Source of the DNA: Synergistes sp.
Lineage (GTDB): Bacteria; Synergistota; Synergistia; Synergistales; Synergistaceae
Assembly (NCBI GenBank): GCA_017537925.1
Contig: JAFYJW010000019.1
Location: forward strand, 1 to 64,000
Direction: 5' to 3'
Length of the DNA: 64,000 nt
Shown: positions 1 to 64,000 of the stretch, piece after piece
Layout of the letters: the number at the start of each line of letters is the position of its first letter
Position numbering within the stretch: position 1 is the first letter of the stretch
Notes under the pieces: generated by a model
Seen by the model: only the letters and a program-made list of their open reading frames with translations
The model's database searches: none
Told to the model about the DNA's origin: nothing
Translations under genes and position numbers: made by a program

Positions 1-100
1 ATGTTTCGGTAAATTTTCCTTTTTCGCAATCAATCTGCGATCATTGAAAATATCAGTGTATAAGCGGCTCCGGACGTATGTTAGTCACTGCTTATGCGGT

Positions 101-129
101 TTGATTTTTGAAAATGTTTCTGTTATAAT
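101..129 (+). promoter_or_regulatory. sigma70-type promoter of the cobalamin-riboswitch transcript
   Basis: TTGATT at 101-106 and a perfect TATAAT at 124-129 are separated by 17 bases. It lies just upstream of the cobalamin riboswitch, so it is the likely start of the leader of the metal/peptide transport operon. A short inverted repeat, ATAAGC (60-65) and GCTTAT (90-95), lies immediately upstream and could be an operator or the end of the preceding unit. Confidence 0.75.
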
Positions 130-145
130 TCCGGCGTAACAGATA

Positions 146-330
146 TGAAACGCAGCAGGTGCCCTGTCAGCGCAGGGCATAAAAAGGAAGCGGGTGAGAA
201 TCCCGCGCGGAGCCGCCGCTGTATTTGGCGAGCCGAAGCCATTATGTCACTGGCCCTGTGGGCCGGGAAGACGGCCGAGGCGATGACCCATGAGCCAGAA
301 GACTTACCTGTGACGTCTGTATCCTCTCTC
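146..330 (+). promoter_or_regulatory. cobalamin (adenosylcobalamin-class) riboswitch
   Basis: The order of conserved blocks matches the cobalamin aptamer: AGGTGCCCT with its AGGGCAT partner, GGAAGCGGGTGAGAATCCC, the CCGCCGCTGTA box, GTCACTG, and the 3' block GAGCCAGAAGAC with ACCTG. A Rho-independent terminator follows about 45 bases downstream, consistent with transcriptional attenuation by B12. The next coding region is a nickel/peptide-type ABC importer, so the regulated cargo is probably a metal (cobalt or nickel) or metal chelate. That last step is inference. Confidence 0.9.
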
Positions 331-375
331 CACGGGCCTTGGAGCGGGTGATGATGTTGCATGTGATGTATAACG

Positions 376-420
376 GACCGCTGCCGCGTTTTTACGGCAG
401 CGGTCTTTATTTTTGTTTTT
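376..420 (+). terminator. Rho-independent terminator of the cobalamin riboswitch
   Basis: An 11-bp perfect stem (GACCGCTGCCG at 376-386 with CGGCAGCGGTC at 395-405) is followed by a T-rich run to 420. It sits between the cobalamin aptamer and a second structured leader, so the first riboswitch has its own termination point. Confidence 0.85.
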
Positions 421-493
421 AAGAAGCGTCCGCCGCTGCAGGCCGAAAACAGGCCGGCAAGGGCGGAAGAACATCACAATCGAATATCCGGTC

Positions 494-625
494 CTTCGCG
501 GCCGCTTAATAAGCGGCACGCGGAATGGGGGAGTACCCCGCGAGCAGGTCACTGTCGGGCCCGAAAGGCGCCTCAGTCAGATACGCGGCGGAGGACCGCA
601 CACTATTCCAGTGCAGTAGATGTGC
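494..625 (+). promoter_or_regulatory. unidentified structured leader (candidate second, possibly metal-sensing, riboswitch)
   Basis: The stretch between two terminators is rich in helices. CGGTCCT near 500 can pair with AGGACCG near 595. A perfect hairpin GCCGCTT-AAT-AAGCGGC lies inside it. GGAAT just before GGGGGAGTACC can pair with ATTCC near 608, and ACTG/CAGT encloses a GGGCCCGAAAGGCGCC element. The GGGGAGTA string with a closing stem recalls loop L1 of the yybP-ykoY (Mn2+) aptamer, but I cannot confirm membership. A terminator follows. It could also be a NiCo-type or undescribed element; a covariance-model search would decide. Confidence 0.4.
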
Positions 626-666
626 GAAAGAGCGGAAGAGACGAATCTTTTCTTTCCTGCATGCTG

Positions 667-701
667 CGCCCGGAACAGTGATTTCGGGCGTTTTTGTTTT
701 G
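667..701 (+). terminator. Rho-independent terminator before the ABC importer
   Basis: CGCCCG (667-672) pairs with CGGGCG (685-690) and is followed by TTTTTGTTTT. It lies 45 bases upstream of the binding-protein start. It looks like the expression platform of the second leader and makes read-through conditional. Confidence 0.8.
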
Positions 702-745
702 CGCTTCTTGAAAGGCATATATCAATACAGAGAAGGGGAAGAAAA

Positions 746-2332
746 ATGAAGAAGAACATGGTACTTATCATCGCGGTTTTGATAGTGGCTGCGATCGCGG
801 CTGTCTATATGACCGGCGGCAGTAAGAGCGGAGACAGCGGCAGTACGGCATCCGAAAAGACGCTTACTTTCGGCTGCCAGATGTACTCGGACGGAATGAT
901 ATGCCCGTGGGTCCAGACAAACTGCGCATGGAACGCCATGCGTTTCGGTGTTTCCGAATGCCTGTTCAAATTCGACGCAAATACGAACGTAGTGCCCTGG
1001 CTGGCTGAGTCTATCGAGAACAGCGACGACCACCGCACATGGACGATCAAGCTCAAAAGCGGCGTCAAGTTCTCAAACGGTAATGATGTGACAGCCACCA
1101 AGGTAAAATACGCACTGGATCATGTTCGAGAGCAGGGACCGAAAGGATCTTCAACGCCGCAGAATTTCCTGGAATTCGAAGCCGAAGTCACTGCGGATGA
1201 CGCCAACAACACAATTGTTATAAAAACAGTCACTCCTTACGTGAACCTGGCCGGAAACCTGGCTGACCCGGCGATGGCCATCGTGGATTATGAAAGCAGC
1301 ACAGATCCGGATCACGGACTGATAGGCACGGGCCCGTATATGGTGAAGGAATTCAATACGCAGGTCGGTTACGATATGGTAAAGAACCCCCATTACAGGG
1401 AAACGGTCCCATATGACAATGTCAAGATACTCTTCATGGGAGACGCTTCGGCAAAAGCCAACGCCCTCCTCTCAGGACAGATCGACATTGCCGAGAATAT
1501 CATGAGCGTCGCCGACCTGCAGAAGCTGAAGGATGACGCAAACTTCACCGTCGACATTGCAGCCGGCGTGCGCTGCGGCTTCAGCTGGATGAACTTCAAC
1601 GGCGTGCTTGCAAACGATACGCTGCGCAAGGCTATAGAGATGGCTGTCGACCGCGACGCCATCTGCCACTCCAACACGATCGGCGATCTCTATACGCCCG
1701 GATATTCCGTGCTGCCCAGCACGATGGGATACGGCTATGATACGCTGACCAACCCGTACAAATATGACCCCGAGGGAGCCATGAAGCTTCTTGACGAGGC
1801 CGGCATCGTTGATACCAACGGCAACGGAATACGCGAGCTGAACGGCAAGGATATCTATCTCCGCTACGTATCCTATGAGAACCGTCTGCTCAACGACTTC
1901 TCAGACGCCCACACACAGTATCTGAACAAGATAGGCATCGGAGTCAAGAGCGAGTACGGCTCGTCTGACGACCAGTGGAACAAGCTGGTAGCCGGAGAGT
2001 ACGACCTGAACAACAACAACTGGAACCACCTGATCGCCGGCGCCCCTACGACTTATCTCGGCAACTGGTGCAGCAAGAACAAAGCCAACTACTGCGGCTA
2101 CAAGAACGAAGAGTACGACGAGCTTTACGCAAAACTGGTCGACGAGCTTGACCCGGACGAACGCCTTGAGATACTAAAACGTCTGCAGCAGATTCTGATA
2201 GATGACGCGGCAGTTCTGGTGGACGGCTACTACAACAGCTGCATGGTCTACAACAATAAGAAAGTCGGCTACGCACATATCCTTCCGATGGACTACTACT
2301 GGCTCTCGGCGGAGATACGTCCCGCTGACTGA
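746..2332 (+). CDS. ABC transporter substrate-binding protein, family 5 (NikA/OppA/DppA type)
   Basis: This is a 528-residue solute-binding protein of the nickel/peptide family. The start at 746 follows AGAAGGGGA. The N-terminus has two Lys and then a hydrophobic helix (residues 6-25), but I see no Cys lipobox, so it may be held by an uncleaved anchor. The mature part has the family order: a 'LAESIENSDDHRTWTIKLKSG' type stretch (WTIKLKSGVKFSNG), LIGTGPYMVKE, and the C-terminal 'LQQILIDDAAVLVDGYY' segment. It heads a five-gene importer operon placed behind a cobalamin riboswitch, which suggests a metal or metal-chelate cargo (nickel or cobalt). Peptide is the alternative; the ligand cannot be read from sequence. 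The system is NikABCDE-like in order. Confidence 0.85.
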   Translation: MKKNMVLIIAVLIVAAIAAVYMTGGSKSGDSGSTASEKTLTFGCQMYSDGMICPWVQTNCAWNAMRFGVSECLFKFDANTNVVPWLAESIENSDDHRTWTIKLKSGVKFSNGNDVTATKVKYALDHVREQGPKGSSTPQNFLEFEAEVTADDANNTIVIKTVTPYVNLAGNLADPAMAIVDYESSTDPDHGLIGTGPYMVKEFNTQVGYDMVKNPHYRETVPYDNVKILFMGDASAKANALLSGQIDIAENIMSVADLQKLKDDANFTVDIAAGVRCGFSWMNFNGVLANDTLRKAIEMAVDRDAICHSNTIGDLYTPGYSVLPSTMGYGYDTLTNPYKYDPEGAMKLLDEAGIVDTNGNGIRELNGKDIYLRYVSYENRLLNDFSDAHTQYLNKIGIGVKSEYGSSDDQWNKLVAGEYDLNNNNWNHLIAGAPTTYLGNWCSKNKANYCGYKNEEYDELYAKLVDELDPDERLEILKRLQQILIDDAAVLVDGYYNSCMVYNNKKVGYAHILPMDYYWLSAEIRPAD

Positions 2333-2448
2333 TATTTGATTTTTACAGCGCACCAAACCCTCTCAACGGCACGGAAGCGAGGCGGATCTTTCCTCCTCGC
2401 ATTCCGTGTATTATCTGTGCACTGTTTCGACAGAAAGGAGAGCACGGA

Positions 2449-3387
2449 TTGAACAAGAAACAGCTCGTTTCCAGACTGCTTCAGATGCTGATCGTGCTTA
2501 TAGGCATCAGCTTTCTGACTTTCCTGCTTACTTATCTATCTCCGGGAGACCCTGTGCGGAACATGTATACCTCGGCCGGCATAATGCCTACCGAGGAACT
2601 GGTACAGGCCACCCGCAGGGAGATGGGATTGAATGATCCGTTCATTACCCAGTATTTCCGCTGGGTCGGCAACTGCCTGCGCGGAGATTTCGGCAAGTCA
2701 TACTCCCTGAACAAACCTGTCGTCCAGCTTCTCTCAGCGCGCCTATGGCCCACGCTGAAGCTGACGCTCATGTCGATGATACTGATGCTGGCGGTATCTG
2801 TTCCGCTTGGCGTGTTGTCCGCCGTTTACCGCAACAAACCTATAGACTACCTGGTAAGAGGCATAACCTTCTTTGGCGTTTCCATCCCCAACTTCTGGGT
2901 CGGCCTGATGCTTATTCTCTTTTTCTGCGTCAAGCTAAGGCTGCTGCCGGTGGTCTCTTCGGGCGGCACCTTCAAAGACCTTATCCTGCCTGCGGTCACT
3001 CTGGCCATAGCCATGTCGGCCAAATACACCAGGCAGGTGCGCACCGCGGTGCTTGAGGAGCTGAGCTCGGACTATGTGGTGGGAGCCAGGGCCCGCGGCG
3101 TCAAGGAAAGCAAGATCCTCTGGGGCAACGTATTCCCCAATTCGCTTCTGCCGCTCATCACGATGCTGGGGCTCTCGATAGGGTCGCTGCTCGGCGGCAC
3201 CAGCGTAGTCGAGGTCATCTTCTCCTATCCGGGACTCGGCAATCTTGCGGTGAACGCGATAACGTCGGCGGACTATTTTCTCGTCCAGGGCTATGTGCTG
3301 TGGGTATCGGTCATTTATATGTTCGTCAACCTGCTGGTCGACATTTCATATAACTATGTCGATCCCCGCATGAGACTAAGGCGGTGA
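2449..3387 (+). CDS. ABC transporter permease, NikB/DppB type
   Basis: A 312-residue inner-membrane permease, first of the pair that forms the importer channel. TTG is the likely start, because AAAGGAG lies 8 bases upstream. The N-terminus has the family opening (a helix then SPGDPVRNMY), the middle holds several helices, and the conserved EAA-type loop ARARGVKESKILWGNVFPN lies near residue 220. The C-terminus ends in NYVDPRMRLRR, typical of DppB/NikB. It is 116 bases after the binding-protein gene and 4 bases before the second permease. Confidence 0.88.
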   Translation: MNKKQLVSRLLQMLIVLIGISFLTFLLTYLSPGDPVRNMYTSAGIMPTEELVQATRREMGLNDPFITQYFRWVGNCLRGDFGKSYSLNKPVVQLLSARLWPTLKLTLMSMILMLAVSVPLGVLSAVYRNKPIDYLVRGITFFGVSIPNFWVGLMLILFFCVKLRLLPVVSSGGTFKDLILPAVTLAIAMSAKYTRQVRTAVLEELSSDYVVGARARGVKESKILWGNVFPNSLLPLITMLGLSIGSLLGGTSVVEVIFSYPGLGNLAVNAITSADYFLVQGYVLWVSVIYMFVNLLVDISYNYVDPRMRLRR

Positions 3388-3391
3388 CGTC

Positions 3392-4222
3392 ATGGAAAAG
3401 AAAAAGAGCAAATTCCTGAGCAACAGGGGCTTTATGCTCTTTGCCTTCCTTGCTCTGCTTATCGTTGTCATCTCCATATGCGCTCCGATCGTCTGCGGTG
3501 GCGTGAGCCCCGTGACAGGAGAACTTTCAGAGGCCATAAAGGCGCCCTGCGCGGGACACCCCTGCGGCACGGATAAAATGGGACGTGATATATTCGCCAG
3601 GGTCATATACGGCTCGCGCACATCGCTGCTCTCGACATTCTCACTGGTGCTCACGATATTTGTCGTGGGGACATTTCTCGGCATCCTGGCAGGCTATTTC
3701 GGCGGCGTGGTCGATGCGGTGATAATGCGCATCGCCGATATGATGATAGCTTTCCCGGGCCTGGTGCTTGCCATTGCGGTCGCGGGACTTTTAGGCGCCA
3801 GCACTAAAAACGCCATCATTGCTATTGCGATAGTCAGCTGGCCGAAATACGCCAGGCTGGCGAGGAGCCTGGTCATGAAGATAAGGCACACTGACTTTGT
3901 GGCCGCGGCCATGGTCACTGGCTCCAAAACGCCTTATATGCTCTGGAAGTACATGCTGCCAAATACCATCACTACACTGGTCATAACGGCAGCCACGGAC
4001 ATAGGCTCAATGATGATGGAGTTAGCGGCCCTCTCCTTCCTCGGCTTCGGCGCCCAGCCTCCTACGCCGGAATGGGGCTCCATGCTGAACGAAGGGCGCA
4101 ACTTTATACAGTCGGCTCCGTGGATGATGATCTATCCCGGTCTTGCGATATTCATCACCGTCGTGATCTTCAATATGCTGGGGGACAACCTCAGAGATAT
4201 TCTGGATCCGAAGACGGAGTAA
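3392..4222 (+). CDS. ABC transporter permease, NikC/DppC type
   Basis: A 276-residue permease partnering the preceding gene. It has an N-terminal helix, then the conserved DppC/NikC segment 'HPCGTDKMGRDIFARVIYGS' (residues about 53-72), and a cytoplasmic EAA loop around VTGSKTPYMLWKYMLPN. It ends in NMLGDNLRDILDPKTE, the classic family C-terminus. The gene starts 4 bases after the previous stop, so the two are likely translationally coupled. Confidence 0.9.
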   Translation: MEKKKSKFLSNRGFMLFAFLALLIVVISICAPIVCGGVSPVTGELSEAIKAPCAGHPCGTDKMGRDIFARVIYGSRTSLLSTFSLVLTIFVVGTFLGILAGYFGGVVDAVIMRIADMMIAFPGLVLAIAVAGLLGASTKNAIIAIAIVSWPKYARLARSLVMKIRHTDFVAAAMVTGSKTPYMLWKYMLPNTITTLVITAATDIGSMMMELAALSFLGFGAQPPTPEWGSMLNEGRNFIQSAPWMMIYPGLAIFITVVIFNMLGDNLRDILDPKTE

Positions 4223-4235
4223 GGGGGAAGCAGCA

Positions 4236-5024
4236 GTGGCATTACTTGAGATTCGCCATTTGGATATTTCCTACGGAAGCCGCGTAACAGTAAGTGATTT
4301 CAACCTGACTTTGGAAAAAGGAAGAATCTGCTCCATAGTCGGCGAGAGCGGCAGCGGCAAGACCACTGTTATCAGGGCCGTGCTCGGCCTGATCGCCGGC
4401 GGAGGAAAGGTAACTGCCGGAGATATAACTTATGAAGGACGCAGCCTGCTCTCCCTTACCGATAAGGAATGGCGGGATCTGCGCGGGCATGACATCTCCA
4501 TGATATTTCAGGATTCCGGCGCCATGATGAACCAGACCCGTAAGATCGGCGGCAGCTATGTCGAATATATCCGCACGCATGAGGCTGTCGGCTCCGGCGA
4601 AGCATGGGAAAAAGGTACGGAGATGCTTGGACGCATGCGCCTGCCGGATCCTGACCGCATCATGCGCTCATATCCATTCCAGCTTTCCGGCGGCCAGAGA
4701 CAGCGCGTGGGCATCGCGATGGGCATGACATACCAGCCGCGGCTCCTGCTCGCTGACGAGCCGACCAGCGCGCTGGACGTCACGACACAGGCGCAGATCG
4801 TGCGCCAGATGATGGAGCTGCGGGACGAATACGGCACCAGCATCATAATAGTCACCCACGACCTTGGCGTCGCCTCCTATATGGCGGACTATATAGTGGT
4901 CATGAAAGACGGAAAGATCGAAGACCAGGGCAGCCGCAGCCATATACTGAACGAATCCGTCAACGCCTATACCAGAAAGCTGCTGAATGCCGTTCCTTCT
5001 CTGGGAGGTAAACGCTATGTTTGA
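4236..5024 (+). CDS. ABC transporter ATP-binding protein, NikD/DppD type
   Basis: A 262-residue cytoplasmic ATPase. GTG start at 4236 with AGGGGGA upstream. Walker A GESGSGKTT (near residue 35), signature LSGGQRQRVG, Walker B LLLADEPTSALD and the switch histidine in VTHDLGV are all present. It is the first of two ATPases of the importer and overlaps the second by 8 bases. It lacks the long C-terminal oligopeptide/nickel extension, having only a short tail. Confidence 0.9.
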   Translation: MALLEIRHLDISYGSRVTVSDFNLTLEKGRICSIVGESGSGKTTVIRAVLGLIAGGGKVTAGDITYEGRSLLSLTDKEWRDLRGHDISMIFQDSGAMMNQTRKIGGSYVEYIRTHEAVGSGEAWEKGTEMLGRMRLPDPDRIMRSYPFQLSGGQRQRVGIAMGMTYQPRLLLADEPTSALDVTTQAQIVRQMMELRDEYGTSIIIVTHDLGVASYMADYIVVMKDGKIEDQGSRSHILNESVNAYTRKLLNAVPSLGGKRYV

Positions 5025-5817
5025 CGAAAAGGATCTGATACTCGAAGCAAAACACGTCACCAGGCGCTTCCCGGCCGCCGGAGGCAGAGAACTGCTGGCC
5101 TGCTGCGACGTCAACCTGAAAATGTATCACGGAAAGACCTTGGGCCTCGTCGGAGAATCGGGCTGCGGCAAAAGTACATTCATGCGCTTCCTGGTCGGAC
5201 TGGACAGGCCGAGCGAAGGCGAGATAATCTTCCGCGGCAGGGATATCACCAAACTAAGGGGCAGGGATGCCTGGGAGAACCATCAGTATATTCAGATGGT
5301 ATTTCAGGATCCATCCACCTCCTTCAATCCCAAGATGAAGATCAGGGATATAGTATGCGAGCCGCTGCTTAACTTTGGGCGCATCAAACGTTCCGAGAAG
5401 GACGCCAAAGCGCGTCAGCTGCTGGCAATGGTAGAGCTGCCTGGAGACTTCGCCGACCGCTTCCCTCACAATATGTCCGGCGGGCAGCGTCAGCGCGTTG
5501 CGATAGCACGAGCTCTGGCGCTCGAGCCCGAGGTAATAGTGATGGACGAAGCGACGAGCGCTCTGGACGTGTCGGTGCAGGAAACGATAATCGAGCTGAT
5601 AACCCGTCTGCAGCGCGAGAAGAGCATAACGATAGGCTTCATATGCCACAATCTGGGGCTTGTACAGTCCTTCTCACATCAGATCGCCGTCATGTACCTC
5701 GGTAATATAGTTGAAGTGATGCCCGGCGAGAACATGGCGGGTATCTGCTGCCACCCCTATTCAAGGGCTCTGCTGGACGCTGTTTCGATACAAAGATGGA
5801 CTTCTCAAAGAAAATAG
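5017..5817 (+). CDS. ABC transporter ATP-binding protein, NikE/DppF type, prematurely ended by a frameshift
   Basis: Second ATPase of the importer. ATG at 5017 is preferred because GGGAGGT precedes it; it overlaps the upstream stop by 8 bases. Walker A GESGCGKST, signature MSGGQRQRVAIARAL and Walker B EVIVMDEATSALD are intact. The frame closes at 5817 right after 'HPYSRALLDAVSI', where family members continue into a C-terminal nickel/peptide domain. That domain is present in the -1 frame (see 5796-5978). A one-base loss near 5790-5797 explains this. The ATPase core would remain, so the product may be partly functional, or the break may be a sequencing error. Confidence 0.85.
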   Translation: MFDEKDLILEAKHVTRRFPAAGGRELLACCDVNLKMYHGKTLGLVGESGCGKSTFMRFLVGLDRPSEGEIIFRGRDITKLRGRDAWENHQYIQMVFQDPSTSFNPKMKIRDIVCEPLLNFGRIKRSEKDAKARQLLAMVELPGDFADRFPHNMSGGQRQRVAIARALALEPEVIVMDEATSALDVSVQETIIELITRLQREKSITIGFICHNLGLVQSFSHQIAVMYLGNIVEVMPGENMAGICCHPYSRALLDAVSIQRWTSQRK

Positions 5818-5978
5818 AGCCTATAAAGGGCGAAACTCCGAGTCCTCTGGACGCTCCTCCCGGCTGTCCCTTCCAGGATCGCTGCAGCCGCTGCATGGCG
5901 GTCTGCAGGGAGAAAAAGCCGCTCCTGCGCGGGATAGAAGAGGGGCACGAAGTGGCCTGTCATCTCTTTGGGAAATAA
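5796..5978 (+). pseudogene. detached C-terminal oligopeptide/nickel transporter domain of the NikE-like ATPase
   Basis: This frame encodes the domain expected at the end of the preceding ATPase: ETPSPLDAPPGCPFQDRCS, then further cysteines (MAVCREKK) and EVACHLFGK. The Cys pattern (C..C..C..C) is the hallmark of the family's C-terminal 'oligo_HPY' region. It overlaps the truncated ATPase by 22 bases in another frame. No ribosome binding site precedes its first ATG. I read it as the 3' part of the same gene, displaced by a single-base indel. Confidence 0.8.
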
Positions 5979-6032
5979 AATATCCGGCCCCGCAGTCACG
6001 CGGGTATGAATGGAGAGAAAGGAAGAACGAAC

Positions 6033-6251
6033 GTGAAAAAGAGCTATAAGATCGAAGTGGACTGCGCCAACTGCGCGAACAACATGGAAGAAGCAGCTAA
6101 AAAGACTCCCGGCGTGAAGGACTGCAGCGTAAGTTTCATGACACTGAAGATGAAAGTCGAATTCGAGGATGGCGCAGACGCGGACGCAGTCATGAAGCAG
6201 GTCCGTGCGAACTGCAAAAAGGTAGAGGACGACTGCGAGATATTCCTGTAG
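6033..6251 (+). CDS. stand-alone heavy-metal-associated (HMA) domain protein, metallochaperone-like
   Basis: A 72-residue protein consisting of one HMA ferredoxin-like fold. The start chosen is GTG at 6033, since AGAAAGGAAG lies just upstream; an in-frame ATG at 6006 would add nine residues. The metal-binding CxxC motif sits in DCANCANNM near residue 11, the form seen in Zn/Cd ATPase metal-binding domains. The P1B ATPase about 100 bases downstream lacks its own N-terminal HMA domain, so this small protein probably supplies metal to it. Further Cys residues lie near the C-terminus (CKKVEDDCEIF). Confidence 0.85.
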   Translation: MKKSYKIEVDCANCANNMEEAAKKTPGVKDCSVSFMTLKMKVEFEDGADADAVMKQVRANCKKVEDDCEIFL

Positions 6252-6259
6252 AAAACAAT

Positions 6260-6296
6260 ATGAAAGTCCGGTGCGGACGGCGTGCCGGACTTTCAT
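6260..6296 (+). repeat. 12-bp perfect inverted repeat between HMA gene and P1B ATPase
   Basis: ATGAAAGTCCGG (6260-6271) is the exact reverse complement of CCGGACTTTCAT (6285-6296), with a 13-base loop. There is no T-run after it, so it is more likely an RNA stability or attenuation hairpin, or a dyad operator for a metal sensor, than a full terminator. Confidence 0.7.
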
Positions 6297-6348
6297 AAGA
6301 TGAGCGCGGTCTTTCGCCGCTCTGTCTGTGACCGGAAGGAACTGAAAT

Positions 6349-8262
6349 ATGAATAAAAAACAAAAGCTCCTGCTATGGCGCATTATTGCCGCGTCTGTCT
6401 TTTTTGTGCCGCTTTATCTGATTTCCGAAGGATTTGTAAAGACGGATCTGCCCTCGTGGGGGCTCGTGATACTCTTTCTGATTCCCTATCTGCTTGTCGG
6501 CTATGATATAGTGCGCAAGGCGCTCCTGGGCATAAAAAACGGACAGCTGTTCGACGAGAACTTCCTGATGACTGTGGCTACCGCCGGCGCTATCGCTCTT
6601 GGCGAATACGGCGAGGGCGTGGCCGTAATGCTGCTCTATCAGATCGGAGAGCTCTTCCAGAGCTGCGCCGTCGGCAAGAGCCGCCGCAGCATAACGGAGC
6701 TTATGGACATCCGCCCAGACTATGCCAACATAGAGGAGGACGGAGTGCTGACCCGCGTCGATCCGGACGAAGTGGAGACGGGCAGCATCATAGTCGTGCA
6801 GCCGGGGGAGAAGGTGCCTCTTGACGGCGTCGTCGTGGAAGGTACTTCCAGCCTCAACACCAGCGCGCTTACCGGCGAGAGTCTGCCGCGCCCCGTTGAG
6901 GAGGGAAGCGACGTGCTCTCCGGCAGCATCAACATGTCCGGCATACTGAAGATTCGCACTACCGCGGAGTTTGAAGAATCCACCGCCTCAAAGATAATGG
7001 ATCTTGTCGAGAATGCCGCTTCCAGAAAATCTCTGTCCGAAAACTTCATATCAAAATTTGCACGTTACTATACCCCTGCAGTCTGCTGCGCTGCTCTGGC
7101 ACTTGCCGTCCTGCCGCCGCTTTTTATAATGCAGACGGGTACAGGCGCCGGGCACTACGGCAGCACGGGTTCCATATGGAGCGACTGGATACTGAGAGCC
7201 TGCACATTGCTGGTCATAAGCTGTCCCTGCGCGGTCGTGATAAGCATCCCGCTGAGCTTTTTTTCGGGACTCGGCGGAGCCAGCAGCCATGGGATACTTA
7301 TCAAGGGCTCCAACTATCTTGAAACGCTCTCTAAAGTGAAGATAGTAGCTTTCGACAAGACCGGCACTATCACGAAGGGAAACTTCGCAGTAACTGCCGT
7401 GCACCGCAGCCCAATAGACGAAAAGAAGCTTCTGGAGTACGCGGCGCATGTTGAGGGCTTTTCGTCACATCCGATAGCCGGGAGCATAAGGGAAGCCTAC
7501 GGCAAGCATATCGACCGAAGCCGCGTAAGCGGCCTTGAGGAGATAAGCGGACACGGCGTCACAGCAAAAGTTGACGGCGTAAGCGTAGCAATAGGCAACG
7601 ACAAGCTGATGGACCGCCTTTCCGTATCCTTCGAGCCATGCGACGAGCATGTCGGCACCGTGCTTCACGTTGCCGTTGACGGGGCCTACTGCGGCCACAT
7701 CGTCGTATCGGACGAGATAAAGGAGACTTCAGCAGCGGCAATGGAGGCGCTTAAGAAGGCCGGCGTGGAAAAGACAGTGATGCTGACCGGAGACGCTGAA
7801 CCTGTCGCGAAAAAAGTCGCAGCGGAGGTCGGCATCAGCGAATACCGAGCAAGGCTCCTGCCTGCGGATAAGGTCTCCTGCGTCGAGGATCTGCTTAAAG
7901 AGTGCACCGGCGGCCGCCGCCTTGCCTTCGTAGGCGACGGCATCAACGACGCGCCGGTACTTTCGCGGGCGGACGTCGGCATCGCTATGGGAGCTCTGGG
8001 CTCCGATGCCGCGATAGAGGCTGCGGACGTAGTGCTGATGGATGACGATCCGATGAAGATCGCCAAGGCTATCCGCATCTCGCGCAAATGCCTTGGCATA
8101 GTGAAGCAGAATATAGTCTTTGCTCTCGGAGTAAAGCTTCTCTGCCTGCTGCTGGCTGCGCTGGGCCTTGCGAACATGTGGGCCGCTATCATAGCCGACG
8201 TCGGCGTTATGATACTTGCGGTCTTAAACGCGATTCGCTGCCTTTTCGTAAAAGACTTATGA
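6349..8262 (+). CDS. P1B-type heavy-metal translocating ATPase (Zn2+/Cd2+/Pb2+ class likely)
   Basis: A 637-residue metal pump. Present in order: N-terminal helices without an HMA domain, the actuator loop with TGESLP (near residue 180), the transmembrane CPC metal site in SCPCAVVIS, the phosphorylation motif DKTGTITKG, an HP motif (SSHPIA) in the N-domain, and GDGINDAPVLSRADVGIAMG. The last helix has ADVGVMILAVLNAIRCL, where an Asp in this position is typical of the P1B-2 (ZntA/CadA) group. The small HMA protein upstream looks like its separated metal-binding domain. It overlaps the MATE gene by 4 bases (ATGA). Confidence 0.92.
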   Translation: MNKKQKLLLWRIIAASVFFVPLYLISEGFVKTDLPSWGLVILFLIPYLLVGYDIVRKALLGIKNGQLFDENFLMTVATAGAIALGEYGEGVAVMLLYQIGELFQSCAVGKSRRSITELMDIRPDYANIEEDGVLTRVDPDEVETGSIIVVQPGEKVPLDGVVVEGTSSLNTSALTGESLPRPVEEGSDVLSGSINMSGILKIRTTAEFEESTASKIMDLVENAASRKSLSENFISKFARYYTPAVCCAALALAVLPPLFIMQTGTGAGHYGSTGSIWSDWILRACTLLVISCPCAVVISIPLSFFSGLGGASSHGILIKGSNYLETLSKVKIVAFDKTGTITKGNFAVTAVHRSPIDEKKLLEYAAHVEGFSSHPIAGSIREAYGKHIDRSRVSGLEEISGHGVTAKVDGVSVAIGNDKLMDRLSVSFEPCDEHVGTVLHVAVDGAYCGHIVVSDEIKETSAAAMEALKKAGVEKTVMLTGDAEPVAKKVAAEVGISEYRARLLPADKVSCVEDLLKECTGGRRLAFVGDGINDAPVLSRADVGIAMGALGSDAAIEAADVVLMDDDPMKIAKAIRISRKCLGIVKQNIVFALGVKLLCLLLAALGLANMWAAIIADVGVMILAVLNAIRCLFVKDL

Positions 8263-9623
8263 AGAATAAAGATATAGACATGACAACGGGGCCGATAGTC
8301 GGCCCTCTTGTCAGCTTCATAGTGCCGCTGATATGCAGCAGTATCTTCCAGCAGCTCTACAATACCGTTGACTTCCTCTTCGTAGGAAATTTCCTTAACA
8401 GGACGGCGGCAGCCGCAGTGGGCGCAAGCGCTACGCTTATCTTCTGCATAATAGGCTTCTCATCCGGCGTCTCTGTGGGTACAGGCATAGTTGTATCGCA
8501 TGCCGTCGGGGCGAGGGATATCGAGCGCGGCGAAAAAGCGCTGCATTCGTCCGTGACCTTTGCTCTGCTGGCCGGTTTTACGCTGCTGATCTTTGGTTTC
8601 ATTTTTGCCCCGTGGCTGCTCAAACAGCTGCGCACGCCGGAGAGCGTTCAGCCTCAGGCTGTCGTATATATACGCATCTATCTGCTCAGCGTGCCGATGG
8701 TGATATTCTACAACATGGTTTCCGGCAGCCTGAGGGCCTGCGGGGATTCAAGATCCCCGTTCGTGGTCATGGCGATATGCGGCCTGCTCAATGTGCTTCT
8801 GGACGCTCTTTTCATAGTCTGGATCCCGCTGGGAGTGGCCGGAGTCGCAATCGCCACCACGATAACACAGACGCTTTCCGCCGCACTTGTTGCATACATG
8901 GCATCCCGACGCAGCAACACTCTGCGGCTCAGCGTTAAAAAATTAGGGATCGACTTCGGAGTGCTCGGCACAGTACTGCGCTTCGGACTGCCCGCCGGTG
9001 TGCAGACAGTGGTCGTGACGTTATCCAACGTCGCGGTGCAGTATTATATAAACGACTTCGGTGAGACCGCGGTCGCCGCATTTGCGACATATTACAAGGT
9101 CGAGAATTTCATCTATCTGCCGATAATAGCCTTCGGCCAGGCCGCGACTACATTTGCCGGGCAGAACACCGGCGCAGGACACTGGCGCCGCATACTTCGC
9201 GGCACAGTGCTGACGTCGCTTATCGGAGCCGTCACGATCGGCTGCCTGGCTGTCATATTCTTATCTTTCCCGCGAACTATTTTTGGCTGGTTCATGAAGG
9301 ACGGCGAGGTCGTCGAAAACGCGCTCAGGATAGCGTTGATATCCTTTCCGCTGTACTGGATCTATCCGATACTTGAGGTGACCGGCGGCGCTCTGCGCGG
9401 CATGGGACGGGCCTTTTGCAGCATGGCGGTAGTGATAGTCAATCAATGCGTGCTGCGCGTTTTGCTTCTTGCCATTTTCTCCGCCGTCTTCCACACGATA
9501 GAATCTCTGGCCGCGGTATATCCCATCACTTGGGCAAGCGCAGCCTTATGCTTTACCCTTTTCTTTGCAGCCGATATAAGAAAAAAACTTTGCGCTCCTG
9601 CGGTGCGGAAGAATCAGCAGTAA
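8259..9623 (+). CDS. MATE family efflux transporter
   Basis: A 454-residue multidrug/Na+ antiporter-type protein with about 12 membrane segments. The start at 8259 overlaps the ATPase stop in an ATGA arrangement, so the two are translationally coupled. Family cues are the N-terminal MTTGPIVGPLVSFIVPLI and SSIFQQLYNTVDFLFVGNFL, with the repeated second half starting near LRFGLPAGVQTVVVTLSN. Coupling to a metal ATPase suggests a detoxification unit, but the substrate is unknown. Confidence 0.9.
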   Translation: MKNKDIDMTTGPIVGPLVSFIVPLICSSIFQQLYNTVDFLFVGNFLNRTAAAAVGASATLIFCIIGFSSGVSVGTGIVVSHAVGARDIERGEKALHSSVTFALLAGFTLLIFGFIFAPWLLKQLRTPESVQPQAVVYIRIYLLSVPMVIFYNMVSGSLRACGDSRSPFVVMAICGLLNVLLDALFIVWIPLGVAGVAIATTITQTLSAALVAYMASRRSNTLRLSVKKLGIDFGVLGTVLRFGLPAGVQTVVVTLSNVAVQYYINDFGETAVAAFATYYKVENFIYLPIIAFGQAATTFAGQNTGAGHWRRILRGTVLTSLIGAVTIGCLAVIFLSFPRTIFGWFMKDGEVVENALRIALISFPLYWIYPILEVTGGALRGMGRAFCSMAVVIVNQCVLRVLLLAIFSAVFHTIESLAAVYPITWASAALCFTLFFAADIRKKLCAPAVRKNQQ

Positions 9624-10100
9624 AAACGGGCATAACGGCCGTGGCGTTTAATTGCGCCGTCTCTGCATGCCGTTCATGCCGGGCTGATATTGCCGGCGGA
9701 GCCAAGCGTGTACCTCTGTGTCATTGTTTTCCGCAAAAAGCGTTATATATTGCCGCCGGTAAAAGAGATCGCGCGATAAGCCGCAGGCAAACGCGGCCCC
9801 GCTGCCGCGCGGCGGTTCTGCTTGAAATATGCAGATAGTAGTATATAATTAATACAATTTACTTTTTGCGCGCAAATGGCAGGCTCCGGCGCATGCTTTA
9901 ATGCTGAAAAAGGCATGAGCATAGGTTCCGCAGGGCCTGCGCGGGGTGTCATGCGCGAAGTTAACAGTTATGTGAAAAGACGCGGCGTCCTCTTACGGCG
10001 CCGCTGAAAAATGCGGAAAACCAGGGCTTGCAGCAGAATGAAAAACGCCTGGAACAGATAGACACAGCGGCTGACGGATTTGCAGAAAGCGGGGCAGGTC
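9624..10100 (+). promoter_or_regulatory. 477-base gene-free region with promoter and structured leader before the c-di-GMP phosphodiesterase
   Basis: I see no protein gene here. A good promoter, TTGAAA (9822-9827), 16-base spacer, TATAAT (9844-9849), would give a leader of about 245 bases. The leader can form GCAGGC (9879-9884) with GCCTGC (9935-9940), and a second hairpin near 9972-10000 (GCGGCG with CGCCGC) without a T-run. I do not recognise a known riboswitch; it lacks the GEMM c-di-GMP aptamer blocks. Confidence 0.5.
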
Positions 10101-12371
10101 ATGCAGGAAGGAAACCGTAAATTCCATTCCATGAACGGCAAAAGGCGTATCCTGGTCATTGAAGATGAACCTATAAACCGGGAAATACTTAATCTCATCC
10201 TGCAGGATGAATATGAGGTGGTTGCTGCCGCGGACGGCGCATCGGCGCTTGAGACGGTGCGCGCTCAGTACGATACGCTGAGCCTCATCCTTCTTGATCT
10301 TAACCTTCCTGATGCGCATGGCCTTGATATACTGCGCCGTCTTAAGGATGACCAGCAGTATGCGATGATTCCCGTGATAGTCATGACGGCGGATAAGGAA
10401 GCTGAGGTAGAAAGCCTTTCCTTCGGAGCCGTCGATTTCATCCCGAAGCCCTACCCGCAGCCGAAGGTCATTCTGGCAAGGGTGCTGCGCACGATAGAGC
10501 TTTACGAGGACCGCGACATCATACGCTGGACGGAACGCGACAATCTGACAGGACTCTACAACAGAGATTATTTTTACCGCTACGCTTCGCAGTATGACCT
10601 TTATCACAAAGATGCCGCGATGGACGCCATAGTGCTGGATATAAACCACTTCCATATGCTCAACGAACGCTACGGCAGGGCATACGGGGATCAGACCCTT
10701 AAACGCATAGGGGAAGACATACTCGAATTCGTCAAAGATTTTGGCGCCATGGCCTGCCGCCGCAGCGCGGACACCTTCCTGGTCTACTCCCCGCACCGCA
10801 GCGATTACGCCGATCTGTTAGGCAAAGTTTCGGGCGAGCTCAGCGGAGGCAGCAAAAATCAGAACATCGCCAGGGTAAGGATGGGAGTCTATTACAACGT
10901 CGACAGGCAGATAGACATAGAGCGGCGCTTTGACAGGGCAAAGCTGGCCGCTGACATGATAAAAAACAGCTATGCAAATCCGATAGGCATTTACGACGAA
11001 TCGATGCACGCGTCTGAAGTATTTGACGAACAGCTGATAGAGGATTTTCAGACGGCGATAGATGAAAAACAGTTCCAGGTCTATTACCAGCCGAAGTTCA
11101 ACATCCAACAGGAGGAACCTATGCTCAGCAGCGCCGAAGCCCTGGTGCGCTGGAAGCATCCGAAGTTAGGCATGGTGAGCCCCGGCGTATTCGTCCCCCT
11201 CTTCGAGAACAACGGTCTCATACAGAAGCTGGACGATTACGTTTGGCGTACTGCGGCGGCTAAAATAAAGGACTGGAAGGAACGGCTGGGGCTTTCCATC
11301 CCGGTGTCCATCAATATTTCAAGGGTAGACATGTACGATGCGGATTTTGTCGAAAAGCTTAAGAGCATAGCGGAAGAGAACAGGCTGGACCGCGGCGAGC
11401 TCCTGCTTGAGATAACGGAATCGGCATATACGGAAAATTCCGGACAGATAATAAATACTGTTAAGGAGCTCAGAGATCTGGACTTCTGCATCGAAATGGA
11501 CGACTTCGGCTCAGGCTATTCATCCCTTAATATGATCTCGACGCTTCCGATAGACGCCCTTAAGCTGGATATGCAGTTTATCAGGAATGCTTTTAAGGAG
11601 CGCAAGGATACAAGGCTGCTGCAAGCGGTCGTGCAGCTTGCCGAATCAATGGAGCTGCCGACTATCGCAGAAGGCGTGGAGACCGCCGAGCAGATGCTGG
11701 CATTGAAAAACATGGGCTGCGATGTGGTGCAGGGATATTATTTCTCCCGCCCGCTCCCGGCGGATGAATTCGAGGAGTATATAAAAGATAAAAAGCTGAT
11801 GGATTCCGCGGTTTCGGAGCTCAAAAAAAGCACAGGGTCAAAAACCGGAGACCGTTTTATTTACGACGCGCTGCATGACCCCCTTACCGGGCTCTACAAC
11901 AACACGGCGTTTGAGGTGCTCTTCCGCGATTCCGACAAGGAGCATATAGCTGTTCTGATAGTCGACGTCAACGATTACGGCGCCATCGTAAAAACAAAGG
12001 GCAAAGCATATGCGGATATGGTGATCAAACGGACCGCCGGGGTCATCTGCGGAAGCTTCCGGTCAGTGGACAATATCTGCCGTATAAGAAACGACGAGTT
12101 CGTCGTGATCATGACAAGGGTAACAGGCTCGATGCGCGGTCTGGTCTGCGATAAGGTGGAACAGATAATCGCCCGGCTCAGCGATCCGGCTGAAGGAGAG
12201 CCTCATGTCTCGTTGAGCGTCGGGATAGCTTTTTCTGATATGGAGAACCCCGGCGGCGACATTTTCCGCGACGCCGACGCCGCATTGGATAAAGCCAAAA
12301 AAGCACGGCAGGGAGAATCCTGCTATGAGTTCTTTTCTCCCGGCGAGGAAAGCGGACCGGAGAACCGCTGA
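10101..12371 (+). CDS. receiver - GGDEF - EAL - GGDEF protein, predicted c-di-GMP phosphodiesterase response regulator
   Basis: A protein of about 756 residues if started at ATG 10101; ATG 10131 and TTG 10080 are alternatives, none with a strong binding site. Domains: receiver (about residues 15-130, acidic pair ED at 21-22, phospho-acceptor Asp66 in LLDLNLPDA, KPYP near 122). Next is a GGDEF domain whose signature has decayed to RRSADTF. Then comes a complete EAL domain with AEALVRWKHP, EITESAY, MDDFGSGYSSLN, LKLDMQFIRN and AEGVET. Last is a second GGDEF domain with RNDEF instead of GGDEF. The likely activity is c-di-GMP hydrolysis gated by phosphorylation; the cyclase domains look inactive. 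The hybrid kinase encoded next is the obvious candidate partner. Confidence 0.88.
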   Translation: MQEGNRKFHSMNGKRRILVIEDEPINREILNLILQDEYEVVAAADGASALETVRAQYDTLSLILLDLNLPDAHGLDILRRLKDDQQYAMIPVIVMTADKEAEVESLSFGAVDFIPKPYPQPKVILARVLRTIELYEDRDIIRWTERDNLTGLYNRDYFYRYASQYDLYHKDAAMDAIVLDINHFHMLNERYGRAYGDQTLKRIGEDILEFVKDFGAMACRRSADTFLVYSPHRSDYADLLGKVSGELSGGSKNQNIARVRMGVYYNVDRQIDIERRFDRAKLAADMIKNSYANPIGIYDESMHASEVFDEQLIEDFQTAIDEKQFQVYYQPKFNIQQEEPMLSSAEALVRWKHPKLGMVSPGVFVPLFENNGLIQKLDDYVWRTAAAKIKDWKERLGLSIPVSINISRVDMYDADFVEKLKSIAEENRLDRGELLLEITESAYTENSGQIINTVKELRDLDFCIEMDDFGSGYSSLNMISTLPIDALKLDMQFIRNAFKERKDTRLLQAVVQLAESMELPTIAEGVETAEQMLALKNMGCDVVQGYYFSRPLPADEFEEYIKDKKLMDSAVSELKKSTGSKTGDRFIYDALHDPLTGLYNNTAFEVLFRDSDKEHIAVLIVDVNDYGAIVKTKGKAYADMVIKRTAGVICGSFRSVDNICRIRNDEFVVIMTRVTGSMRGLVCDKVEQIIARLSDPAEGEPHVSLSVGIAFSDMENPGGDIFRDADAALDKAKKARQGESCYEFFSPGEESGPENR

Positions 12372-12389
12372 TTCACCGTGGAGACCCTC

Positions 12390-12425
12390 AGAGAGACAGC
12401 GGCAGGATACCCCTGCCTGTTTCTC
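12390..12425 (+). terminator. possible weak terminator after the phosphodiesterase gene
   Basis: GGCAGG (12401-12406) pairs with CCTGCC (12412-12417), extended by GAGA/TCTC and ACAG/TGTT on the outside. Only a broken T-rich run follows, so termination would be weak. Confidence 0.4.
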
Positions 12426-12494
12426 AGGAAACAGATTCTGAAGCACGACGCCGAACTGCCGAACAGCAGTCCGGTTTTGTATGTTTTTTGATAC

Positions 12495-12542
12495 GCAAAA
12501 CGGAAAAACGATCGGCATGCAAAACGGAAAAACGATCGGCAT
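12495..12542 (+). repeat. perfect 24-bp tandem duplication
   Basis: The unit beginning GCAAAACGGAAAAACG and ending ATCGGCAT occurs twice head to tail (12495-12518 and 12519-12542) without mismatch. It lies upstream of the permease-kinase gene, in the leader or promoter region. It could be a duplicated protein-binding site or a replication-slippage product. Confidence 0.9.
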
Positions 12543-12607
12543 ATATATGACGGGAATGCTGCAAAATACGAAGCAGGGCCGTTTTTCCCGGGAAGGTGAC
12601 TGTTGAT

Positions 12608-15409
12608 ATGGAAGCAGAAAAAATAAGCAGAGTTTACGACCGATATATGACCCCCGCGGATGTGTGGGGGATGGCTTTCGGCTGTATGGTAGGCTGGGGC
12701 GCGTTCGTCATGCCCGGCACCACATTCCTGCCGCTGGCCGGCCCAGCCGGCGTCATGATCGCGATGGCCGTCGGCACCGCCCTTATGCTTCTGATAGGCG
12801 CTAACTTTTCTTTCCTTATGGTGCATGAACCAGGCCCCGGCGGCATATATTTATATACGAAAAGCGCGTTTGGGCGCGATCATGCGTTTTTGAGCTCATG
12901 GTTTCTCTGCCTGTCATATATGGCCATCGTTTTCCTGAATGCTACGGCTCTGTTTATAGTGCCGAGGATCCTCTTCGGAAGTATGCTTCAGACCGGTCAT
13001 CATTATGTCATTGCAGGGAACAAAGTCTATCTGGCCGAGGTGGCGCTGTCGGTCGCCGCACTGGCCGCGGTAGGGTTTATGTTTATCAAAGCAAAGGTCT
13101 TTCTGCAGAGGACGCTCACCGTTCTTGCGGTCGTACTTTTTGCCGGTGTGTTTGCAGTCTCCGCCGCCTGTCTTCCCGGCGCACTGGCCGGAGGCGGGCT
13201 CACTTCTTTCGGCTTCGGAACGTCAGGCAGGTTATTCGCTGTATTTTCCATCGTCATTTTGGCCCCGTGGGCGTTTGTAGGCTTTGAGGTCGTATCGTTT
13301 GACACGGTGCATTTTACCTTTTCCCCCGGCAGGGCAAAATGGCTCATCGCGTTTTCCATTATAACGGCGGGCTTCACATACGCGGTTTTGAATGTCGTCG
13401 CAGTTTCGGCCCTGCCGGACGGATATGATTCATGGCAGTCATATATTGCAGCCGCAGGCAGCCTTGAAGGGATAAACGCGGTGCCGGTCTTCTATGCCGC
13501 AAATTCGGTGATGGGCCGTGCGGGGCTTGCGGTCATAGCCGCAGCTGCCGCAGCGGCGATCCTCACCGGTATGATCGGCGCCTACCGTGCGCTGATCCGG
13601 CTGCTTTCAACTATGGCGGAAGACAATATCCTTTCTCACAGATTCTTAAATACGAAGACCTGTATCATCTTTGTCATGGTAATATCGATCGTTATCTCTT
13701 TCTTTGGCAGAAACGCGCTGTCATGGTTTGTCGATGTAACGTCCTTCGGGGCTGTTGTCGGATACGGATATGTCTCAGCCGCCGCACGCAGAATCGCCAA
13801 AGCCAAAAACAACAGGAAAATATATATTACCGCGACTGCAGCCACTCTGATCTCCGCGGCTTTTGCTGCGGTCCTTCTTGTGCCCGATCTGACGGTGATG
13901 GAAGCCATGAGCGCAGAATCCCTCATGCTGCTGTCGCTCTGGTGTCTGCTGGGCTTTGTCTTCTACTGGAGAACGGTAAAATACAGCAGTTCAACCGAAT
14001 TCGGCGGAGTATCCGCATCTGGCGTCGTACTGTTTGCGCTGCTCCTTTATTCCTCAATGATGTGGTTTGCAAAGACCATGATGCCGGCAAAGAGCATCGG
14101 AGAGATGCACCATGTGCTGATCAATCACGGCTGTGTCCTGATGCTCATCATATTTGCCGGGCTTATCATCATGATTTATGTCCAGGACATGGTCAGGAAG
14201 AGGCATGAGGCGCTGCAGCTGGAGAAGATTCGCGCTGTCGAGGGAAGCCGTGCGAAAAGCCAGTTCCTCTTCAACATGTCGCATGATATAAGGACGCCGA
14301 TGAACGCTATCATAGGCTATACCAACCTTACGATGAAAGAGGAAATATCCCCGACGGCAAAGAAATATCTCGGCAAGATAAATACTTCCAGCCAGCACCT
14401 TCTTTCTCTGATCAACGATATCCTGGAGATGAGCCGCATTGAAAACAAAAAACTTGAACTGGAAAATGCTCCTGAGGATCTCTGCCTGATAATCGAAGAG
14501 ATAGGCGATCTCTTCTCACAGCAGATGAAGCAGAAGGAGATACTCTTTTCAGTCGATGATACAGACGTCAGCAACCGTTATGTCTGGTGCGACAGGAAAA
14601 ATCTGACGAGGGTGATAATGAACCTTACAGGCAACGCCTATAAATTCACGCCGGAGGGCGGAAAGATATCACTGACGCTGCGGCAGACCGGCACCGGCGA
14701 AAACGGGCTCGGGCTGTATGAGATCCGTGTCCGGGACAGCGGGATAGGAATGTCTAAAGAATTTGCCGATAAAATGTTCACGGCTTTTGAACGTGAACGC
14801 ACATCCACAGTCAGCAAAACGGAGGGTACAGGTCTCGGCCTTGCCATCACGAAGGGCATAATCGACATGATGGGAGGAAGCATAGAAACAGTCACAGCTC
14901 CCGGCAAGGGGACTGAGATCATAATACGCATAAAGTTCGGATTTGCGGACCCCGCGGAGATAGCGCCTAAGGCGGAAGATGCCGAGGCTCTGCCGCAGGG
15001 TGCGGATATAGATTTTTCGAAGATGAGGCTCCTGCTTGCGGAGGACAACGACATCAACCGCGAGATAGCCGTCATGATACTGACCCAGGCCGGTTTCACC
15101 GTGGAGACTGCCTGCAACGGGAAAGAAGCCCTTGATATGGTCTCCTCTTCCGCTCCCGGCCGGTACGACGCGGTGCTTATGGACGTCCAGATGCCTGTAA
15201 TGAACGGTTACGAAGCCACAAAGGCAATTCGTTCGCTCGAAAACAGAGAGCTTGCTGAGATACCGATTCTCGCGATGACCGCCAATGCGTTCAAGGAAGA
15301 CGAACTGGCGGCGAAAGAGGCCGGCATGCAGGCGCATATAGCAAAGCCGATCGATGTCGACAAAATGATGGCGACTTTGAGAGAAGTCCTGAGCAGGACA
15401 CGCAGCTGA
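12608..15409 (+). CDS. APC-superfamily amino-acid permease fused to hybrid histidine kinase and receiver domain
   Basis: A 933-residue fusion. ATG 12608 is chosen because GGGAAGG lies about 11 bases upstream; GTG 12596 would be inside that site. Residues 1-530 are about 12 membrane helices of an APC-type permease (WGAFVMPGTTFLPLAGPAG, then GGIYLYTKSAFG). After a short linker comes the kinase: H-box FNMSHDIRTPMNA with His559, N-box NLTGNAYKFTPEGG, G1 RDSGIGMS, G2 GTGLGLAI. The C-terminal receiver has AEDNDINRE, acceptor Asp859 in LMDVQMPVMNG, and Lys in IAKPID. The permease part likely acts as the input, sensing or transporting an amino acid, by analogy with CbrA-type transporter-kinases of a different carrier family. 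The permease is a clear paralogue of the next gene's. Confidence 0.92.
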   Translation: MEAEKISRVYDRYMTPADVWGMAFGCMVGWGAFVMPGTTFLPLAGPAGVMIAMAVGTALMLLIGANFSFLMVHEPGPGGIYLYTKSAFGRDHAFLSSWFLCLSYMAIVFLNATALFIVPRILFGSMLQTGHHYVIAGNKVYLAEVALSVAALAAVGFMFIKAKVFLQRTLTVLAVVLFAGVFAVSAACLPGALAGGGLTSFGFGTSGRLFAVFSIVILAPWAFVGFEVVSFDTVHFTFSPGRAKWLIAFSIITAGFTYAVLNVVAVSALPDGYDSWQSYIAAAGSLEGINAVPVFYAANSVMGRAGLAVIAAAAAAAILTGMIGAYRALIRLLSTMAEDNILSHRFLNTKTCIIFVMVISIVISFFGRNALSWFVDVTSFGAVVGYGYVSAAARRIAKAKNNRKIYITATAATLISAAFAAVLLVPDLTVMEAMSAESLMLLSLWCLLGFVFYWRTVKYSSSTEFGGVSASGVVLFALLLYSSMMWFAKTMMPAKSIGEMHHVLINHGCVLMLIIFAGLIIMIYVQDMVRKRHEALQLEKIRAVEGSRAKSQFLFNMSHDIRTPMNAIIGYTNLTMKEEISPTAKKYLGKINTSSQHLLSLINDILEMSRIENKKLELENAPEDLCLIIEEIGDLFSQQMKQKEILFSVDDTDVSNRYVWCDRKNLTRVIMNLTGNAYKFTPEGGKISLTLRQTGTGENGLGLYEIRVRDSGIGMSKEFADKMFTAFERERTSTVSKTEGTGLGLAITKGIIDMMGGSIETVTAPGKGTEIIIRIKFGFADPAEIAPKAEDAEALPQGADIDFSKMRLLLAEDNDINREIAVMILTQAGFTVETACNGKEALDMVSSSAPGRYDAVLMDVQMPVMNGYEATKAIRSLENRELAEIPILAMTANAFKEDELAAKEAGMQAHIAKPIDVDKMMATLREVLSRTRS

Positions 15410-15592
15410 AGAGACCGGGCGGCATATGCGAGGCGGATATTCATATACGGCGAGGGCGGTTCTGCGGTGATAAGCGACACATCCGACAACCGGGATGACA
15501 TTGAAGATAAAACGGAAGAGGACGCACTGCCTCTGTGAAACGCCGGAAAGCCGGAATCATACAGTATATAACGGGCGCTTGAGCGCAGTGCG

Positions 15593-15622
15593 GGACGGCC
15601 GGGTGGGTGCCCGGCCGGGTCC
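15593..15622 (+). other. strong GC hairpin just upstream of the permease-GGDEF gene
   Basis: GGCCGGG (15597-15603) pairs with CCCGGCC (15610-15616), extended by GGA/TCC on the outside. It ends a few bases before the AGGGGG binding site of the gene at 15644 and has no T-run. It may affect translation or transcript stability. Confidence 0.55.
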
Positions 15623-15643
15623 ATTACAGGGGGTTGCATCTTA

Positions 15644-17035
15644 ATGTCTTGCGGTCAGGAAAATAAACTGAGTCCCTATCTTTCGCCGGCCGGAGCATGG
15701 GCTCTGGCTCTGGGCACGAGCATCGGCTGGGGAAGCCTTGTTATCACGAGCAGCACGTACCTTGCGAAGGCAGGCCCTGCCGGCAGCGCCGCCGGATTGA
15801 TCGCGGGAGCGCTGATCATGCTTGTGATAGCTAGGAACTATCATTATATGATGAACTGCTTCCCGGAGGCCGGTGGCGCGTACTCCTATACCAAAAACGC
15901 CTTCGGCTATGACCATGCCTTTTTGGTCGCGTGGTTCCTCGCACTGACATATCTTGCTATGCTGTGGGCCAACGCCACGGCCCTGCCGCTCTTTGCAAGG
16001 TACTTCATCGGGGATGCGTTCGAATTCGGGAAACTCTACACGATATTCGGCTATGACGTATATATCGGCGAAGCCCTTCTGACCGTTGCCGCCGTACTTG
16101 CGGTCGCCGCGATATGTTCCTGTTGTAAGAAGGGTGCGGCGAGGGCCTTGCTCGTCATGACGGTCTTGCTTGCAGCCGCCGTCCTGACATGCTTCTTTGC
16201 CGCCGTTTTAAGGCAAGACTGCGGCTTTTCCCCCCATACAGTTCCGGAAAAAGGGGTGATCTCACAGATATTAGGGGTCGCCGTGATATCTCCGTGGGCC
16301 TTTATAGGGTTTGAAAGCATATCACATGCGTCGGAAGAGTTCTCGTTTAAGATCCGCATCGCGTATAAGATACTGGCTGCCGCGGTCATCTCAGCGACGC
16401 TGCTTTATATTGCGGCTATCTTTTTGACAGCCTCAGCCTATCCTCCCCGCTATGCGTCATGGCTTGAGTATATCCTGGAGAGCGGCAGTCTGGAAGGGAT
16501 AGAAGGGCTGCCCGCTTTCTACGCTGCGTGGCGTTATCTGGGCGGCTTCGGGATAAATATACTTGCGGCCTCTCTGCTTGCGCTTGTGCTGACAAGTCTT
16601 ATAGGCAACACTCTTGCGCTGAGCCGCCTATTCTATGCGCTGGCGAAAGACGGTATCCTCCCGGAACGTATCTCAAAGCTCAACAGACACGGCATACCGG
16701 GCGGCGCCGTCATGCTGATCGCAGGGGTCTCGCTTGTGCTTCCGTTCATCGGCAGGACCGCGATAGGCTGGATCATGGACGTGACAACTCTGGGCGCGAC
16801 GATGGTCTATGCGTTCGTTTCGGCCTGCGGCCAAAACAGCGCAGATACAGAACGACAGGCTGGAGAAATGGACGGGCGGCGCGGGACTGGCCGTGATGAC
16901 GGCGTTTATGCTGTATATACTCCTGCCCAACCTTTTCACCGCAGGCTCTATAGAAACGGTCTCATATTTCCTGTTTGTCCTCTGGTCTGTGCTCGGTTTC
17001 ATATATTTCCATGCGATACTGAAAAGAGACAGTGA
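15644..17035 (+). CDS. APC-superfamily amino-acid permease, N-terminal part of a frameshifted permease-GGDEF fusion
   Basis: ATG 15644 is preceded by ACAGGGGG. The first 395 or so residues follow the same permease fold as the preceding fusion protein (WGSLVITSSTYLAKAGPAGS, then GGAYSYTKNAFGYDHAFL), with about 10 helices. At GATMVYAFVSA (near 16825) homology stops and about 70 unrelated residues follow to the stop at 17035. The continuation of the permease is in the +1 frame (16809-17846). Skipping one base, T16826, joins them: the paralogue has YVSAAARRIAK where this would read FVSA-AAKTAQ. So this is one gene with a single-base insertion, a decayed gene, or a sequence error. Confidence 0.85.
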   Translation: MSCGQENKLSPYLSPAGAWALALGTSIGWGSLVITSSTYLAKAGPAGSAAGLIAGALIMLVIARNYHYMMNCFPEAGGAYSYTKNAFGYDHAFLVAWFLALTYLAMLWANATALPLFARYFIGDAFEFGKLYTIFGYDVYIGEALLTVAAVLAVAAICSCCKKGAARALLVMTVLLAAAVLTCFFAAVLRQDCGFSPHTVPEKGVISQILGVAVISPWAFIGFESISHASEEFSFKIRIAYKILAAAVISATLLYIAAIFLTASAYPPRYASWLEYILESGSLEGIEGLPAFYAAWRYLGGFGINILAASLLALVLTSLIGNTLALSRLFYALAKDGILPERISKLNRHGIPGGAVMLIAGVSLVLPFIGRTAIGWIMDVTTLGATMVYAFVSACGQNSADTERQAGEMDGRRGTGRDDGVYAVYTPAQPFHRRLYRNGLIFPVCPLVCARFHIFPCDTEKRQ

Positions 17036-17846
17036 AAGACACTTCGGCAGATCACTGATAGTTTGGCTGGCGCTGCTTTCATTGATGCTGTTCGTATCTT
17101 TGGTGTGGATGAGCCAGTCCATGGTCGGCGCGGCGGAAGAGGGAATCAGTGCGGTCGAGGCGTATTACGGCGGCCTCGGCGTCAGCAGCAATGCCGACCT
17201 CTCCGCACAGCATCTGAGTATAATCAGGCATACGAACGCAAGGAGCGTCGTTGTGGTATGCGCTCTGATAGGCCTGTCATTGTCCATTCTGCTGAACAAC
17301 TATCGCCTGATGAGCAGGAGAGCGCTGCATAGCGAGCTGCAGCTCGGCATAATGACGGATATGGTAAATACAGACCCGCTTACCGGCGTAAAGAGCAAAC
17401 GCGCGTTTACAGAGGCTGAACACCTTTTCGACCTTGAGATCAGGGAGGGAAAGGCGGAACCTTTCTCAGTTGTCATCTGCGACGTGAACGGTCTGAAGCA
17501 TATCAACGACACGCTCGGGCACAAGGCCGGTGACGCATATATAAAGGCCGCGAGCGAAATGATCTGCGAACTTTTCCAGCACAGCCCGGTATACCGCTTG
17601 GGCGGGGACGAGTTCGTCATCCTGCTGCGGGGCCGCGATTACAGGAAAAGGCATGAGATCATGGAAGAGCTGCACATAAGATCTGCCGGAAACATAGCTG
17701 AGGGCAAAGCTGTCGTTTCAGGCGGCATGTCGGATTACGAGCGCGGAAAAGACGCGAACATCCATGCAGTCTTCGAGCGGGCCGACGTCCTGATGTATGA
17801 AGAAAAGCAGAGGCTGAAAAGACTCGGGGCCAAAACCAGGCAGTAG
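16809..17846 (+). CDS. C-terminal part of the permease-GGDEF fusion: last permease helices plus diguanylate cyclase domain
   Basis: This frame picks up exactly where the 15644 frame loses homology. It encodes about four membrane helices, a short periplasmic or linker region with another helix (VVVVCALIGLSLSILLNNY), then a GGDEF domain from about residue 185 on: DPLTGVKSKRAF, then the intact signature YRLGGDEFVILL, and MYEEKQRLKRLG at the end. The cyclase signature is complete, so c-di-GMP synthesis is likely if the protein is made. The joined product would be about 734 residues. No convincing ribosome binding site precedes the ATG at 16809. It is the probable opposing enzyme to the phosphodiesterase at 10101. 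Confidence 0.85.
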   Translation: MRSFRPAAKTAQIQNDRLEKWTGGAGLAVMTAFMLYILLPNLFTAGSIETVSYFLFVLWSVLGFIYFHAILKRDSERHFGRSLIVWLALLSLMLFVSLVWMSQSMVGAAEEGISAVEAYYGGLGVSSNADLSAQHLSIIRHTNARSVVVVCALIGLSLSILLNNYRLMSRRALHSELQLGIMTDMVNTDPLTGVKSKRAFTEAEHLFDLEIREGKAEPFSVVICDVNGLKHINDTLGHKAGDAYIKAASEMICELFQHSPVYRLGGDEFVILLRGRDYRKRHEIMEELHIRSAGNIAEGKAVVSGGMSDYERGKDANIHAVFERADVLMYEEKQRLKRLGAKTRQ

Positions 17847-18018
17847 GAAGCGGGAAAGCACAGCATCTTTCTGCGCCGGTATTCATGCAGCGGCAGGATG
17901 CCGGTATGATAAACGGCCGCTCCGGATATACCGTACACGCGGCCGAAAACGGATATAAAAAGCTGCGCGTCGGTTTGCCGGCATGTCATGCTGATGCGCG
18001 AAAAAGGCTGGGACAGCT

Positions 18019-18945
18019 ATGGAAGAGAAGAAAAACGCAGCGGAAAAAAGCAGCTTTGCCCGCGGTGTGCTTTTGGCGCTCGGGACGGCAGTGCTCTGGG
18101 GCGGGACGAGCCCTATCTCAAAATACATAGGCTCGCACGGCGTCAGCATGGTCACCGTGATGTGCTACCGCGCGCTGCTGGTCGTGCTTCTTGTCGGGGC
18201 GTGGCTCAGATATACGAGAGGGCGCGGCTGGTACCGCATAGGCCGCCCGCTTCTTCGCACATACATACTGCTCGGTTTCCTTACTGTAGTGCTCAATGCC
18301 TGCGGCTTCATGATCTCATGCGTATACCTCACGGTCCCGCAGGCGCTTATGCTGCACTACACATTCCCGCTTGCTGCGATGGCGGGCTCTCTGCTCATAA
18401 CGGGCGAGCCGCCGTCGTTAAGAGAGATAACTGCCGGCTTCGCTGTGCTTGCGGGGCTGTATATCGGCTTTAGGGGAGAGGGCGGGGGCCTTGTTTCGGT
18501 ATCGCCGGCAGGAGTTCTGTGGGGGGTGGCTTCCGTTACCGGGCTTGCCATGCAGACACTGATCTCGCGGCGCATGCTGAGAGACGGCAGAGGCGACCCG
18601 ATGCTCCAGCTCTTCTTTATCCATCTTTTCGGCGGCGCCATGCTTGCCGCGGGCAAGACGGTATTTTTCGGCTGGGGGGACCTGAAAGCGATCGACGGCG
18701 CAATATTCACGCTGATGCAGTACGCCGCGATAGGCTCGGGGCTCGGCGCTTTCTGGTTTATGTTCAGCGCGCTGAAATATATCGGGGCGCCGCTCGTGAG
18801 CCTCATATGCACGCTCGAGCTGGTATTTGCGCTTATCATAACCGCGCTCGTGCTGCGGCAGCCATCCACGGTATTCGAGCTTGCGGGCTGCGCCGTTATA
18901 ACGGCGGCCGTTGCATTTGCCGCGTCAGGCAAAAAGAGAGCATGA
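18019..18945 (+). CDS. DMT superfamily (EamA family) transporter
   Basis: A 308-residue inner-membrane protein with two repeats of five helices. The first repeat starts GVLLALGTAVLWGGTSPISKYI, the second after PAGVLWGVASVTGLAMQTLISR. The conserved motif near the end of each half (ALMLHYTFPLAAM; APLVSLICTLELVFA) fits the EamA family. The substrate is unknown; amino-acid or metabolite export is typical for the family. It stands alone, 172 bases after the cyclase gene. Confidence 0.88.
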   Translation: MEEKKNAAEKSSFARGVLLALGTAVLWGGTSPISKYIGSHGVSMVTVMCYRALLVVLLVGAWLRYTRGRGWYRIGRPLLRTYILLGFLTVVLNACGFMISCVYLTVPQALMLHYTFPLAAMAGSLLITGEPPSLREITAGFAVLAGLYIGFRGEGGGLVSVSPAGVLWGVASVTGLAMQTLISRRMLRDGRGDPMLQLFFIHLFGGAMLAAGKTVFFGWGDLKAIDGAIFTLMQYAAIGSGLGAFWFMFSALKYIGAPLVSLICTLELVFALIITALVLRQPSTVFELAGCAVITAAVAFAASGKKRA

Positions 18946-19058
18946 ACGTTCAGGGCCGCTGAAACAAGCCTGCGGCGCCCGCGGAGCGGAAAACGGCACT
19001 AATTGTATTTGTCCCGGAAAAAAGAAAATAACGGAATACAGAATGCGGGTTTTTGTAT

Positions 19059-19064
19059 TATAAT
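19059..19064 (+). promoter_or_regulatory. -10 element before the L,D-transpeptidase gene
   Basis: TATAAT lies 35 bases before the start codon at 19099. No good -35 element is visible at the right distance. Confidence 0.5.
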
Positions 19065-19098
19065 TCGGTTGGATATATGCAAAAACTGGAGTGTTATT

Positions 19099-19629
19099 AT
19101 GAAAAAAATATTATTGTTTTCGCTTCTTGCGCTCTTATTATACGCGGCTCCGTCTTCGGCGGCATGGTCTCCAAAGGCAGATGAATACTGGATCCGCATC
19201 AACAAGGAAAAGGTCAGGCTCACTCTTTTCAGAGGAAATGACGCGGTAAAGAGCTGGCCCGTATCTGTAGGGCGCGGACGCGGCAAGGTAAAGACTTCGC
19301 GCATGGATCTTATCACGCCCACCGGCACGTTTACGATATACCGCGTTCTGCAGGACGCAAGCAAGCTCGTATATGACCCCGCATGGTTCAACGAGCCGGG
19401 GGAGCCGTCAGAAGGAGTCTACGGTTCGAAGCTGATATCTTTCTACAACAAATGGCAGATAGCGATACACGGGACAAACAACCCGGCCTCCGTGGGGCGC
19501 TGGGCCACACACGGATGCATACGCCTGAAGAACAAAGATATCAACGAGCTTGTCACATATGTCAAGCCCAATATGAAGCTGGTGATCGTGGACAACGACG
19601 GCATACCGTTCTCTCAGGAGACCATCTGA
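19099..19629 (+). CDS. L,D-transpeptidase (YkuD domain), exported
   Basis: A 176-residue envelope protein. ATG 19099 opens a classic signal peptide: two Lys, a Leu-rich core and an AAPSSAA cleavage region near residue 20. The YkuD catalytic block is complete: the HGTNNPASVGRWATHGCIR stretch has the conserved His and the nucleophilic Cys in HGCIR. The enzyme likely makes 3-3 peptidoglycan crosslinks or attaches proteins to the wall in the periplasm. Its stop overlaps the next gene's start (TGATG), so the two are coupled. Confidence 0.92.
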   Translation: MKKILLFSLLALLLYAAPSSAAWSPKADEYWIRINKEKVRLTLFRGNDAVKSWPVSVGRGRGKVKTSRMDLITPTGTFTIYRVLQDASKLVYDPAWFNEPGEPSEGVYGSKLISFYNKWQIAIHGTNNPASVGRWATHGCIRLKNKDINELVTYVKPNMKLVIVDNDGIPFSQETI

Positions 19630-19859
19630 TGAGCCGGGCTTTCATAAAGGAGGACGACGGCGAGCGCGGCAATGCGGTCGCCGATATACAGTTCCGCGAA
19701 GCAAAAGTCGAATGGCTGAAGATACAGGAAAAAAAGCTTGACACGCTTATAAACGGTCCGAAAGCAAAAAAGATTCCCCCGGAGACTCTTGAGCGCTGGA
19801 TCAGCGAAACAAGGGCCGATATAGAAAAAACAAGAAAAGAGTTAGGCTACGATAAATAA
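19629..19859 (+). CDS. small charged coiled-coil protein of unknown function
   Basis: A 76-residue protein whose ATG overlaps the L,D-transpeptidase stop by one base. It has no signal peptide. After the first 15 residues it is a charged, probably helical protein (REAKVEWLKIQEKKLDTLI; then WISETRADIEKTRKELG). The opening MSRAFIKEDDG resembles the N-terminus often seen on GreA-like proteins and nucleoside diphosphate kinase regulators, but no GreA domain follows. I do not know its function. The coupling suggests co-expression with the transpeptidase, not necessarily the same pathway. Confidence 0.75.
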   Translation: MSRAFIKEDDGERGNAVADIQFREAKVEWLKIQEKKLDTLINGPKAKKIPPETLERWISETRADIEKTRKELGYDK

Positions 19860-19875
19860 AAGATCAGTTATGTAT

Positions 19876-19911
19876 GCGGGACGTCCCTTCACGGTCGTTC
19901 CGCGTTTTTTT
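19876..19911 (+). terminator. Rho-independent terminator
   Basis: GCGGGACG (19876-19883) pairs with CGTTCCGC (19896-19903) with two G-U pairs allowed, followed by seven Ts. It ends the transpeptidase unit. Confidence 0.7.
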
Positions 19912-19984
19912 GCACAGAGGAAAGACCGGAAGCCTTTTTTCGCATGATTTCCGCAGCAGGCGCGGATAACTCGGCTGTGTGTGT

Positions 19985-19990
19985 TATAAT
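19985..19990 (+). promoter_or_regulatory. -10 element before the second MATE gene
   Basis: TATAAT is 43 bases upstream of the start at 20033; a clear -35 box is not visible. Confidence 0.45.
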
Positions 19991-20032
19991 GGCCGGAATA
20001 TTTGCGGAAAGGCGGACTGAAGGGAAAGGAAA

Positions 20033-21442
20033 ATGGGCGTCGGCATTTTTTCGAAGAACGGCGGAAAATATCAAATAGACATGAGCAGCGGCCCGATAAT
20101 GCCGAAGATGCTGCTTTTTGCCGTTCCGCTTGTCTTCTCCGGCATACTGCAGCTGCTCTTCAACACAGCGGATGTAATAGTCGTCGGGCGATTCGCCGGG
20201 GACCACTCTCTTGCCGCGGTGGGATCAAACGGCTCTCTGATAGGTCTTTTGACAAATCTCTTTATAGGCCTGTCTATAGGAACGAACGTTCTTGCCGCGC
20301 GCTATTACGGCGCAAAGGACGAGGAGGGCCTTGCGCGCACTATACATACGTCGATGCTTGTAGGCGCCGCCGCCGGATTGCTGCTTATGGCCGGAGGCAT
20401 GGCCTGTGCCCGCAGGATACTTATCCTGATGAGAACGCCCGAAGAGGTGATCGGGTTAGCCACGCTCTATCTTGTTATCTATTTTATGAGCATGCCGGCA
20501 ATGATGCTCTATAACTTCGGCAGCGCTATACTGCGGGCGGTGGGGGATACGAGGCGTCCTCTTTTTTATCTTACCGCGGCCGGCGTTGTCAATGTGCTTC
20601 TGAATCTCTTTTTTGTAATAAATATGCGGCTTGACGTGGCAGGCGTCGCGCTTGCGACCGTTATATCGCAGTTCATATCCGCGGCTCTCGTAGTGCGCTG
20701 CCTGATGCGCGAAGAGGGTGCTATGCGTCTTACCCTCTCCGAACTCAGAATAAGCAGGGATAAGCTTGTCATGATAATGCGGATAGGGATTCCCGCGGGG
20801 CTGCAGGGAGCTATTTTTTCTTTGTCGAATGTCGTTATCCAGTCCACAGTAAACTCTTTCGGGGCTGTGGTGATGGCCGGAAACTCAGCTGCCCTCAACC
20901 TGGAGCTGTATATATATTTCGCACAGAACGCGTTTTACCAGGCTATACTTTCTTTCACGAGCCAGAACTACGGCGCGGGGCGCTTCGAACGCATATATAA
21001 GGTGCTGCGCAGCGGTATTGTCTGTACGCTTGCCACAGGCGGGATGTTAAGCGCTCTCTTCGTCATATTCGGCCGTGACCTTCTCGGAATATATACCACG
21101 AGCGGCGATGTTATCGACGCCGGCATGAAGCGTATTTTGATAATGTGCAGCACATACCCGCTCTGCGGAATAATGGAAGGCATGGCAGGCGTTGTCCGCG
21201 GCCTTGGCTTTTCCGTGGTTCCCACTGTCGTTACGCTGATTGGCTCATGTGCGCTGAGGCTTGTATGGATCGCTGCGGTGTTCAGCATAGAGGCGCTGAG
21301 GATGGTTCCTGTGGTCTATATGTCATATCCTGTCTCATGGGCGATCACATCCGCCGCGCATTATATATGCTTCAGGTGGATAATGAAAAACAGGATACTG
21401 CCGGAATCACGTTCAGCCCTTCTTAAGCAGCACGGCTTATAA
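20033..21442 (+). CDS. MATE family efflux transporter (second copy)
   Basis: A 469-residue membrane protein with about 12 helices, preceded by AAGGGAAAGG. Family cues: the MSSGPIMPKMLLFAVPLVFSG opening, ILQLLFNTADVIVVGRFAG in helix 2, and the second half beginning IPAGLQGAIFSLSNVVIQ. It is related to, but clearly different from, the MATE pump at 8259. The substrate is unknown. Confidence 0.9.
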   Translation: MGVGIFSKNGGKYQIDMSSGPIMPKMLLFAVPLVFSGILQLLFNTADVIVVGRFAGDHSLAAVGSNGSLIGLLTNLFIGLSIGTNVLAARYYGAKDEEGLARTIHTSMLVGAAAGLLLMAGGMACARRILILMRTPEEVIGLATLYLVIYFMSMPAMMLYNFGSAILRAVGDTRRPLFYLTAAGVVNVLLNLFFVINMRLDVAGVALATVISQFISAALVVRCLMREEGAMRLTLSELRISRDKLVMIMRIGIPAGLQGAIFSLSNVVIQSTVNSFGAVVMAGNSAALNLELYIYFAQNAFYQAILSFTSQNYGAGRFERIYKVLRSGIVCTLATGGMLSALFVIFGRDLLGIYTTSGDVIDAGMKRILIMCSTYPLCGIMEGMAGVVRGLGFSVVPTVVTLIGSCALRLVWIAAVFSIEALRMVPVVYMSYPVSWAITSAAHYICFRWIMKNRILPESRSALLKQHGL

Positions 21443-21516
21443 GGAATGCTGAAGTCAGGCTTTTTTGCGGGCAGCCGTTACGCTGCCCCGGTACGGGAGC
21501 AAAGGGGGGCTGTTTT

Positions 21517-22974
21517 CTGGACAATATCAACGCGCTTATAGTTTTTGTCTCTGTCCTTTTGCTGTTTTGCATAGCATTCAGCCGCTTTATCTCAAGGGCC
21601 GGCATCCCGATGCTTGTTTTCTTTATCTTCGCAGGGATGCTGATGGGCTCGGAGGGCATAGGCGGAGTCTATTTTGACGATGCGGCCGCTGCGAGCACGA
21701 TAGGCAATTTCGCGCTCTGTTATATCATCTTTGCCGGCGGCATGGCAACGAGCTGGCGCTCCGCAAAGGAGGTGCTGCTGCCGGGGGTCCTGCTTTCAAC
21801 GGCGGGCGTCCTGCTGACGGCTCTGCTTGTAGCGGCGGCGGCCAGGCTCCTGCTGGGGATGACGTTTCTGCATGGTATGCTGCTCGGCTCGGTCGTATCC
21901 TGCACGGACGCTGCTTCTGTCTTTTCGATACTGCGTTCGAACAATATGAACCTCAGGCCTCCGCTTGCGCCGCTGCTCGAACTGGAAAGCAGCAGCAACG
22001 ATCCGGCCGCCTATATGCTTACGGTCATGATGATAAGCCTTATAAAGTCCGAAAGCGGACCCGCCGGCTTTGCAGTGACGTTCGTGCTTCAGATGGGCGC
22101 AGGCGCCGCGCTTGGGGCTGCTTTCGGCTTTGCCGGCGCGTGGATAATAAACCGCATAAGGCTCAACAGCGACGGGCTTTACCCGGTAGTCGCCGCAGCA
22201 ATGGCCGCGCTGGTTTTTTCCGCTGTGCAGCTGCTGCACGGCAACGGTCTGCTCGGAGTCTATATAGCCGCGATGGTCATGGGGAACGTCAAGCTTGTCC
22301 GAAAAACGTCGCTGGTGCGTTTTTTCGACGGTTTTTCGTGGCTGATGCAGATACTCGTCTTCGTTACGCTCGGGCTTCTGGTATTCCCGTCTCATCTGCG
22401 CGCGGTCTGGCTGCAGGCGCTTGCTGTATCCGCAGTACTGATGTTCCTGATACGCCCGGCTGTGGTCTTTCTGACGCTTCAGCGCTTCAGATATCCGGCA
22501 AAGGCGAAGCTGTTCGTCTCATGGGTCGGTCTGCGCGGAGCTTCATCGATAGTCTTTGCGACCTACGCGCTCAGGGAAGGTATTTCGGATGCGGACGTCA
22601 TGTTCGACACAGTCTTTTTTATATCCCTTTCGTCTGTGATAATCCAGGGCTCGCTGCTGAAGCCGGCCGCATATCTGCTCGGGCAGATCGAAGACGTAGA
22701 CAAAACTCTCGTTTCCCGAAGCTTCACCGACTACGAGGAGGACATAGAGGGAAAGCTCTATGAGCTGCGCGCGGCAAAGGACTCGCGTGCGGTCGGGATG
22801 ACCGTCAGCGATATGAAATTCCCGGACAGCGTGAGGATAATGATCATAAAGCGCGGGGAAAGCACGATAGCCCCGACCGGGCAAACGCAGATAGCGGAGG
22901 ATGACGTGCTTATGGTGACGGCTGCAGATACGGATGTTCTGCTTTCGCTTAAGGAGCGCTTCGGGCTGGCTTAG
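21517..22974 (+). CDS. CPA1-family cation/proton antiporter with C-terminal TrkA-C domain (NhaP2/CvrA type)
   Basis: About 485 residues if started at CTG 21517. This start is chosen because AAAGGGGGG ends 7 bases before it and the frame then reads DNINALIVFVSVLLLFCIAF, which matches the usual NhaP2 opening; the first ATG (21559) has no binding site and would cut into helix 1. About 12 helices follow, with SCTDAASVFSILR and LELESSSNDPAAYML holding the acidic ion-site residues. The last 70 or so residues (PDSVRIMIIKRG, then EDDVLMVTAADTDV) form a TrkA-C regulatory domain. The likely role is K+ or Na+ export in exchange for protons. Confidence 0.85.
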   Translation: MDNINALIVFVSVLLLFCIAFSRFISRAGIPMLVFFIFAGMLMGSEGIGGVYFDDAAAASTIGNFALCYIIFAGGMATSWRSAKEVLLPGVLLSTAGVLLTALLVAAAARLLLGMTFLHGMLLGSVVSCTDAASVFSILRSNNMNLRPPLAPLLELESSSNDPAAYMLTVMMISLIKSESGPAGFAVTFVLQMGAGAALGAAFGFAGAWIINRIRLNSDGLYPVVAAAMAALVFSAVQLLHGNGLLGVYIAAMVMGNVKLVRKTSLVRFFDGFSWLMQILVFVTLGLLVFPSHLRAVWLQALAVSAVLMFLIRPAVVFLTLQRFRYPAKAKLFVSWVGLRGASSIVFATYALREGISDADVMFDTVFFISLSSVIIQGSLLKPAAYLLGQIEDVDKTLVSRSFTDYEEDIEGKLYELRAAKDSRAVGMTVSDMKFPDSVRIMIIKRGESTIAPTGQTQIAEDDVLMVTAADTDVLLSLKERFGLA

Positions 22975-23000
22975 CCGCGGCGGCTTCCTGAATAAAATTA

Positions 23001-23029
23001 AGCTCCCGGCCGCTGAGCCGGGAGCTTTT
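23001..23029 (+). terminator. bidirectional terminator between convergent genes
   Basis: AGCTCCCGGC (23001-23010) pairs with GCCGGGAGCT (23017-23026). Ts follow on the + strand and a T-rich run follows on the - strand, so it can serve the antiporter and the convergent FAD oxidase. Confidence 0.85.
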
Positions 23030-23053
23030 GCGCAAAATCGTCGGGAGCATATA

Positions 23054-24496
23054 TCAGCCGGAGGTCTTTTCCTCCCAGTTGACGAGCTTTCCGGGGTTTA
23101 ATATGTTCTGCGGGTCGAATGCGAGCTTGACCCTCTTTATCAGCTCTATCTGGGCGTCGTCCAGGAAGAATTTGATATAGTCTTTGCGCTTGTAGCCGAT
23201 GCCGTGCTCGCCGGAGAGCGTGCCGCCCATTTTTTTCAGCTTCGCGTATACGCGCTCCTGCGCCGCGTGCAGCTTTTCATGCCAGTCGGGGCATTCGGGG
23301 CAGATCAGCGTGCAGTGCATATTGCCGTCGCCTGCGTGACCGTACGTCACGTATTCGAGGCCGTAAGGCGCCGTTTCGCTTCTGACCATCTCAATCAGCG
23401 CGGGCACAGATGCGGTAGGCACGACAAGATCTTCTTTGGTGTAGCGGCTGTAGAGGGCAGATATTGCTTCCGGCACGCTCTTTCGCGCCTGCCAGATGCG
23501 GTCTCTCGTGCTTCTGGTGTCCGCGATATAGACTTCGTTTGCCCCGTGCTCCTGCGACAGTTTGCCTATCGCTTCGAACTGTTCCTCCACGCGCTCTTCG
23601 TCGTTGTCCTCAAGCTGTATTATCAGAGCGGCGCCTGCGTCGCCGGCCGGCACGCTTGTATGCAGATATTTTTCGGTGAGCGTAAGCGCGTTTTTGTCCA
23701 GAAATTCCACTGAAGCAGGGATAAGGCCGCCCTCTGAGATTATGCGCGGCACAAAGTTTATTGCCGTCTGAGCGTCCGGGAACGCGGCCAGCAGATCCAC
23801 GGAGTGGCGCGGCAGCGGAAGAAGCTTCAGCACTGCTTTCGTTATCACAGCCAAAATGCCTTCGGAACCGGCTATAAGGTGCACAAAGTCAAGACCGGTC
23901 ACGTCTTTGCGTCTTTTGCCGCCGAACCATGTGACGCTGCCGTCAGGAAGGACCGCTTCCAGCGCAAGCAGCTGGGCGCCGGTCGCGCCGTATTTTATAA
24001 CTTTGTTGCCGCCGGCGTTTTCCGCTATGTTCCCGCCAATGTAGGAGGCGTCCCCGCTGCATGGGTCTCCCGCGTAGAGCAGTCCGTGACGCGCGGCCAT
24101 TCTGCTTATCTCGGCCGTCACGACGCCGGGTTCCGTCGTTATCGTGAGGTTTTCTTCATCAAGCTCCAGTATATGGTTCATTTTTTCGAAGCTCATCACG
24201 ATGCCGCCAAAGACCGGCATGGCGCCGCCCGAGAGCCCGGTGCCTGCGCCGCGCGGAGTTACCGGGATCCTGTATTTATGCGCGATTTTCATAATAGCTG
24301 ACACATGCTCCGTGCTTTCAGGGAAAACAAGCAGGTCGGCCGTGTATTTTCTGTCGTAGCTGCTCTGAGGGACTTCGTCGTGCGAGTATGTGTCAAGCTT
24401 TTCTTCGTCTGCGCAGACGTTGTTCGCTCCTATATTTGCTTTTATCTCGTCCGCGATGTCATCGGTTATTTTATTATACGAGAAGAGAGCTTTCAC
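23054..24496 (-). CDS. FAD-linked oxidase, GlcD/D-lactate dehydrogenase family
   Basis: A 480-residue flavoprotein. GTG start at 24496 preceded by GGAGGA. The FAD-binding PP-loop is seen in TPRGAGTGLSGGAMPVFGG (near residue 100), followed by GGNIAENAGGNKVIKYG. The C-terminal substrate part has YGHAGDGNMHCTLICP and GEHGIGYKRKDYIKFF. The family oxidises D-2-hydroxy acids such as D-lactate, glycolate or 2-hydroxyglutarate, passing electrons to flavin or Fe-S partners. No GlcE/GlcF subunits are beside it. A second member lies at 28636. Confidence 0.9.
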   Translation of the reverse strand: MKALFSYNKITDDIADEIKANIGANNVCADEEKLDTYSHDEVPQSSYDRKYTADLLVFPESTEHVSAIMKIAHKYRIPVTPRGAGTGLSGGAMPVFGGIVMSFEKMNHILELDEENLTITTEPGVVTAEISRMAARHGLLYAGDPCSGDASYIGGNIAENAGGNKVIKYGATGAQLLALEAVLPDGSVTWFGGKRRKDVTGLDFVHLIAGSEGILAVITKAVLKLLPLPRHSVDLLAAFPDAQTAINFVPRIISEGGLIPASVEFLDKNALTLTEKYLHTSVPAGDAGAALIIQLEDNDEERVEEQFEAIGKLSQEHGANEVYIADTRSTRDRIWQARKSVPEAISALYSRYTKEDLVVPTASVPALIEMVRSETAPYGLEYVTYGHAGDGNMHCTLICPECPDWHEKLHAAQERVYAKLKKMGGTLSGEHGIGYKRKDYIKFFLDDAQIELIKRVKLAFDPQNILNPGKLVNWEEKTSG

Positions 24497-24558
24497 TTTT
24501 TCTTTCCTCCGAACGTAATGTCAGGATATAATAGCATATATGCCGGAGGCGATAAAGA

Positions 24559-26508
24559 TTGACTGGTAATATTGTTCACGGAGTGTCCCTTGCGGGAGAA
24601 AAGGATATCTATCTTTTCCGCGAAGGCACGCACAGAAAAATATACGATTTCCTTGGCGCGCATAAGATGAGCCATGACGGCGCGGAAGGCGTTCTTTTCG
24701 CGCTCTGGGCGCCCGCCGCGTCCGAAGTCTTCGTGATGGGCGATTTCAATTCGTGGAACAGAGAAAACCTCCCCCTTTCCCCGCGCTGGGATTCATCGGG
24801 GATATGGGAAGGCTTTGTCCCCGGCGCAGCAGAAGGCTGCCGTTATAAATTCGTGATAAGGACCCGATCGGGCGATCTCATCGAAAAGAGCGATCCACTT
24901 GCATTTGCCTCGGAAATAATGCCTGCAAACGCATCTGTGATCGCCGCTCCGTCATTTGAATGGAGCGACGGTGAATGGATGCTGTCGCGCGGAGCGAAAA
25001 ACGCCCCAGACGCGCCTCAGTCGATATATGAGATACACGCAGGCTCCTGGCGCCGCAATATGGACAATTCGCTGCCCGCATGGCGCCGGCTTGAGGAGGA
25101 GCTTCCCGGCTATCTTGCCGACAACGGCTTTACGCACGCGGAGTTCATGCCTGTCATGGAGCATCCTTTCTACGGCTCATGGGGCTATCAGACGACCGGC
25201 TATTTCGCGCCGACGTCGCGCTACGGGAGCCCCGAAGATCTGATGAGCCTGATAAACGCACTGCACAGGCGCGGCTTAGGTGTGATCCTTGACTGGGTGC
25301 CCTCTCACTTTCCTATGGATTCCTTCGGCCTTTACAGATTCGACGGCACAGCGCTCTACGAGCATGAGGACGCAAGACGCGGCTTCCACCCGGACTGGAA
25401 CAGCGCGATATTCAACTACGGGCGCGGCGAAGTGCGCTCTTTCCTGATATCATCCGCCCACTACTGGCTCGACCGCTATCATGCCGACGGGATAAGAGTG
25501 GATGCCGTAGCTTCGATGCTGTACCTTGATTACTCGCGAAAAGCCGGCGAATGGCTGCCGAACTGTCACGGGGGGAAGGAAAACCTTGAGGCGATAGATT
25601 TCCTTAAAGAGCTCAACTGCGCCCTTTACGAGGATTTCGACGGGGTATCGGTCACAGCGGAGGAATCGACGTCATGGCCGGCCGTCACGAAGCCTGTGTG
25701 GCTCGGAGGACTCGGCTTCGGCTATAAATGGAATATGGGGTGGATGAACGATTTCATCTCATACATGTCGCTGGATCCGATATACCGCAAGTACGCGCAC
25801 GACAGGCTGACTTTCGGCATGTGGTACGCATACGCGGAGAATTTCGTGCTGCCCTTTTCGCACGACGAAGTCGTGTACGGCAAATGTTCTCTTTTTGAAA
25901 AAATGCCGGGAGACGACTGGCAGAAGGCCGCCAATCTGCGTCTTGCGCTCGGCTGGATGCTCTTTCACCCGGGCAAGAAGCTCCTTTTCATGGGAGGGGA
26001 ATTCGGGCAGAGCCGCGAATGGTGCCACGACCGCGGGCTTGACTGGCATCAGCTCGCGGAGGGGCTTCATGCCGGTATAGCAAGGTGGTTTGCCGACGCG
26101 AACAATTTTTATAAAAATAACGAGCAGTTCTGGCAGCTCGACCAAAGCCCCGAAGGCTTCGAGTGGATAGACTGCAGCGACAGAGACGCCGGTGTGGTAT
26201 CATTTATACGCCGTTCGGCAGACGCAGACCGCCCCGCGGTGATAGCGGCGAACTTTACTCCTGTGACACGCTGCGGCTACAGGATAGGGCTGCCTCTCCC
26301 CGGCTTCTGGCGCGAGGTGTTGAACAGCGACGCCTCGGTGTACGGAGGCTCGGGCTGCGGCAACATGGGCGGGGTCACCGCGGAGGATATGCCTTTCCAC
26401 GGAAAGGACTTTTCAGCTGAAATAACGCTTCCGCCGCTATCCTGCACTGTATTTGTAAAAGACGCGCCGCTTCCCGGCGCGCAGAAATCATCCGATCAGG
26501 AGGGATAA
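24559..26508 (+). CDS. glgB: 1,4-alpha-glucan branching enzyme
   Basis: A 649-residue GH13 enzyme. TTG start at 24559 with CGGAGG upstream. It has an N-terminal CBM48-like region (LFALWAPAASEVFVMGDFNSW, near residue 50), then the barrel: GVILDWVPSHFP, DGIRVDAVASMLYLDY with the nucleophile Asp, TAEEST with the acid/base Glu, and LPFSHDEVVYGK. This is the motif set of GlgB. It introduces alpha-1,6 branches into glycogen. No other glycogen genes are nearby; it overlaps no neighbour and is followed after 2 bases by an aminotransferase. Confidence 0.93.
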   Translation: MTGNIVHGVSLAGEKDIYLFREGTHRKIYDFLGAHKMSHDGAEGVLFALWAPAASEVFVMGDFNSWNRENLPLSPRWDSSGIWEGFVPGAAEGCRYKFVIRTRSGDLIEKSDPLAFASEIMPANASVIAAPSFEWSDGEWMLSRGAKNAPDAPQSIYEIHAGSWRRNMDNSLPAWRRLEEELPGYLADNGFTHAEFMPVMEHPFYGSWGYQTTGYFAPTSRYGSPEDLMSLINALHRRGLGVILDWVPSHFPMDSFGLYRFDGTALYEHEDARRGFHPDWNSAIFNYGRGEVRSFLISSAHYWLDRYHADGIRVDAVASMLYLDYSRKAGEWLPNCHGGKENLEAIDFLKELNCALYEDFDGVSVTAEESTSWPAVTKPVWLGGLGFGYKWNMGWMNDFISYMSLDPIYRKYAHDRLTFGMWYAYAENFVLPFSHDEVVYGKCSLFEKMPGDDWQKAANLRLALGWMLFHPGKKLLFMGGEFGQSREWCHDRGLDWHQLAEGLHAGIARWFADANNFYKNNEQFWQLDQSPEGFEWIDCSDRDAGVVSFIRRSADADRPAVIAANFTPVTRCGYRIGLPLPGFWREVLNSDASVYGGSGCGNMGGVTAEDMPFHGKDFSAEITLPPLSCTVFVKDAPLPGAQKSSDQEG

Positions 26509-26510
26509 AT

Positions 26511-27689
26511 ATGCCTACAAAGAGGAAATTTCCGAACAGCCGCATGGCTTCGATAGTGATGTCCGGAGGCATCCGCGAGATAATGACGCTTGCGGGCAGG
26601 ATGGAGCAGGAAGGCAGAAGCATAATCCACATGGAGATAGGCAGACCGGACTTCGATTCCCCTGAGTGTGCCAAAAAAGCCGCAATAAATGCCATCGAAA
26701 GTGGCAACGTGCACTATACGGACATGGCCGGCGCCTATGACCTGCGCCGTGCGGTCGCTGATAAATACCGCAGGGAAAACGGTATGGACGTCGACGCGGA
26801 CAAAAACGTGGTCATCACGTGCGGTGCGATGGAAGCGCTTACCGCGTCGATGCTTACGCTGCTTGAGCCCGGCGAGGAGATAATAGTCCCAGCGCCCTAT
26901 TTTTCCGCCTACGCTGACGAGATAGCGATATCCGGCGCAAAGCTGACGGCTGTTCCCACAAAGATGGAAAACGACTTCCGCGTGCGCGCGGAGGATATAG
27001 CGGCGGCAGTGACGCCGAAAACAGCCGCGATACTTATCAATTCGCCGAACAACCCCAGCGGCACGGTCCTTACAAGGAAAGACCTCGAGGACATAGCGGC
27101 GCTCGCTATAGAAAAGGATCTGTGGGTGATTTCCGACGAATGCTATGAAAAATTCATTTACGACGGAGAACATATCAGCATAGCGAGCCTTCCCGGCATG
27201 GCAGAGCGCACCGTAACATGCTCGGCCGCGTCAAAGACCTGGTCTATGACAGGCTGGCGCATCGGCTGGGTCGTGGCTCCCGAGTCAATGCGCCAGTATG
27301 TGAACAAGTGCCACCAGAATCTTACGACCTGCGCTAATTCATTCGCGCAGGCCGGGGTCGTCGAGGCCTTTGCCAACGCGGACGAAAACGTGAAAACGAT
27401 GATAGACGAGTACCGCAGACGCCGCGATATGGTCGTCAGATGGCTTAACGACATAAAGGGCTTCGAGGCATACACGCCCGCGGGAGCTTTCTACGCATTC
27501 CCGCGCATAGCAAAGCTTGGCATGGACGGCTTTAAATTCTGCTCATGGCTGCTCGAGGAAGCGGGCGTGTCCACCGTGCCGGGAGAGGTCTTCGGGATGC
27601 CTGGGCATATACGCCTTGCCTACTGCCGCGAATATGACTATATCGAAGAGGGTCTTTCGAGAATCAAAAAAGCGGTGGAAAACCTGTAG
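26511..27689 (+). CDS. pyridoxal-phosphate aminotransferase, class I/II (AspC-like)
   Basis: A 392-residue fold-type I enzyme starting 2 bases after the glgB stop, with CAGGAGGG as binding site. Visible elements: MEIGRPDFDSPE near residue 44, NSPNNPSGTV, DECYEKFIYDG, and the PLP lysine in SAASKTWSMTGWRIGW. The amino donor is uncertain: aspartate, alanine or aromatic substrates all fit. In a protein-fermenting anaerobe it likely channels amino acids to 2-oxo acids. Confidence 0.88.
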   Translation: MPTKRKFPNSRMASIVMSGGIREIMTLAGRMEQEGRSIIHMEIGRPDFDSPECAKKAAINAIESGNVHYTDMAGAYDLRRAVADKYRRENGMDVDADKNVVITCGAMEALTASMLTLLEPGEEIIVPAPYFSAYADEIAISGAKLTAVPTKMENDFRVRAEDIAAAVTPKTAAILINSPNNPSGTVLTRKDLEDIAALAIEKDLWVISDECYEKFIYDGEHISIASLPGMAERTVTCSAASKTWSMTGWRIGWVVAPESMRQYVNKCHQNLTTCANSFAQAGVVEAFANADENVKTMIDEYRRRRDMVVRWLNDIKGFEAYTPAGAFYAFPRIAKLGMDGFKFCSWLLEEAGVSTVPGEVFGMPGHIRLAYCREYDYIEEGLSRIKKAVENL

Positions 27690-27707
27690 ATTTTTGCTTA
27701 CTGTGAG

Positions 27708-27745
27708 CGCCGGAACAGGCCTGATGCCTGCGCCGGCGTTTTTTT
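27708..27745 (+). terminator. Rho-independent terminator after the aminotransferase
   Basis: CGCCGG (27708-27713) pairs with CCGGCG (27733-27738); an inner CAGGC/GCCTGC pair extends it; seven Ts follow. It also separates the convergent TSUP gene. Confidence 0.85.
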
Positions 27746-27748
27746 GCG

Positions 27749-28528
27749 CTATGCGAGCAGATCCCACAGGATCCTCAGCATCAAAAGCGCGAGCACGCAT
27801 AGCATCATCGGACGGATGAATTTCGAGCCTCTTGTGAGCGCCATATGCGCTCCGGCAAAATTGCCTGCAATTCCGCATACCGCCGCCGGGACCGCTATCG
27901 AATAGAGTATATTGCCGGCTGCCGCGAAGGTTATGACAGACGCCGCGTTGGAGGCAAGGTTCAGCAGTTTCGCGTTGCCTGAGGCCGTCTTAAGGTCGAA
28001 GCCCATGAGGGCGGAAAAGGCCATTATAGCGAACGTCCCGGTGCCGGGGCCGAATATGCCGTCATAAAAGCCTATCAGAAGCCCGATCACAACCGCGAGC
28101 AGCGCCGCTTTGCGCTGACTGAGCGAGCGCGAGCGGTCTTCGTCGTTCATATCTTTCTTAAAGAGTATCACTGCCGCTGCGCAGGGCAGGATGACAAGCA
28201 CCATGGCCTTTATCGTATGTTCTGAAAGCACGAGGGCAGTCATCGAGCCGCAGGCGGCGCCTGCGAAAGAGCCTGCCGCGGCAATGATCGCGGCGCGCAG
28301 CCGAACGGCGCCGCCCCGCCAGAATTTCATTACGGACAGCACGCAGCCGCAGCAGCCGGAGAATTTATTGCAGCCGAGCGCCATATGCGCAGGCATGCCT
28401 GTGAAAAAGTAAGCAGGCAGAGATATTATCCCTCCGCCCCCCGCCGACGCGTCTACGAAGCCCGCTATGAAAACGAGAAAACATACAAGCAGCAGAGATG
28501 TTTTTGATATTTCAAAGACAGCGTTCAT
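27749..28528 (-). CDS. TSUP (TauE/SafE) family membrane transporter
   Basis: A 259-residue protein with about 8 helices and the TSUP opening FIAGFVDASAGGGGIISLPAYFFTG, followed by HMALGCNKFSG. The second repeat holds FYDGIFGPGTGTFAIMAF. Family members export or import sulfur-containing organic anions or sulfite; the substrate here is unknown. GGAGG lies about 15 bases before the ATG, a rather long spacing. It is transcribed divergently from the FAD oxidase at 28636. Confidence 0.9.
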   Translation of the reverse strand: MNAVFEISKTSLLLVCFLVFIAGFVDASAGGGGIISLPAYFFTGMPAHMALGCNKFSGCCGCVLSVMKFWRGGAVRLRAAIIAAAGSFAGAACGSMTALVLSEHTIKAMVLVILPCAAAVILFKKDMNDEDRSRSLSQRKAALLAVVIGLLIGFYDGIFGPGTGTFAIMAFSALMGFDLKTASGNAKLLNLASNAASVITFAAAGNILYSIAVPAAVCGIAGNFAGAHMALTRGSKFIRPMMLCVLALLMLRILWDLLA

Positions 28529-28635
28529 ATTGTAAATAAGACGCCTCCAGCATAAAATAGAATGTAAGCCAGATTATTATAATATAAATCAAAGATAATA
28601 AAAGCAACCGGATAAATTTCATAGGGAGAGCTTAT

Positions 28636-30057
28636 ATGGCTTACGGAAAAGTCACGCAGAAAGTGATCTCTGAGCTTGCTGGCATAGTTGGCGACTCTTA
28701 TGTCTGGACGACAGAGGAAAAACGAGAGGCCTGTTCAAGAGATGAAACCACGACGCTGGCGCCGGAGGAACGCTTCCTTCCGGACGCCGTGGTCGCGCCC
28801 TCCTCTGCTTCGGAGGTCTCGGCAATACTTAAGACGGCCTGCCGGTACAGGATACCGGTAACGCCGCGCGGAGGCGGCACGGGGCTTTCGGGAGGGGCTT
28901 TGCCGGTAATGGGCGGAATTGTCATCTCCGATGAACGGCTTAACCGCATAATAGAAATAGACGAGAAGAACATGGTGGCTGTGACCGAGCCCGGAGTGAT
29001 AACCAGCGAGATAAATGCGGCTGCAGAGGCAAAGGGGCTCGCCTACAGAGGATATCCCATGAGCGTGCTCTCCTGCCATATAGGCGGGAATATAGCCGAG
29101 AATGCGGGCGGCGGGAATGCCGTAAAATACGGCGTCACTATGCGCTATGTGCTCGGGCTGGAGGTTGTCCTCCCCACAGGAGAAATACTGAATCTCGGAG
29201 GCAAGCTTACAAAGGATGTATCCGGATATTCGCTGAAGGAGCTCTTCGTAGGCTCTGAAGGGACGCTTGGCTATGTTACAAAGATAATACTCAGACTACA
29301 GCCTCTTGTCAGTGACAGGGCTGTACTGCTCGCCCTCTTTGCCGATACGGAAAGCGCGATAGCTGCAGTGCCGCATATCATGACTCAGGGGAAGCTCATT
29401 CCTTCGTCGATAGAGTATATGGATTCCTTCTGCTACAGTGCGGCGTGCGGTTTCCTGAACGAAGAGCTGCCTGCGGAGGGCGTTGGTGCGGTGCTTTTAG
29501 TGGAGCTTGAGGAGAACGGCCAGGATCAGCTTGACCTTTCTATGGAAACGGCCGGCCTGCTTATGAAGGCGTACGGTGCGTCAGAGATCTACGTTGCTGA
29601 CACGCGTTCTTCGCGCGAGCGGGTCTGGGCGGTGCGCAGGAATATAGATGAAGCGCTGCGCGCAGCGCACCCTGTCCAGGCAGATGAGGATATCTCCGTT
29701 CCCATATCCGCGATACCTGAAGCTGCGCGCGCTCTTGCGGATATCGAACGGCGATTCGGCGTTCGGACTGCAAATTTCGGACATGCCGGTGACGGCAACC
29801 TTCATCCGACTTTTCTTAAGCCGGATACGATGTCTGTGGATGAATGGAAGCGTACTGTGAACGATATTGAGTGGGAGCTTTTCCGCGTTACAAAAGAACT
29901 CGGCGGTGTGATAAGCGGAGAGCACGGCATAGGAAGCAAGCGCAGGGAATATTTTGTCTCTCTATGTCCAAGTGGGAATCTTGCGCTTATGAAAAAGATA
30001 AAAAAGGCGATCGACCCGTACGGCATAATGAACCCGGGAAAGATTTTCGACCTCTGA
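28636..30057 (+). CDS. FAD-linked oxidase, GlcD/D-lactate dehydrogenase family (second copy)
   Basis: A 473-residue paralogue of the oxidase at 23054, with AGGGAGAG before ATG. The FAD loop is TPRGGGTGLSGGALPVMGG, followed by GGNIAENAGGGNAVKYG; the C-terminal half has FGHAGDGNLHPTFLKP and GEHGIGSKRREYF. The substrate class is a D-2-hydroxy acid, exact acid unknown. A YjiH-type membrane protein starts 70 bases downstream, which may bring in or release the substrate or its product. Confidence 0.9.
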   Translation: MAYGKVTQKVISELAGIVGDSYVWTTEEKREACSRDETTTLAPEERFLPDAVVAPSSASEVSAILKTACRYRIPVTPRGGGTGLSGGALPVMGGIVISDERLNRIIEIDEKNMVAVTEPGVITSEINAAAEAKGLAYRGYPMSVLSCHIGGNIAENAGGGNAVKYGVTMRYVLGLEVVLPTGEILNLGGKLTKDVSGYSLKELFVGSEGTLGYVTKIILRLQPLVSDRAVLLALFADTESAIAAVPHIMTQGKLIPSSIEYMDSFCYSAACGFLNEELPAEGVGAVLLVELEENGQDQLDLSMETAGLLMKAYGASEIYVADTRSSRERVWAVRRNIDEALRAAHPVQADEDISVPISAIPEAARALADIERRFGVRTANFGHAGDGNLHPTFLKPDTMSVDEWKRTVNDIEWELFRVTKELGGVISGEHGIGSKRREYFVSLCPSGNLALMKKIKKAIDPYGIMNPGKIFDL

Positions 30058-30127
30058 AACAATATGCGCTGAAACAGTGTTTCCTTTAACTGTCAATAAA
30101 AATAAAAAACGAAAGGATGATGCTGAA

Positions 30128-31480
30128 ATGGGTAAAAAAGACAGTTACACTTCGGCTCAGGTAATGCACTTTCTGATCCCTTCACTTATCGGAGCGATAG
30201 TTTTCCTGTTGCCGGTGCCGATGAAGGGCACTCTCAACACGATACTCGGAATCGTGATCGACTGGGGCAAGGCCGTGCTTAAGCCTGTACTGCCCGGTAT
30301 CGCGATGACGCTCGTCGTTATTTCTGCTCTTGTTTCGCTCTGGGCTACCGCTGCAAAACCGGAGAAGATAGCCAAAGACCAGTTCTGGGGGCCTCTTCTG
30401 ATAGTAAAACCCTTCTGGCTTATATCACGTCTGCTGGGGGCCGTGCTGTACGTCCTTATTTTCTTTAAGATAGGTCCCGAGGTCATATGGAATATGGACA
30501 ACGGCGGGACGCCCGGCATACTTCTTGCCCCGGCTCTGCTTATAATTTTTATCGTACTGGCCGGAGTAGTTCCGCTTCTCACCGACTACGGCCTTATGGA
30601 ATATGTCGGCACGTACGCGCGTCCGGTCATGAAGCCTCTTTTCCGCCTTCCGGGGCGTTCGGCTGTCGACTGCCTTGCCTCATGGGTCGGAAGCTGTTCG
30701 GTCGCTGTTGTTATAACGACGAAAGTACACGACGAGGGCTATTACTCTGATCGTGAGGCGGCGGTCATTACTACGGCTTTCTCGGTCATAAGCATCGCGT
30801 ATATTTATGTCATGGCCGATTTCGTCGGTCTGCCGCACATGTACTTCCAGATAATGGTGGCTATATATGCCGTTACTTTCATACTTGCGCTGATAATGCC
30901 GCGCATCTGGCCGCTCTCTTCCATACCGGATACCTTTTCCGGCAAGGCCGGCAAACGCCGCACTGGCGACGATATCCCCGAAGGCTATTCTCTCGGGGAT
31001 TGGGCTCTGAAACTTGCCGTGGAGCGCGCTTCAAAGCAGACCGCCGCGATGACGGTGGATTCAGGCATAAAAACTTTCATCTCTCTTGTGGTGAGCACTA
31101 TGCCGCTTGTAGTTTCATGGGGGACGGTGGTTCTGATCATTGCCAACAACACGCCTGTCTTTCAGATACTCTCCGCGCCCTTTGCATGGTGCCTGCAGCT
31201 TATGAAGATACCTGAGGCCCAGGGGACCGCCCCTGCGTTCATACTTGCCTACGCCGACCAGTTCCTTGCCGCCGTTGTAGGCTCAGGGCGCACGGCCGCG
31301 GCAGCAAAGTTCATGTGCGCCTGCATCTCCGGAACGGGGCTCATTTATATGACGGAAGTCGGCGTGCTTATACTTCAGTCTTCGATCCCGCTCTCATTCT
31401 GGAAGCTCACGGGGATATACATAATAAGGGCTGTGCTGAGCATCTTCCTGCTGGCGCCCTTTGCGTGGCTTTTCTGTTAA
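30128..31480 (+). CDS. YjiH-family membrane protein with nucleoside-recognition (Gate) domain
   Basis: A 450-residue integral membrane protein. ATG 30128 has GAAAGGA 10 bases upstream, so the in-frame ATG at 30077 is less likely. About 10 helices. Gate-type features include PLFRLPGRSAVDCLASWVGSCSVAVVITTKVHDEGYYS and a C-terminal AYADQFLAAVVGSGRTAAAAKF. Proteins of this group are suspected transporters; the substrate is unknown. It follows the FAD oxidase and may belong to its transcript. Confidence 0.82.
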   Translation: MGKKDSYTSAQVMHFLIPSLIGAIVFLLPVPMKGTLNTILGIVIDWGKAVLKPVLPGIAMTLVVISALVSLWATAAKPEKIAKDQFWGPLLIVKPFWLISRLLGAVLYVLIFFKIGPEVIWNMDNGGTPGILLAPALLIIFIVLAGVVPLLTDYGLMEYVGTYARPVMKPLFRLPGRSAVDCLASWVGSCSVAVVITTKVHDEGYYSDREAAVITTAFSVISIAYIYVMADFVGLPHMYFQIMVAIYAVTFILALIMPRIWPLSSIPDTFSGKAGKRRTGDDIPEGYSLGDWALKLAVERASKQTAAMTVDSGIKTFISLVVSTMPLVVSWGTVVLIIANNTPVFQILSAPFAWCLQLMKIPEAQGTAPAFILAYADQFLAAVVGSGRTAAAAKFMCACISGTGLIYMTEVGVLILQSSIPLSFWKLTGIYIIRAVLSIFLLAPFAWLFC

Positions 31481-31546
31481 CTGAAAAATTATAGGCGGTC
31501 TTTGTTGAAAATAATGCGAAGGCCGCGCAACTTTTTTGGCGGTCAT

Positions 31547-31555
31547 TGGTATAAT
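31547..31555 (+). promoter_or_regulatory. extended -10 promoter before the flavin-reductase gene
   Basis: TGGTATAAT is an extended -10 (TGn then TATAAT at 31550-31555), 55 bases before the start codon. No strong -35 is needed for this class, and none is seen. Confidence 0.6.
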
Positions 31556-31609
31556 TTAGTTGATGCTATTTTCAGGCTTTCAAATAACATAAGCAAAGGG
31601 GCGGTTGAT

Positions 31610-32134
31610 ATGGCAGAAATAGACATGAAGGCGATGTTTTCGCTGACATACGGAATGTATATAGTCAGCACGGAGTTTAACGGCAAACTGAACGGACAGG
31701 TAGCCAATACCTGCATGCAGATCACTTCCGCGCCTCTGTGCGTGGCCGTATGCATAAACAAGGCAAACCTGACCACTGAACTTGTTTCGTCACGGGGAGC
31801 TTTTTCCGTTTCGATACTGGAGCAGGACGTGCCGATGACGTTTATCGGACAGTTCGGCTTCAAGTCGGGGCGCGATATCGACAAATTCGCCGGAGTCAAA
31901 TACAGGATGTCCGAGGGCGGTACCCCGCTTATCGAGGACTGGTGCGTTGCAGCATTTGACGCCAAGGTAGTGGAGACAGTCGATATGCCGAGCCATATCC
32001 TTTTTGTCGGAGAGGTCCGCGAATCGGTCTTCTTCAAAGAAGCTCCTCTTTTGACATACAGCGATTACCATACGATAAAGAAGGGCAAGTCGCCGAAGAC
32101 CGCGCCGACTTTCGGCTTCAACGCGCTCAAATAG
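31610..32134 (+). CDS. flavin reductase-like, FMN-binding split-barrel protein
   Basis: A 174-residue cytoplasmic protein. ATG 31610 is preferred (AAAGGGGCGG upstream) over earlier in-frame starts. The pattern MFSLTYGMYIVSTEFNGKLNGQVANTCMQITSAPLCVAVCINKANLTTELV fits the flavin reductase-like domain that binds FMN; VLEQDVPM-like and SHILFVGEV segments follow. Related domains occur in high-molecular-weight rubredoxins of anaerobes, but no rubredoxin domain is attached here. A redox or oxygen-defence role is likely; the substrate is not determinable. The next gene starts at the base after its stop. Confidence 0.85.
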   Translation: MAEIDMKAMFSLTYGMYIVSTEFNGKLNGQVANTCMQITSAPLCVAVCINKANLTTELVSSRGAFSVSILEQDVPMTFIGQFGFKSGRDIDKFAGVKYRMSEGGTPLIEDWCVAAFDAKVVETVDMPSHILFVGEVRESVFFKEAPLLTYSDYHTIKKGKSPKTAPTFGFNALK

Positions 32135-32962
32135 ATGGAAAGACCGCTGGAGAGCGCAGCTGCGAGAGCCGCAGGAGCAGCTGTATTTGAAGGCATATAT
32201 TCCGAATACAACAAAAGAGAATATGTCTCTCCCGATCCGCTGCAGTTCCTGTACGGTTATGACGCCGCGGAGGATCGGGAGGTCGCCGGTCTTATAGCCT
32301 CCGCGCTTGCCTACGGCCGCGTCGCTCAGATATTAAAGAGCGTCGGCCGCGTACTGGACGTCCTGGGGGAGCATCCTGCCGAATATCTTAAAAATACGGA
32401 GTGCTGTGAGTACGAAAGAAAACTTGCGGGCTTCGTGCACAGGTTTACAGACAGCGCGGCGTTATGCTCTTTTCTTGGCGCAGTGGGGGAGGTTCTTCGC
32501 AGTTACGGCTCCCTTGAGCGGCTCTTCCTGAGCGGCTGGCGCGGAGATATCTGCGAAGCCATCGAGAACTTCACTGACGTAATGAACGGTTTTGCCGGAT
32601 GCGGCAGCTCTTTTCTGCTGCCGCGCCCGTCGAAGGGCAGCGCCTGCAAGCGCATGGCGCTCTATCTGCGCTGGATGGTGCGGCACGACGAAGTCGATCC
32701 GGGCGGCTGGAGCGGCATTAAGCCGGCGGACCTTATCGTTCCGCTGGATACGCATCTTTTCCATATCAGCTCCGTTTTGGGGCTCTGTTCGTTAAAGAGC
32801 GCAAACGGCAGGGCCGCGGCTGAGATAACTGAAAGCTTTAGGGATATCAGCCCCGACGACCCTGTGAAGTATGATTTTTCGCTGACACGCTACGGGATAC
32901 GGAACGACATGACAGTTGAAGAGCTTTTCGCTAAATGGCACTGCGGAAGGAAACACGGCTGA
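32135..32962 (+). CDS. TIGR02757/DUF2400 family protein
   Basis: A 275-residue cytoplasmic protein starting right after the flavin-reductase stop. I recognise the family pattern: DPLQFLYGYDAAEDREVAGLIASALAYGRVAQI near the start, then LLPRPSKGSACKRMALYLRWMVR, DLIVPLDTHLFHIS and DFSLTRYGIRND at the end. The function of the family is not established; the helical architecture and PLDTH motif recall HhH-type DNA glycosylases, which is only a suggestion. Confidence 0.85.
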   Translation: MERPLESAAARAAGAAVFEGIYSEYNKREYVSPDPLQFLYGYDAAEDREVAGLIASALAYGRVAQILKSVGRVLDVLGEHPAEYLKNTECCEYERKLAGFVHRFTDSAALCSFLGAVGEVLRSYGSLERLFLSGWRGDICEAIENFTDVMNGFAGCGSSFLLPRPSKGSACKRMALYLRWMVRHDEVDPGGWSGIKPADLIVPLDTHLFHISSVLGLCSLKSANGRAAAEITESFRDISPDDPVKYDFSLTRYGIRNDMTVEELFAKWHCGRKHG

Positions 32963-32993
32963 GGGTTTTTGTGTTTACCGTGTGCTGCCGTGA

Positions 32994-33002
32994 TGATATA
33001 AT
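32994..33002 (+). promoter_or_regulatory. extended -10 promoter
   Basis: TGATATAAT lies 31 bases upstream of the start at 33033, an extended -10 form like the one at 31547. Confidence 0.55.
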
Positions 33003-33032
33003 CTCTCAAAACACAAGGAGGCTGCGGCGTCA

Positions 33033-33719
33033 ATGATTTCTTCGGTACTTCCATACTGGGATCAGAACATCGACCTTGATATAGCGCCGTGGGTGCCTTA
33101 TGGCAAGGATTTTTCGCCGGTCACCGTGAACAGGCTCTATAACCCGCTGCTTGGCGGGGTTGCCGGGCTTGCGTTCGAAATGAAGAGCGAATTTCTGTAT
33201 CTTCGGAGTTTTAAAAGCGGCAATATAGGTACGATGGCAAGACAGAATATGATAGACCCTGAGCGCAACGAACCGACTGAGCTCGGCTTTACGATGGTCT
33301 TCGCCTATTCGGAGCAGCTTGAGCGCTCGGTGCTTTCTCTGCTGCATAAGTTCCCCGGCCTGATGGCCGGGCTGACCTTATGCGATATCTGGAACGGCAA
33401 CGTGCTCGTAGACGAGTGCAAGGTCCTCATGCTGATAGACGAAGATCCCTTTTTCAACGAGACCGATTTCATACAGTCGCTTTACAGTGCGTTTCAGAAA
33501 TTTTCCGGACGTGAAGAATCGTCCATATCATTTTTTGCCGAGAAGTTCGGGTACAGGCGCTGCTCAATAAGCTACGAGACCGACGACCTGACTCAGATGC
33601 GCGTGACCCAGGCGCTCTTCGACATGGAGCTCGATGCCACCAAAGAAGTGCTGGGGCCTGTGCCGGAGCTCAAGATACCGCTTTTGACCTCCATCGGAGC
33701 CTGCAGGAACGATAAATAA
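33033..33719 (+). CDS. hypothetical protein, 228 residues
   Basis: A well-formed gene: extended -10 promoter, CAAGGAGG binding site, and a terminator right after it. The protein is soluble, without signal peptide or membrane segments, and with mixed acidic character. Notable stretches are SVLPYWDQNIDLDIAPWVP at the start, a central LGFTMVFAYSEQLERSVLSLL, and a C-terminal ALFDMELDATKEVLG. I do not recognise a family. Its single-gene transcription unit between a DUF2400 gene and threonine dehydratase says little about its role. Confidence 0.85.
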   Translation: MISSVLPYWDQNIDLDIAPWVPYGKDFSPVTVNRLYNPLLGGVAGLAFEMKSEFLYLRSFKSGNIGTMARQNMIDPERNEPTELGFTMVFAYSEQLERSVLSLLHKFPGLMAGLTLCDIWNGNVLVDECKVLMLIDEDPFFNETDFIQSLYSAFQKFSGREESSISFFAEKFGYRRCSISYETDDLTQMRVTQALFDMELDATKEVLGPVPELKIPLLTSIGACRNDK

Positions 33720-33722
33720 AAC

Positions 33723-33750
33723 AGCCGGGAGCGTGCTCCCGGCTTCTTTT
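33723..33750 (+). terminator. Rho-independent terminator
   Basis: AGCCGGGAGC (33723-33732) pairs with GCTCCCGGCT with a tiny loop, followed by TCTTTT. It lies between convergent genes and may serve both. Confidence 0.8.
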
Positions 33751-33766
33751 GTCTGCTGTCCCTTTA

Positions 33767-34753
33767 TCAGTTTTCCGCAAGTATCTTTGAAAGCTTGGCG
33801 TCGTCTATATTGCCGCCGGATACGACTATGCCGGTCTTGCGGCCGTTCACCGGCGCCCTGCCCGACAGGACGGCAGCCACGCCGACGGCTCCGGCGCCTT
33901 CGGCTATGCAGCGCTGTTCTCTGTGCAGGAACGCGATCGCCTCTTTCATCTCTTTTTCTGTCACTTCGATTATGCCTGTGACGCGCTTTTTCGCAAGCGT
34001 GAGCGTGCTTTGCGGTATGTCCCCGTACAGGCCGTCGGCAAGCGTATCGCTGTAGTTTATCTCCTTTACGACGCCGTCCTTCCACGACGCGGCCCACGGG
34101 TTTGCCCTTTCGCTGTGCACGCCCCAGATCTCCACGTCCGGATTCAGCGCTTTTGCCGCTATAGACACGCCGTTCAATAGCCCGCCGCCTCCGGCCGGGA
34201 CAAGGAGAAGCCCTATATCCGGCTCGTCCGAGAACATTTCTATACCGGCGCTGCCCTGTCCGGCAATGACAAAAGGATCCTCGAATGATGAAACAAATGT
34301 CATCCCGTGTGTTTCTGAATATTCATGAGCCGCGTGTTCAGCGTCGTTGTAATCGCCTTCGGTGATTCTGAGATCAACGAAGCCGCCGCCGAGCCAGTTG
34401 ATCGCTCTTTTTTTTGTTTCCGGGCAGTCCCGCGGCACGAATATCTTTGTCTTTATGCCGAGCTCGCTCGCCGCCATCGCGACGCCCTGCCCGTGGTTGC
34501 CGCTCGAGCACGTAACAACGCCGGCCGCGCGCTCCCTTTCGTTCAGCATATTCATCTTGTAAAGGGCGCCCCTGACCTTGAACGAGCCGCAGATCTGCAG
34601 GTTTTCCAGCTTCAGATAGACCGGAGCTCCGGCTCTTTCGCTGAGGGCCCTGGAATACTCGACAGGTGTATGTCTTACTCTGTTTTTAAGGAATTTGTAT
34701 GCTTTCATTACATCGGTGATGCACGGATCAAAAGGCAGTCTGTCCATATCCAT
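33767..34753 (-). CDS. threonine dehydratase / serine-threonine ammonia-lyase
   Basis: A 328-residue PLP enzyme of fold type II. ATG 34753 (MDMDRLPFDP) is preferred since AGAGGAGA precedes it; an earlier in-frame ATG at 34780 has no site. PLP lysine in GSFKVRGALYKM, then SSGNHGQGVAMAA and the glycine loop PAGGGGLLNGVSIA. There is no C-terminal ACT regulatory domain, so it resembles the catabolic type (TdcB). It likely turns threonine into 2-oxobutyrate plus ammonia for fermentation; serine is an alternative. Confidence 0.92.
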   Translation of the reverse strand: MDMDRLPFDPCITDVMKAYKFLKNRVRHTPVEYSRALSERAGAPVYLKLENLQICGSFKVRGALYKMNMLNERERAAGVVTCSSGNHGQGVAMAASELGIKTKIFVPRDCPETKKRAINWLGGGFVDLRITEGDYNDAEHAAHEYSETHGMTFVSSFEDPFVIAGQGSAGIEMFSDEPDIGLLLVPAGGGGLLNGVSIAAKALNPDVEIWGVHSERANPWAASWKDGVVKEINYSDTLADGLYGDIPQSTLTLAKKRVTGIIEVTEKEMKEAIAFLHREQRCIAEGAGAVGVAAVLSGRAPVNGRKTGIVVSGGNIDDAKLSKILAEN

Positions 34754-34993
34754 GTCTCCTCTGTCCTGTAGTCTTTTCAAGATATAAAGATATTAACATA
34801 TAAAGCAGTTATTGTGCCCCTGTCCCGGATGCTGATTCCCGATGACGCTTTTGCGTTGGCGCGAAATCTTCTGTCTTCATTAATTTCATGGAATCTGTGA
34901 ACAAAATGCAGAAATCAGTGAAAATGTGAGATAATTAACAGCGGATTAATACGGTAAAATGATAATTACGAAATCGATTTGGAGGAAACACTG

Positions 34994-36457
34994 ATGACGA
35001 TAAGGATTCAAAACGAGGATTTGAACGCGGAAGCTTTTTCCGCGATAGGCATCATCCTGCCGTCCGGAGAGCCTGAGACCCTTTCTCTTGACCCGCTTCG
35101 CGGCGAGATGCGCGACTTCTGCCGCCGTGTCGTAGTAAATGAAAAATTTAAAGCCGACGCGGATTCGCTTCTTGTTATTCCGACAGCGGACAAAAATGTC
35201 CGCTGCGTTATCATGGCGGGAACCGGCAGTGAAAAAGAAAGCACTCTTGATTCGCTGCGCAGCGCCGCTTTCCGCGCAGCGCGCGCCGCGGCCGCAAAAG
35301 GGCTTCCGTCGCTGTACGTGACGATGCCGGACGCGAATGACGAAAAGAGATCCCGCGCGGCTGCCGAAGGCATGACCCTTGCGTCGTACCGTTTCCGCAA
35401 ATATATCGAAAAAGACGAAAAAGACAGATTCGCTCCGGTTGAAGATATAGTCATAGCCGGCGGGAATGAAAAAGGAGCAGCTTTTGGAGCGGTCATGGCC
35501 GAGGCCCAGATATGGGCTCGCGACGCCGCAAACGAGCCTGGGAACGTGATAAACCCGGTGACCCTTGCCGAAAAGGCGAAGGCGCTTGCCGCGGAGCTCG
35601 GCATTGAGTGCGAGGTCTGGGACGAAAAAAGAATAGAAGCCGAAAGGATGGGAGCCTATTACGCGGTGGCAAGAGGCTCCGCGAATCCTCCGCGCTTCAT
35701 TCATCTCACTTATACGCCGAAAGGCGCGCCTAAAGGGCACATAGCGCTCGTAGGCAAAGGGCTTACGTTCGACAGCGGCGGACTCGATATAAAGCCTGCA
35801 GAATACATGCTTACGATGAAGGGCGACAAAAGCGGCGCATGCGCGGTGCTGGGCGCGCTGCGCGCCGCCGCGAAGCTCGCGCTTCCGTGGAAAGTGAGCG
35901 CGATCGTGGCTGCCGCGGAGAATATGCCGGGCGGCGCCTCTTACCGTCCCGACGATATAGTCCGCGCGAGGAACGGCAAGACTATAGAGATAAACAATAC
36001 CGACGCGGAGGGGCGCCTTACGCTTGCGGATGCGCTCTGCTACGCCTCTGAGCTCGGCCCGGATATGATAATAGACATAGCCACTCTCACCGGCGCCTGC
36101 GCCGTGGCTCTTGGCTCCACGACGGCGGGGCTTTTTACGAACAACGACGAATTCGGCGACAAGGTGATAAAGGCTTCTCAGATGACAGGAGAGCGTCTGT
36201 GGAAGCTGCCTATGAACGATCCAAACCTCCGCAGCCAGATCAAATCTCCTTTCGCCGATCTGGTAAACAGCGCAGGGCGCTACGGAGGAGCGATTACCGC
36301 CGCGATGTTCCTTGAGGCGTTTGTTGCGAAGGATATACCGTGGGTGCACCTTGACATCGCCGCCGCAGATTTTGTAAAGAAACCTTACAGCTATTACGCG
36401 AAGGGGGCGTCCGGATTCGGGACCCGCACGTTAGCCGAACTGATAGCGGAACTCTAA
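34994..36457 (+). CDS. pepA: leucyl aminopeptidase, M17 family
   Basis: A 487-residue cytosolic dinuclear metal aminopeptidase. ATG 34994 follows GGAGGAAA by 6 bases. The metal and catalytic motifs are all present: KGLTFDSGGLDIKP, MKGDKSGACAVLG, and the family signature NTDAEGRLTLADAL. It removes N-terminal residues from peptides, fitting a peptide-using lifestyle. It is the first gene of a three-gene run with the amidohydrolase and RecD2. Confidence 0.95.
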   Translation: MTIRIQNEDLNAEAFSAIGIILPSGEPETLSLDPLRGEMRDFCRRVVVNEKFKADADSLLVIPTADKNVRCVIMAGTGSEKESTLDSLRSAAFRAARAAAAKGLPSLYVTMPDANDEKRSRAAAEGMTLASYRFRKYIEKDEKDRFAPVEDIVIAGGNEKGAAFGAVMAEAQIWARDAANEPGNVINPVTLAEKAKALAAELGIECEVWDEKRIEAERMGAYYAVARGSANPPRFIHLTYTPKGAPKGHIALVGKGLTFDSGGLDIKPAEYMLTMKGDKSGACAVLGALRAAAKLALPWKVSAIVAAAENMPGGASYRPDDIVRARNGKTIEINNTDAEGRLTLADALCYASELGPDMIIDIATLTGACAVALGSTTAGLFTNNDEFGDKVIKASQMTGERLWKLPMNDPNLRSQIKSPFADLVNSAGRYGGAITAAMFLEAFVAKDIPWVHLDIAAADFVKKPYSYYAKGASGFGTRTLAELIAEL

Positions 36458-36459
36458 AC

Positions 36460-38085
36460 ATGACAGATACAAAAAGAACAGACTCTCTGGCGCTGATAAA
36501 CAGCGTTATCTATCCTATGGCCTGCCCCGGGCGCGTCAGCGCGCTTTTCTCACGCGGCGGCGTCATAGAGGCGCTCGGCACGGACAGGGAGATACTCCCG
36601 ATGTGCGATGCAAAGACCGTTGTTCTCGACATGAAGGGGCGTTTTGTGCTGCCCGGCTTCACGGATACTCATATACATCTTTTAGCCGCCGGACGCAGCC
36701 TTGAAGCGCTTGATCTGAGCGGCGTGCGTTCTGTCGACGAACTCGTTTTGTCCGCGAAAAAATACCTTGAAGAGAACGATCCGCCCCAAAACGGCTGGTT
36801 CTGTGCCAGAGGATGGGATCAGAACGATATGGGCGAAAAGCGTTTTCCCGACAGGAATGATCTTGACAGGATATCATCTGGACTCCCGCTCTTCTTTGAG
36901 CGATCCTGCGGCCATATAGCAGTGCTCAACAGCATGGCTCTTGAGATGCTCGGCATAGGGCGCGGCATGCGCATCGCAGGAGGCGTCATAGACACGGATA
37001 CGTCCGGAATGCCGAACGGCATAGTGCGCGAAGCGGCCGTCAACTGGGTCAGAATGAATATCCCCCCCAATTCCAGGGAAACACTGCGCCGCTGGTATAA
37101 GCTTGCTGCAGACAGGCTTGTACGTCACGGCATAACATCGGTGCAGACCGACGATATAGAAACGGCAGGCAGTGCGGAGGAAGTATTCGGGCTTTATGAG
37201 GCTGTCGAGGCGGAGGAGGAGATGCCGCTTCGCATATCGCATCAGTGGTGTCTTTGGAACGAGAAGGAACTCTCGGCGTTCATAAGAGAGGGCAGCCATA
37301 AAATTTGCGGGCGTTATTTCCGTTCGGGGCCTCTTAAGATACGCGTCGACGGCACGCTTGGCGCGCGCACGGCGGCGCTCCGCGAGGAATATTCCGACGA
37401 TCCCGGGAACCGGGGCGTCTATTCCCATTCCCAGGAGGAGATGGACCGACTTGTTATAATGGCGCAGGAGGCTGGGATGCAGGCGGCTTTCTACGCGATA
37501 GGGGACGGAGCTATAGAGCGCTGCCTGAATGCGGTGGAAGCTGCAAAAAACGCGGCAAACGCGGATATTGCGCACAGGATCGTACACTGTCAGGTAGGCG
37601 GCGCGGATCTTTACCGGCGCATGGCAGAACTCGGCGTTATGGCTGATATCCAGCCGGCCTTCGTAGCGTCGGACTGGCCTATAGTGATGCAGCGGCTTGA
37701 CGCTGAGCGCGCGCGCCTGAGCTATGCGTGGAAATCCCTTTTAACTGCCGGCATACAGGTCGGAGCCGGGTCGGATGCTCCTTCGGAACCTCTTGACCCG
37801 CTGATCGGCATAAGAGCGGCGATTCTTCGCCGTGATACGAAGGGAATGCCTGAACATGGCTGGATGCCGTCGCAGTGCCTTGACCGCGTCGAGGCCTTCT
37901 CTATCTATACAAGCGGCGGAGCCTGCGTATGCGGGGAGCTGCCGTGGCGCGGCACGCTCGAGCCGGGCAAGGCCGCGGATATGATCGCGTTTATGGAAGA
38001 TCCTTTTATGGTGCCGGATGACGAGCTGCTTGAGATGCGTAACGGTCTTACGGTAGTCGACGGCAGGATACGCTTCATAAGATAG
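36460..38085 (+). CDS. amidohydrolase family protein (YtcJ-like)
   Basis: A 541-residue metal-dependent hydrolase starting 2 bases after the pepA stop. Seen: the DTHIHLLAAG metal motif near residue 66, a SVQTDDIETAG segment, PLKIRVDGTLGARTAALRE (typical of YtcJ), IVHCQVGGADLY, and the late metal Asp in GAGSDAPSEPLDPLIGI. A C-terminal GTLEPGKAADMIAF fits the composite amidohydrolase domain. The substrate is unknown; N-acyl amino acids or amides are likely for the family. Confidence 0.9.
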   Translation: MTDTKRTDSLALINSVIYPMACPGRVSALFSRGGVIEALGTDREILPMCDAKTVVLDMKGRFVLPGFTDTHIHLLAAGRSLEALDLSGVRSVDELVLSAKKYLEENDPPQNGWFCARGWDQNDMGEKRFPDRNDLDRISSGLPLFFERSCGHIAVLNSMALEMLGIGRGMRIAGGVIDTDTSGMPNGIVREAAVNWVRMNIPPNSRETLRRWYKLAADRLVRHGITSVQTDDIETAGSAEEVFGLYEAVEAEEEMPLRISHQWCLWNEKELSAFIREGSHKICGRYFRSGPLKIRVDGTLGARTAALREEYSDDPGNRGVYSHSQEEMDRLVIMAQEAGMQAAFYAIGDGAIERCLNAVEAAKNAANADIAHRIVHCQVGGADLYRRMAELGVMADIQPAFVASDWPIVMQRLDAERARLSYAWKSLLTAGIQVGAGSDAPSEPLDPLIGIRAAILRRDTKGMPEHGWMPSQCLDRVEAFSIYTSGGACVCGELPWRGTLEPGKAADMIAFMEDPFMVPDDELLEMRNGLTVVDGRIRFIR

Positions 38086-38093
38086 GATAAAAT

Positions 38094-40424
38094 TTGCCTG
38101 AAGAAGATAATGCTGCGATCTCCGCTCCCCTGTCCGAGACCGAACTGAAGGGGCAGGTCGAGCGCATTACATATCACAACGAAGAGAACGGCTATACCGT
38201 CCTTCGTATGAGTGTGCCCGGACACGCGGAGCTTATAACCGTAGTAGGCAATATGCCGGAACCCGCTCCCGGAGAGATGCTTTCAGTTGCCGGTAAGTGG
38301 GAGAAGGACCCTCGCTACGGGATGCAGCTGCACGCCGTCAGGTGCGAACCGGCAGTGCCGGCAAGCGCCGAGGGAGTAGAGAAGTTTCTTGCCTCCGGGC
38401 TTATCCGCGGGGTAGGTCCTGCCACCGCGAAAAAGATAGTGGAATTCTTCGGCGATGATACGCTTTCAGTGCTTGATGAAGAGCCTGAGCGTCTTCTTCA
38501 GGTCAAGGGGATAAACGGGAAAAAAGCAGAGGATATAGCGCAGTCCTGGCACGAGCAGCGCGATATCAGAGAGGCGATGGTCTTCCTGCAGGGCTACGGG
38601 ATCGGCGCCGGTTACGCGATGCGCATATTCCGCCGTTACGGCAGCGCTACAGTGGCCGCGCTTAAAGAGAATCCCTACTGCCTTGCGCAGGACGTCTACG
38701 GCATAGGCTTCACGACCGCTGATAAGATCGCTGCCCGCATAGGCATTGCGCACGACTCGCCGCTGCGTGTGCGCGCCGGCGTCCGCTATGTGCTGAACCA
38801 GATGACAGGCGACGGGCATGTCTTCGTTCCGTCAGATATACTTGCGGCACAGGCCGCGCAGACTCTTGCCGTAGGGCCGGAGCTTGCGGCCGAAGGCATA
38901 GCTCAGGCGGCGGCCGCAGGCAATATCGTGCTGGAAAATTACACCGACAAAGACGGTACGGAACGCGAGGCCGTCTATCTGCCGGCTTTTCATTACGCTG
39001 AAACCGTATCCGCGAAAAATCTCATTTCTCTTGCCGATGAGCCTTACAACAGGCAGTTTGTCGACTGCGAAAAGGCTCTGCCGTGGCTTGAGCGCGAAAT
39101 GGGGATAACCTTCGCCGACGCGCAGAAGGAAGCTATAAAAATGGCCGCGGCGTCAAAGGTAATGGTCATCACAGGCGGTCCCGGGACCGGCAAGACCACG
39201 ATAATACGAGCCGTCCTGCATATGCGCGAGTCCGGCGGTTTTAACGTGATGCTGGCCGCCCCTACCGGCAGAGCGGCGAAAAGGATGGCCGAAGCGACAG
39301 GGCATGAAGCAAAAACGATACACAGGCTCCTTGAATATAACGGCGCTGCATCCCAGCCCTTTGAACACGCCTCTTCGCTTTCCGGCACAGGCGTATTCAT
39401 GCGCAATGAGACAAATCCGCTCAGATGTGACCTGCTGATCGTTGACGAAGCCTCTATGATAGACCAGATCCTTTTTCACCATCTGCTCAAGGCCGTGCCT
39501 CCCGGCGCGTCGCTGATATTTGTCGGGGACGTGAACCAGCTGCCTTCCGTATCGCCGGGCAATGTGCTGAAGGATCTCATCGATTCGGGGATATGTCCCG
39601 TGGCGGAGCTGCGCGAGATATTCCGTCAGGGGCGTGAGAGCAGCATTATTGTGAACGCGCACCGCATCAACGGGGGCCTTATGCCGCTGCTTCCCGAAAC
39701 CGGAAAAGACAGGATATCCGATTTTTATTTCATAGAGCCGTCGATGCCCGCAGAGGGCGAGCTGAGCGATGATGAATACAGGAACCTCTTTGACGCAAAA
39801 GTGATGCAGACGATAAAAAAACTTGTTTCTGAGAACATTCCCAACCGCTTCGGATTCGACCCCGTAAACGATATACAGGTGCTTTCCCCGATGCATAACG
39901 GGATGCTCGGCACAAAGCGGCTGAATATCGAGCTTCAGAAGCTTCTGAACAAAGGACGCGGAGCGTCGGTGCAGCGCCTTGACCGTGTATTCAGGGAAGG
40001 GGACAAGGTGATGCAGGTAAAGAACAATTACGACAAGGACGTCTATAACGGCGATATAGGCACGGTCGTAAGCGTAGACGGAGAGGAATCATGCGTGACT
40101 GTGAAAATGGAAACGGGCTTCGTGACGTATGAATTTGCGGAGCTTGAAGAGCTTGTGCACGCGTACGCGGTCTCGATACACAAGTCGCAGGGCTCCGAAT
40201 ACCCTGCGGTGGTCATCCCCCTGCTGACGCAGCATTACATAATGCTGCAGAGGAACCTGCTGTACACCGCCGTAACGCGCGGCAAAAAGCTGGTGGTGAT
40301 AGTGGGGCAGAAAAAAGCGCTGCGCATAGCCGTTGAGAACGACAAAATGCGGACAAGATATACGCGTCTTGCGGAGCGTCTGAAAAGCCGCGGTCTGCCG
40401 CGCCCTCTTCCTGCCGCCGAATAA
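38094..40424 (+). CDS. recD2: RecD2-type ATP-dependent DNA helicase
   Basis: A 776-residue helicase with a TTG start at 38094. The N-terminal region (KGQVERITYHNEENGYTV) and helix-hairpin-helix segment (GVGPATAKKIVEFFG; LLQVKGINGKKAEDIA) are those of RecD2. The ATPase core has Walker A GGPGTGKTT, LLIVDEASMIDQ, FVGDVNQLPSVSPGNVL, and the C-terminal AYAVSIHKSQGSEYPAVVIP and YTAVTRGKK. It acts alone in DNA repair or replication-fork processing in bacteria lacking RecBC. Confidence 0.92.
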   Translation: MPEEDNAAISAPLSETELKGQVERITYHNEENGYTVLRMSVPGHAELITVVGNMPEPAPGEMLSVAGKWEKDPRYGMQLHAVRCEPAVPASAEGVEKFLASGLIRGVGPATAKKIVEFFGDDTLSVLDEEPERLLQVKGINGKKAEDIAQSWHEQRDIREAMVFLQGYGIGAGYAMRIFRRYGSATVAALKENPYCLAQDVYGIGFTTADKIAARIGIAHDSPLRVRAGVRYVLNQMTGDGHVFVPSDILAAQAAQTLAVGPELAAEGIAQAAAAGNIVLENYTDKDGTEREAVYLPAFHYAETVSAKNLISLADEPYNRQFVDCEKALPWLEREMGITFADAQKEAIKMAAASKVMVITGGPGTGKTTIIRAVLHMRESGGFNVMLAAPTGRAAKRMAEATGHEAKTIHRLLEYNGAASQPFEHASSLSGTGVFMRNETNPLRCDLLIVDEASMIDQILFHHLLKAVPPGASLIFVGDVNQLPSVSPGNVLKDLIDSGICPVAELREIFRQGRESSIIVNAHRINGGLMPLLPETGKDRISDFYFIEPSMPAEGELSDDEYRNLFDAKVMQTIKKLVSENIPNRFGFDPVNDIQVLSPMHNGMLGTKRLNIELQKLLNKGRGASVQRLDRVFREGDKVMQVKNNYDKDVYNGDIGTVVSVDGEESCVTVKMETGFVTYEFAELEELVHAYAVSIHKSQGSEYPAVVIPLLTQHYIMLQRNLLYTAVTRGKKLVVIVGQKKALRIAVENDKMRTRYTRLAERLKSRGLPRPLPAAE

Positions 40425-40443
40425 ATTTTATAAGCGCGCCGTA

Positions 40444-40488
40444 AAAAAAGCTGCCGCGCAGCGTGGAAACGTGCGCGGCAGCTTTCGC
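40444..40488 (+). terminator. bidirectional terminator between recD2 and the amino-acid ABC genes
   Basis: AGCTGCCGCGCA (40449-40460) pairs with TGCGCGGCAGCT (40472-40483). On the + strand TTCGCTTTT follows; on the - strand a run of seven Ts follows. It thus suits both converging units. Confidence 0.85.
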
Positions 40489-40509
40489 TTTTTGTAAATG
40501 CGGTAAAAA

Positions 40510-42075
40510 TCAGATGTATCTTGTGCTGCTCCTGTATGTATTCTCCCTGTGCCCGCGTTTGCCGTCCTTTTCGACCTGTGCGAGGCGTTTTTCGGTGTGA
40601 TGCGCGAAACGCACGAACGGCAGGCCGAGCAGCAGGTATATAATTGCAACTATTATGCCGGGGCCGAAGTAGTCGTAATATGTGGCAGATACCTGACCGT
40701 AGACCTTTGTCAGATCCACCATCGTTATTATCGAGACAAGCGAGGAGTCTTTGAGCAGAGATATGAAATCGTTCGTTATCGGCGGTATGACGACGCGCAC
40801 TGCCTGCGGGAGTATTACCTCGCGCATAGCCTGCCACCTCGTCATGCCGAGAGCGAGCGCCGCTTCCCACTGAGTGTGGGGTATAGCAAAGAGTCCCGCG
40901 CGGTAGATCTCCGCCTCATATGCGGCGTAATTGAGCCCCAGTCCTATCGCGCCGGCCCAGAACGGCGACAGCTTGATGCCGACCGACGGCAGCCCGTAGA
41001 ATATGAAAAAGAGCTGTATCAGCACCGGCGTGCCGCGTACGATCTCGACGTAGAGCGTCGCTATGAACGCAAGCCAGGACGGCGCGAAAACGCGCGCGAC
41101 CGCAAGAAGCAGGCCGAGTCCTATCGCTATCGCCATGGCCAGGATGGATACCTCCATGGTGACGAGCGCTCCCTTTGCGAAGAGAGGCATTACGTCCATG
41201 TAGCGCTCGATGCGTTTCTGGAGCGTCAGCACAGGGCGGTGGGTCTCGGCCCATTCGTTGTAGCGCTCAGGCTCAGCCACCGGCGGATCGAAATCGTTGA
41301 ATTCGGCCGCCATTACCGGCGTCCAAAGATTCCACCTGTCGTATATCTCGCGCAGTTTGCCGCTGTCGCGCAGCGCTATCAATGCGCGGTTTACTTCGGC
41401 CAGCAGCTCTTTGTCTTCTTTGCGCAGGGCTATCGCGTATTTGAGCTCTCCGACGGGAGGTCCGACAAATTTTATCTCCGGGTTGAAGCCTGCGGAGTAG
41501 AGCGCTATAGGCTGGTCGAAGAAGGCCGCGTCGAGACGTCCGTTGGCAAGATCTTCGTATGTATTGGCCTCGACTATGTAGGTGCGTATCTCTATATCTC
41601 CGACCTCTTCAAGCACCTGCTGCGCATAGCTTTCCTTGAGCGTGCCCACGACTTTGCCTTTGAGATCGTCAAGGTTCTTTATCGAATTGTCCTTGCGCCG
41701 CACGGCAAGCTGCAGATATGTCTTATAGTACGGTATCGAGAAATTTATCTGTTCCTCGTGCTCGGGAGTTACCTCGAGCCCGTTTATCGCGATGTCATAG
41801 AGATTGCGGTCAAGCCCCGGAATCAGATTGTCCCAGGCGTTGTTGACATATACCGGGGTCCTCTTCATCTCAGCAGCGAGAGCGTCTACTATGTCGACTT
41901 CAAATCCTATCAGCTTTTTGGGATCCTTCGGATCAGGGAACATGTAAGGGAAGCCGCCCTCGGAATCGCCGCCCCAGCGCAGTATCTTCCCCGCTTCTTC
42001 GGCGGCGTTTGACGCGGCGCATGATGCAAGCAGCACGGCGCAGATGAGCGCAAAAATAAGAGTGCATTTTTTCAT
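40510..42075 (-). CDS. polar amino-acid ABC transporter: substrate-binding protein fused to permease
   Basis: A 521-residue fusion. ATG 42075 is chosen because GGGGG lies 10 bases upstream; ATG 42081 would be too close. A lipoprotein signal ends in LASC (Cys near residue 18). Residues about 30-275 are a family 3 binding protein (GFEVDIVDALAAEMKR; YDIAINGLEVTPEHEEQINFS; GTLKESYAQQVLEEVGD). From about 290 onward is a GlnP/HisM permease with the EAA motif EAALALGMTRWQAMREVILPQA and about five helices. The fusion delivers the ligand directly to its channel. The partner ATPase gene overlaps by one base. Likely cargo is glutamine, glutamate or another polar amino acid. Confidence 0.93.
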   Translation of the reverse strand: MKKCTLIFALICAVLLASCAASNAAEEAGKILRWGGDSEGGFPYMFPDPKDPKKLIGFEVDIVDALAAEMKRTPVYVNNAWDNLIPGLDRNLYDIAINGLEVTPEHEEQINFSIPYYKTYLQLAVRRKDNSIKNLDDLKGKVVGTLKESYAQQVLEEVGDIEIRTYIVEANTYEDLANGRLDAAFFDQPIALYSAGFNPEIKFVGPPVGELKYAIALRKEDKELLAEVNRALIALRDSGKLREIYDRWNLWTPVMAAEFNDFDPPVAEPERYNEWAETHRPVLTLQKRIERYMDVMPLFAKGALVTMEVSILAMAIAIGLGLLLAVARVFAPSWLAFIATLYVEIVRGTPVLIQLFFIFYGLPSVGIKLSPFWAGAIGLGLNYAAYEAEIYRAGLFAIPHTQWEAALALGMTRWQAMREVILPQAVRVVIPPITNDFISLLKDSSLVSIITMVDLTKVYGQVSATYYDYFGPGIIVAIIYLLLGLPFVRFAHHTEKRLAQVEKDGKRGHRENTYRSSTRYI

Positions 42076-42863
42076 CAGCATGTCACCCCCGAATTCACGA
42101 AATGACGCAGGAAAGCGCGCGTCCTGTCGTTTTTAGGATTTGCGAAAAGTATGTCTCCGTCCTCGTATTCGACTATCTCGCCATTATCCATGAATATTAT
42201 GTAATCGGAAGCGTCTTTTGCGAATTTCATTTCGTGCGTAACGATGATTTGAGTCATGCCTTCAGAGTCGAGGTCCTTCATTACCTGCAGCACTTCGCCT
42301 ACAAGTTCCGGATCCAGTGCCGACGTCGGTTCATCGTAGAGCATGACCCTCGGGTTCATCGCAAGCGCGCGCGCGATAGCGGCACGCTGGCTCTGGCCTC
42401 CGGAAAGCGTGGAGGGGTACTTGAGCGCAAGCCCCTTAAGGCCTACCTTCTCAAGCATCTGCAGCGCAAGTTCCTCCGCCTGCTCCTTGCTCATCTGCTT
42501 GACCACCATTGGAGCGAGCATTATGTTCTGAAGCAGGTTCTTGTTCGGAAAGAGATTATAGCTCTGAAAGACCATCCCGACTTCGGTGCGCAGCTCATGC
42601 ACCTTCTGCATGAGAGCGTCTCCCGGTTTCTCTCCCGGGCGGCGTGATACAGTGACGCCGGCAACTGTGACTGAGCCCGAGTCCATAAGCTCAAGGCAGT
42701 TTATGCAGCGCAGAAAAGTCGACTTTCCGCATCCTGAGGGACCTATTATCGAAGCAAGATCCCCTTCGCGAATCGTGAAGCTGATATTCTTAAGTACCTC
42801 GGCGTCCTCGTAGCTCTTGCAGAGGTTTTCTATTATGATGAGCGGCTTGTTTGCAATGTTCAT
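42075..42863 (-). CDS. polar amino-acid ABC transporter ATP-binding protein (GlnQ type)
   Basis: A 262-residue ATPase with AGGGGGA 8 bases before ATG. Walker A GPSGCGKST, Q-loop VFQSYNLFPNKN, signature LSGGQSQRAAIARAL, Walker B VMLYDEPTSALDPE and switch His in VTHEMKFAK are intact. It has a small insertion (GEKPGDALMQ) before the Q-loop as in other GlnQ-like ATPases of anaerobes. It powers the fused binding-protein/permease downstream, with the stop and start codons overlapping. Confidence 0.94.
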   Translation of the reverse strand: MNIANKPLIIIENLCKSYEDAEVLKNISFTIREGDLASIIGPSGCGKSTFLRCINCLELMDSGSVTVAGVTVSRRPGEKPGDALMQKVHELRTEVGMVFQSYNLFPNKNLLQNIMLAPMVVKQMSKEQAEELALQMLEKVGLKGLALKYPSTLSGGQSQRAAIARALAMNPRVMLYDEPTSALDPELVGEVLQVMKDLDSEGMTQIIVTHEMKFAKDASDYIIFMDNGEIVEYEDGDILFANPKNDRTRAFLRHFVNSGVTC

Positions 42864-43238
42864 GACACGTTCCCCCTAACGTAGTATCTTTGTTTCAGAA
42901 GAGAGCGTATGTCATATTCGAAGGTGTTCACTGCAGGGGAAACTGGCCGCGCATAAAGCGGCGGCGGTAAGTAGTGAAGCTGTCCTGAGGCCGGATAAAC
43001 TGCTGAAGTTTCGGAGTTTCGCTCCATGTCTGACACACCAGACACCAGTGTTTTTTTTCAATTTTCGTCTCACGTCCCTTCCGTGTAGCGACATAGTACA
43101 AAGTAAGAAGAGTTTAATATCATTGCCGCCTAAATGCAAGGAGAATATTTAACAGATAAAAAGCATGCACGGCCGTTTCACGGCGTACGGCGCGCCGTTG
43201 AGCAGGTATAATAGCGTAAACAAGGGGGAATATGTCTT
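42864..43238. other. 375-base divergent intergenic region
   Basis: It separates the - strand amino-acid transporter from the + strand dehydrogenase. For the dehydrogenase a -10 TATAAT is seen at 43207-43212, then GGGGGAA as binding site. A small dyad, TGTCTG and CAGACA (near 43026-43043), lies beside a run of eight Ts. I do not find a recognised riboswitch in the - strand leader, and the small ORFs here look random. Confidence 0.5.
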
Positions 43239-44354
43239 ATGAAAGAACTGATATTAAAAACAGAACTGCACAGCTTCACATCGTGCCGCGGCTTTGCCGA
43301 AGCTTTTGCCGTCGGAGCAGACGACCTTGTACTGACGATACGTCCTCTCTATGAAAAATATTTTATGCCGCTTTCCATACCGTTCAAGGTGCTGTTTATC
43401 GAAGATTTCGGCCTGGGCGAGCCGACGGATGTGATGGCGGACGCGATGATCGACGAGGCGGAAAAAACAGGTTTCAGGCGTCTTATTGCGGCAGGCGGAG
43501 GAAGCGTTATAGATATTGCAAAGATAATCGCGGCATCAGGAGGACGGCATACGGACGAGCTTTACGCGGCGCCTTCGGAGATCAGGCGGTCAAAAGGGCT
43601 TGTCATATTGCCCGCAACCTGCGGCACGGGCAGCGAGGTGACGAATATATCGATACTCAACCGCACCAGGCTGGGTACGAAGATGGGGCTGGTATCCGAC
43701 GAGCTCTTTGCCGACGCGGCCGTGCTCATTCCGGAACTGCTGGAGGAACTGCCGTACGAGGCATTTGCGGCAAGCTCGGCAGACGCCCTTATCCATGCGG
43801 TTGAATCCGCCCTTTCGCCAAAGGCTACGTCCTTTACGAAACTGCTTTCATACAAGGCAATTGAGATAATAATCTCAAATTATGCGGTCATAGCCGCAAA
43901 GGGCCGCGAATCGCGCATCGGGATGCTTGCGTCTTTTCTTGCCGCGGCAAATTACGCAGGCCTTGCTTTCGGCACGGCCGGATGCGCCGCCGTACACGCT
44001 CTTTCATATCCGCTCGGCGGAAAGTACCATGTGCCGCACGGGGAGAGCAATTACGCCGTCTTTACCGGCGTCATGAAAAATTATATCGAGATAAAAAAAG
44101 ACGGAGAGATGGAAGTGATGATGGGTTTCATAGCGGCGCTGACGGGCTCAAAGCCTTCCGATGCATGGGACAGTCTCGATGCGCTGCTGGGCAGGCTCCT
44201 GCCCAAGAAAACGCTGCGCGGATACGGTGTCCGCGAAGACGAGCTTGAAGAGTTCGCCGATTCCGTGATAGAGCGCCAGCAGCGTCTTATGGCAAACAGC
44301 TTTGTGCCGCTGGACAGAAGCCGCGTGCTGAAAATATACAGGGAGCTTTACTGA
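43239..44354 (+). CDS. 4-hydroxybutyrate dehydrogenase (iron-containing alcohol dehydrogenase family)
   Basis: A 371-residue group III alcohol dehydrogenase, the same length as the Clostridium kluyveri 4-hydroxybutyrate dehydrogenase that I recall, and similar through its length: GLGEPTDVMADAMIDEAE, AAGGGSVIDIAKI, TCGTGSEVTNISILNRT, SADALIHAVESALSP, AVHALSYPLGGKYHVPHGESNY and the ending ADSVIERQQRLMANSF. The His residues of HALSYPLGGKYHVPHGE and DALIH bind the metal. It interconverts succinate semialdehyde and 4-hydroxybutyrate with NAD(H), part of succinate or 4-aminobutyrate fermentation. No partner enzymes of that route are in view; it stands alone. Confidence 0.9.
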   Translation: MKELILKTELHSFTSCRGFAEAFAVGADDLVLTIRPLYEKYFMPLSIPFKVLFIEDFGLGEPTDVMADAMIDEAEKTGFRRLIAAGGGSVIDIAKIIAASGGRHTDELYAAPSEIRRSKGLVILPATCGTGSEVTNISILNRTRLGTKMGLVSDELFADAAVLIPELLEELPYEAFAASSADALIHAVESALSPKATSFTKLLSYKAIEIIISNYAVIAAKGRESRIGMLASFLAAANYAGLAFGTAGCAAVHALSYPLGGKYHVPHGESNYAVFTGVMKNYIEIKKDGEMEVMMGFIAALTGSKPSDAWDSLDALLGRLLPKKTLRGYGVREDELEEFADSVIERQQRLMANSFVPLDRSRVLKIYRELY

Positions 44355-44420
44355 AGAGATAAGCGCCGCCGCTGTAGCGTTCCACCCGAAAACATGCTTT
44401 GACATAAAAAGGGAACGGGC

Positions 44421-44879
44421 TCAGTCCGTTCCTTTTCTTTTCGCTTCAAAAAAATTCCGCAGGATCTCGGCGCATTCGCGAGCCAGAACGCCTCCTGTTA
44501 CGCTGCATCTGTGGCTCAGCCTCGGATCCTGAGGTATCTCGTAAAGGGACCTGCAGCCTCCGCCCTTCGGGTCTTTTGCGCCGAATACTATCCTTTCCAC
44601 CCGACACTGCACGAGAGCCCCGGCGCACATGACGCATGGCTCCAGCGTGACGTACAGGCAGCAGCCGTCAAAACGCCATGAGGAAGTCTTTTCAGCCGCG
44701 GCGGCAAGCGCGTTGATCTCGGCGTGTCCGAGAGGAAAGTTGTCCAGCGAGCGCGTATTGTGCCCGCGTCCTATTATCACGCCCTCCCGGACGAGCACGG
44801 CGCCTACCGGTATCTCGCCTTTTTCAAGCGCAGTCCGCGCTTCCGCCAGAGCTTCTTTCATGCAGAAAATGTCATCCAT
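44421..44879 (-). CDS. tadA: tRNA-adenosine(34) deaminase
   Basis: A 152-residue cytidine-deaminase-fold zinc enzyme. HAEINALAAA carries the zinc His and catalytic Glu; PCVMCAGALVQC carries the two zinc Cys. The length and the N-terminal FCMKEALAEARTALEKGEIPVGAVLV fit TadA. It converts A34 to inosine in tRNA-Arg(ACG). It is divergent from a tRNA-Arg(CCG) gene 49 bases away. Confidence 0.92.
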   Translation of the reverse strand: MDDIFCMKEALAEARTALEKGEIPVGAVLVREGVIIGRGHNTRSLDNFPLGHAEINALAAAAEKTSSWRFDGCCLYVTLEPCVMCAGALVQCRVERIVFGAKDPKGGGCRSLYEIPQDPRLSHRCSVTGGVLARECAEILRNFFEAKRKGTD

Positions 44880-44905
44880 TGTGGCGGCCTTCCCTCCTCA
44901 TATGG

Positions 44906-44911
44906 TATACT
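44906..44911 (+). promoter_or_regulatory. -10 element of the tRNA-Arg gene
   Basis: TATACT lies 17 bases before the tRNA, a usual distance for tRNA promoters; the -35 box is unclear. Confidence 0.5.
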
Positions 44912-44927
44912 TTAGCACAGTTTGCGC

Positions 44928-45004
44928 GTGCCTGTAGCTCAGCTGGACAGAGTGCCGCCCTCCGGAGGCGAAGGTCTGGGGTTCGAATCCCCACAGGCAC
45001 GCCA
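44928..45004 (+). tRNA. tRNA-Arg (anticodon CCG)
   Basis: The acceptor arm GTGCCTG (44928-44934) pairs with CAGGCAC (44994-45000), followed by G and the encoded CCA. D-arm AGCTCAGCTGGACAGAGT, anticodon loop CTCCGGA with CCG, and TPsiC arm GGGGTTCGAATCCCC are all as expected. The first pair of the anticodon stem is a C-A mismatch. It reads CGG codons. Confidence 0.96.
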
Positions 45005-45082
45005 TTTCTGTCATTTTTTCCCATGACTCTGCTGAGAATTTTTCCTGTATTTTTGTTTTTGTGCTCTTTTGTTCCTGTGCAG

Positions 45083-46480
45083 TTACTGCTGACCGTGAAG
45101 CCGCGCCTGGTTCTTTTTTGTGCAGAAAAGCCCTGCGCAGACGCAGAGAGCCGATACTGCAAGTCCCGCAAAAAGCGGGTCGCCGGGAAGACGCATTGCG
45201 GCCCACAGCAGCATCGCGGCAAGGCCGCCTGCGCTTGAGGCAAGCGCCCATGACGGGGCAAGCGCCTGCGGCCTGAGCACTGCGGCCACCAGGGGCAGGA
45301 ACGTGCCTGAGCCGCGCAGCCCCATGCTGACGAAGCTCCATTCGAGGATCATGCTGCCGGCGCCGCCTACGGCAATGAAAGCCGCAGCCGCCGTCATGAC
45401 GGTGACCAAAAGTTTTTCTAAACGGCCGCTGTTTTCCCCGAATTTGGCTTTAAGGCCGGACGGGATGAAGTTTTTGGATATATTTGTCGCAATACCCAGT
45501 ATCAGACCGGCGGCGCAGCCGATCACGGTTATCAGTATGCCTCCCCACAGCAGGCCTCCGATGACCGGCGGAAAACTGTTTGCTATGAACCATGAAAGCG
45601 CCATATCAGGAGGCACGTCTGCGCCCGACGCCCGCATCGTAAGCCCGACCCAGCAGCCCAAAAGCCCCATCACCGGCATGATGAAAGCTGATGCCAGAGC
45701 TCCGGCGCGCGCGCTTTCCACATCCCTCGCGGCCGCTATGGACTGAAGGTATATCTGAGTGGTGAATATGCCTGCTATCATTGAAAGCAGATAACCCGCC
45801 TCGGGGAAAAAGCCGCGTCCGAATATGTTGAAGCAGGGGTGGAACGGCAGCTTTACGAATGGTTCCGCCCCGTGCTGCAGCGTAGCCGCCGCGGCGCAAA
45901 TAATAAGAACGACAAAAAGGATCGCTATCTTTGCCTTTCCGAGAGCAGCAAAGCCCTTTATGCCGCCTGTGGCGATGAAGCTCCATACCGAGACGGCCGC
46001 GGTAAGCGCCGCAAGCGCTGCCGGTATAGGTATTATCCCGCGTATCAGCGCTATGCAGGAAAGAAACTGAGCGCATACCGATATAAATGTCCCGAGCGAA
46101 GAAGAAAGGGTAGCGGTCAGTGAGATCATTCTGCCGCATTTCCCGTAGCTTTTTTCCAGATAATCGGCAACAGTCGTTATCTCGGCAGCCCGCAGCGGCG
46201 CTGCAAAGCGCAGCCCCAGTATCAGGCAGCCTATGCCTCCGCCAAGAGTGAACCACCATGCCGTCATTCCATAGCTGTAGGCCATCTGGACCGTTCCTAC
46301 GGTGGACGCCCCGCCGACAAGCGCGCCAAGAAGTATGCCGGTCACACCGGCCGCTCCCGCTTTCCGCCCTCCGAGGCTGTAGTCTTTTTTATCGCTGCGC
46401 CTTCCCGCCGCAAAACCGCATGCTATGAAAGCCGCCAGCATCGCAAATGCCGAAAAATAAAACAGAAACACAGATGTCAC
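45083..46480 (-). CDS. sodium:solute symporter family protein (SSS)
   Basis: A 465-residue membrane protein with about 13 helices. GTG 46480 is the apparent start, but GGGAA touches it, so a start a few codons on (ATG near 46441) is possible. Family cues: FAAGRRSDKKDYSLGGRKAG with the conserved loop after helix 1, GALVGGASTVGTVQMAYSYG, and ITTVADYLEKSYGKC. It imports a solute with Na+; the family includes proline, pantothenate and sugar carriers, and I cannot name the solute. Confidence 0.88.
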   Translation of the reverse strand: MTSVFLFYFSAFAMLAAFIACGFAAGRRSDKKDYSLGGRKAGAAGVTGILLGALVGGASTVGTVQMAYSYGMTAWWFTLGGGIGCLILGLRFAAPLRAAEITTVADYLEKSYGKCGRMISLTATLSSSLGTFISVCAQFLSCIALIRGIIPIPAALAALTAAVSVWSFIATGGIKGFAALGKAKIAILFVVLIICAAAATLQHGAEPFVKLPFHPCFNIFGRGFFPEAGYLLSMIAGIFTTQIYLQSIAAARDVESARAGALASAFIMPVMGLLGCWVGLTMRASGADVPPDMALSWFIANSFPPVIGGLLWGGILITVIGCAAGLILGIATNISKNFIPSGLKAKFGENSGRLEKLLVTVMTAAAAFIAVGGAGSMILEWSFVSMGLRGSGTFLPLVAAVLRPQALAPSWALASSAGGLAAMLLWAAMRLPGDPLFAGLAVSALCVCAGLFCTKKNQARLHGQQ

Positions 46481-46638
46481 TTCCCGCAGGCACTTGATTA
46501 CCGCAATATTTTAGCTTAAACGAGGGGAGTTTGCAGGCTTGTATTTCTTTCGTCTCTTTGTTATTCTTTACACATAGTGTTTGACAGTGTCTGCGCAAAG
46601 CAGCAGGCGCAGAAGTTTTTCAAGGGGGCATATTTATT

Positions 46639-47001
46639 ATGAATTTGCAGGAGATGGCGTCGCTGCTTGACGCCAAGTGTATTTCCAACGACTGTGACCT
46701 CAGCAATATAGTGATAAACCACGCCTATGCGTGCGACCTTATGAGCGACGTCCTTGCCTTCTGTACGCCCGGCACTCTTCTTTTGACCGGACTGACAAAC
46801 GTGCAGATCGTGCGCACTGCCCAGATGCTCGACATACCGGCGGTGGTCTTCGTTCGCGGCAAGGTGCCTCTTGATGAGACGATTCAGCTTGCCAAAGACA
46901 ATAATCTTCCGGTTCTGCTTACAAATCATACACTGTTTGAAGCATGCGGCATCCTGTATGAAAAAGGCATGAAGCCGATATCAAGGGATCGGGAGATATA
47001 G
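46639..47001 (+). CDS. DRTGG domain protein (first copy)
   Basis: A 120-residue cytoplasmic protein with CAAGGGGG as binding site. The fold matches the DRTGG domain: LQEMASLLDAKCISNDCDLSNIVINHAYACDLMSDVLAF, then LLTGLTNVQIVRTAQMLDIPAVVFVRGK. It is the first gene of a five-gene run (DRTGG, HATPase, Fe-S hydrogenase-like, DRTGG, PHP). This order recurs beside hydrogenase genes in anaerobes; a regulatory or ligand-sensing role is likely, but not established. Confidence 0.85.
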   Translation: MNLQEMASLLDAKCISNDCDLSNIVINHAYACDLMSDVLAFCTPGTLLLTGLTNVQIVRTAQMLDIPAVVFVRGKVPLDETIQLAKDNNLPVLLTNHTLFEACGILYEKGMKPISRDREI

Positions 47002-47004
47002 AAA

Positions 47005-47436
47005 ATGGCTGCCCCTGTCTGTCTTGAATACAGAATTGAGGGGAACGACTTTATGGTTGCAGGCGCGGCCTCTAACAATATTAAAAATACCCTCAAGATG
47101 CTCGGCATATCTTCCAGTGTGTGCACGCGCGTCGCCATCATAGCCTACGAAGCCGAGATCAACCTTGTTATACATGGCGGGGGTGGGGTGCTGAAGGCTG
47201 AGATCACAGAGGACCGCGTAAAGCTGACGGCCGAAGACGAAGGCCCCGGCATCGCGGATATAGAAAAAGCGATGACGGAAGGCTTCAGCACTGCTACGGA
47301 GTATGCGCGCGAAATGGGCTTCGGAGCCGGAATGGGCCTGCCCAATATAAAAAAGAACAGCGACGAATTCAATATAGAATCCGAAGTCGGAAAAGGGACC
47401 AGACTCTACAGCACCGTATTTTTCAACAAACAATAA
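47005..47436 (+). CDS. anti-sigma-factor-type HATPase (serine/threonine kinase-like) protein
   Basis: A 143-residue GHKL ATPase-fold protein without a kinase H-box, like RsbW/SpoIIAB. The N-box is YEAEINLVIHGGGG, and the G motifs are EDEGPGIADIEKAM and GFGAGMGLPNIKKNSDEF. It starts 3 bases after the DRTGG stop. It may phosphorylate or bind a partner in the hydrogenase-like signalling cluster; the target is unknown. Confidence 0.88.
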   Translation: MAAPVCLEYRIEGNDFMVAGAASNNIKNTLKMLGISSSVCTRVAIIAYEAEINLVIHGGGGVLKAEITEDRVKLTAEDEGPGIADIEKAMTEGFSTATEYAREMGFGAGMGLPNIKKNSDEFNIESEVGKGTRLYSTVFFNKQ

Positions 47437-47463
47437 AAACAGAATGCGCGGGGGGCTGAAGAT

Positions 47464-48780
47464 ATGCTTCACAGTGTAAAGATCTCCAGGGAGGCATGTC
47501 AGGGGTGCGTTAACTGCATCAAGATATGCCCTACGGAGGCAATAAGAATTGTCGACGGGGAAATAAACATAATCAGCGAGCTCTGCATAGACTGCGGTGA
47601 ATGTCTGCGTTCATGCAGCAGACAGGCGCTCGGCATACAGGGCGACGACTGGAACAAAATAAAAGAGGCTCCCAAAGTCACGCTTCTGCCGGATCCGGTC
47701 TTTTATTCCCAGTTCAGCCACTATATGGATCCTTCCGCTCTGGAAAGCGTCGTCTCATCTTTCGGCTATGAGATGATGACGGAAGAAATGGAAGAAGCGT
47801 TCGACCTGAGCGCCTATGCGTGCGCGCAGGCGATATCGCATTCCCCGCGCCAGTCGCTGCCGCTGATATCATGTTACTGTTCCTCCACGCTGCGCTTTAT
47901 CCAGTCGCGTTTCCCGGAGCTGCTGCCGCGCGTGGTCCCCGTATGTTCTCCTCTTGAGTTAGCCGCCGACCTTCTGCGCATGAGGACGAACAGCAGCGCG
48001 CCTATCACGCTCCTTTCGCCCTGCCCCGCAAAGATCACGATGATAAAGGATCCGCAGGGGCGGGAACGTTCGCCTATAGACAATGCAGTCGAACTGCGCC
48101 GTGTAGCGCGCAGCATAATGGCGAGCAATGCGTCGCCTCAGCCGGAAACAGATGCAAGAGAACGCTCGAACCGCTGGCTGCACTGGGCCCGGCGCGGCGG
48201 AGAAGCGCGGCATATACAGGCTTTTTCCGACAGGAAACTGACGATGCTTGCCGTATCCGGACTCAGAAATACGATTGACGTCCTGCAGGAACTCGAACTG
48301 GGCAGGCTGCGCAATGTGGATTTCATCGAGTGCAGGATCTGCGATACAGGCTGCGTCGGCGGCACAGGCACGGCGGAATCGCGTTTCCTTGCCAACCTCA
48401 GGATAAACAGCATAAACGTTGACTGGAATGTAACGGAAAACGATGTGCAGCGCGCCGAAAGACTGTACGCGATGGATTTCTGGGCGATAGAGAAAGAATA
48501 CACCGCGCGCCCGCATCTGCCACTTTCCGATAATATCGGAGAGGCGATGGCCAAGCTGCAGCAGATGAAGGAGATATATTCATGCCTTCCCCATATAGAC
48601 TGCGGCTCTTGCGGGCGTCCCTCCTGCCAGGCTATGGCCGAGGAGATCGTGCGCGGACACGGTTCTGTCACAGACTGTATTTTTAAGCTGCGCGAAGGCA
48701 TAGCGACGCTTGCCAACAGGATAGTCGTTATGTCGGAGTCCCAGCCTCAGACGCTGAAGATAAGGGGAGAAACAAAGTGA
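47464..48780 (+). CDS. [FeFe]-hydrogenase-like iron-sulfur sensory protein
   Basis: A 438-residue Fe-S protein. Residues 8-60 hold two 4Fe-4S clusters (CQGCVNCIKICPTEA; CIDCGECLRSCSRQA). The centre follows the hydrogenase large subunit: the L2-like SPCPAKI and the L3-like ECRICDTGCVGGTG are present, but the L1 region is changed (VCSPLEL in place of the usual TSCCPxW). The last part, DCGSCGRPSCQAMAEEIVRGH, is a further 4Fe-4S domain. This suits a sensory (group D/HsfB-like) protein, not a catalytic enzyme. It sits in the DRTGG/HATPase cluster and overlaps the next gene by 4 bases. Confidence 0.88.
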   Translation: MLHSVKISREACQGCVNCIKICPTEAIRIVDGEINIISELCIDCGECLRSCSRQALGIQGDDWNKIKEAPKVTLLPDPVFYSQFSHYMDPSALESVVSSFGYEMMTEEMEEAFDLSAYACAQAISHSPRQSLPLISCYCSSTLRFIQSRFPELLPRVVPVCSPLELAADLLRMRTNSSAPITLLSPCPAKITMIKDPQGRERSPIDNAVELRRVARSIMASNASPQPETDARERSNRWLHWARRGGEARHIQAFSDRKLTMLAVSGLRNTIDVLQELELGRLRNVDFIECRICDTGCVGGTGTAESRFLANLRINSINVDWNVTENDVQRAERLYAMDFWAIEKEYTARPHLPLSDNIGEAMAKLQQMKEIYSCLPHIDCGSCGRPSCQAMAEEIVRGHGSVTDCIFKLREGIATLANRIVVMSESQPQTLKIRGETK

Positions 48781-49112
48781 CGATAGGTGAAATTTGCGGG
48801 TTTTTGGGCGGAGAAGTGCAGTGCACCGGAGACCCCGGACGCGAGATCACCGGCGCGATCGCGGGAGACCTTCTGAGTTTCATAATGGGCGCCGCAAAGG
48901 AAGGGTCTCTGTGGATAACGATACAGGCCCACCTTAACGTTGCGGCGGTGGCTGTACTCAAAGATCTGCCTCTTATAATAATAGCGTCCGGACGCAGGGC
49001 TCCGGACGATCTTACGGAACGCTGCGCTTCGGAGAATATAGCGGTTCTGAGCGTGCCGCAGAGCATGTATGAAGTGTGCGCAGAACTTGCGCGCCGCGGG
49101 CTGAATGGATAA
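48777..49112 (+). CDS. DRTGG domain protein (second copy)
   Basis: A 111-residue protein starting with GTG at 48777, overlapping the previous stop (GTGA). Pattern: MTIGEICGFLGGEVQCTGDPGREITGAIAGDLLSFIMGAA, then WITIQAHLNVAAVAVLKDLPLIIIASGRRAPDD. It is a diverged relative of the protein at 46639. It overlaps the PHP gene by 8 bases, so the whole cluster is translated as a unit. Confidence 0.85.
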   Translation: MTIGEICGFLGGEVQCTGDPGREITGAIAGDLLSFIMGAAKEGSLWITIQAHLNVAAVAVLKDLPLIIIASGRRAPDDLTERCASENIAVLSVPQSMYEVCAELARRGLNG

Positions 49113-49869
49113 AACAGAGCTTAAGCCCTTTTGGGTCGATCTTCACGTACATACGCTTCTGTCTCCGTGCGGAGAGCTTGAGATGGGAGCTCCCGAGATA
49201 GCTGAAAAAGCGCGTGAAGCGGGAATAGATATAATAGGCATAGCCGATCACAACACCTGCGAAAACTTTCCCGGGGTAAGCGGAGCTGCCGCAGGCAGCC
49301 CCGTCGTTCTTCCGTGCATAGAAACTCAGAGCGCTGAGGATGTGCATATCCTCTGCGTTTTTCCGTCCTATGAGGCCGCGCTCTCATATAAGGAATGGCT
49401 GTGGAAGCGCATAAGGCCTATACCCAACGATGTGGACACGTTCGGCTATCAGATAGTCGTGGACGCGGAAAACAACATAGTCAAAGAAGAGGAGACGCTG
49501 CTGATACAGGGAGCAGGATATGAAGTAGACCAGATAGTAGCCAGAGTGCAGGAGGCAGGCGGGCTTGCGATACTGGCTCATGTGGACCGCCCTGCCTTTT
49601 CGTATCCGGCCGCGCTCGGCCCTATGGCCGAGGATTACCCTGCGGATGCTTTTGAGCTTTCATGCCGCTTAAACAGCGGGGAAGCACAGAAATGGCGCGA
49701 AATGTATCCCGCCCCGCGAGCATTTATACGCTCCTCCGATTCACATTCGCTTTCCACGCTCTCGCGCGCGAACTGCACCCGGATGATGCTGATGGAGCCT
49801 ACTTTCGAAGAGATAAAAAAGGCGCTGCGCGGAGAAGAGGGAAGACGCATATCATGGCCCTGGGGTTAA
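49105..49869 (+). CDS. PHP domain metal-dependent phosphoesterase
   Basis: A 254-residue hydrolase. The PHP metal motifs are visible: DLHVHTLLSPCG near residue 9, GIADHNTCEN, LAHVDRPAF, and a late RSSDSHS. These bind the divalent metals of the family. It closes the five-gene cluster. Substrate unknown; PHP proteins in this setting may be nucleotide or phosphoester hydrolases linked to the sensory proteins. Confidence 0.9.
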   Translation: MDKTELKPFWVDLHVHTLLSPCGELEMGAPEIAEKAREAGIDIIGIADHNTCENFPGVSGAAAGSPVVLPCIETQSAEDVHILCVFPSYEAALSYKEWLWKRIRPIPNDVDTFGYQIVVDAENNIVKEEETLLIQGAGYEVDQIVARVQEAGGLAILAHVDRPAFSYPAALGPMAEDYPADAFELSCRLNSGEAQKWREMYPAPRAFIRSSDSHSLSTLSRANCTRMMLMEPTFEEIKKALRGEEGRRISWPWG

Positions 49870-49878
49870 TAATACCGT

Positions 49879-51231
49879 ATGACAAAAAAAGAAATATCTG
49901 TATATAAATGCTCTTCATGCGGATATAAAAGCATGTCGATGATCGGACGCTGTCCAGGGTGCGGCGAGTGGGGCACCATGGAAGAGGAGATAACCGTACA
50001 GCGCACCGGAAGCGCTGCCGCGGCCGCCGTGAAAAGCGCCGTGCCTATATCGGGACTGGAAGCCGAGGAACAGAAAAGAGTGTCATCCGGCATAGATGAG
50101 CTTGACCGCGTACTTGGCGGCGGCTGGGTCATGGGCGGCGTCACGCTTTTAGGCGGGGAACCGGGCGTCGGGAAGTCCACTCTGCTTCTTCAGGTATGTG
50201 CGGAGATGGCAAAGCGCGGCAGCCGCGTGCTCTATATCTCGGGCGAAGAGTCCTCCGGGCAGCTTGCGCTGCGCGGGCGCCGTCTCGGTCTAATGACGCA
50301 GGGACTCGACCTTCTCTGCGAGAGCGACCTTCAGTCCTCGCTTGCCGCGGCAGAGGAACATGACTACGGATTTGTCGTAATAGACAGCGTGCAGGCTTTC
50401 CGTGCCGACAGCGAGAGCGGCTGGGCGGGCTCTCCGAGCCAGGTCAAAGCTGTGGCGTCGATGGCGGCGGAAACTGCCAAACGCTGCGGTATACCGATGG
50501 TGCTTGTCGGGCATATCACAAAGCAGGGACAGATAGCAGGCCCGAAGCTGCTTGAGCATATGGTGGACATCGTGCTGCTTTTCTCAGGCGAGCAGAATTC
50601 GCCCAACCGCCTCCTGCGCGCCGAAAAAAACCGCTACGGCAGCACCGAGGAGCTTGGGATATTTGAAATGTCGGAAAAAGGCCTCGCCGCGGTCAGCGAC
50701 CCGAGCCGTCTCTACTGGAACGGAACTGATCTCGGCAGCTCAGGAGTGGCTGTAGCCGCAGTGCTTGAAGGCTCCCGTGTCCTTGCGGCCGAGATACAGG
50801 CGCTTGCATGCGCTACGCCTTTCCCGTATCCGAAACGCACCGCCCGCGGCATAGACGTGAGCCGCCTGCAGCTTCTGCTTGCAGTGCTTGAACGGCGATG
50901 CGGCATATCCTCGCGTTCAAGCGATATATATCTTAACGTGGCCGGAGGCCTTTCGCTCAAGGACCCTGCCGCTGACCTGGGAATATGCGCATCCCTTGCG
51001 TCCGCTGCGACTGATATCGAGCTTCCCTCCGACGTCTGCTTCATAGGTGAAGTGGGGCTTGCCGGAGAAGTGCGCCCTGCAGGACGCACCGCGATGAGAG
51101 TTAAGGAGGCGGCCAGGCTCGGATTCAAACGGGTGGTCATAAGCCGCCGCACCCCGAAAGAAAGCTATCCTGCTGAGGTGCTCAGAATATCTGCGCTGAA
51201 GGAGATAGTCGATCTTTTCCTCAGGCGATAA
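49879..51231 (+). CDS. radA: DNA repair protein RadA
   Basis: A 450-residue RecA-like protein with the usual RadA architecture: zinc finger CSSCGYKSMSMIGRCPGCGEWG, Walker A GEPGVGKSTLLLQ, the RadA signature KNRYGSTEELGIF, and a C-terminal Lon-protease-like domain (LYWNG..., then AGGLSLKDPAADLGICASLASA). It promotes branch migration in recombination. It starts 9 bases after the PHP stop and is followed by a terminator. Confidence 0.96.
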   Translation: MTKKEISVYKCSSCGYKSMSMIGRCPGCGEWGTMEEEITVQRTGSAAAAAVKSAVPISGLEAEEQKRVSSGIDELDRVLGGGWVMGGVTLLGGEPGVGKSTLLLQVCAEMAKRGSRVLYISGEESSGQLALRGRRLGLMTQGLDLLCESDLQSSLAAAEEHDYGFVVIDSVQAFRADSESGWAGSPSQVKAVASMAAETAKRCGIPMVLVGHITKQGQIAGPKLLEHMVDIVLLFSGEQNSPNRLLRAEKNRYGSTEELGIFEMSEKGLAAVSDPSRLYWNGTDLGSSGVAVAAVLEGSRVLAAEIQALACATPFPYPKRTARGIDVSRLQLLLAVLERRCGISSRSSDIYLNVAGGLSLKDPAADLGICASLASAATDIELPSDVCFIGEVGLAGEVRPAGRTAMRVKEAARLGFKRVVISRRTPKESYPAEVLRISALKEIVDLFLRR

Positions 51232-51282
51232 ACGCAGCCGGCGGGCAATACGGAAGAATATCTCTTTTGACCGAAAAACAAA

Positions 51283-51318
51283 GATACCGCGCCGGGACCG
51301 GCGCGGTATCGGTTTTTT
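51283..51318 (+). terminator. Rho-independent terminator after radA
   Basis: GATACCGCGCC (51283-51293) pairs with GGCGCGGTATC (51300-51310), followed by GG and six Ts. Strong. Confidence 0.9.
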
Positions 51319-51338
51319 CTTGACCGCAGAGGATGCTT

Positions 51339-52502
51339 TTACAGGCTTTCCATGAACTCCTTCATCCTTGTCATGCCTTCTTTTATCGTTTCCATCGCGC
51401 ATGCGTAGGAAAGGCGTATGAAGCCAGGAGCGAAGAAAGCCGTTCCGGGAACGGCGGCTACATATTTATCCTCAAGGAGCTTCGCACAGAATTCCATGTC
51501 GTCGGGCAGCGGGCAGCTGCGTATGTCGGCAAATACATAGAAGGCGCCCTCAGGCTCTTTCACCTTTACGTAAGGCATATCGCGCAGCATGTCCACCATT
51601 GTCCTGCGGCGCTTTGCGAACTCGCGGCGCATCATCTCAACGTCGTCTTCGGCTCCGCTGAGCGCGCCGAGCGCCGCCCACTGAGCTACAGAGCAGGCGT
51701 TGGAGGTGAGATGCGCCTGAAGAGTGTTCATCTTCGCCATCAGCTCTTTGGGGCCGAGCGCGTAGCCGACACGCCAGCCGGTCATCGCGAAAGCTTTGCT
51801 TGCGCCGTTTATGAGCAGAACTCTGTCCTTGACGTCCGGTGCCGCGTTAAGTATATTCACGTGTTTTGCCGGCTCATATGCGAGTCTTTCATATATTTCA
51901 TCGAAAATTATCCAGAGGTCGTTTTCTTTGGCAACGTCGGCGATCATCTTGAGCGTTTCGGCGGGGTAGATAGCGCCGGTCGGGTTTGACGGGGAGTTGA
52001 TGACGATGCCGACGGTCTTTTTGCCTATCGCTTCAATGAGCTTTTCCTTTGTCGGGAGAAGATTGGTGGAAATAGTGTCTATTACCTTTTCCCTGCCTCC
52101 CGCCATATGTATCTGCTCCACATAGCTGACCCATGCAGGCGCGAAGAGGATGACCTCGTCGCCTTCGTCAACGAGGGCCTGCATAGCCTCGTAGAGAAGG
52201 GGTTTTGCGCCGGGTGCTACCGTCACCTGGCCGGGAGCGTAGTCGAGACCGAAGCGGTTTTTATAATATCTGCATACCTCGGCACGCAGTTCGGGTATTC
52301 CGGGAGTGGGTGTGTAATGTGATTCCCCGCGCTTTATCGCTTCGATCGCGGCAGAGTTCGCCGCCTCCGGCGATTTGAAATCGGGCTCCCCTGCGCTGAA
52401 TGAGAGCACAGGCTTTCCCTCGGCCTTCATCGCCTTTGCTTTATCAGAAATGCTAAGGGTCGCGGACGGCTTGATGTTCATTATTCTTTTTGAAAAGTTC
52501 AT
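51339..52502 (-). CDS. aspartate aminotransferase-like class I aminotransferase
   Basis: A 387-residue PLP enzyme, CGGAGGT before ATG. FSAGEPDFKSPE near residue 37, INSPSNPTGAIYP, DEIYERLAYEP and the PLP lysine in NGASKAFAMTGWRVGYALG mark the bacterial Iγ aspartate/prephenate aminotransferase group. It is distinct from the enzyme at 26511. Aspartate:2-oxoglutarate transfer is the best guess. Confidence 0.88.
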   Translation of the reverse strand: MNFSKRIMNIKPSATLSISDKAKAMKAEGKPVLSFSAGEPDFKSPEAANSAAIEAIKRGESHYTPTPGIPELRAEVCRYYKNRFGLDYAPGQVTVAPGAKPLLYEAMQALVDEGDEVILFAPAWVSYVEQIHMAGGREKVIDTISTNLLPTKEKLIEAIGKKTVGIVINSPSNPTGAIYPAETLKMIADVAKENDLWIIFDEIYERLAYEPAKHVNILNAAPDVKDRVLLINGASKAFAMTGWRVGYALGPKELMAKMNTLQAHLTSNACSVAQWAALGALSGAEDDVEMMRREFAKRRRTMVDMLRDMPYVKVKEPEGAFYVFADIRSCPLPDDMEFCAKLLEDKYVAAVPGTAFFAPGFIRLSYACAMETIKEGMTRMKEFMESL

Positions 52503-52912
52503 ATCTATACCTCCGTTTTATTCTCAGATATTTTGCATCGGTTTATAAAATGTAAGGATATTATAATATAAGACCTTTGATTTTGTAAAATCATAACAGC
52601 CGCTTTCAGCAGAGATAAAACAGTTTTTTGCAGATATGCCTGCTTTGAGGAATACCCGCCGAACAGGCGCGGTATTTTGAACATAGTTGACGTTTATCAT
52701 GACCGATATAAAATTGTTCTAAAACTTCGGCAAAGACGGGGAAAAAACCGCGTGGATAAAACTGATTTTAAACGGGCAGTTATTCTTCATGAAAGAACGT
52801 GAGTTTGCCGGATATAACGCGCCTTATGCGATATTAATATATTTGAGCTAATGTGAATAGCGTGATAAAATAATGCCATAAGTTAATTACCACCAAGAAT
52901 GGAGGAGTTGCT
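52503..52912. other. 410-base intergenic region between divergent genes
   Basis: AT-rich with no gene. Near 52560 is the palindromic TATTATAATATA, suitable as a -10 for the aminotransferase. A stem AATACC..GGTATT near 52650-52677 with a TTTT tail looks like a stray terminator. No known RNA motif is seen. Confidence 0.5.
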
Positions 52913-53455
52913 ATGGAGGTACGTTTTCTTACGCGCAATGTTGAACTCCCCGGTGACATTAAGGAGTACATGGAGAAAAAACTCTTCAAGATCGAGAAGT
53001 TTTTCGACCGTATTCTGGACACCCAGGTCGCGCTTAATTATAAGAGAGGCATGAACGTAGTCGAAATAACGTCCAATGTGAACGGAGTGGTAATGCGCGG
53101 CGAGGATTACGCTCCGGATCTTCGCAAGGCTTTTGACAAGGCACTTAAAAATATAGAACGCCAGGTAAAAAAGCATAAAAGCTACCTTACAGACAAAGCC
53201 CGCATGAAAGTGCAGGATGTTTCGTTCGATATCGATATGGACGCCTTCCCGGCGCAGGCCGAAAAAGAAGAGACAAAGCACGATATAGTGAAGACCAAGA
53301 GATTCACGGTCGACGTAATGACGCCTGCAGAGGCTACGATGCAGATGGAGCTGCTCGGCCATTCGTTCTTCATCTTCAGGAATGACGAAAGCGGCGATAT
53401 AAACGTCGTCTATCGCAGGGAAGAGGGCGGTTTCGGGCTTCTTGAGCCCAAATAA
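52913..53455 (+). CDS. hpf: ribosome hibernation-promoting factor, long form
   Basis: A 180-residue ribosome-associated protein with GGAGGAG before ATG. The N-terminal domain (VRFLTRNVELPGDIKEYMEKKLFKIEKFF) binds the 30S subunit; the C-terminal domain (TPAEATMQMELLGHSFFIFRNDESGDINVVYRRE) is the long-form extension that dimerises and allows 100S ribosomes. It is a stationary-phase protein. Confidence 0.95.
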   Translation: MEVRFLTRNVELPGDIKEYMEKKLFKIEKFFDRILDTQVALNYKRGMNVVEITSNVNGVVMRGEDYAPDLRKAFDKALKNIERQVKKHKSYLTDKARMKVQDVSFDIDMDAFPAQAEKEETKHDIVKTKRFTVDVMTPAEATMQMELLGHSFFIFRNDESGDINVVYRREEGGFGLLEPK

Positions 53456-53493
53456 ACAGCCCCGGCGCGAACGCATATCAGACGCAGAACAGG

Positions 53494-53516
53494 AGCCCCC
53501 GCGAGGGGGCTTTTTT
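53494..53516 (+). terminator. Rho-independent terminator after hpf
   Basis: AGCCCCC (53494-53500), GCGA loop, GGGGGCT (53505-53511) followed by Ts. Very strong. Confidence 0.92.
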
Positions 53517-53622
53517 GCTGACGTCCGCAGTCCGCATATCGGCATGCGATATTTCCCTCTTGACCCTGAGCCGCTCAGGCTGTAATTTTAACGGGTGATT
53601 CATCTTCAAAGGACGTGTTGCT

Positions 53623-55587
53623 ATGGCAGGCAAAATCACGGAAGCGCTCAACCCGCGGCAGTTAGAGGCCGTAAAGTACTGCGACGGTCCGCAGGTGGTA
53701 CTTGCCGGGGCAGGCAGCGGAAAGACAAGGGTGCTGACCGCAAAGATCGCGTATCTTATAGAAGAAAAACATGTCAGGCCATGGAGGATACTTGCGCTTA
53801 CTTTTACGAACAAAGCCGCAAGGGAAATGAAAGAACGCGCCGAGGCAATGCTGGACGGCGAACTCAACGGGCTTGAGATATCGACTTTTCACGCGTACGG
53901 TCTGCGCTTCCTTCACCGTTACGGCGACGCGCTGCGCAAGACCGGACTTATCCCCCCGTTTGTCGTTTTTGACAGAGGGGACTCAAAAAATGTGATAAAG
54001 CGGGCGATGGCAGAGCTCAACATACTTCCCCAAAACCTTGAGACCGCAGGCGCTTTGGACATGATATCAGAGGCCAAGACGAAAGCGAACCCTGTGACGC
54101 GCGAACCGAGGATATCCGGGCGCTGGCGTCCGCTCTACGACGAATATCAGAAGCGCCTTGCCGCGCAGCACGCGCTTGACTTTGACGATCTTATGGTGCT
54201 GCCGCTGCATATACTCGCGACGAACCGCGAGGTGCTCGAAGCTGAGCGCGCGCGCCTTGACTGGGTGCTCGTCGATGAATATCAGGATGTGAACCAGCCG
54301 CAGTATCTTCTGCTTCGCTGCCTTACGGACGGAGGACGAAAGATAATGGTGGTAGGGGATCCTGATCAGTCCATTTACGGCTGGCGCGGCGCGGATATGT
54401 CGATGATCCTGAATTTCCAGCGCGACTTCAGCGGCGCCAGAATGACGATTCTGGATCAGAACTACCGCTCCACCGGCAACATTTTAGAGGGCGCGAACGG
54501 CGTGATAAGAAACAACGACGACAGGCATCCGAAGGATCTGTGGACCGCGGCAGAGCGCGGATGCCCGATATATATACACAGGCACAGGACAGACAGAGAT
54601 GAAGCGGAATGGATCGCAAAGAAGATCGAAGCGCTTCATGACGACGGCTACGCCTACAAAGAAATGTCTGTCCTTTACCGTGTGAACGCGCTGAGCCGCG
54701 GGCTGGAGGAGGCGCTGCTGGAACACTCTCTGCCGTACCGTGTTATACGCGGCGTTGCATTCTACGAGAGGGCGGAGGTAAAAGACGTTCTCTCTATGCT
54801 GCGGCTTGCGGTCGATCCGCGTGACGAACTGTCGCTTGCGCGCATCGCGAACATCCCCGCGCGGGGTCTCGGCAAAAAGAGCGCAGAAAAGCTTGCGGAA
54901 GCTATAGCCGGCATGAAGGAGGAAGACGCCGCTGATATATGGCGCCGCATACTGGAAGACGGCGGAGGGCTGAAGGGAAAGCCCGGCGCCGGCGCAAAGG
55001 CGCTCGCATCGGAAATGCTTGCGGTTTTAGGAAGTTCCGGCAATATATCCGACGCCGTGCACACGATACTTGACGCGAACGGCTACAGGGAATATCTGTC
55101 CGGCGCATATCCCGACGACTGGGAAGATCGCGAAGGCAACGTTCTTGAGATTCTGTCGATAGTGCCGGAGGAATACGACGTGATCCAGGCGCTGGCCGAG
55201 ATTCCGCTTGTTACGGATCAGGATTCCGCGCAGGGAGCGGAAGACGCTGTCAACCTGCTGACGCTGCATGCCGCGAAGGGGCTTGAATTCCCGGTCGTCT
55301 TCATGGCAGGACTCGAGGAAGGCATTTTCCCGAACGCGCGCTGCGCGGAGGAGGAGAGCGGATTATCCGAAGAGCGCCGTCTCTGTTATGTCGGGATGAC
55401 GCGCTCCAGGGAGCGTCTCTTTATCAGCTGCGCGTCAAGCCGCCTGCTCTTCGGGGGAATCCAGAGAAATCCGATGTCGCGCTTCATCGGCGAGATTCCG
55501 CGCGGCGTGACGCTTTTCAAAGACGATTCGCAGGGAGGTGTCTATCATGCCGACAGTAGGGCTGACAGGCGACGTTGGCGCTGGTAA
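53623..55587 (+). CDS. UvrD/PcrA-family ATP-dependent DNA helicase
   Basis: A 654-residue superfamily 1A helicase with AAAGGA before ATG. Motifs in order: NPRQLEAVKY (Q), GAGSGKTRVL (I), TFTNKAAREMKER (Ia), LDWVLVDEYQDVN (II), VGDPDQSIYGWRGA (III), LDQNYRSTGNI (IV), LLTLHAAKGLEFPVVFMAG (V), EERRLCYVGMTRSRE (VI). It is shorter than typical PcrA at the C-terminus and ends in a basic tail (RADRRRWRW) that overlaps coaE by 41 bases. Confidence 0.93.
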   Translation: MAGKITEALNPRQLEAVKYCDGPQVVLAGAGSGKTRVLTAKIAYLIEEKHVRPWRILALTFTNKAAREMKERAEAMLDGELNGLEISTFHAYGLRFLHRYGDALRKTGLIPPFVVFDRGDSKNVIKRAMAELNILPQNLETAGALDMISEAKTKANPVTREPRISGRWRPLYDEYQKRLAAQHALDFDDLMVLPLHILATNREVLEAERARLDWVLVDEYQDVNQPQYLLLRCLTDGGRKIMVVGDPDQSIYGWRGADMSMILNFQRDFSGARMTILDQNYRSTGNILEGANGVIRNNDDRHPKDLWTAAERGCPIYIHRHRTDRDEAEWIAKKIEALHDDGYAYKEMSVLYRVNALSRGLEEALLEHSLPYRVIRGVAFYERAEVKDVLSMLRLAVDPRDELSLARIANIPARGLGKKSAEKLAEAIAGMKEEDAADIWRRILEDGGGLKGKPGAGAKALASEMLAVLGSSGNISDAVHTILDANGYREYLSGAYPDDWEDREGNVLEILSIVPEEYDVIQALAEIPLVTDQDSAQGAEDAVNLLTLHAAKGLEFPVVFMAGLEEGIFPNARCAEEESGLSEERRLCYVGMTRSRERLFISCASSRLLFGGIQRNPMSRFIGEIPRGVTLFKDDSQGGVYHADSRADRRRWRW

Positions 55588-56152
55588 AAGCACGCTCTGC
55601 AGCGAGCTCGCTGCGTGCGGCGCCTGTATCATAGACGCAGACTCCGTTGCTCGCGCGCTGTGGGACGACCCGGAAATAAGGCATGCCGCCGAAGAGCGCT
55701 GGGGCAAAGGTTTTTTCGATGTTCCGCGCAAAGAGATGTACGCCAGGATAGCGGCTAAGATATTCGGAAACGACGCCGAATATGAATTTGCCTCGAAGCT
55801 GCTCCACAAAAAAACGATGGAGAATATCGTGGCACAGGCAGAAAGCGCAGGCGGCGTTGTGGTAGCCGAAATACCTCTGTTATACGAAGGCGGCTACGAA
55901 AAGCTCTTTGACTTCGTGGTATATGCCGCATGCGGATTTGAAGAGCGCGTCGGCAGAAACGCAAAGCGCAGCTGGAACGCTGAAGAGATCGCGCGACGCG
56001 AGGCTCACCTTTTGCCGCGCGGGGAAAAGATAGCCCGCGCCGACTTAGTGCTCGTGAATGACGGGAGCGAGGAAGAGTGGCGAAAGAAGGCGCGCGATCT
56101 TTGGAGGAAGATCACAGAAGGCGAGTTGGACAGACCCGCGCCATCCTGTTAA
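55547..56152 (+). CDS. coaE: dephospho-CoA kinase
   Basis: A 201-residue P-loop kinase for the last step of coenzyme A synthesis. ATG 55547 is chosen (GGAGG 8 bases upstream) over GTG 55538 inside that site. P-loop GDVGAGKST, then IDADSVARALWDDPE, VAEIPLLYEGGYEKLFD and the C-terminal RREAHLLPRGEK-like lid. The beginning lies inside the helicase reading frame, implying coupling. Confidence 0.93.
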   Translation: MPTVGLTGDVGAGKSTLCSELAACGACIIDADSVARALWDDPEIRHAAEERWGKGFFDVPRKEMYARIAAKIFGNDAEYEFASKLLHKKTMENIVAQAESAGGVVVAEIPLLYEGGYEKLFDFVVYAACGFEERVGRNAKRSWNAEEIARREAHLLPRGEKIARADLVLVNDGSEEEWRKKARDLWRKITEGELDRPAPSC

Positions 56153-56162
56153 AACATTTCCG

Positions 56163-56250
56163 ACATCGGGGGAGTCGAAAGACTGAGAAATCGGCGCAAG
56201 TCATGACCCTTTGAACCTGATGCCGGTAATTCCGCCGAAGGGAAGATGCA
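56163..56250 (+). promoter_or_regulatory. TPP riboswitch (THI element), + strand, without a full-length downstream gene
   Basis: The conserved blocks are all present: CGGGGGAG, GACTGAGAAA, TGACCCTTTGAACCTGATG and CCGGTAATTCCGCCGAAGGGAA. It is followed by a good binding site and a 14-codon reading frame, then a terminator. The expected thiamine gene is missing, so it is probably a remnant of a native thiamine operon lost next to the inserted island. Confidence 0.93.
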
Positions 56251-56306
56251 GGAAACCAAACGATTCCTTTCATCTCCGGTGTGATCTGTTTCTGGAGGAA
56301 TAAGCC

Positions 56307-56351
56307 ATGAAAATACCGACAAAGGTCCCTGTTGAGAGGGCGGTCCAATAA
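56307..56351 (+). CDS. 14-residue reading frame behind the TPP riboswitch, probable truncated gene start
   Basis: ATG 56307 has CTGGAGGAA as an excellent binding site 8 bases upstream. The frame reads MKIPTKVPVERAVQ then stops. It is in the position of a TPP-controlled gene. It may be the first codons of a deleted thiamine transporter or biosynthesis gene, or a tiny peptide; I cannot tell. Confidence 0.45.
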   Translation: MKIPTKVPVERAVQ

Positions 56352-56373
56352 AACAGTATAATAATGTTTTCGG

Positions 56374-56406
56374 AAAGCGGCATGAGCGATCATGCCGCTT
56401 TTTGCG
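56374..56406 (+). terminator. Rho-independent terminator after the TPP-riboswitch remnant
   Basis: AAAGCGGCATGA (56374-56385) pairs with TCATGCCGCTTT (56390-56401) and is followed by TTT. It closes the truncated unit. A TATAAT at 56357-56362 lies just before it. Confidence 0.8.
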
Positions 56407-56498
56407 TTCATAACGTCATAGAGTAAATCGGCGTGGAGTATGCCGGCAGAATTTTCAAAACCATCTTCCAGGCAAGCTTGTCGGGGATATAAAAATAG

Positions 56499-56523
56499 AC
56501 TTCCGCTCAACTTGGTCGGAAGT
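56499..56523. repeat. palindromic repeat R1, left end of thiamine island
   Basis: ACTTCCG (56499-56505) pairs with CGGAAGT (56517-56523) around CTCAACTTGGT. It shares arms and the CAACTTG core with R2 and, more loosely, with R3 and R4 at the other end. Confidence 0.8.
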
Positions 56524-56530
56524 AAAAAAA

Positions 56531-56557
56531 CACTTCTGACCAACTTGGACAGAAGTG
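56531..56557. repeat. palindromic repeat R2, left end of thiamine island
   Basis: CACTTCTG (56531-56538) pairs exactly with CAGAAGTG (56550-56557) around ACCAACTTGGA. Only 17 bases from the thiN stop codon, so it may also act as a transcript-end hairpin. Confidence 0.8.
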
Positions 56558-56573
56558 GGATTCTTTAAGATAA

Positions 56574-57215
56574 TTACTTTTTTTGATTTTGGATTTTAAT
56601 CAAAAGCAGTTTGCCGTGTTTGACGGAGACTGCTGCAGTCTCTCCGGGCAACACTTCATTGCTCACGCCGTATTGGTATTCACAAGTAATTTCAGCATCT
56701 GCCAACGGATATTTTGCCCCGGTAATGGTGATGCCTTTCGCACAGCCGGTGATATTAAGAATCGAAAAGAAAGAATAGTCATTTGTGATGGAAACAGGCA
56801 TTTCTGAAACAATTTCCATTTCGGAATAGTCGTCCATGATGCAGCCTTTCTTTCCAAGAGAATCGAGGTAGAGCAGGATGGAGACATTGCCGAGAGTATG
56901 GTCCAGTCTTGCCCCGACAACGCCGATCAGAAGAAAGTTCTCAAATCCTCTTTTGATTGCTTCTTTGACAGCAAACACCGTATCGGTATCATCCTTTTCA
57001 CAAGGGAGAACGATAGTTTCTACATCAAGGCGGGGATTCTCGTGGGAATCAAAATCCCCGACGATCAGACTCGGCTTCACCTGCAAATGCTCAAGATGCG
57101 TCAAACCGCTGTCGCAGAAGATCACATAGTCGGTGGTGCAGAGCTTTTCACGAATGAACTCATAATTGTTGATCTCTGCCCCGCCTACAATTACACAGCG
57201 TTTCATTTTCTTCAT
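56574..57215 (-). CDS. thiN: thiamine diphosphokinase
   Basis: A 213-residue enzyme making thiamine diphosphate from thiamine and ATP. The motifs are IVGGAEINNYEFI, CDSGLTHLEH, LIVGDFDSHENP, EKDDTDTVFAVKEA and GARLDHTLGNV. The ATG overlaps the upstream permease stop (ATGA). Its codon use is clearly more A/T-rich than that of coaE, matching the island. Last gene of the three-gene thiamine operon. Confidence 0.92.
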   Translation of the reverse strand: MKKMKRCVIVGGAEINNYEFIREKLCTTDYVIFCDSGLTHLEHLQVKPSLIVGDFDSHENPRLDVETIVLPCEKDDTDTVFAVKEAIKRGFENFLLIGVVGARLDHTLGNVSILLYLDSLGKKGCIMDDYSEMEIVSEMPVSITNDYSFFSILNITGCAKGITITGAKYPLADAEITCEYQYGVSNEVLPGETAAVSVKHGKLLLIKIQNQKK

Positions 57216-58390
57216 CTCATTTCTGATTCATTTCTTCTCATCTTGCTGACTGCAGCACAGAGCGCAATTGTGATAAACATATCGGGCAAAGTGTTGCCGA
57301 CAATAATATCCACTCTCATCAGGAGCCTGTAAACCACAAATCCAACAGACCAGATAATCAGATTGCAGATGTTGAATGCACTTGTCTCCTTGTTTTGTTT
57401 CAAAATAAAAAAGTCGGCAATTTGAATGGCGATCATCGGCGCAAATACAGAACCGATGAAATACAAAAAATCGGTAATTTTAGCAAGCGGCAGGAAGATC
57501 GCACCAACTGTACCGATTATGGTTACGGCAACAGCAACCAGCTTTCCGTTTATTTTGGACGACAGCGATTCACTGGAGATACCGGCGGAATATGCGTCAA
57601 GGAAGGTCGTTGTAACGGTAGAGAACGTAATGATCAAAAGTCCGGCAATGCCGAGACCGGCTTTTACCATTATCTGTGCAATATCGGATTCGCCTGTAAA
57701 GATGGCAGCGCCCATACCGATAATGTACATCCAACAACTAACCACACCGTATGTGACAGCACTGACTGCCGTAGCTTCGACAGGCTTCTTTGCCTCACGG
57801 GTGTAGTCGCTGATCAGCGGCAGCCAGGAAAGCGGCATTGCAGCAGACAGTTCCACGGCAGCACCGAAGGTCATGCCCTCGCCGCTGATATTCAATGCAC
57901 TGCCTTTGCCGAAGATCACAAAGCTGAGAATGATCGTAAGGACAAACAATGCTCCCATTGCGACGGTATTTACTTTGCCAAGGTTCCTGATTCCAATCAG
58001 AATCCAGAGAACAATGAGCGCTCCGATCACAACGCACCAGATCCAGTCGCCGATATTAAAGATACCATTTACCGCAAGCGCTCCGTCATAGATCATAATG
58101 GCTGTCCAACCGACGAGCTGAATGATGTTCAACATGGAGAAAAGCAAAGCACCCTTGCTGCCGAAACTCATCTTAGCAGTTTCCATTGAACTTTTGCGGA
58201 CCTTACCGCCAATTAGACCTGCAAGGAAAAGCATTGTACAGCCGATAACATGACCGATCAAGATTGCAGGCAATCCTTTTGTGAAACCGAGAGGTGCGAA
58301 ATATGTACCGGTCAGGATTTCGGCGATGGAGACAGCAGCTCCAAACCAAATCAGCCCGTTCTCAAAAACGGAAGTGCGTCTTTCTTCCAT
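57212..58390 (-). CDS. cytosine-permease-family transporter, probable hydroxymethylpyrimidine importer (CytX-like)
   Basis: A 392-residue NCS1-family membrane protein with about 12 helices. ATG 58390 (MEERRTSVFENGLIWFGAAVSIAEILTGTYFAPLG) lies one base after the thiD stop; longer in-frame starts would run into thiD. TPP-regulated NCS1 proteins next to thiD are known as CytX and are thought to import HMP or related pyrimidines. The operon context supports this reading. It overlaps thiN by 4 bases. Confidence 0.88.
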   Translation of the reverse strand: MEERRTSVFENGLIWFGAAVSIAEILTGTYFAPLGFTKGLPAILIGHVIGCTMLFLAGLIGGKVRKSSMETAKMSFGSKGALLFSMLNIIQLVGWTAIMIYDGALAVNGIFNIGDWIWCVVIGALIVLWILIGIRNLGKVNTVAMGALFVLTIILSFVIFGKGSALNISGEGMTFGAAVELSAAMPLSWLPLISDYTREAKKPVEATAVSAVTYGVVSCWMYIIGMGAAIFTGESDIAQIMVKAGLGIAGLLIITFSTVTTTFLDAYSAGISSESLSSKINGKLVAVAVTIIGTVGAIFLPLAKITDFLYFIGSVFAPMIAIQIADFFILKQNKETSAFNICNLIIWSVGFVVYRLLMRVDIIVGNTLPDMFITIALCAAVSKMRRNESEMR

Positions 58391-58391
58391 T

Positions 58392-59204
58392 TTACCGCGC
58401 TTCCTTGGCGTACTCGCCCTGCAAGTCAAATGCGTGGTTCATCGGACCGGATCCTTTTCCCAAGTCAAGCATTGCGGCCAAAGCACCTGAGATATAATCC
58501 TTTGCTCTCTTGACAGACTCAACGAGCGTAAATCCCTTTGCAAGATTGGATGCGATGGCAGAAGACAGTGTACATCCGGTTCCGTGGGTATTCGGGTTGT
58601 CGATTCGCTTTCCCTCAAACCAAACCGGTTCTTCGTTTGCGTAAAGCAGGTCGTTTGCATCGTTAATGCTGTGGCCGCCTTTCAGCAGAACTGCACAATG
58701 GTAGTTGTCTCCGATTTGCTTTGCAGCAGTCACCATATCCTCTTTGCTCTCAATGGTCAGACCAGAGATAACTTGCGCTTCGGGGATATTAGGCGTGACG
58801 AGAGTTGAAACGGGCAGTAATTCTTCAATAAGAGTTTTTACCGCGTCGTTTTTCAGCAAAGCGGAACCGGAGGTCGCAACCATGACCGGGTCAACGACCA
58901 CGTTCTTTGCACCGTAGAATTTCAATCTGTCCGCAATCACACGGATAAGCTCACTGGACGCCACCATGCCGATTTTGACAGCATCGGGATAGATGTCCTC
59001 GAATACTGCGTCCAGTTGTTGTTTTAAGAAATTCGGTGTTGATTCCTGAATTGCTCTTACGCCGGTTGTGTTCTGTGCCGTTAGTGCTGTGATCGCACTC
59101 ATCGCATACACACCATTCATGGTCATTGTTTTCAAATCTGCCTGGATACCGGCGCCTCCACTGCAGTCGCTTCCTGCAATGGTCAGTGCTGTTTTCATTT
59201 TCAT
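58392..59204 (-). CDS. thiD: hydroxymethylpyrimidine/phosphomethylpyrimidine kinase
   Basis: A 270-residue ribokinase-fold enzyme; AAAGGAG precedes ATG. Motifs: TIAGSDCSGGAGIQADLKTM at the start, VVDPVMVATSGSALL, TPNIPEAQVI, VLLKGGH and the catalytic loop THGTGCTLSSAIAS. It phosphorylates HMP twice for thiamine synthesis. First gene behind the tandem TPP riboswitches. Confidence 0.96.
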   Translation of the reverse strand: MKMKTALTIAGSDCSGGAGIQADLKTMTMNGVYAMSAITALTAQNTTGVRAIQESTPNFLKQQLDAVFEDIYPDAVKIGMVASSELIRVIADRLKFYGAKNVVVDPVMVATSGSALLKNDAVKTLIEELLPVSTLVTPNIPEAQVISGLTIESKEDMVTAAKQIGDNYHCAVLLKGGHSINDANDLLYANEEPVWFEGKRIDNPNTHGTGCTLSSAIASNLAKGFTLVESVKRAKDYISGALAAMLDLGKGSGPMNHAFDLQGEYAKEAR

Positions 59205-59385
59205 CGTGATCTCCTTTCATAATTCAGCATCGTTTTATATAGCGGCATAAGGTGGTGCCCCCGATTTACCGCTTGACTTCTTCGGCTTATTCAGCCGAAG
59301 TGAACTTCCAAAACCCTTCTGTATACTCAAAATCCTCACAGGAGGATACCTTTTGTAGTACCCTACTCTAACAGAACAAAAGCGT

Positions 59386-59470
59386 TTCCTGCGGCGGCAT
59401 TATCCACATCCGGTATAAGGTTCGAAAGTGTATCCTTCCTCTCAGCCTGTCAGTACAACCTCCCCTGCAT
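59386..59470 (-). promoter_or_regulatory. TPP riboswitch, proximal copy, - strand
   Basis: On the - strand: GGGGAGG, CAGGCTGAGAGGAAG, TTCGAACC, CCGGATG, GGATAATGCCGCCGCAGGAA. About 180 bases of leader remain before thiD; it contains a small ATCCTC/GAGGAT hairpin with TTTTG (59332-59347) and another stem at 59280-59300 that could be the expression platform. Confidence 0.93.
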
Positions 59471-59484
59471 TTTCAGTTGTAAAA

Positions 59485-59526
59485 TAAAAACAGGAGACGA
59501 TCCTGATGGATGCCTCCTGTAAAAAA
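59485..59526 (-). terminator. terminator between the two TPP riboswitches
   Basis: On the - strand ACAGGAG pairs with CTCCTGT, with an inner GGATCC-like stem, followed by TTTTTA. It lies 3' of the distal riboswitch and 5' of the proximal one, so each aptamer can act separately. Confidence 0.8.
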
Positions 59527-59540
59527 TCCTTGTGTATGAC

Positions 59541-59626
59541 TTCCTACGGCGGCATTATCCGCATCAGGTTATAGGGTCGAAGTTTGGTTACTTCCTCTCA
59601 GCCTGCAGACACAAGCTCCCCTGTAT
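59541..59626 (-). promoter_or_regulatory. TPP riboswitch, distal copy, - strand
   Basis: On the - strand: ACAGGGGAG, CAGGCTGAGAGGAAG, GACCCT, AACCTGATG, GGATAATGCCGCCGTAGGAA. Its terminator follows at once. Two complete TPP aptamers, each with its own terminator, control the same operon. Confidence 0.94.
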
Positions 59627-59799
59627 TTATTCCGCTTAGCATTATACACCTGCTTTTATGAAAATAGATGGGTTCTCTGGAAAAAACACAAAATAGACAC
59701 AAAATATTAAATTTTACAGCGTTTCATGAGGATATTTATAACGAATAACACTTTCTCAGTATATGCAGGGTATATCAATGCTGAAGTCCTTACTCCTTT

Positions 59800-59826
59800 C
59801 ACTTCTGTGCAGCTTGCGCCGAAGTG
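59800..59826. repeat. palindromic repeat R3, right end of thiamine island
   Basis: CACTTC (59800-59805) pairs with GAAGTG (59821-59826) around a core with CTTG. It has the same arms as R2, with changes in the middle. Confidence 0.7.
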
Positions 59827-59835
59827 AATAAATAC

Positions 59836-59862
59836 AACTTCTGCACAATCTGAGCAGGAGTT
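59836..59862. repeat. palindromic repeat R4, right end of thiamine island
   Basis: AACTTCTG (59836-59843) pairs with CAGGAGTT (59855-59862) with one G-T pair. R3 and R4 are 9 bases apart, as R1 and R2 are 7 apart, so the ends have the same layout. Confidence 0.7.
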
Positions 59863-59898
59863 AAATAAGATTCAAACACTCTGTTAAAGATAGAAAAA

Positions 59899-59936
59899 GG
59901 CGATACCTGGTTGTGAAAGCCAAGTATCGCCAATTT
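59899..59936 (+). terminator. hairpin with T-run at the right border of the island
   Basis: GGCGATAC (59899-59906) pairs with GTATCGCC (59924-59931), inner TGG/CCA, then AATTTT. No gene ends just upstream on the + strand, so it may be a border element. The gap to 60276 holds no gene I can support. Confidence 0.55.
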
Positions 59937-60276
59937 TCTTGCCGCACTCCTGTACGGCAGCTGCCCTATGTCAGTAATGTTCTCATACTGTCTTATCGGA
60001 GACTACCCGAAGGGACTCTCTGTATCGCGCTGTCAGCTGCGTTCTCCTGCTTCAAACTTTTCACGATGCCGCGGGGCGGCTCTGTCAGCCTCAGTCTGCT
60101 GTCTTTGCTTCTCTTTGCGTTTCGGCGCGGACCGGGCTGCGGCGTTATCGTATGCTTCACGGCGGGAGCCCTGCGCCTTCTGCGGAGCCGGGAAGAATGA
60201 TCCGCTGCGGGGCAAAAGCCTTTCGTCGTGTTAAAATATCCTTACACGAACCATATTAGAGCAGGGATGTGTTTCG

Positions 60277-60894
60277 ATGCTGACTAATTTATTTACGAGG
60301 GCCGGTCTGGCAAACCTTCTTCTTAGCCTTCCGGCCGTGCTTTGGGCAATAACTTTTCATGAATATTGTCACGGACTGGCTGCGAAGATGCTCGGAGATC
60401 CCACCGCGGAACGCGAGGGGCGTCTTTCTCTCAACCCGTTTGCGCATCTTGATCCGGTAGGCGCTTTATGCCTGCTTTTGTTCCGTTTCGGCTGGGCAAG
60501 GCCCGTCCCGATAGATACGAGATACTTCAAAAATCCGCGGCGGGATATAGTGATAGTCAGCCTTGCCGGGGCGGCGGGCAACCTTCTTACCGCGTTCGTA
60601 TGCGCCAGGCTCGTTAACTTTTTCCCGGCTCTTTTCAGGACATGGGGAGCGCAGCAGTTCATACTGCTTATGATAATGATAAATCTGGGGCTGGCCGCTT
60701 TCAATCTGGTGCCGATACCGCCGCTTGACGGTTCGCGGATACTGTACGTCCTTCTGCCACCGTCGTGCATGAAGTATTATTTCTGGCTTGAACGCTACGG
60801 CCTGGCCGTAATACTGGTGCTTCTGATGATCGGCGCTTTTCCTTACCTGATGCAGCCGATAATGCAGCTGCTTTTCAGACTGCTGATGATTTAG
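60277..60894 (+). CDS. site-2 protease family (M50) membrane metalloprotease
   Basis: A 205-residue membrane protein with about five helices. The zinc motif HEYCH (HExxH) is in AITFHEYCHGLAAKML near residue 28, and the second motif LVPIPPLDGSRIL supplies the Asp ligand. This short form lacks PDZ or CBS domains, like the small M50 proteins with no known target. The next gene, surE, starts 12 bases on. Confidence 0.9.
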   Translation: MLTNLFTRAGLANLLLSLPAVLWAITFHEYCHGLAAKMLGDPTAEREGRLSLNPFAHLDPVGALCLLLFRFGWARPVPIDTRYFKNPRRDIVIVSLAGAAGNLLTAFVCARLVNFFPALFRTWGAQQFILLMIMINLGLAAFNLVPIPPLDGSRILYVLLPPSCMKYYFWLERYGLAVILVLLMIGAFPYLMQPIMQLLFRLLMI

Positions 60895-60906
60895 GCGGGA
60901 ATAACA

Positions 60907-61707
60907 ATGAAAAAAGTGCTTATCACAAACGACGACGGTATTTTTGCCGAGGGGATACGCATACTTGCCGACGCGTTCGGCGCGGAGGGGTATGACGTCC
61001 TTGTGGTTGCTCCGGACCGCGAACGCAGCGCGTCCGGGCATTCGATGACGATGGACAGGCCGCTGCAGATAAAAAAGGCCGAGAGCTCCCTGTTCGGCGG
61101 AGGCATTGCTGCGTATTCGTGCGACGGCACTCCCACCGACTGTGTGATAATGGGGGTCGAGGTGCTTGATTTTGTCCCTGATCTGCTTCTTTCCGGCATC
61201 AACTGCGGCCCCAATCTCGGAGACGACTTCACATACTCCGGCACTGTCTGCGCCGCGCTCGAAGGGCTTATATACGGTTATCCCTCCATGGCGGTATCGC
61301 TGCTGTGCGGACAGCACTCTCCGAAAAAGTATTTTGCCACAGCCGCGGCAGCGGCGCTCAGGACGGCGGACTGGCTTAAAAAACATCCGATGCCGCCCGA
61401 CGTGATGTACAACGTCAACGTGCCGAACATGGCGGTAAGCGACATAGCCGGAGTCCGCATAACGCGGAAGGGGACCCGCCGCTACCACGACAAGATAACG
61501 GTCGTAAAGACGCCGTTCGGCGGAGAGGCATACTGGGTCGGAGGAAGCATCCACGATGAGCTCAGGGAGGATACCGACGTATGGGCCGCCGCGCACGGCT
61601 TCGTATCCATTACGCCGGCACATCTGGAAGTGACGGATCTCGACGCATTCGCCGCCGCTAAAAAGACCTCGATGGAAGAGGATATCTTCAGCGGGATGGA
61701 CGACTGA
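60907..61707 (+). CDS. surE: 5'/3'-nucleotidase SurE
   Basis: A 266-residue metal-dependent nucleotidase. The metal motif ITNDDGIFAEGI is at the start, followed by VVAPDRERSASGHSMT, YSCDGTPTDCVIMG and LLLSGINCGPNLGDDFTYSGTV, all diagnostic for SurE. It dephosphorylates nucleoside monophosphates. Likely co-transcribed with the M50 protease. Confidence 0.95.
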   Translation: MKKVLITNDDGIFAEGIRILADAFGAEGYDVLVVAPDRERSASGHSMTMDRPLQIKKAESSLFGGGIAAYSCDGTPTDCVIMGVEVLDFVPDLLLSGINCGPNLGDDFTYSGTVCAALEGLIYGYPSMAVSLLCGQHSPKKYFATAAAAALRTADWLKKHPMPPDVMYNVNVPNMAVSDIAGVRITRKGTRRYHDKITVVKTPFGGEAYWVGGSIHDELREDTDVWAAAHGFVSITPAHLEVTDLDAFAAAKKTSMEEDIFSGMDD

Positions 61708-61781
61708 GATCGATCGTCACACAGTCGGAGAACTGCAAAAATGACCTGCGAAGATGCAAAAGTGCATTTTCAGGAAACATG

Positions 61782-61809
61782 TTGACAAATTTAATTCAAA
61801 TGATAAAAT
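61782..61809 (+). promoter_or_regulatory. sigma70-type promoter of the argG leader
   Basis: A perfect TTGACA (61782-61787) and TAAAAT (61804-61809) with a 16-base spacer. Transcription would start near 61816, just before the T-box leader. Confidence 0.75.
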
Positions 61810-61815
61810 ACCACA

Positions 61816-62125
61816 CATATTTTTATAACTGAAGAGAATGGAGGGGTGTTATTGTGAGCTTTGCAGCCGCCGGGAACAAAAGACGTATACGACGAATCGG
61901 CTTCCGTATGCAGACGCTGGTATGCGATGACGGGATCATAAATTCGATGACTCGGCGACAGAGAGAGAGCGCCAAAGGCTGAAAGCGCTTTTCGCAAAGA
62001 GAATCACAATTTCGCGCCCCTGAGCATAATCGATCGAGCGGACATTTTTGAGTGTCAATCAGGGTGGTACCGCGGGTAAAATTTGCCCGTCCCTGTTCCT
62101 AACCGGACAGGGACGGGCTTTTTTT
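61816..62125 (+). promoter_or_regulatory. T-box leader with terminator, controlling argG
   Basis: The T-box sequence AGGGTGGTACCGCGG is at 62061-62075. It is followed by a terminator: GCCCGTCCCTGT (62085-62096), ACAGGGACGGGC (62107-62118) and seven Ts. Uncharged tRNA would stabilise the antiterminator and turn argG on. tRNA-Arg is the expected effector because of the target gene, but I could not fix the specifier codon by eye. An Arg-rich small ORF overlaps the 5' part. Confidence 0.92.
61854..61982 (+). CDS. possible arginine-rich leader ORF inside the T-box leader (42 residues)
   Basis: GTG 61854 has GGAGGGG 7 bases upstream, an excellent binding site. The frame has 42 codons, 8 of them Arg, with pairs of Arg near codons 10-14 (KRRIRRIG) and again near codons 34-35. 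It ends at TGA 61982, before the T-box sequence. It could be an Arg-sensing leader peptide acting beside the T-box, or a chance frame in a structured RNA. The latter is quite possible because it runs through stem I. Confidence 0.35.
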   Translation: MSFAAAGNKRRIRRIGFRMQTLVCDDGIINSMTRRQRESAKG

Positions 62126-62157
62126 AGTATTAAGATAATACAGAGGAGGAACTGAAA

Positions 62158-63420
62158 ATGGCAGCAGAGAAAAAGGGAAAAGTAGTATTGGCGTACAGCG
62201 GAGGACTCGATACATCGGTCGCTATACCATGGCTTCACGAACGCGGATATGACGTCGTAACTCTTACGATGCACGTCGGGCAGCAGGCAGACGATCTTGA
62301 AGAGATAAAGGCCAAGGCTTATGCTTCCGGCGCCGTCAAGGCTTATGTGGTAGACCTGCGCGAAGCTTTCATCGACACGTTTGTGTGGCCCGCGCTTAAA
62401 GCAAACGCGGTATATCAGGGAGTCTACCCGCTCAACTCGGCTCTGTCGCGCCCGATGATCTCGCAGGCGCTTATCTGGTGCGCCGAGAAGGAAGGCGCCG
62501 TAGCGGTGGCCCACGGCTGCACGGGAAAAGGACAGGACCAGGTGCGTATCGAAGTCGCATGCAACGCTCTTAATCCGGACGTCGAAGTGCTTGCGCCGGT
62601 GCGCGACTGGGGCTTCTCGCGTGAAGAAGAGATGGACTACGCTGCGGCCCACAACATCCCTGTGCCGACCACAAGGAAGAGCCCTTACAGCATTGACGAC
62701 AACCTTTGGGGCCGTTCAATAGAATGCGGAGTGCTCGAAGATCCGTGGAACAAGCCGCCGGAAGACGCCTACAAGCTCACGCTGGATCCGAAAGACGCGC
62801 CGGACGAGGAAGTCTATGTTGAGGTAACGTTTGAGGCAGGCATTCCAGTTGCGATCAACGGCAAGAAAATGAGCTCCATAGAGCTTATCGACTTTATGAA
62901 CAAGACCGCGGGCAAAGCCGGTTTCGGACGCATAGATATGATAGAAGACCGTCTTGTCGGCTTCAAGAGCCGCGAAGTCTATGAATGCCCCGCGGCGCTG
63001 TCGCTCCTGCACGCGCACAAAAAGCTTGAGACTCTGACGCTTGCGAAAGACACGCTGAAGACAAAGAAGGAACTTGAAGTACGCTTTGCGGAGATGACTT
63101 ATGAAGGCTACTGGTTCTCCCCGCTGATGGAAGCGGTGCAGGCCTTCATGGACTCGACGCAGAAGAGCGTGAACGGCACAGTCCGCATGAAATTCTACAA
63201 GGGCAACTGCATAGTCGACGGCATGAAGTCGGACAGCTCCGTTTACAGCAAGGCTCTTGCAACGTACTCTGCCGGAGATATCTTCGACCAGACAGCTTCC
63301 GTCGGCTTCATAAAGATATGGGGCATGCCGATAAAGACATGGCGCCAGACGCACAGGGAAAAGAACATAAACCCGATCGACAGCCTTATGATGCAGAAGG
63401 GAAGAGAAGCGACCAAATAA
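62158..63420 (+). CDS. argG: argininosuccinate synthase
   Basis: A 420-residue ATP-dependent ligase joining citrulline and aspartate. GAGGAGGA before ATG. The P-loop-like VLAYSGGLDTSVAIPW is at the start; GCTGKGQDQVRIE and later family segments (RKSPYSIDDNLWGRSIECG) are intact. It is the only gene behind the T-box leader; argH is not in view. Confidence 0.96.
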   Translation: MAAEKKGKVVLAYSGGLDTSVAIPWLHERGYDVVTLTMHVGQQADDLEEIKAKAYASGAVKAYVVDLREAFIDTFVWPALKANAVYQGVYPLNSALSRPMISQALIWCAEKEGAVAVAHGCTGKGQDQVRIEVACNALNPDVEVLAPVRDWGFSREEEMDYAAAHNIPVPTTRKSPYSIDDNLWGRSIECGVLEDPWNKPPEDAYKLTLDPKDAPDEEVYVEVTFEAGIPVAINGKKMSSIELIDFMNKTAGKAGFGRIDMIEDRLVGFKSREVYECPAALSLLHAHKKLETLTLAKDTLKTKKELEVRFAEMTYEGYWFSPLMEAVQAFMDSTQKSVNGTVRMKFYKGNCIVDGMKSDSSVYSKALATYSAGDIFDQTASVGFIKIWGMPIKTWRQTHREKNINPIDSLMMQKGREATK

Positions 63421-63453
63421 TACGGTACGCGCTGCGAATTTACAGTACACTGC

Positions 63454-63481
63454 GGCTCCCGCGCAAGGCGGGGGCCTTTTT
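63454..63481 (+). terminator. Rho-independent terminator after argG
   Basis: GGCTCCCGC (63454-63462), GCAA loop, GCGGGGGCC, followed by five Ts. Strong. Confidence 0.88.
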
Positions 63482-63639
63482 CATGCATCTGGAGAAACGG
63501 GAAGCTGAGTGCTTTTTCCCCGTCGTATATGAGCATTCGGATGCCGGAATGCTTTTTATCATATAGAATATAAGCGCGCAGGCGGAAAGCGCAGCATCGA
63601 CTATCCGGGCCTGCTGCGGGAAAGGAAGGAAAGCCTAAA

Positions 63640-64000
63640 ATGAATCTTGCGGGATATATAGATCATACGAACCTTAAGCCGGACGCGACAGAAGCGGATA
63701 TCAGAAAACTTTGCAGCGAGGCTGCGCGTTTTCGCTTTGCCTCGGTATGCGTGAATTCCGCAAGAGCTGCTCTTGCTGCGGAGTGCCTTAAAGGCAGCGG
63801 CGTTTCTGTGTGCGCCGTCGTAGGTTTTCCGCTTGGCGCGTCCTGCACGGAGGCAAAGGCCGCTGAAGCGGCAGCCGCGGCAAAAAGCGGCGCGTCCGAG
63901 ATAGACATGGTCATAAACATAGGCATGATAAAAGACGGGAATGACAGCGCGGCGGAGGAAGATATAAGAAAAGTAGTAAAGACCGTGCCGTCGTGCGTCG
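63640..64000 (+). CDS. deoC: deoxyribose-phosphate aldolase, N-terminal part (runs off the window)
   Basis: 120 codons are visible. ATG 63640 follows AAAGGAAGGA. MNLAGYIDHTNLKPDATEAD is the DeoC opening, then FASVCVNSARAALAAE, VCAVVGFPLGASCTEAKAAEA and ASEIDMVINIGMIKDG. The Schiff-base lysine lies beyond the window. It splits 2-deoxyribose-5-phosphate into glyceraldehyde-3-phosphate and acetaldehyde. Confidence 0.94.
   Translation, partial: MNLAGYIDHTNLKPDATEADIRKLCSEAARFRFASVCVNSARAALAAECLKGSGVSVCAVVGFPLGASCTEAKAAEAAAAAKSGASEIDMVINIGMIKDGNDSAAEEDIRKVVKTVPSCV

Follow-up and report, generated by a model that had tools for sequence, protein, structure and literature searches.

Putative APC-permease receptors and a receiver-bearing c-di-GMP enzyme in a Synergistes gene cluster

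Two neighboring genes in a contig of Synergistes sp. (JAFYJW010000019.1; the whole stretch analyzed, 64,000 nucleotides, is called the window here) each join an amino-acid permease domain to a signaling output. Are these transporters with regulatory tails, or receptors built on a transporter fold, and do they act together? A sequence-only reading of the window had proposed an amino-acid-sensing input that was duplicated and linked to a kinase and to a cyclase. It overlooked a third gene that belongs to the same module. The three genes, here named C, A and B in their order along the window, are described in Table 1.

Table 1. Genes C, A and B of the window and their parts
Feature	Positions	Strand	Basis or remark
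Gene C, predicted receiver-controlled c-di-GMP phosphodiesterase	10080..12371	+	Pfam, motifs
Gene C, REC	~10149-10469		
Gene C, degenerate GGDEF	10536-10970		
Gene C, EAL	11040-11753		
Gene C, degenerate GGDEF	11868-12311		
Gene A, APC receptor and hybrid histidine kinase	12608..15409	+	ATG 12608; earliest possible start GTG 12596; 933-937 aa
Gene A, APC permease core	12665..13885	+	PF13520; fold match to GkApcT, AdiC
Gene A, two extra TM helices past the core	14003..14251	+	AlphaFold, hydropathy, alignment with fused relatives
Gene A, HisKA (phospho-acceptor motif SHDIRTPMNA) and HATPase_c	14252..14938	+	Pfam, motifs
Gene A, receiver domain (LMDVQMP, AKP)	15032..15379	+	Pfam, motifs
Gene B, APC receptor and diguanylate cyclase over two frames	15644..17846	+	ORFs, Pfam, relatives
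Gene B, APC permease core, upstream frame	15692..16825	+	PF13520
Gene B, frame-change stretch, lesion or assembly error	16825..16836	+	Relatives read straight through
Gene B, GGDEF domain	17367..17813	+	DVNG, IND, GHKAGD, GGDEF present

Architecture of genes A and B

Pfam finds AA_permease_2 (PF13520; E 4e-11), HisKA, HATPase_c and Response_reg in gene A, in agreement with the kinase-plus-receiver fusion first described from the letters. The permease domain scores 42.8 bits against a curated cut-off of 27, placing it in the APC superfamily, and the output has the features of a hybrid kinase: HisKA with its histidine, N and G boxes, and a receiver with its Asp and Lys. Full-length relatives are 57-59% identical. 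The APC fold of the membrane part is supported by profile matches and by an AlphaFold model. Searched with a profile built on the membrane region of the family, the PDB sequences yield CAT1, CAT4, GkApcT, AdiC and LAT2; the model of gene A, of moderate confidence (eight sequences, mean pLDDT 73, pTM 0.55), reaches TM-scores of 0.77-0.83, normalised by target, against GkApcT (6f34) and AdiC, at about 15-17% identity. By structure comparison its output part matches GacS/RetS-type kinases. Pfam found no domain in residues 430-553, that is, no STAC, PAS or HAMP between carrier and kinase, and the model predicts a single helix (497-576 of 933 residues) in which the last extra TM segment continues into the DHp with its phospho-acceptor histidine.

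Gene B has AA_permease_2 (E 9e-26; 91.2 bits against the cut-off of 27) in the ORF at 15644-17035, and GGDEF (E 3e-22) in the ORF at 16809-17846. These are different frames, so gene B is broken in this assembly, and no single frame runs from receptor to cyclase. The alignment with relatives spans both ORFs, switching frame at about 16825-16836; intact relatives are 738-762 aa long in one frame, and the nearest relatives are 52-53% identical. The GGDEF domain carries the signature and substrate motifs of a predicted diguanylate cyclase. The cyclase had been called intact, which holds for the motifs of its domain but not for the reading frame of the gene. Third-position GC is 0.65 and 0.68 across the two halves, near that of A and C. 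An APC-HK gene in a different assembly is also split over two ORFs (L111, 1303-3456 and 3-1307), so the window is not alone in having a broken member of the APC-fusion family.

The permease domains of A and B are homologous and APC-type, as had been supposed: PF13520 is found in both, they are 37% identical, and the fold matches. The extra TM helices and the rest of the membrane part likewise align between APC-HK and APC-GGDEF proteins. The TM6 motif is GFEVVSF in A and GFESISH in B, both without proline. This proline occurs in none of the 54 fused modules in which TM6 was compared, in all 17 stand-alone relatives and in 3/3 outgroup rows. GkApcT lacks it too, so the mark is diagnostic within the family and is not proof of lost transport. 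Loss of the TM3 Glu/TM5 Lys pair of GkApcT was also considered as a sign of lost transport, and was set aside as non-discriminating since fused and stand-alone relatives have lost the pair alike.

Distribution and history of the fused family

We surveyed about 1,500 genomes, naming families from the titles of their centre genomes. Both APC-HK and APC-GGDEF fusions were found, and further outputs besides; the full set comprises HK, HK-REC, HK-REC-HPt, GGDEF, GGDEF-REC-GGDEF-EAL and HD-GYP, where HPt is what we take the C-terminal extension after the receiver to be in one fully read APC-HK-REC. That one APC input family is tied to phosphorelay and c-di-GMP outputs, as suggested from the window, is thus seen across many genomes. 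The module-bearing genomes belong mainly to Selenomonadaceae and Lachnospiraceae, and the family is widespread in gut and rumen bacteria. The pairing had been called unusual, which is true of the searchable literature and untrue of genomes: 105 of the 189 in the family titled Selenomonadaceae match, with tandem APC-HK pairs and one tandem APC-GGDEF pair. Selenomonad loci L202, L203, L204 and L205 are tandem APC-HK pairs that lack a receiver, and in one gene (L202, 3017-5551) HisKA scores under the Pfam cut-off.

The family of Butyrivibrio MB2005 has matches in 31 of 397 genomes, including APC-GGDEF, APC-GGDEF-REC-GGDEF-EAL and APC-PAS-GGDEF, and the family named from an Erysipelotrichaceae title has APC-HD-GYP fusions. 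More fusions to GGDEF and HD-GYP came from 391 genomes drawn evenly across the Butyrivibrio class. We found no description of the APC permease-HD-GYP architecture (L227-L232, L248, L251). One 1790-aa ORF (L210, 2936-8305) opens with APC-HK-REC, after which some 800 further residues follow. A plasmid search returned, among the matches listed, kinase halves only.

Within the window's own class (183 genomes) the module is confined to this genome and a pair of genera from another family, which have fused APC-HK-REC, the one with the presumed HPt among them, plus many stand-alone permeases. The stand-alone permease adjoins an HK-REC gene in six of the seven regions read in this class. Same-family stand-alone permeases are divergent to HK-REC genes in one genus of the order to which the window belongs (L101, L103-L107), and these pairs may be what corresponds, unfused, to the fused receptors. 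Another stand-alone permease adjoins an HD_5 (HD-GYP-like) protein (L102, 9427-11535).

A tree was built from 75 modules, 55 of them fused (counting one truncated ORF, L192), with SH-aLRT support from a quick search. By this measure the fused modules form one branch (99), with the stand-alone permeases outside it. Kinase is the commonest output; two or more changes are required for GGDEF and a single one for HD-GYP, all inside the fused clade. The locus has what we propose as the marks of the family: an APC core, two extra TM helices and an output, within the fused clade. Gene A (100, with L003, L186 and L187) and gene B (97, with L188, L189 and L191) sit in groups distant from each other. A duplicated input module had been the initial suggestion; placement on separate old branches speaks against a recent local duplication, and A and B are instead old paralogs brought together. 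The 1.98 Mb genome has no further AA_permease_2 locus, and both genes are fused, so the genome appears to use AA_permease_2 only in fused form. The genus has two other genomes, and neither these nor the remaining members of the family carry A-like or B-like fusions, while the nearest relatives of both genes are in other groups, which points to horizontal acquisition of A and B.

Gene C and its linkage to the proposed receptors

The EAL domain of gene C keeps the metal and catalytic motifs (EALVRW, ITES, DDFGSGYSS, LKLD and EGVET), and its GGDEF domains are without the signature, with RSADT and RNDEF instead. It is the sole EAL domain of the genome; of seven GGDEF domains in the genome, three belong to C and B. 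Gene C is 45-52% identical to its APC-linked relatives, whereas the EAL proteins found in its own family reach 41% at most.

Independent links tie both kinds of APC receptor to receiver-bearing c-di-GMP enzymes. One polypeptide of 1463 aa (L211) is 52.7% identical to B across 735 residues and 51.9% identical to C across 563, and this B-C fusion is repeated at L212. Elsewhere a C-type gene comes immediately after an APC-GGDEF gene (L257) or lies two genes before one (L260). At L258 a C-type gene precedes APC-HK-REC, in the same order as in the window, and is also flanked by a second HK-REC. A REC-GGDEF regulator stands directly upstream of APC-HK-REC in Butyrivibrio (L006). For most surveyed A-type genes a C-type neighbor was not seen, or the flanks lay outside the regions read.

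The gaps separating C, A and B are about 230 bases each. A promoter scan gave 5 sites, versus 7.1 expected, and thus no informative signal. In the gap between C and A (window 12490-12545), a stretch of about 24 bases (gcaaaacggaaaaacgatcggcat) occurs twice, head to tail, as a direct repeat.

A proposed control module, its rivals and known systems

We consider it fairly probable that the three genes control c-di-GMP as one module with an APC-fold receptor, in which the state of the ligand would set c-di-GMP through opposing enzymes. The APC core would bind an amino acid or similar small solute, and the resulting shape change would be relayed into the output by the two added TM helices, without PAS, STAC or HAMP. 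In gene A the helix motion would move the DHp of the hybrid kinase, and the phosphorelay, via its own receiver or directly, would most likely reach the receiver of phosphodiesterase C. In gene B the same kind of receptor would drive a diguanylate cyclase directly and so make c-di-GMP. A point against the module as a whole is that another kinase could serve C; at L258 a second HK-REC also flanks the C-type gene. With gene B frame-broken here, the strain may keep only the A-to-C branch.

The ligand is probably an amino acid, judging from the fold and from neighbors. An SBP_bac_3-HK-REC gene directly follows one A-type gene (L241), and a peptidase lies beside a stand-alone member (L106); both hint at amino acids. 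Comparison of the neighbors of gene A with those of L003, L241 and L242 gave no synteny. The flanking genes of Selenomonads, tried as a ligand clue, varied and were dropped.

The APC part might instead mainly import amino acids, the kinase or cyclase reporting flux or tuning uptake, cf. CbrA, which transports histidine as well as signaling (PMC7918813). Both the TM1 GxG break and the TM6 GFE motif are present in a complete core, and the stand-alone relatives adjoin the fused clade in the tree; nevertheless the uniform loss of the TM6 proline suggests a changed role, and we regard transporters with regulatory tails as a possible but rather unlikely description. It is also conceivable that A and B are neighbors by chance and serve unrelated pathways. 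They come from distant branches, and A-type and B-type genes stand side by side in no other genome seen. Against chance, C-type partners link independently with B-type genes (L211, L212, L257 and L260) and with an A-type gene (L258), and we hold it unlikely.

The frame break in gene B allows two other readings. The locus could be decaying, newly acquired by the species and without function, with B as a pseudogene; besides the break itself, the second broken member at L111 fits with this, and so does the lack of such fusions elsewhere in the genus (two other genomes) and in the family. We doubt it, because A and C are intact with their catalytic motifs present, third-position GC is uniform through B and close to that of A and C, and one frame change may simply be an error in an assembly of 77 contigs. 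Expression of gene B through programmed frameshifting, to which only the open and overlapping state of both halves lends itself, seems highly improbable: every intact relative seen stays in one frame, and inspection by eye recognised no classic slippery site.

For the family beyond the window, we find the case evenly balanced that the APC fold was recruited once as an input and acquired two helices for coupling, after which its outputs were exchanged (kinase, diguanylate cyclase, cyclase-phosphodiesterase, HD-GYP), to give a direct amino-acid-to-c-di-GMP route in anaerobic gut bacteria with a conserved REC-GGDEF-EAL partner. If true, this would add a second carrier family, one whose outputs can be exchanged, and would point to the motion of carriers as a general source of signals. 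The APC module would also offer comparative material on the change from carrier to receptor, the TM6 difference included, and an amino acid input for c-di-GMP signaling in rumen and gut anaerobes.

Bacterial transporter-receptor fusions are described as rare, and those studied are of the SLC5 type, CbrA and CrbS (PMC13022988, PMC7918813). We found no paper on APC-kinase or APC-GGDEF fusions in a search that covered few subscription journals, so that absence is not proven. CbrA and CrbS/MxtR resemble A in joining a LeuT-fold carrier to a histidine kinase for nutrient sensing by transporter-receptor logic (PMC7918813, PMC13022988), and CrbS is, like gene A, a hybrid kinase. However, the carrier of CbrA and CrbS is SLC5/SSS with 13 TM helices, whereas A is AA_permease_2 with no sodium-solute symporter family found by Pfam, and they have STAC and PAS between carrier and kinase where gene A has neither. 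GGDEF is not mentioned in the CbrA structure paper, and is among the interchangeable outputs of the APC module. The APC module thus works like CbrA but lacks its defining features (SLC5, STAC/PAS). GkApcT, AdiC and CAT1 (SLC7-like) share fold and sequence homology with the membrane core of the module and, unlike A and B, have no signaling output; the TM3 Glu and TM5 Lys of GkApcT are those not kept in the module. The 5TMR receptors also couple a transporter-derived membrane module to HK, REC, GGDEF or EAL outputs, but their membrane fold is unrelated to APC and linked to ECF S-components (PMC11109136). The word 'permease' is absent from a review of amino acids and c-di-GMP (PMC8846402). Amino acid input to c-di-GMP turnover, as proposed here, is known from SpdE, STM1987 and RmcA, where the input domain is dCACHE_1 or SBP_bac_3 rather than APC (PMC8846402).
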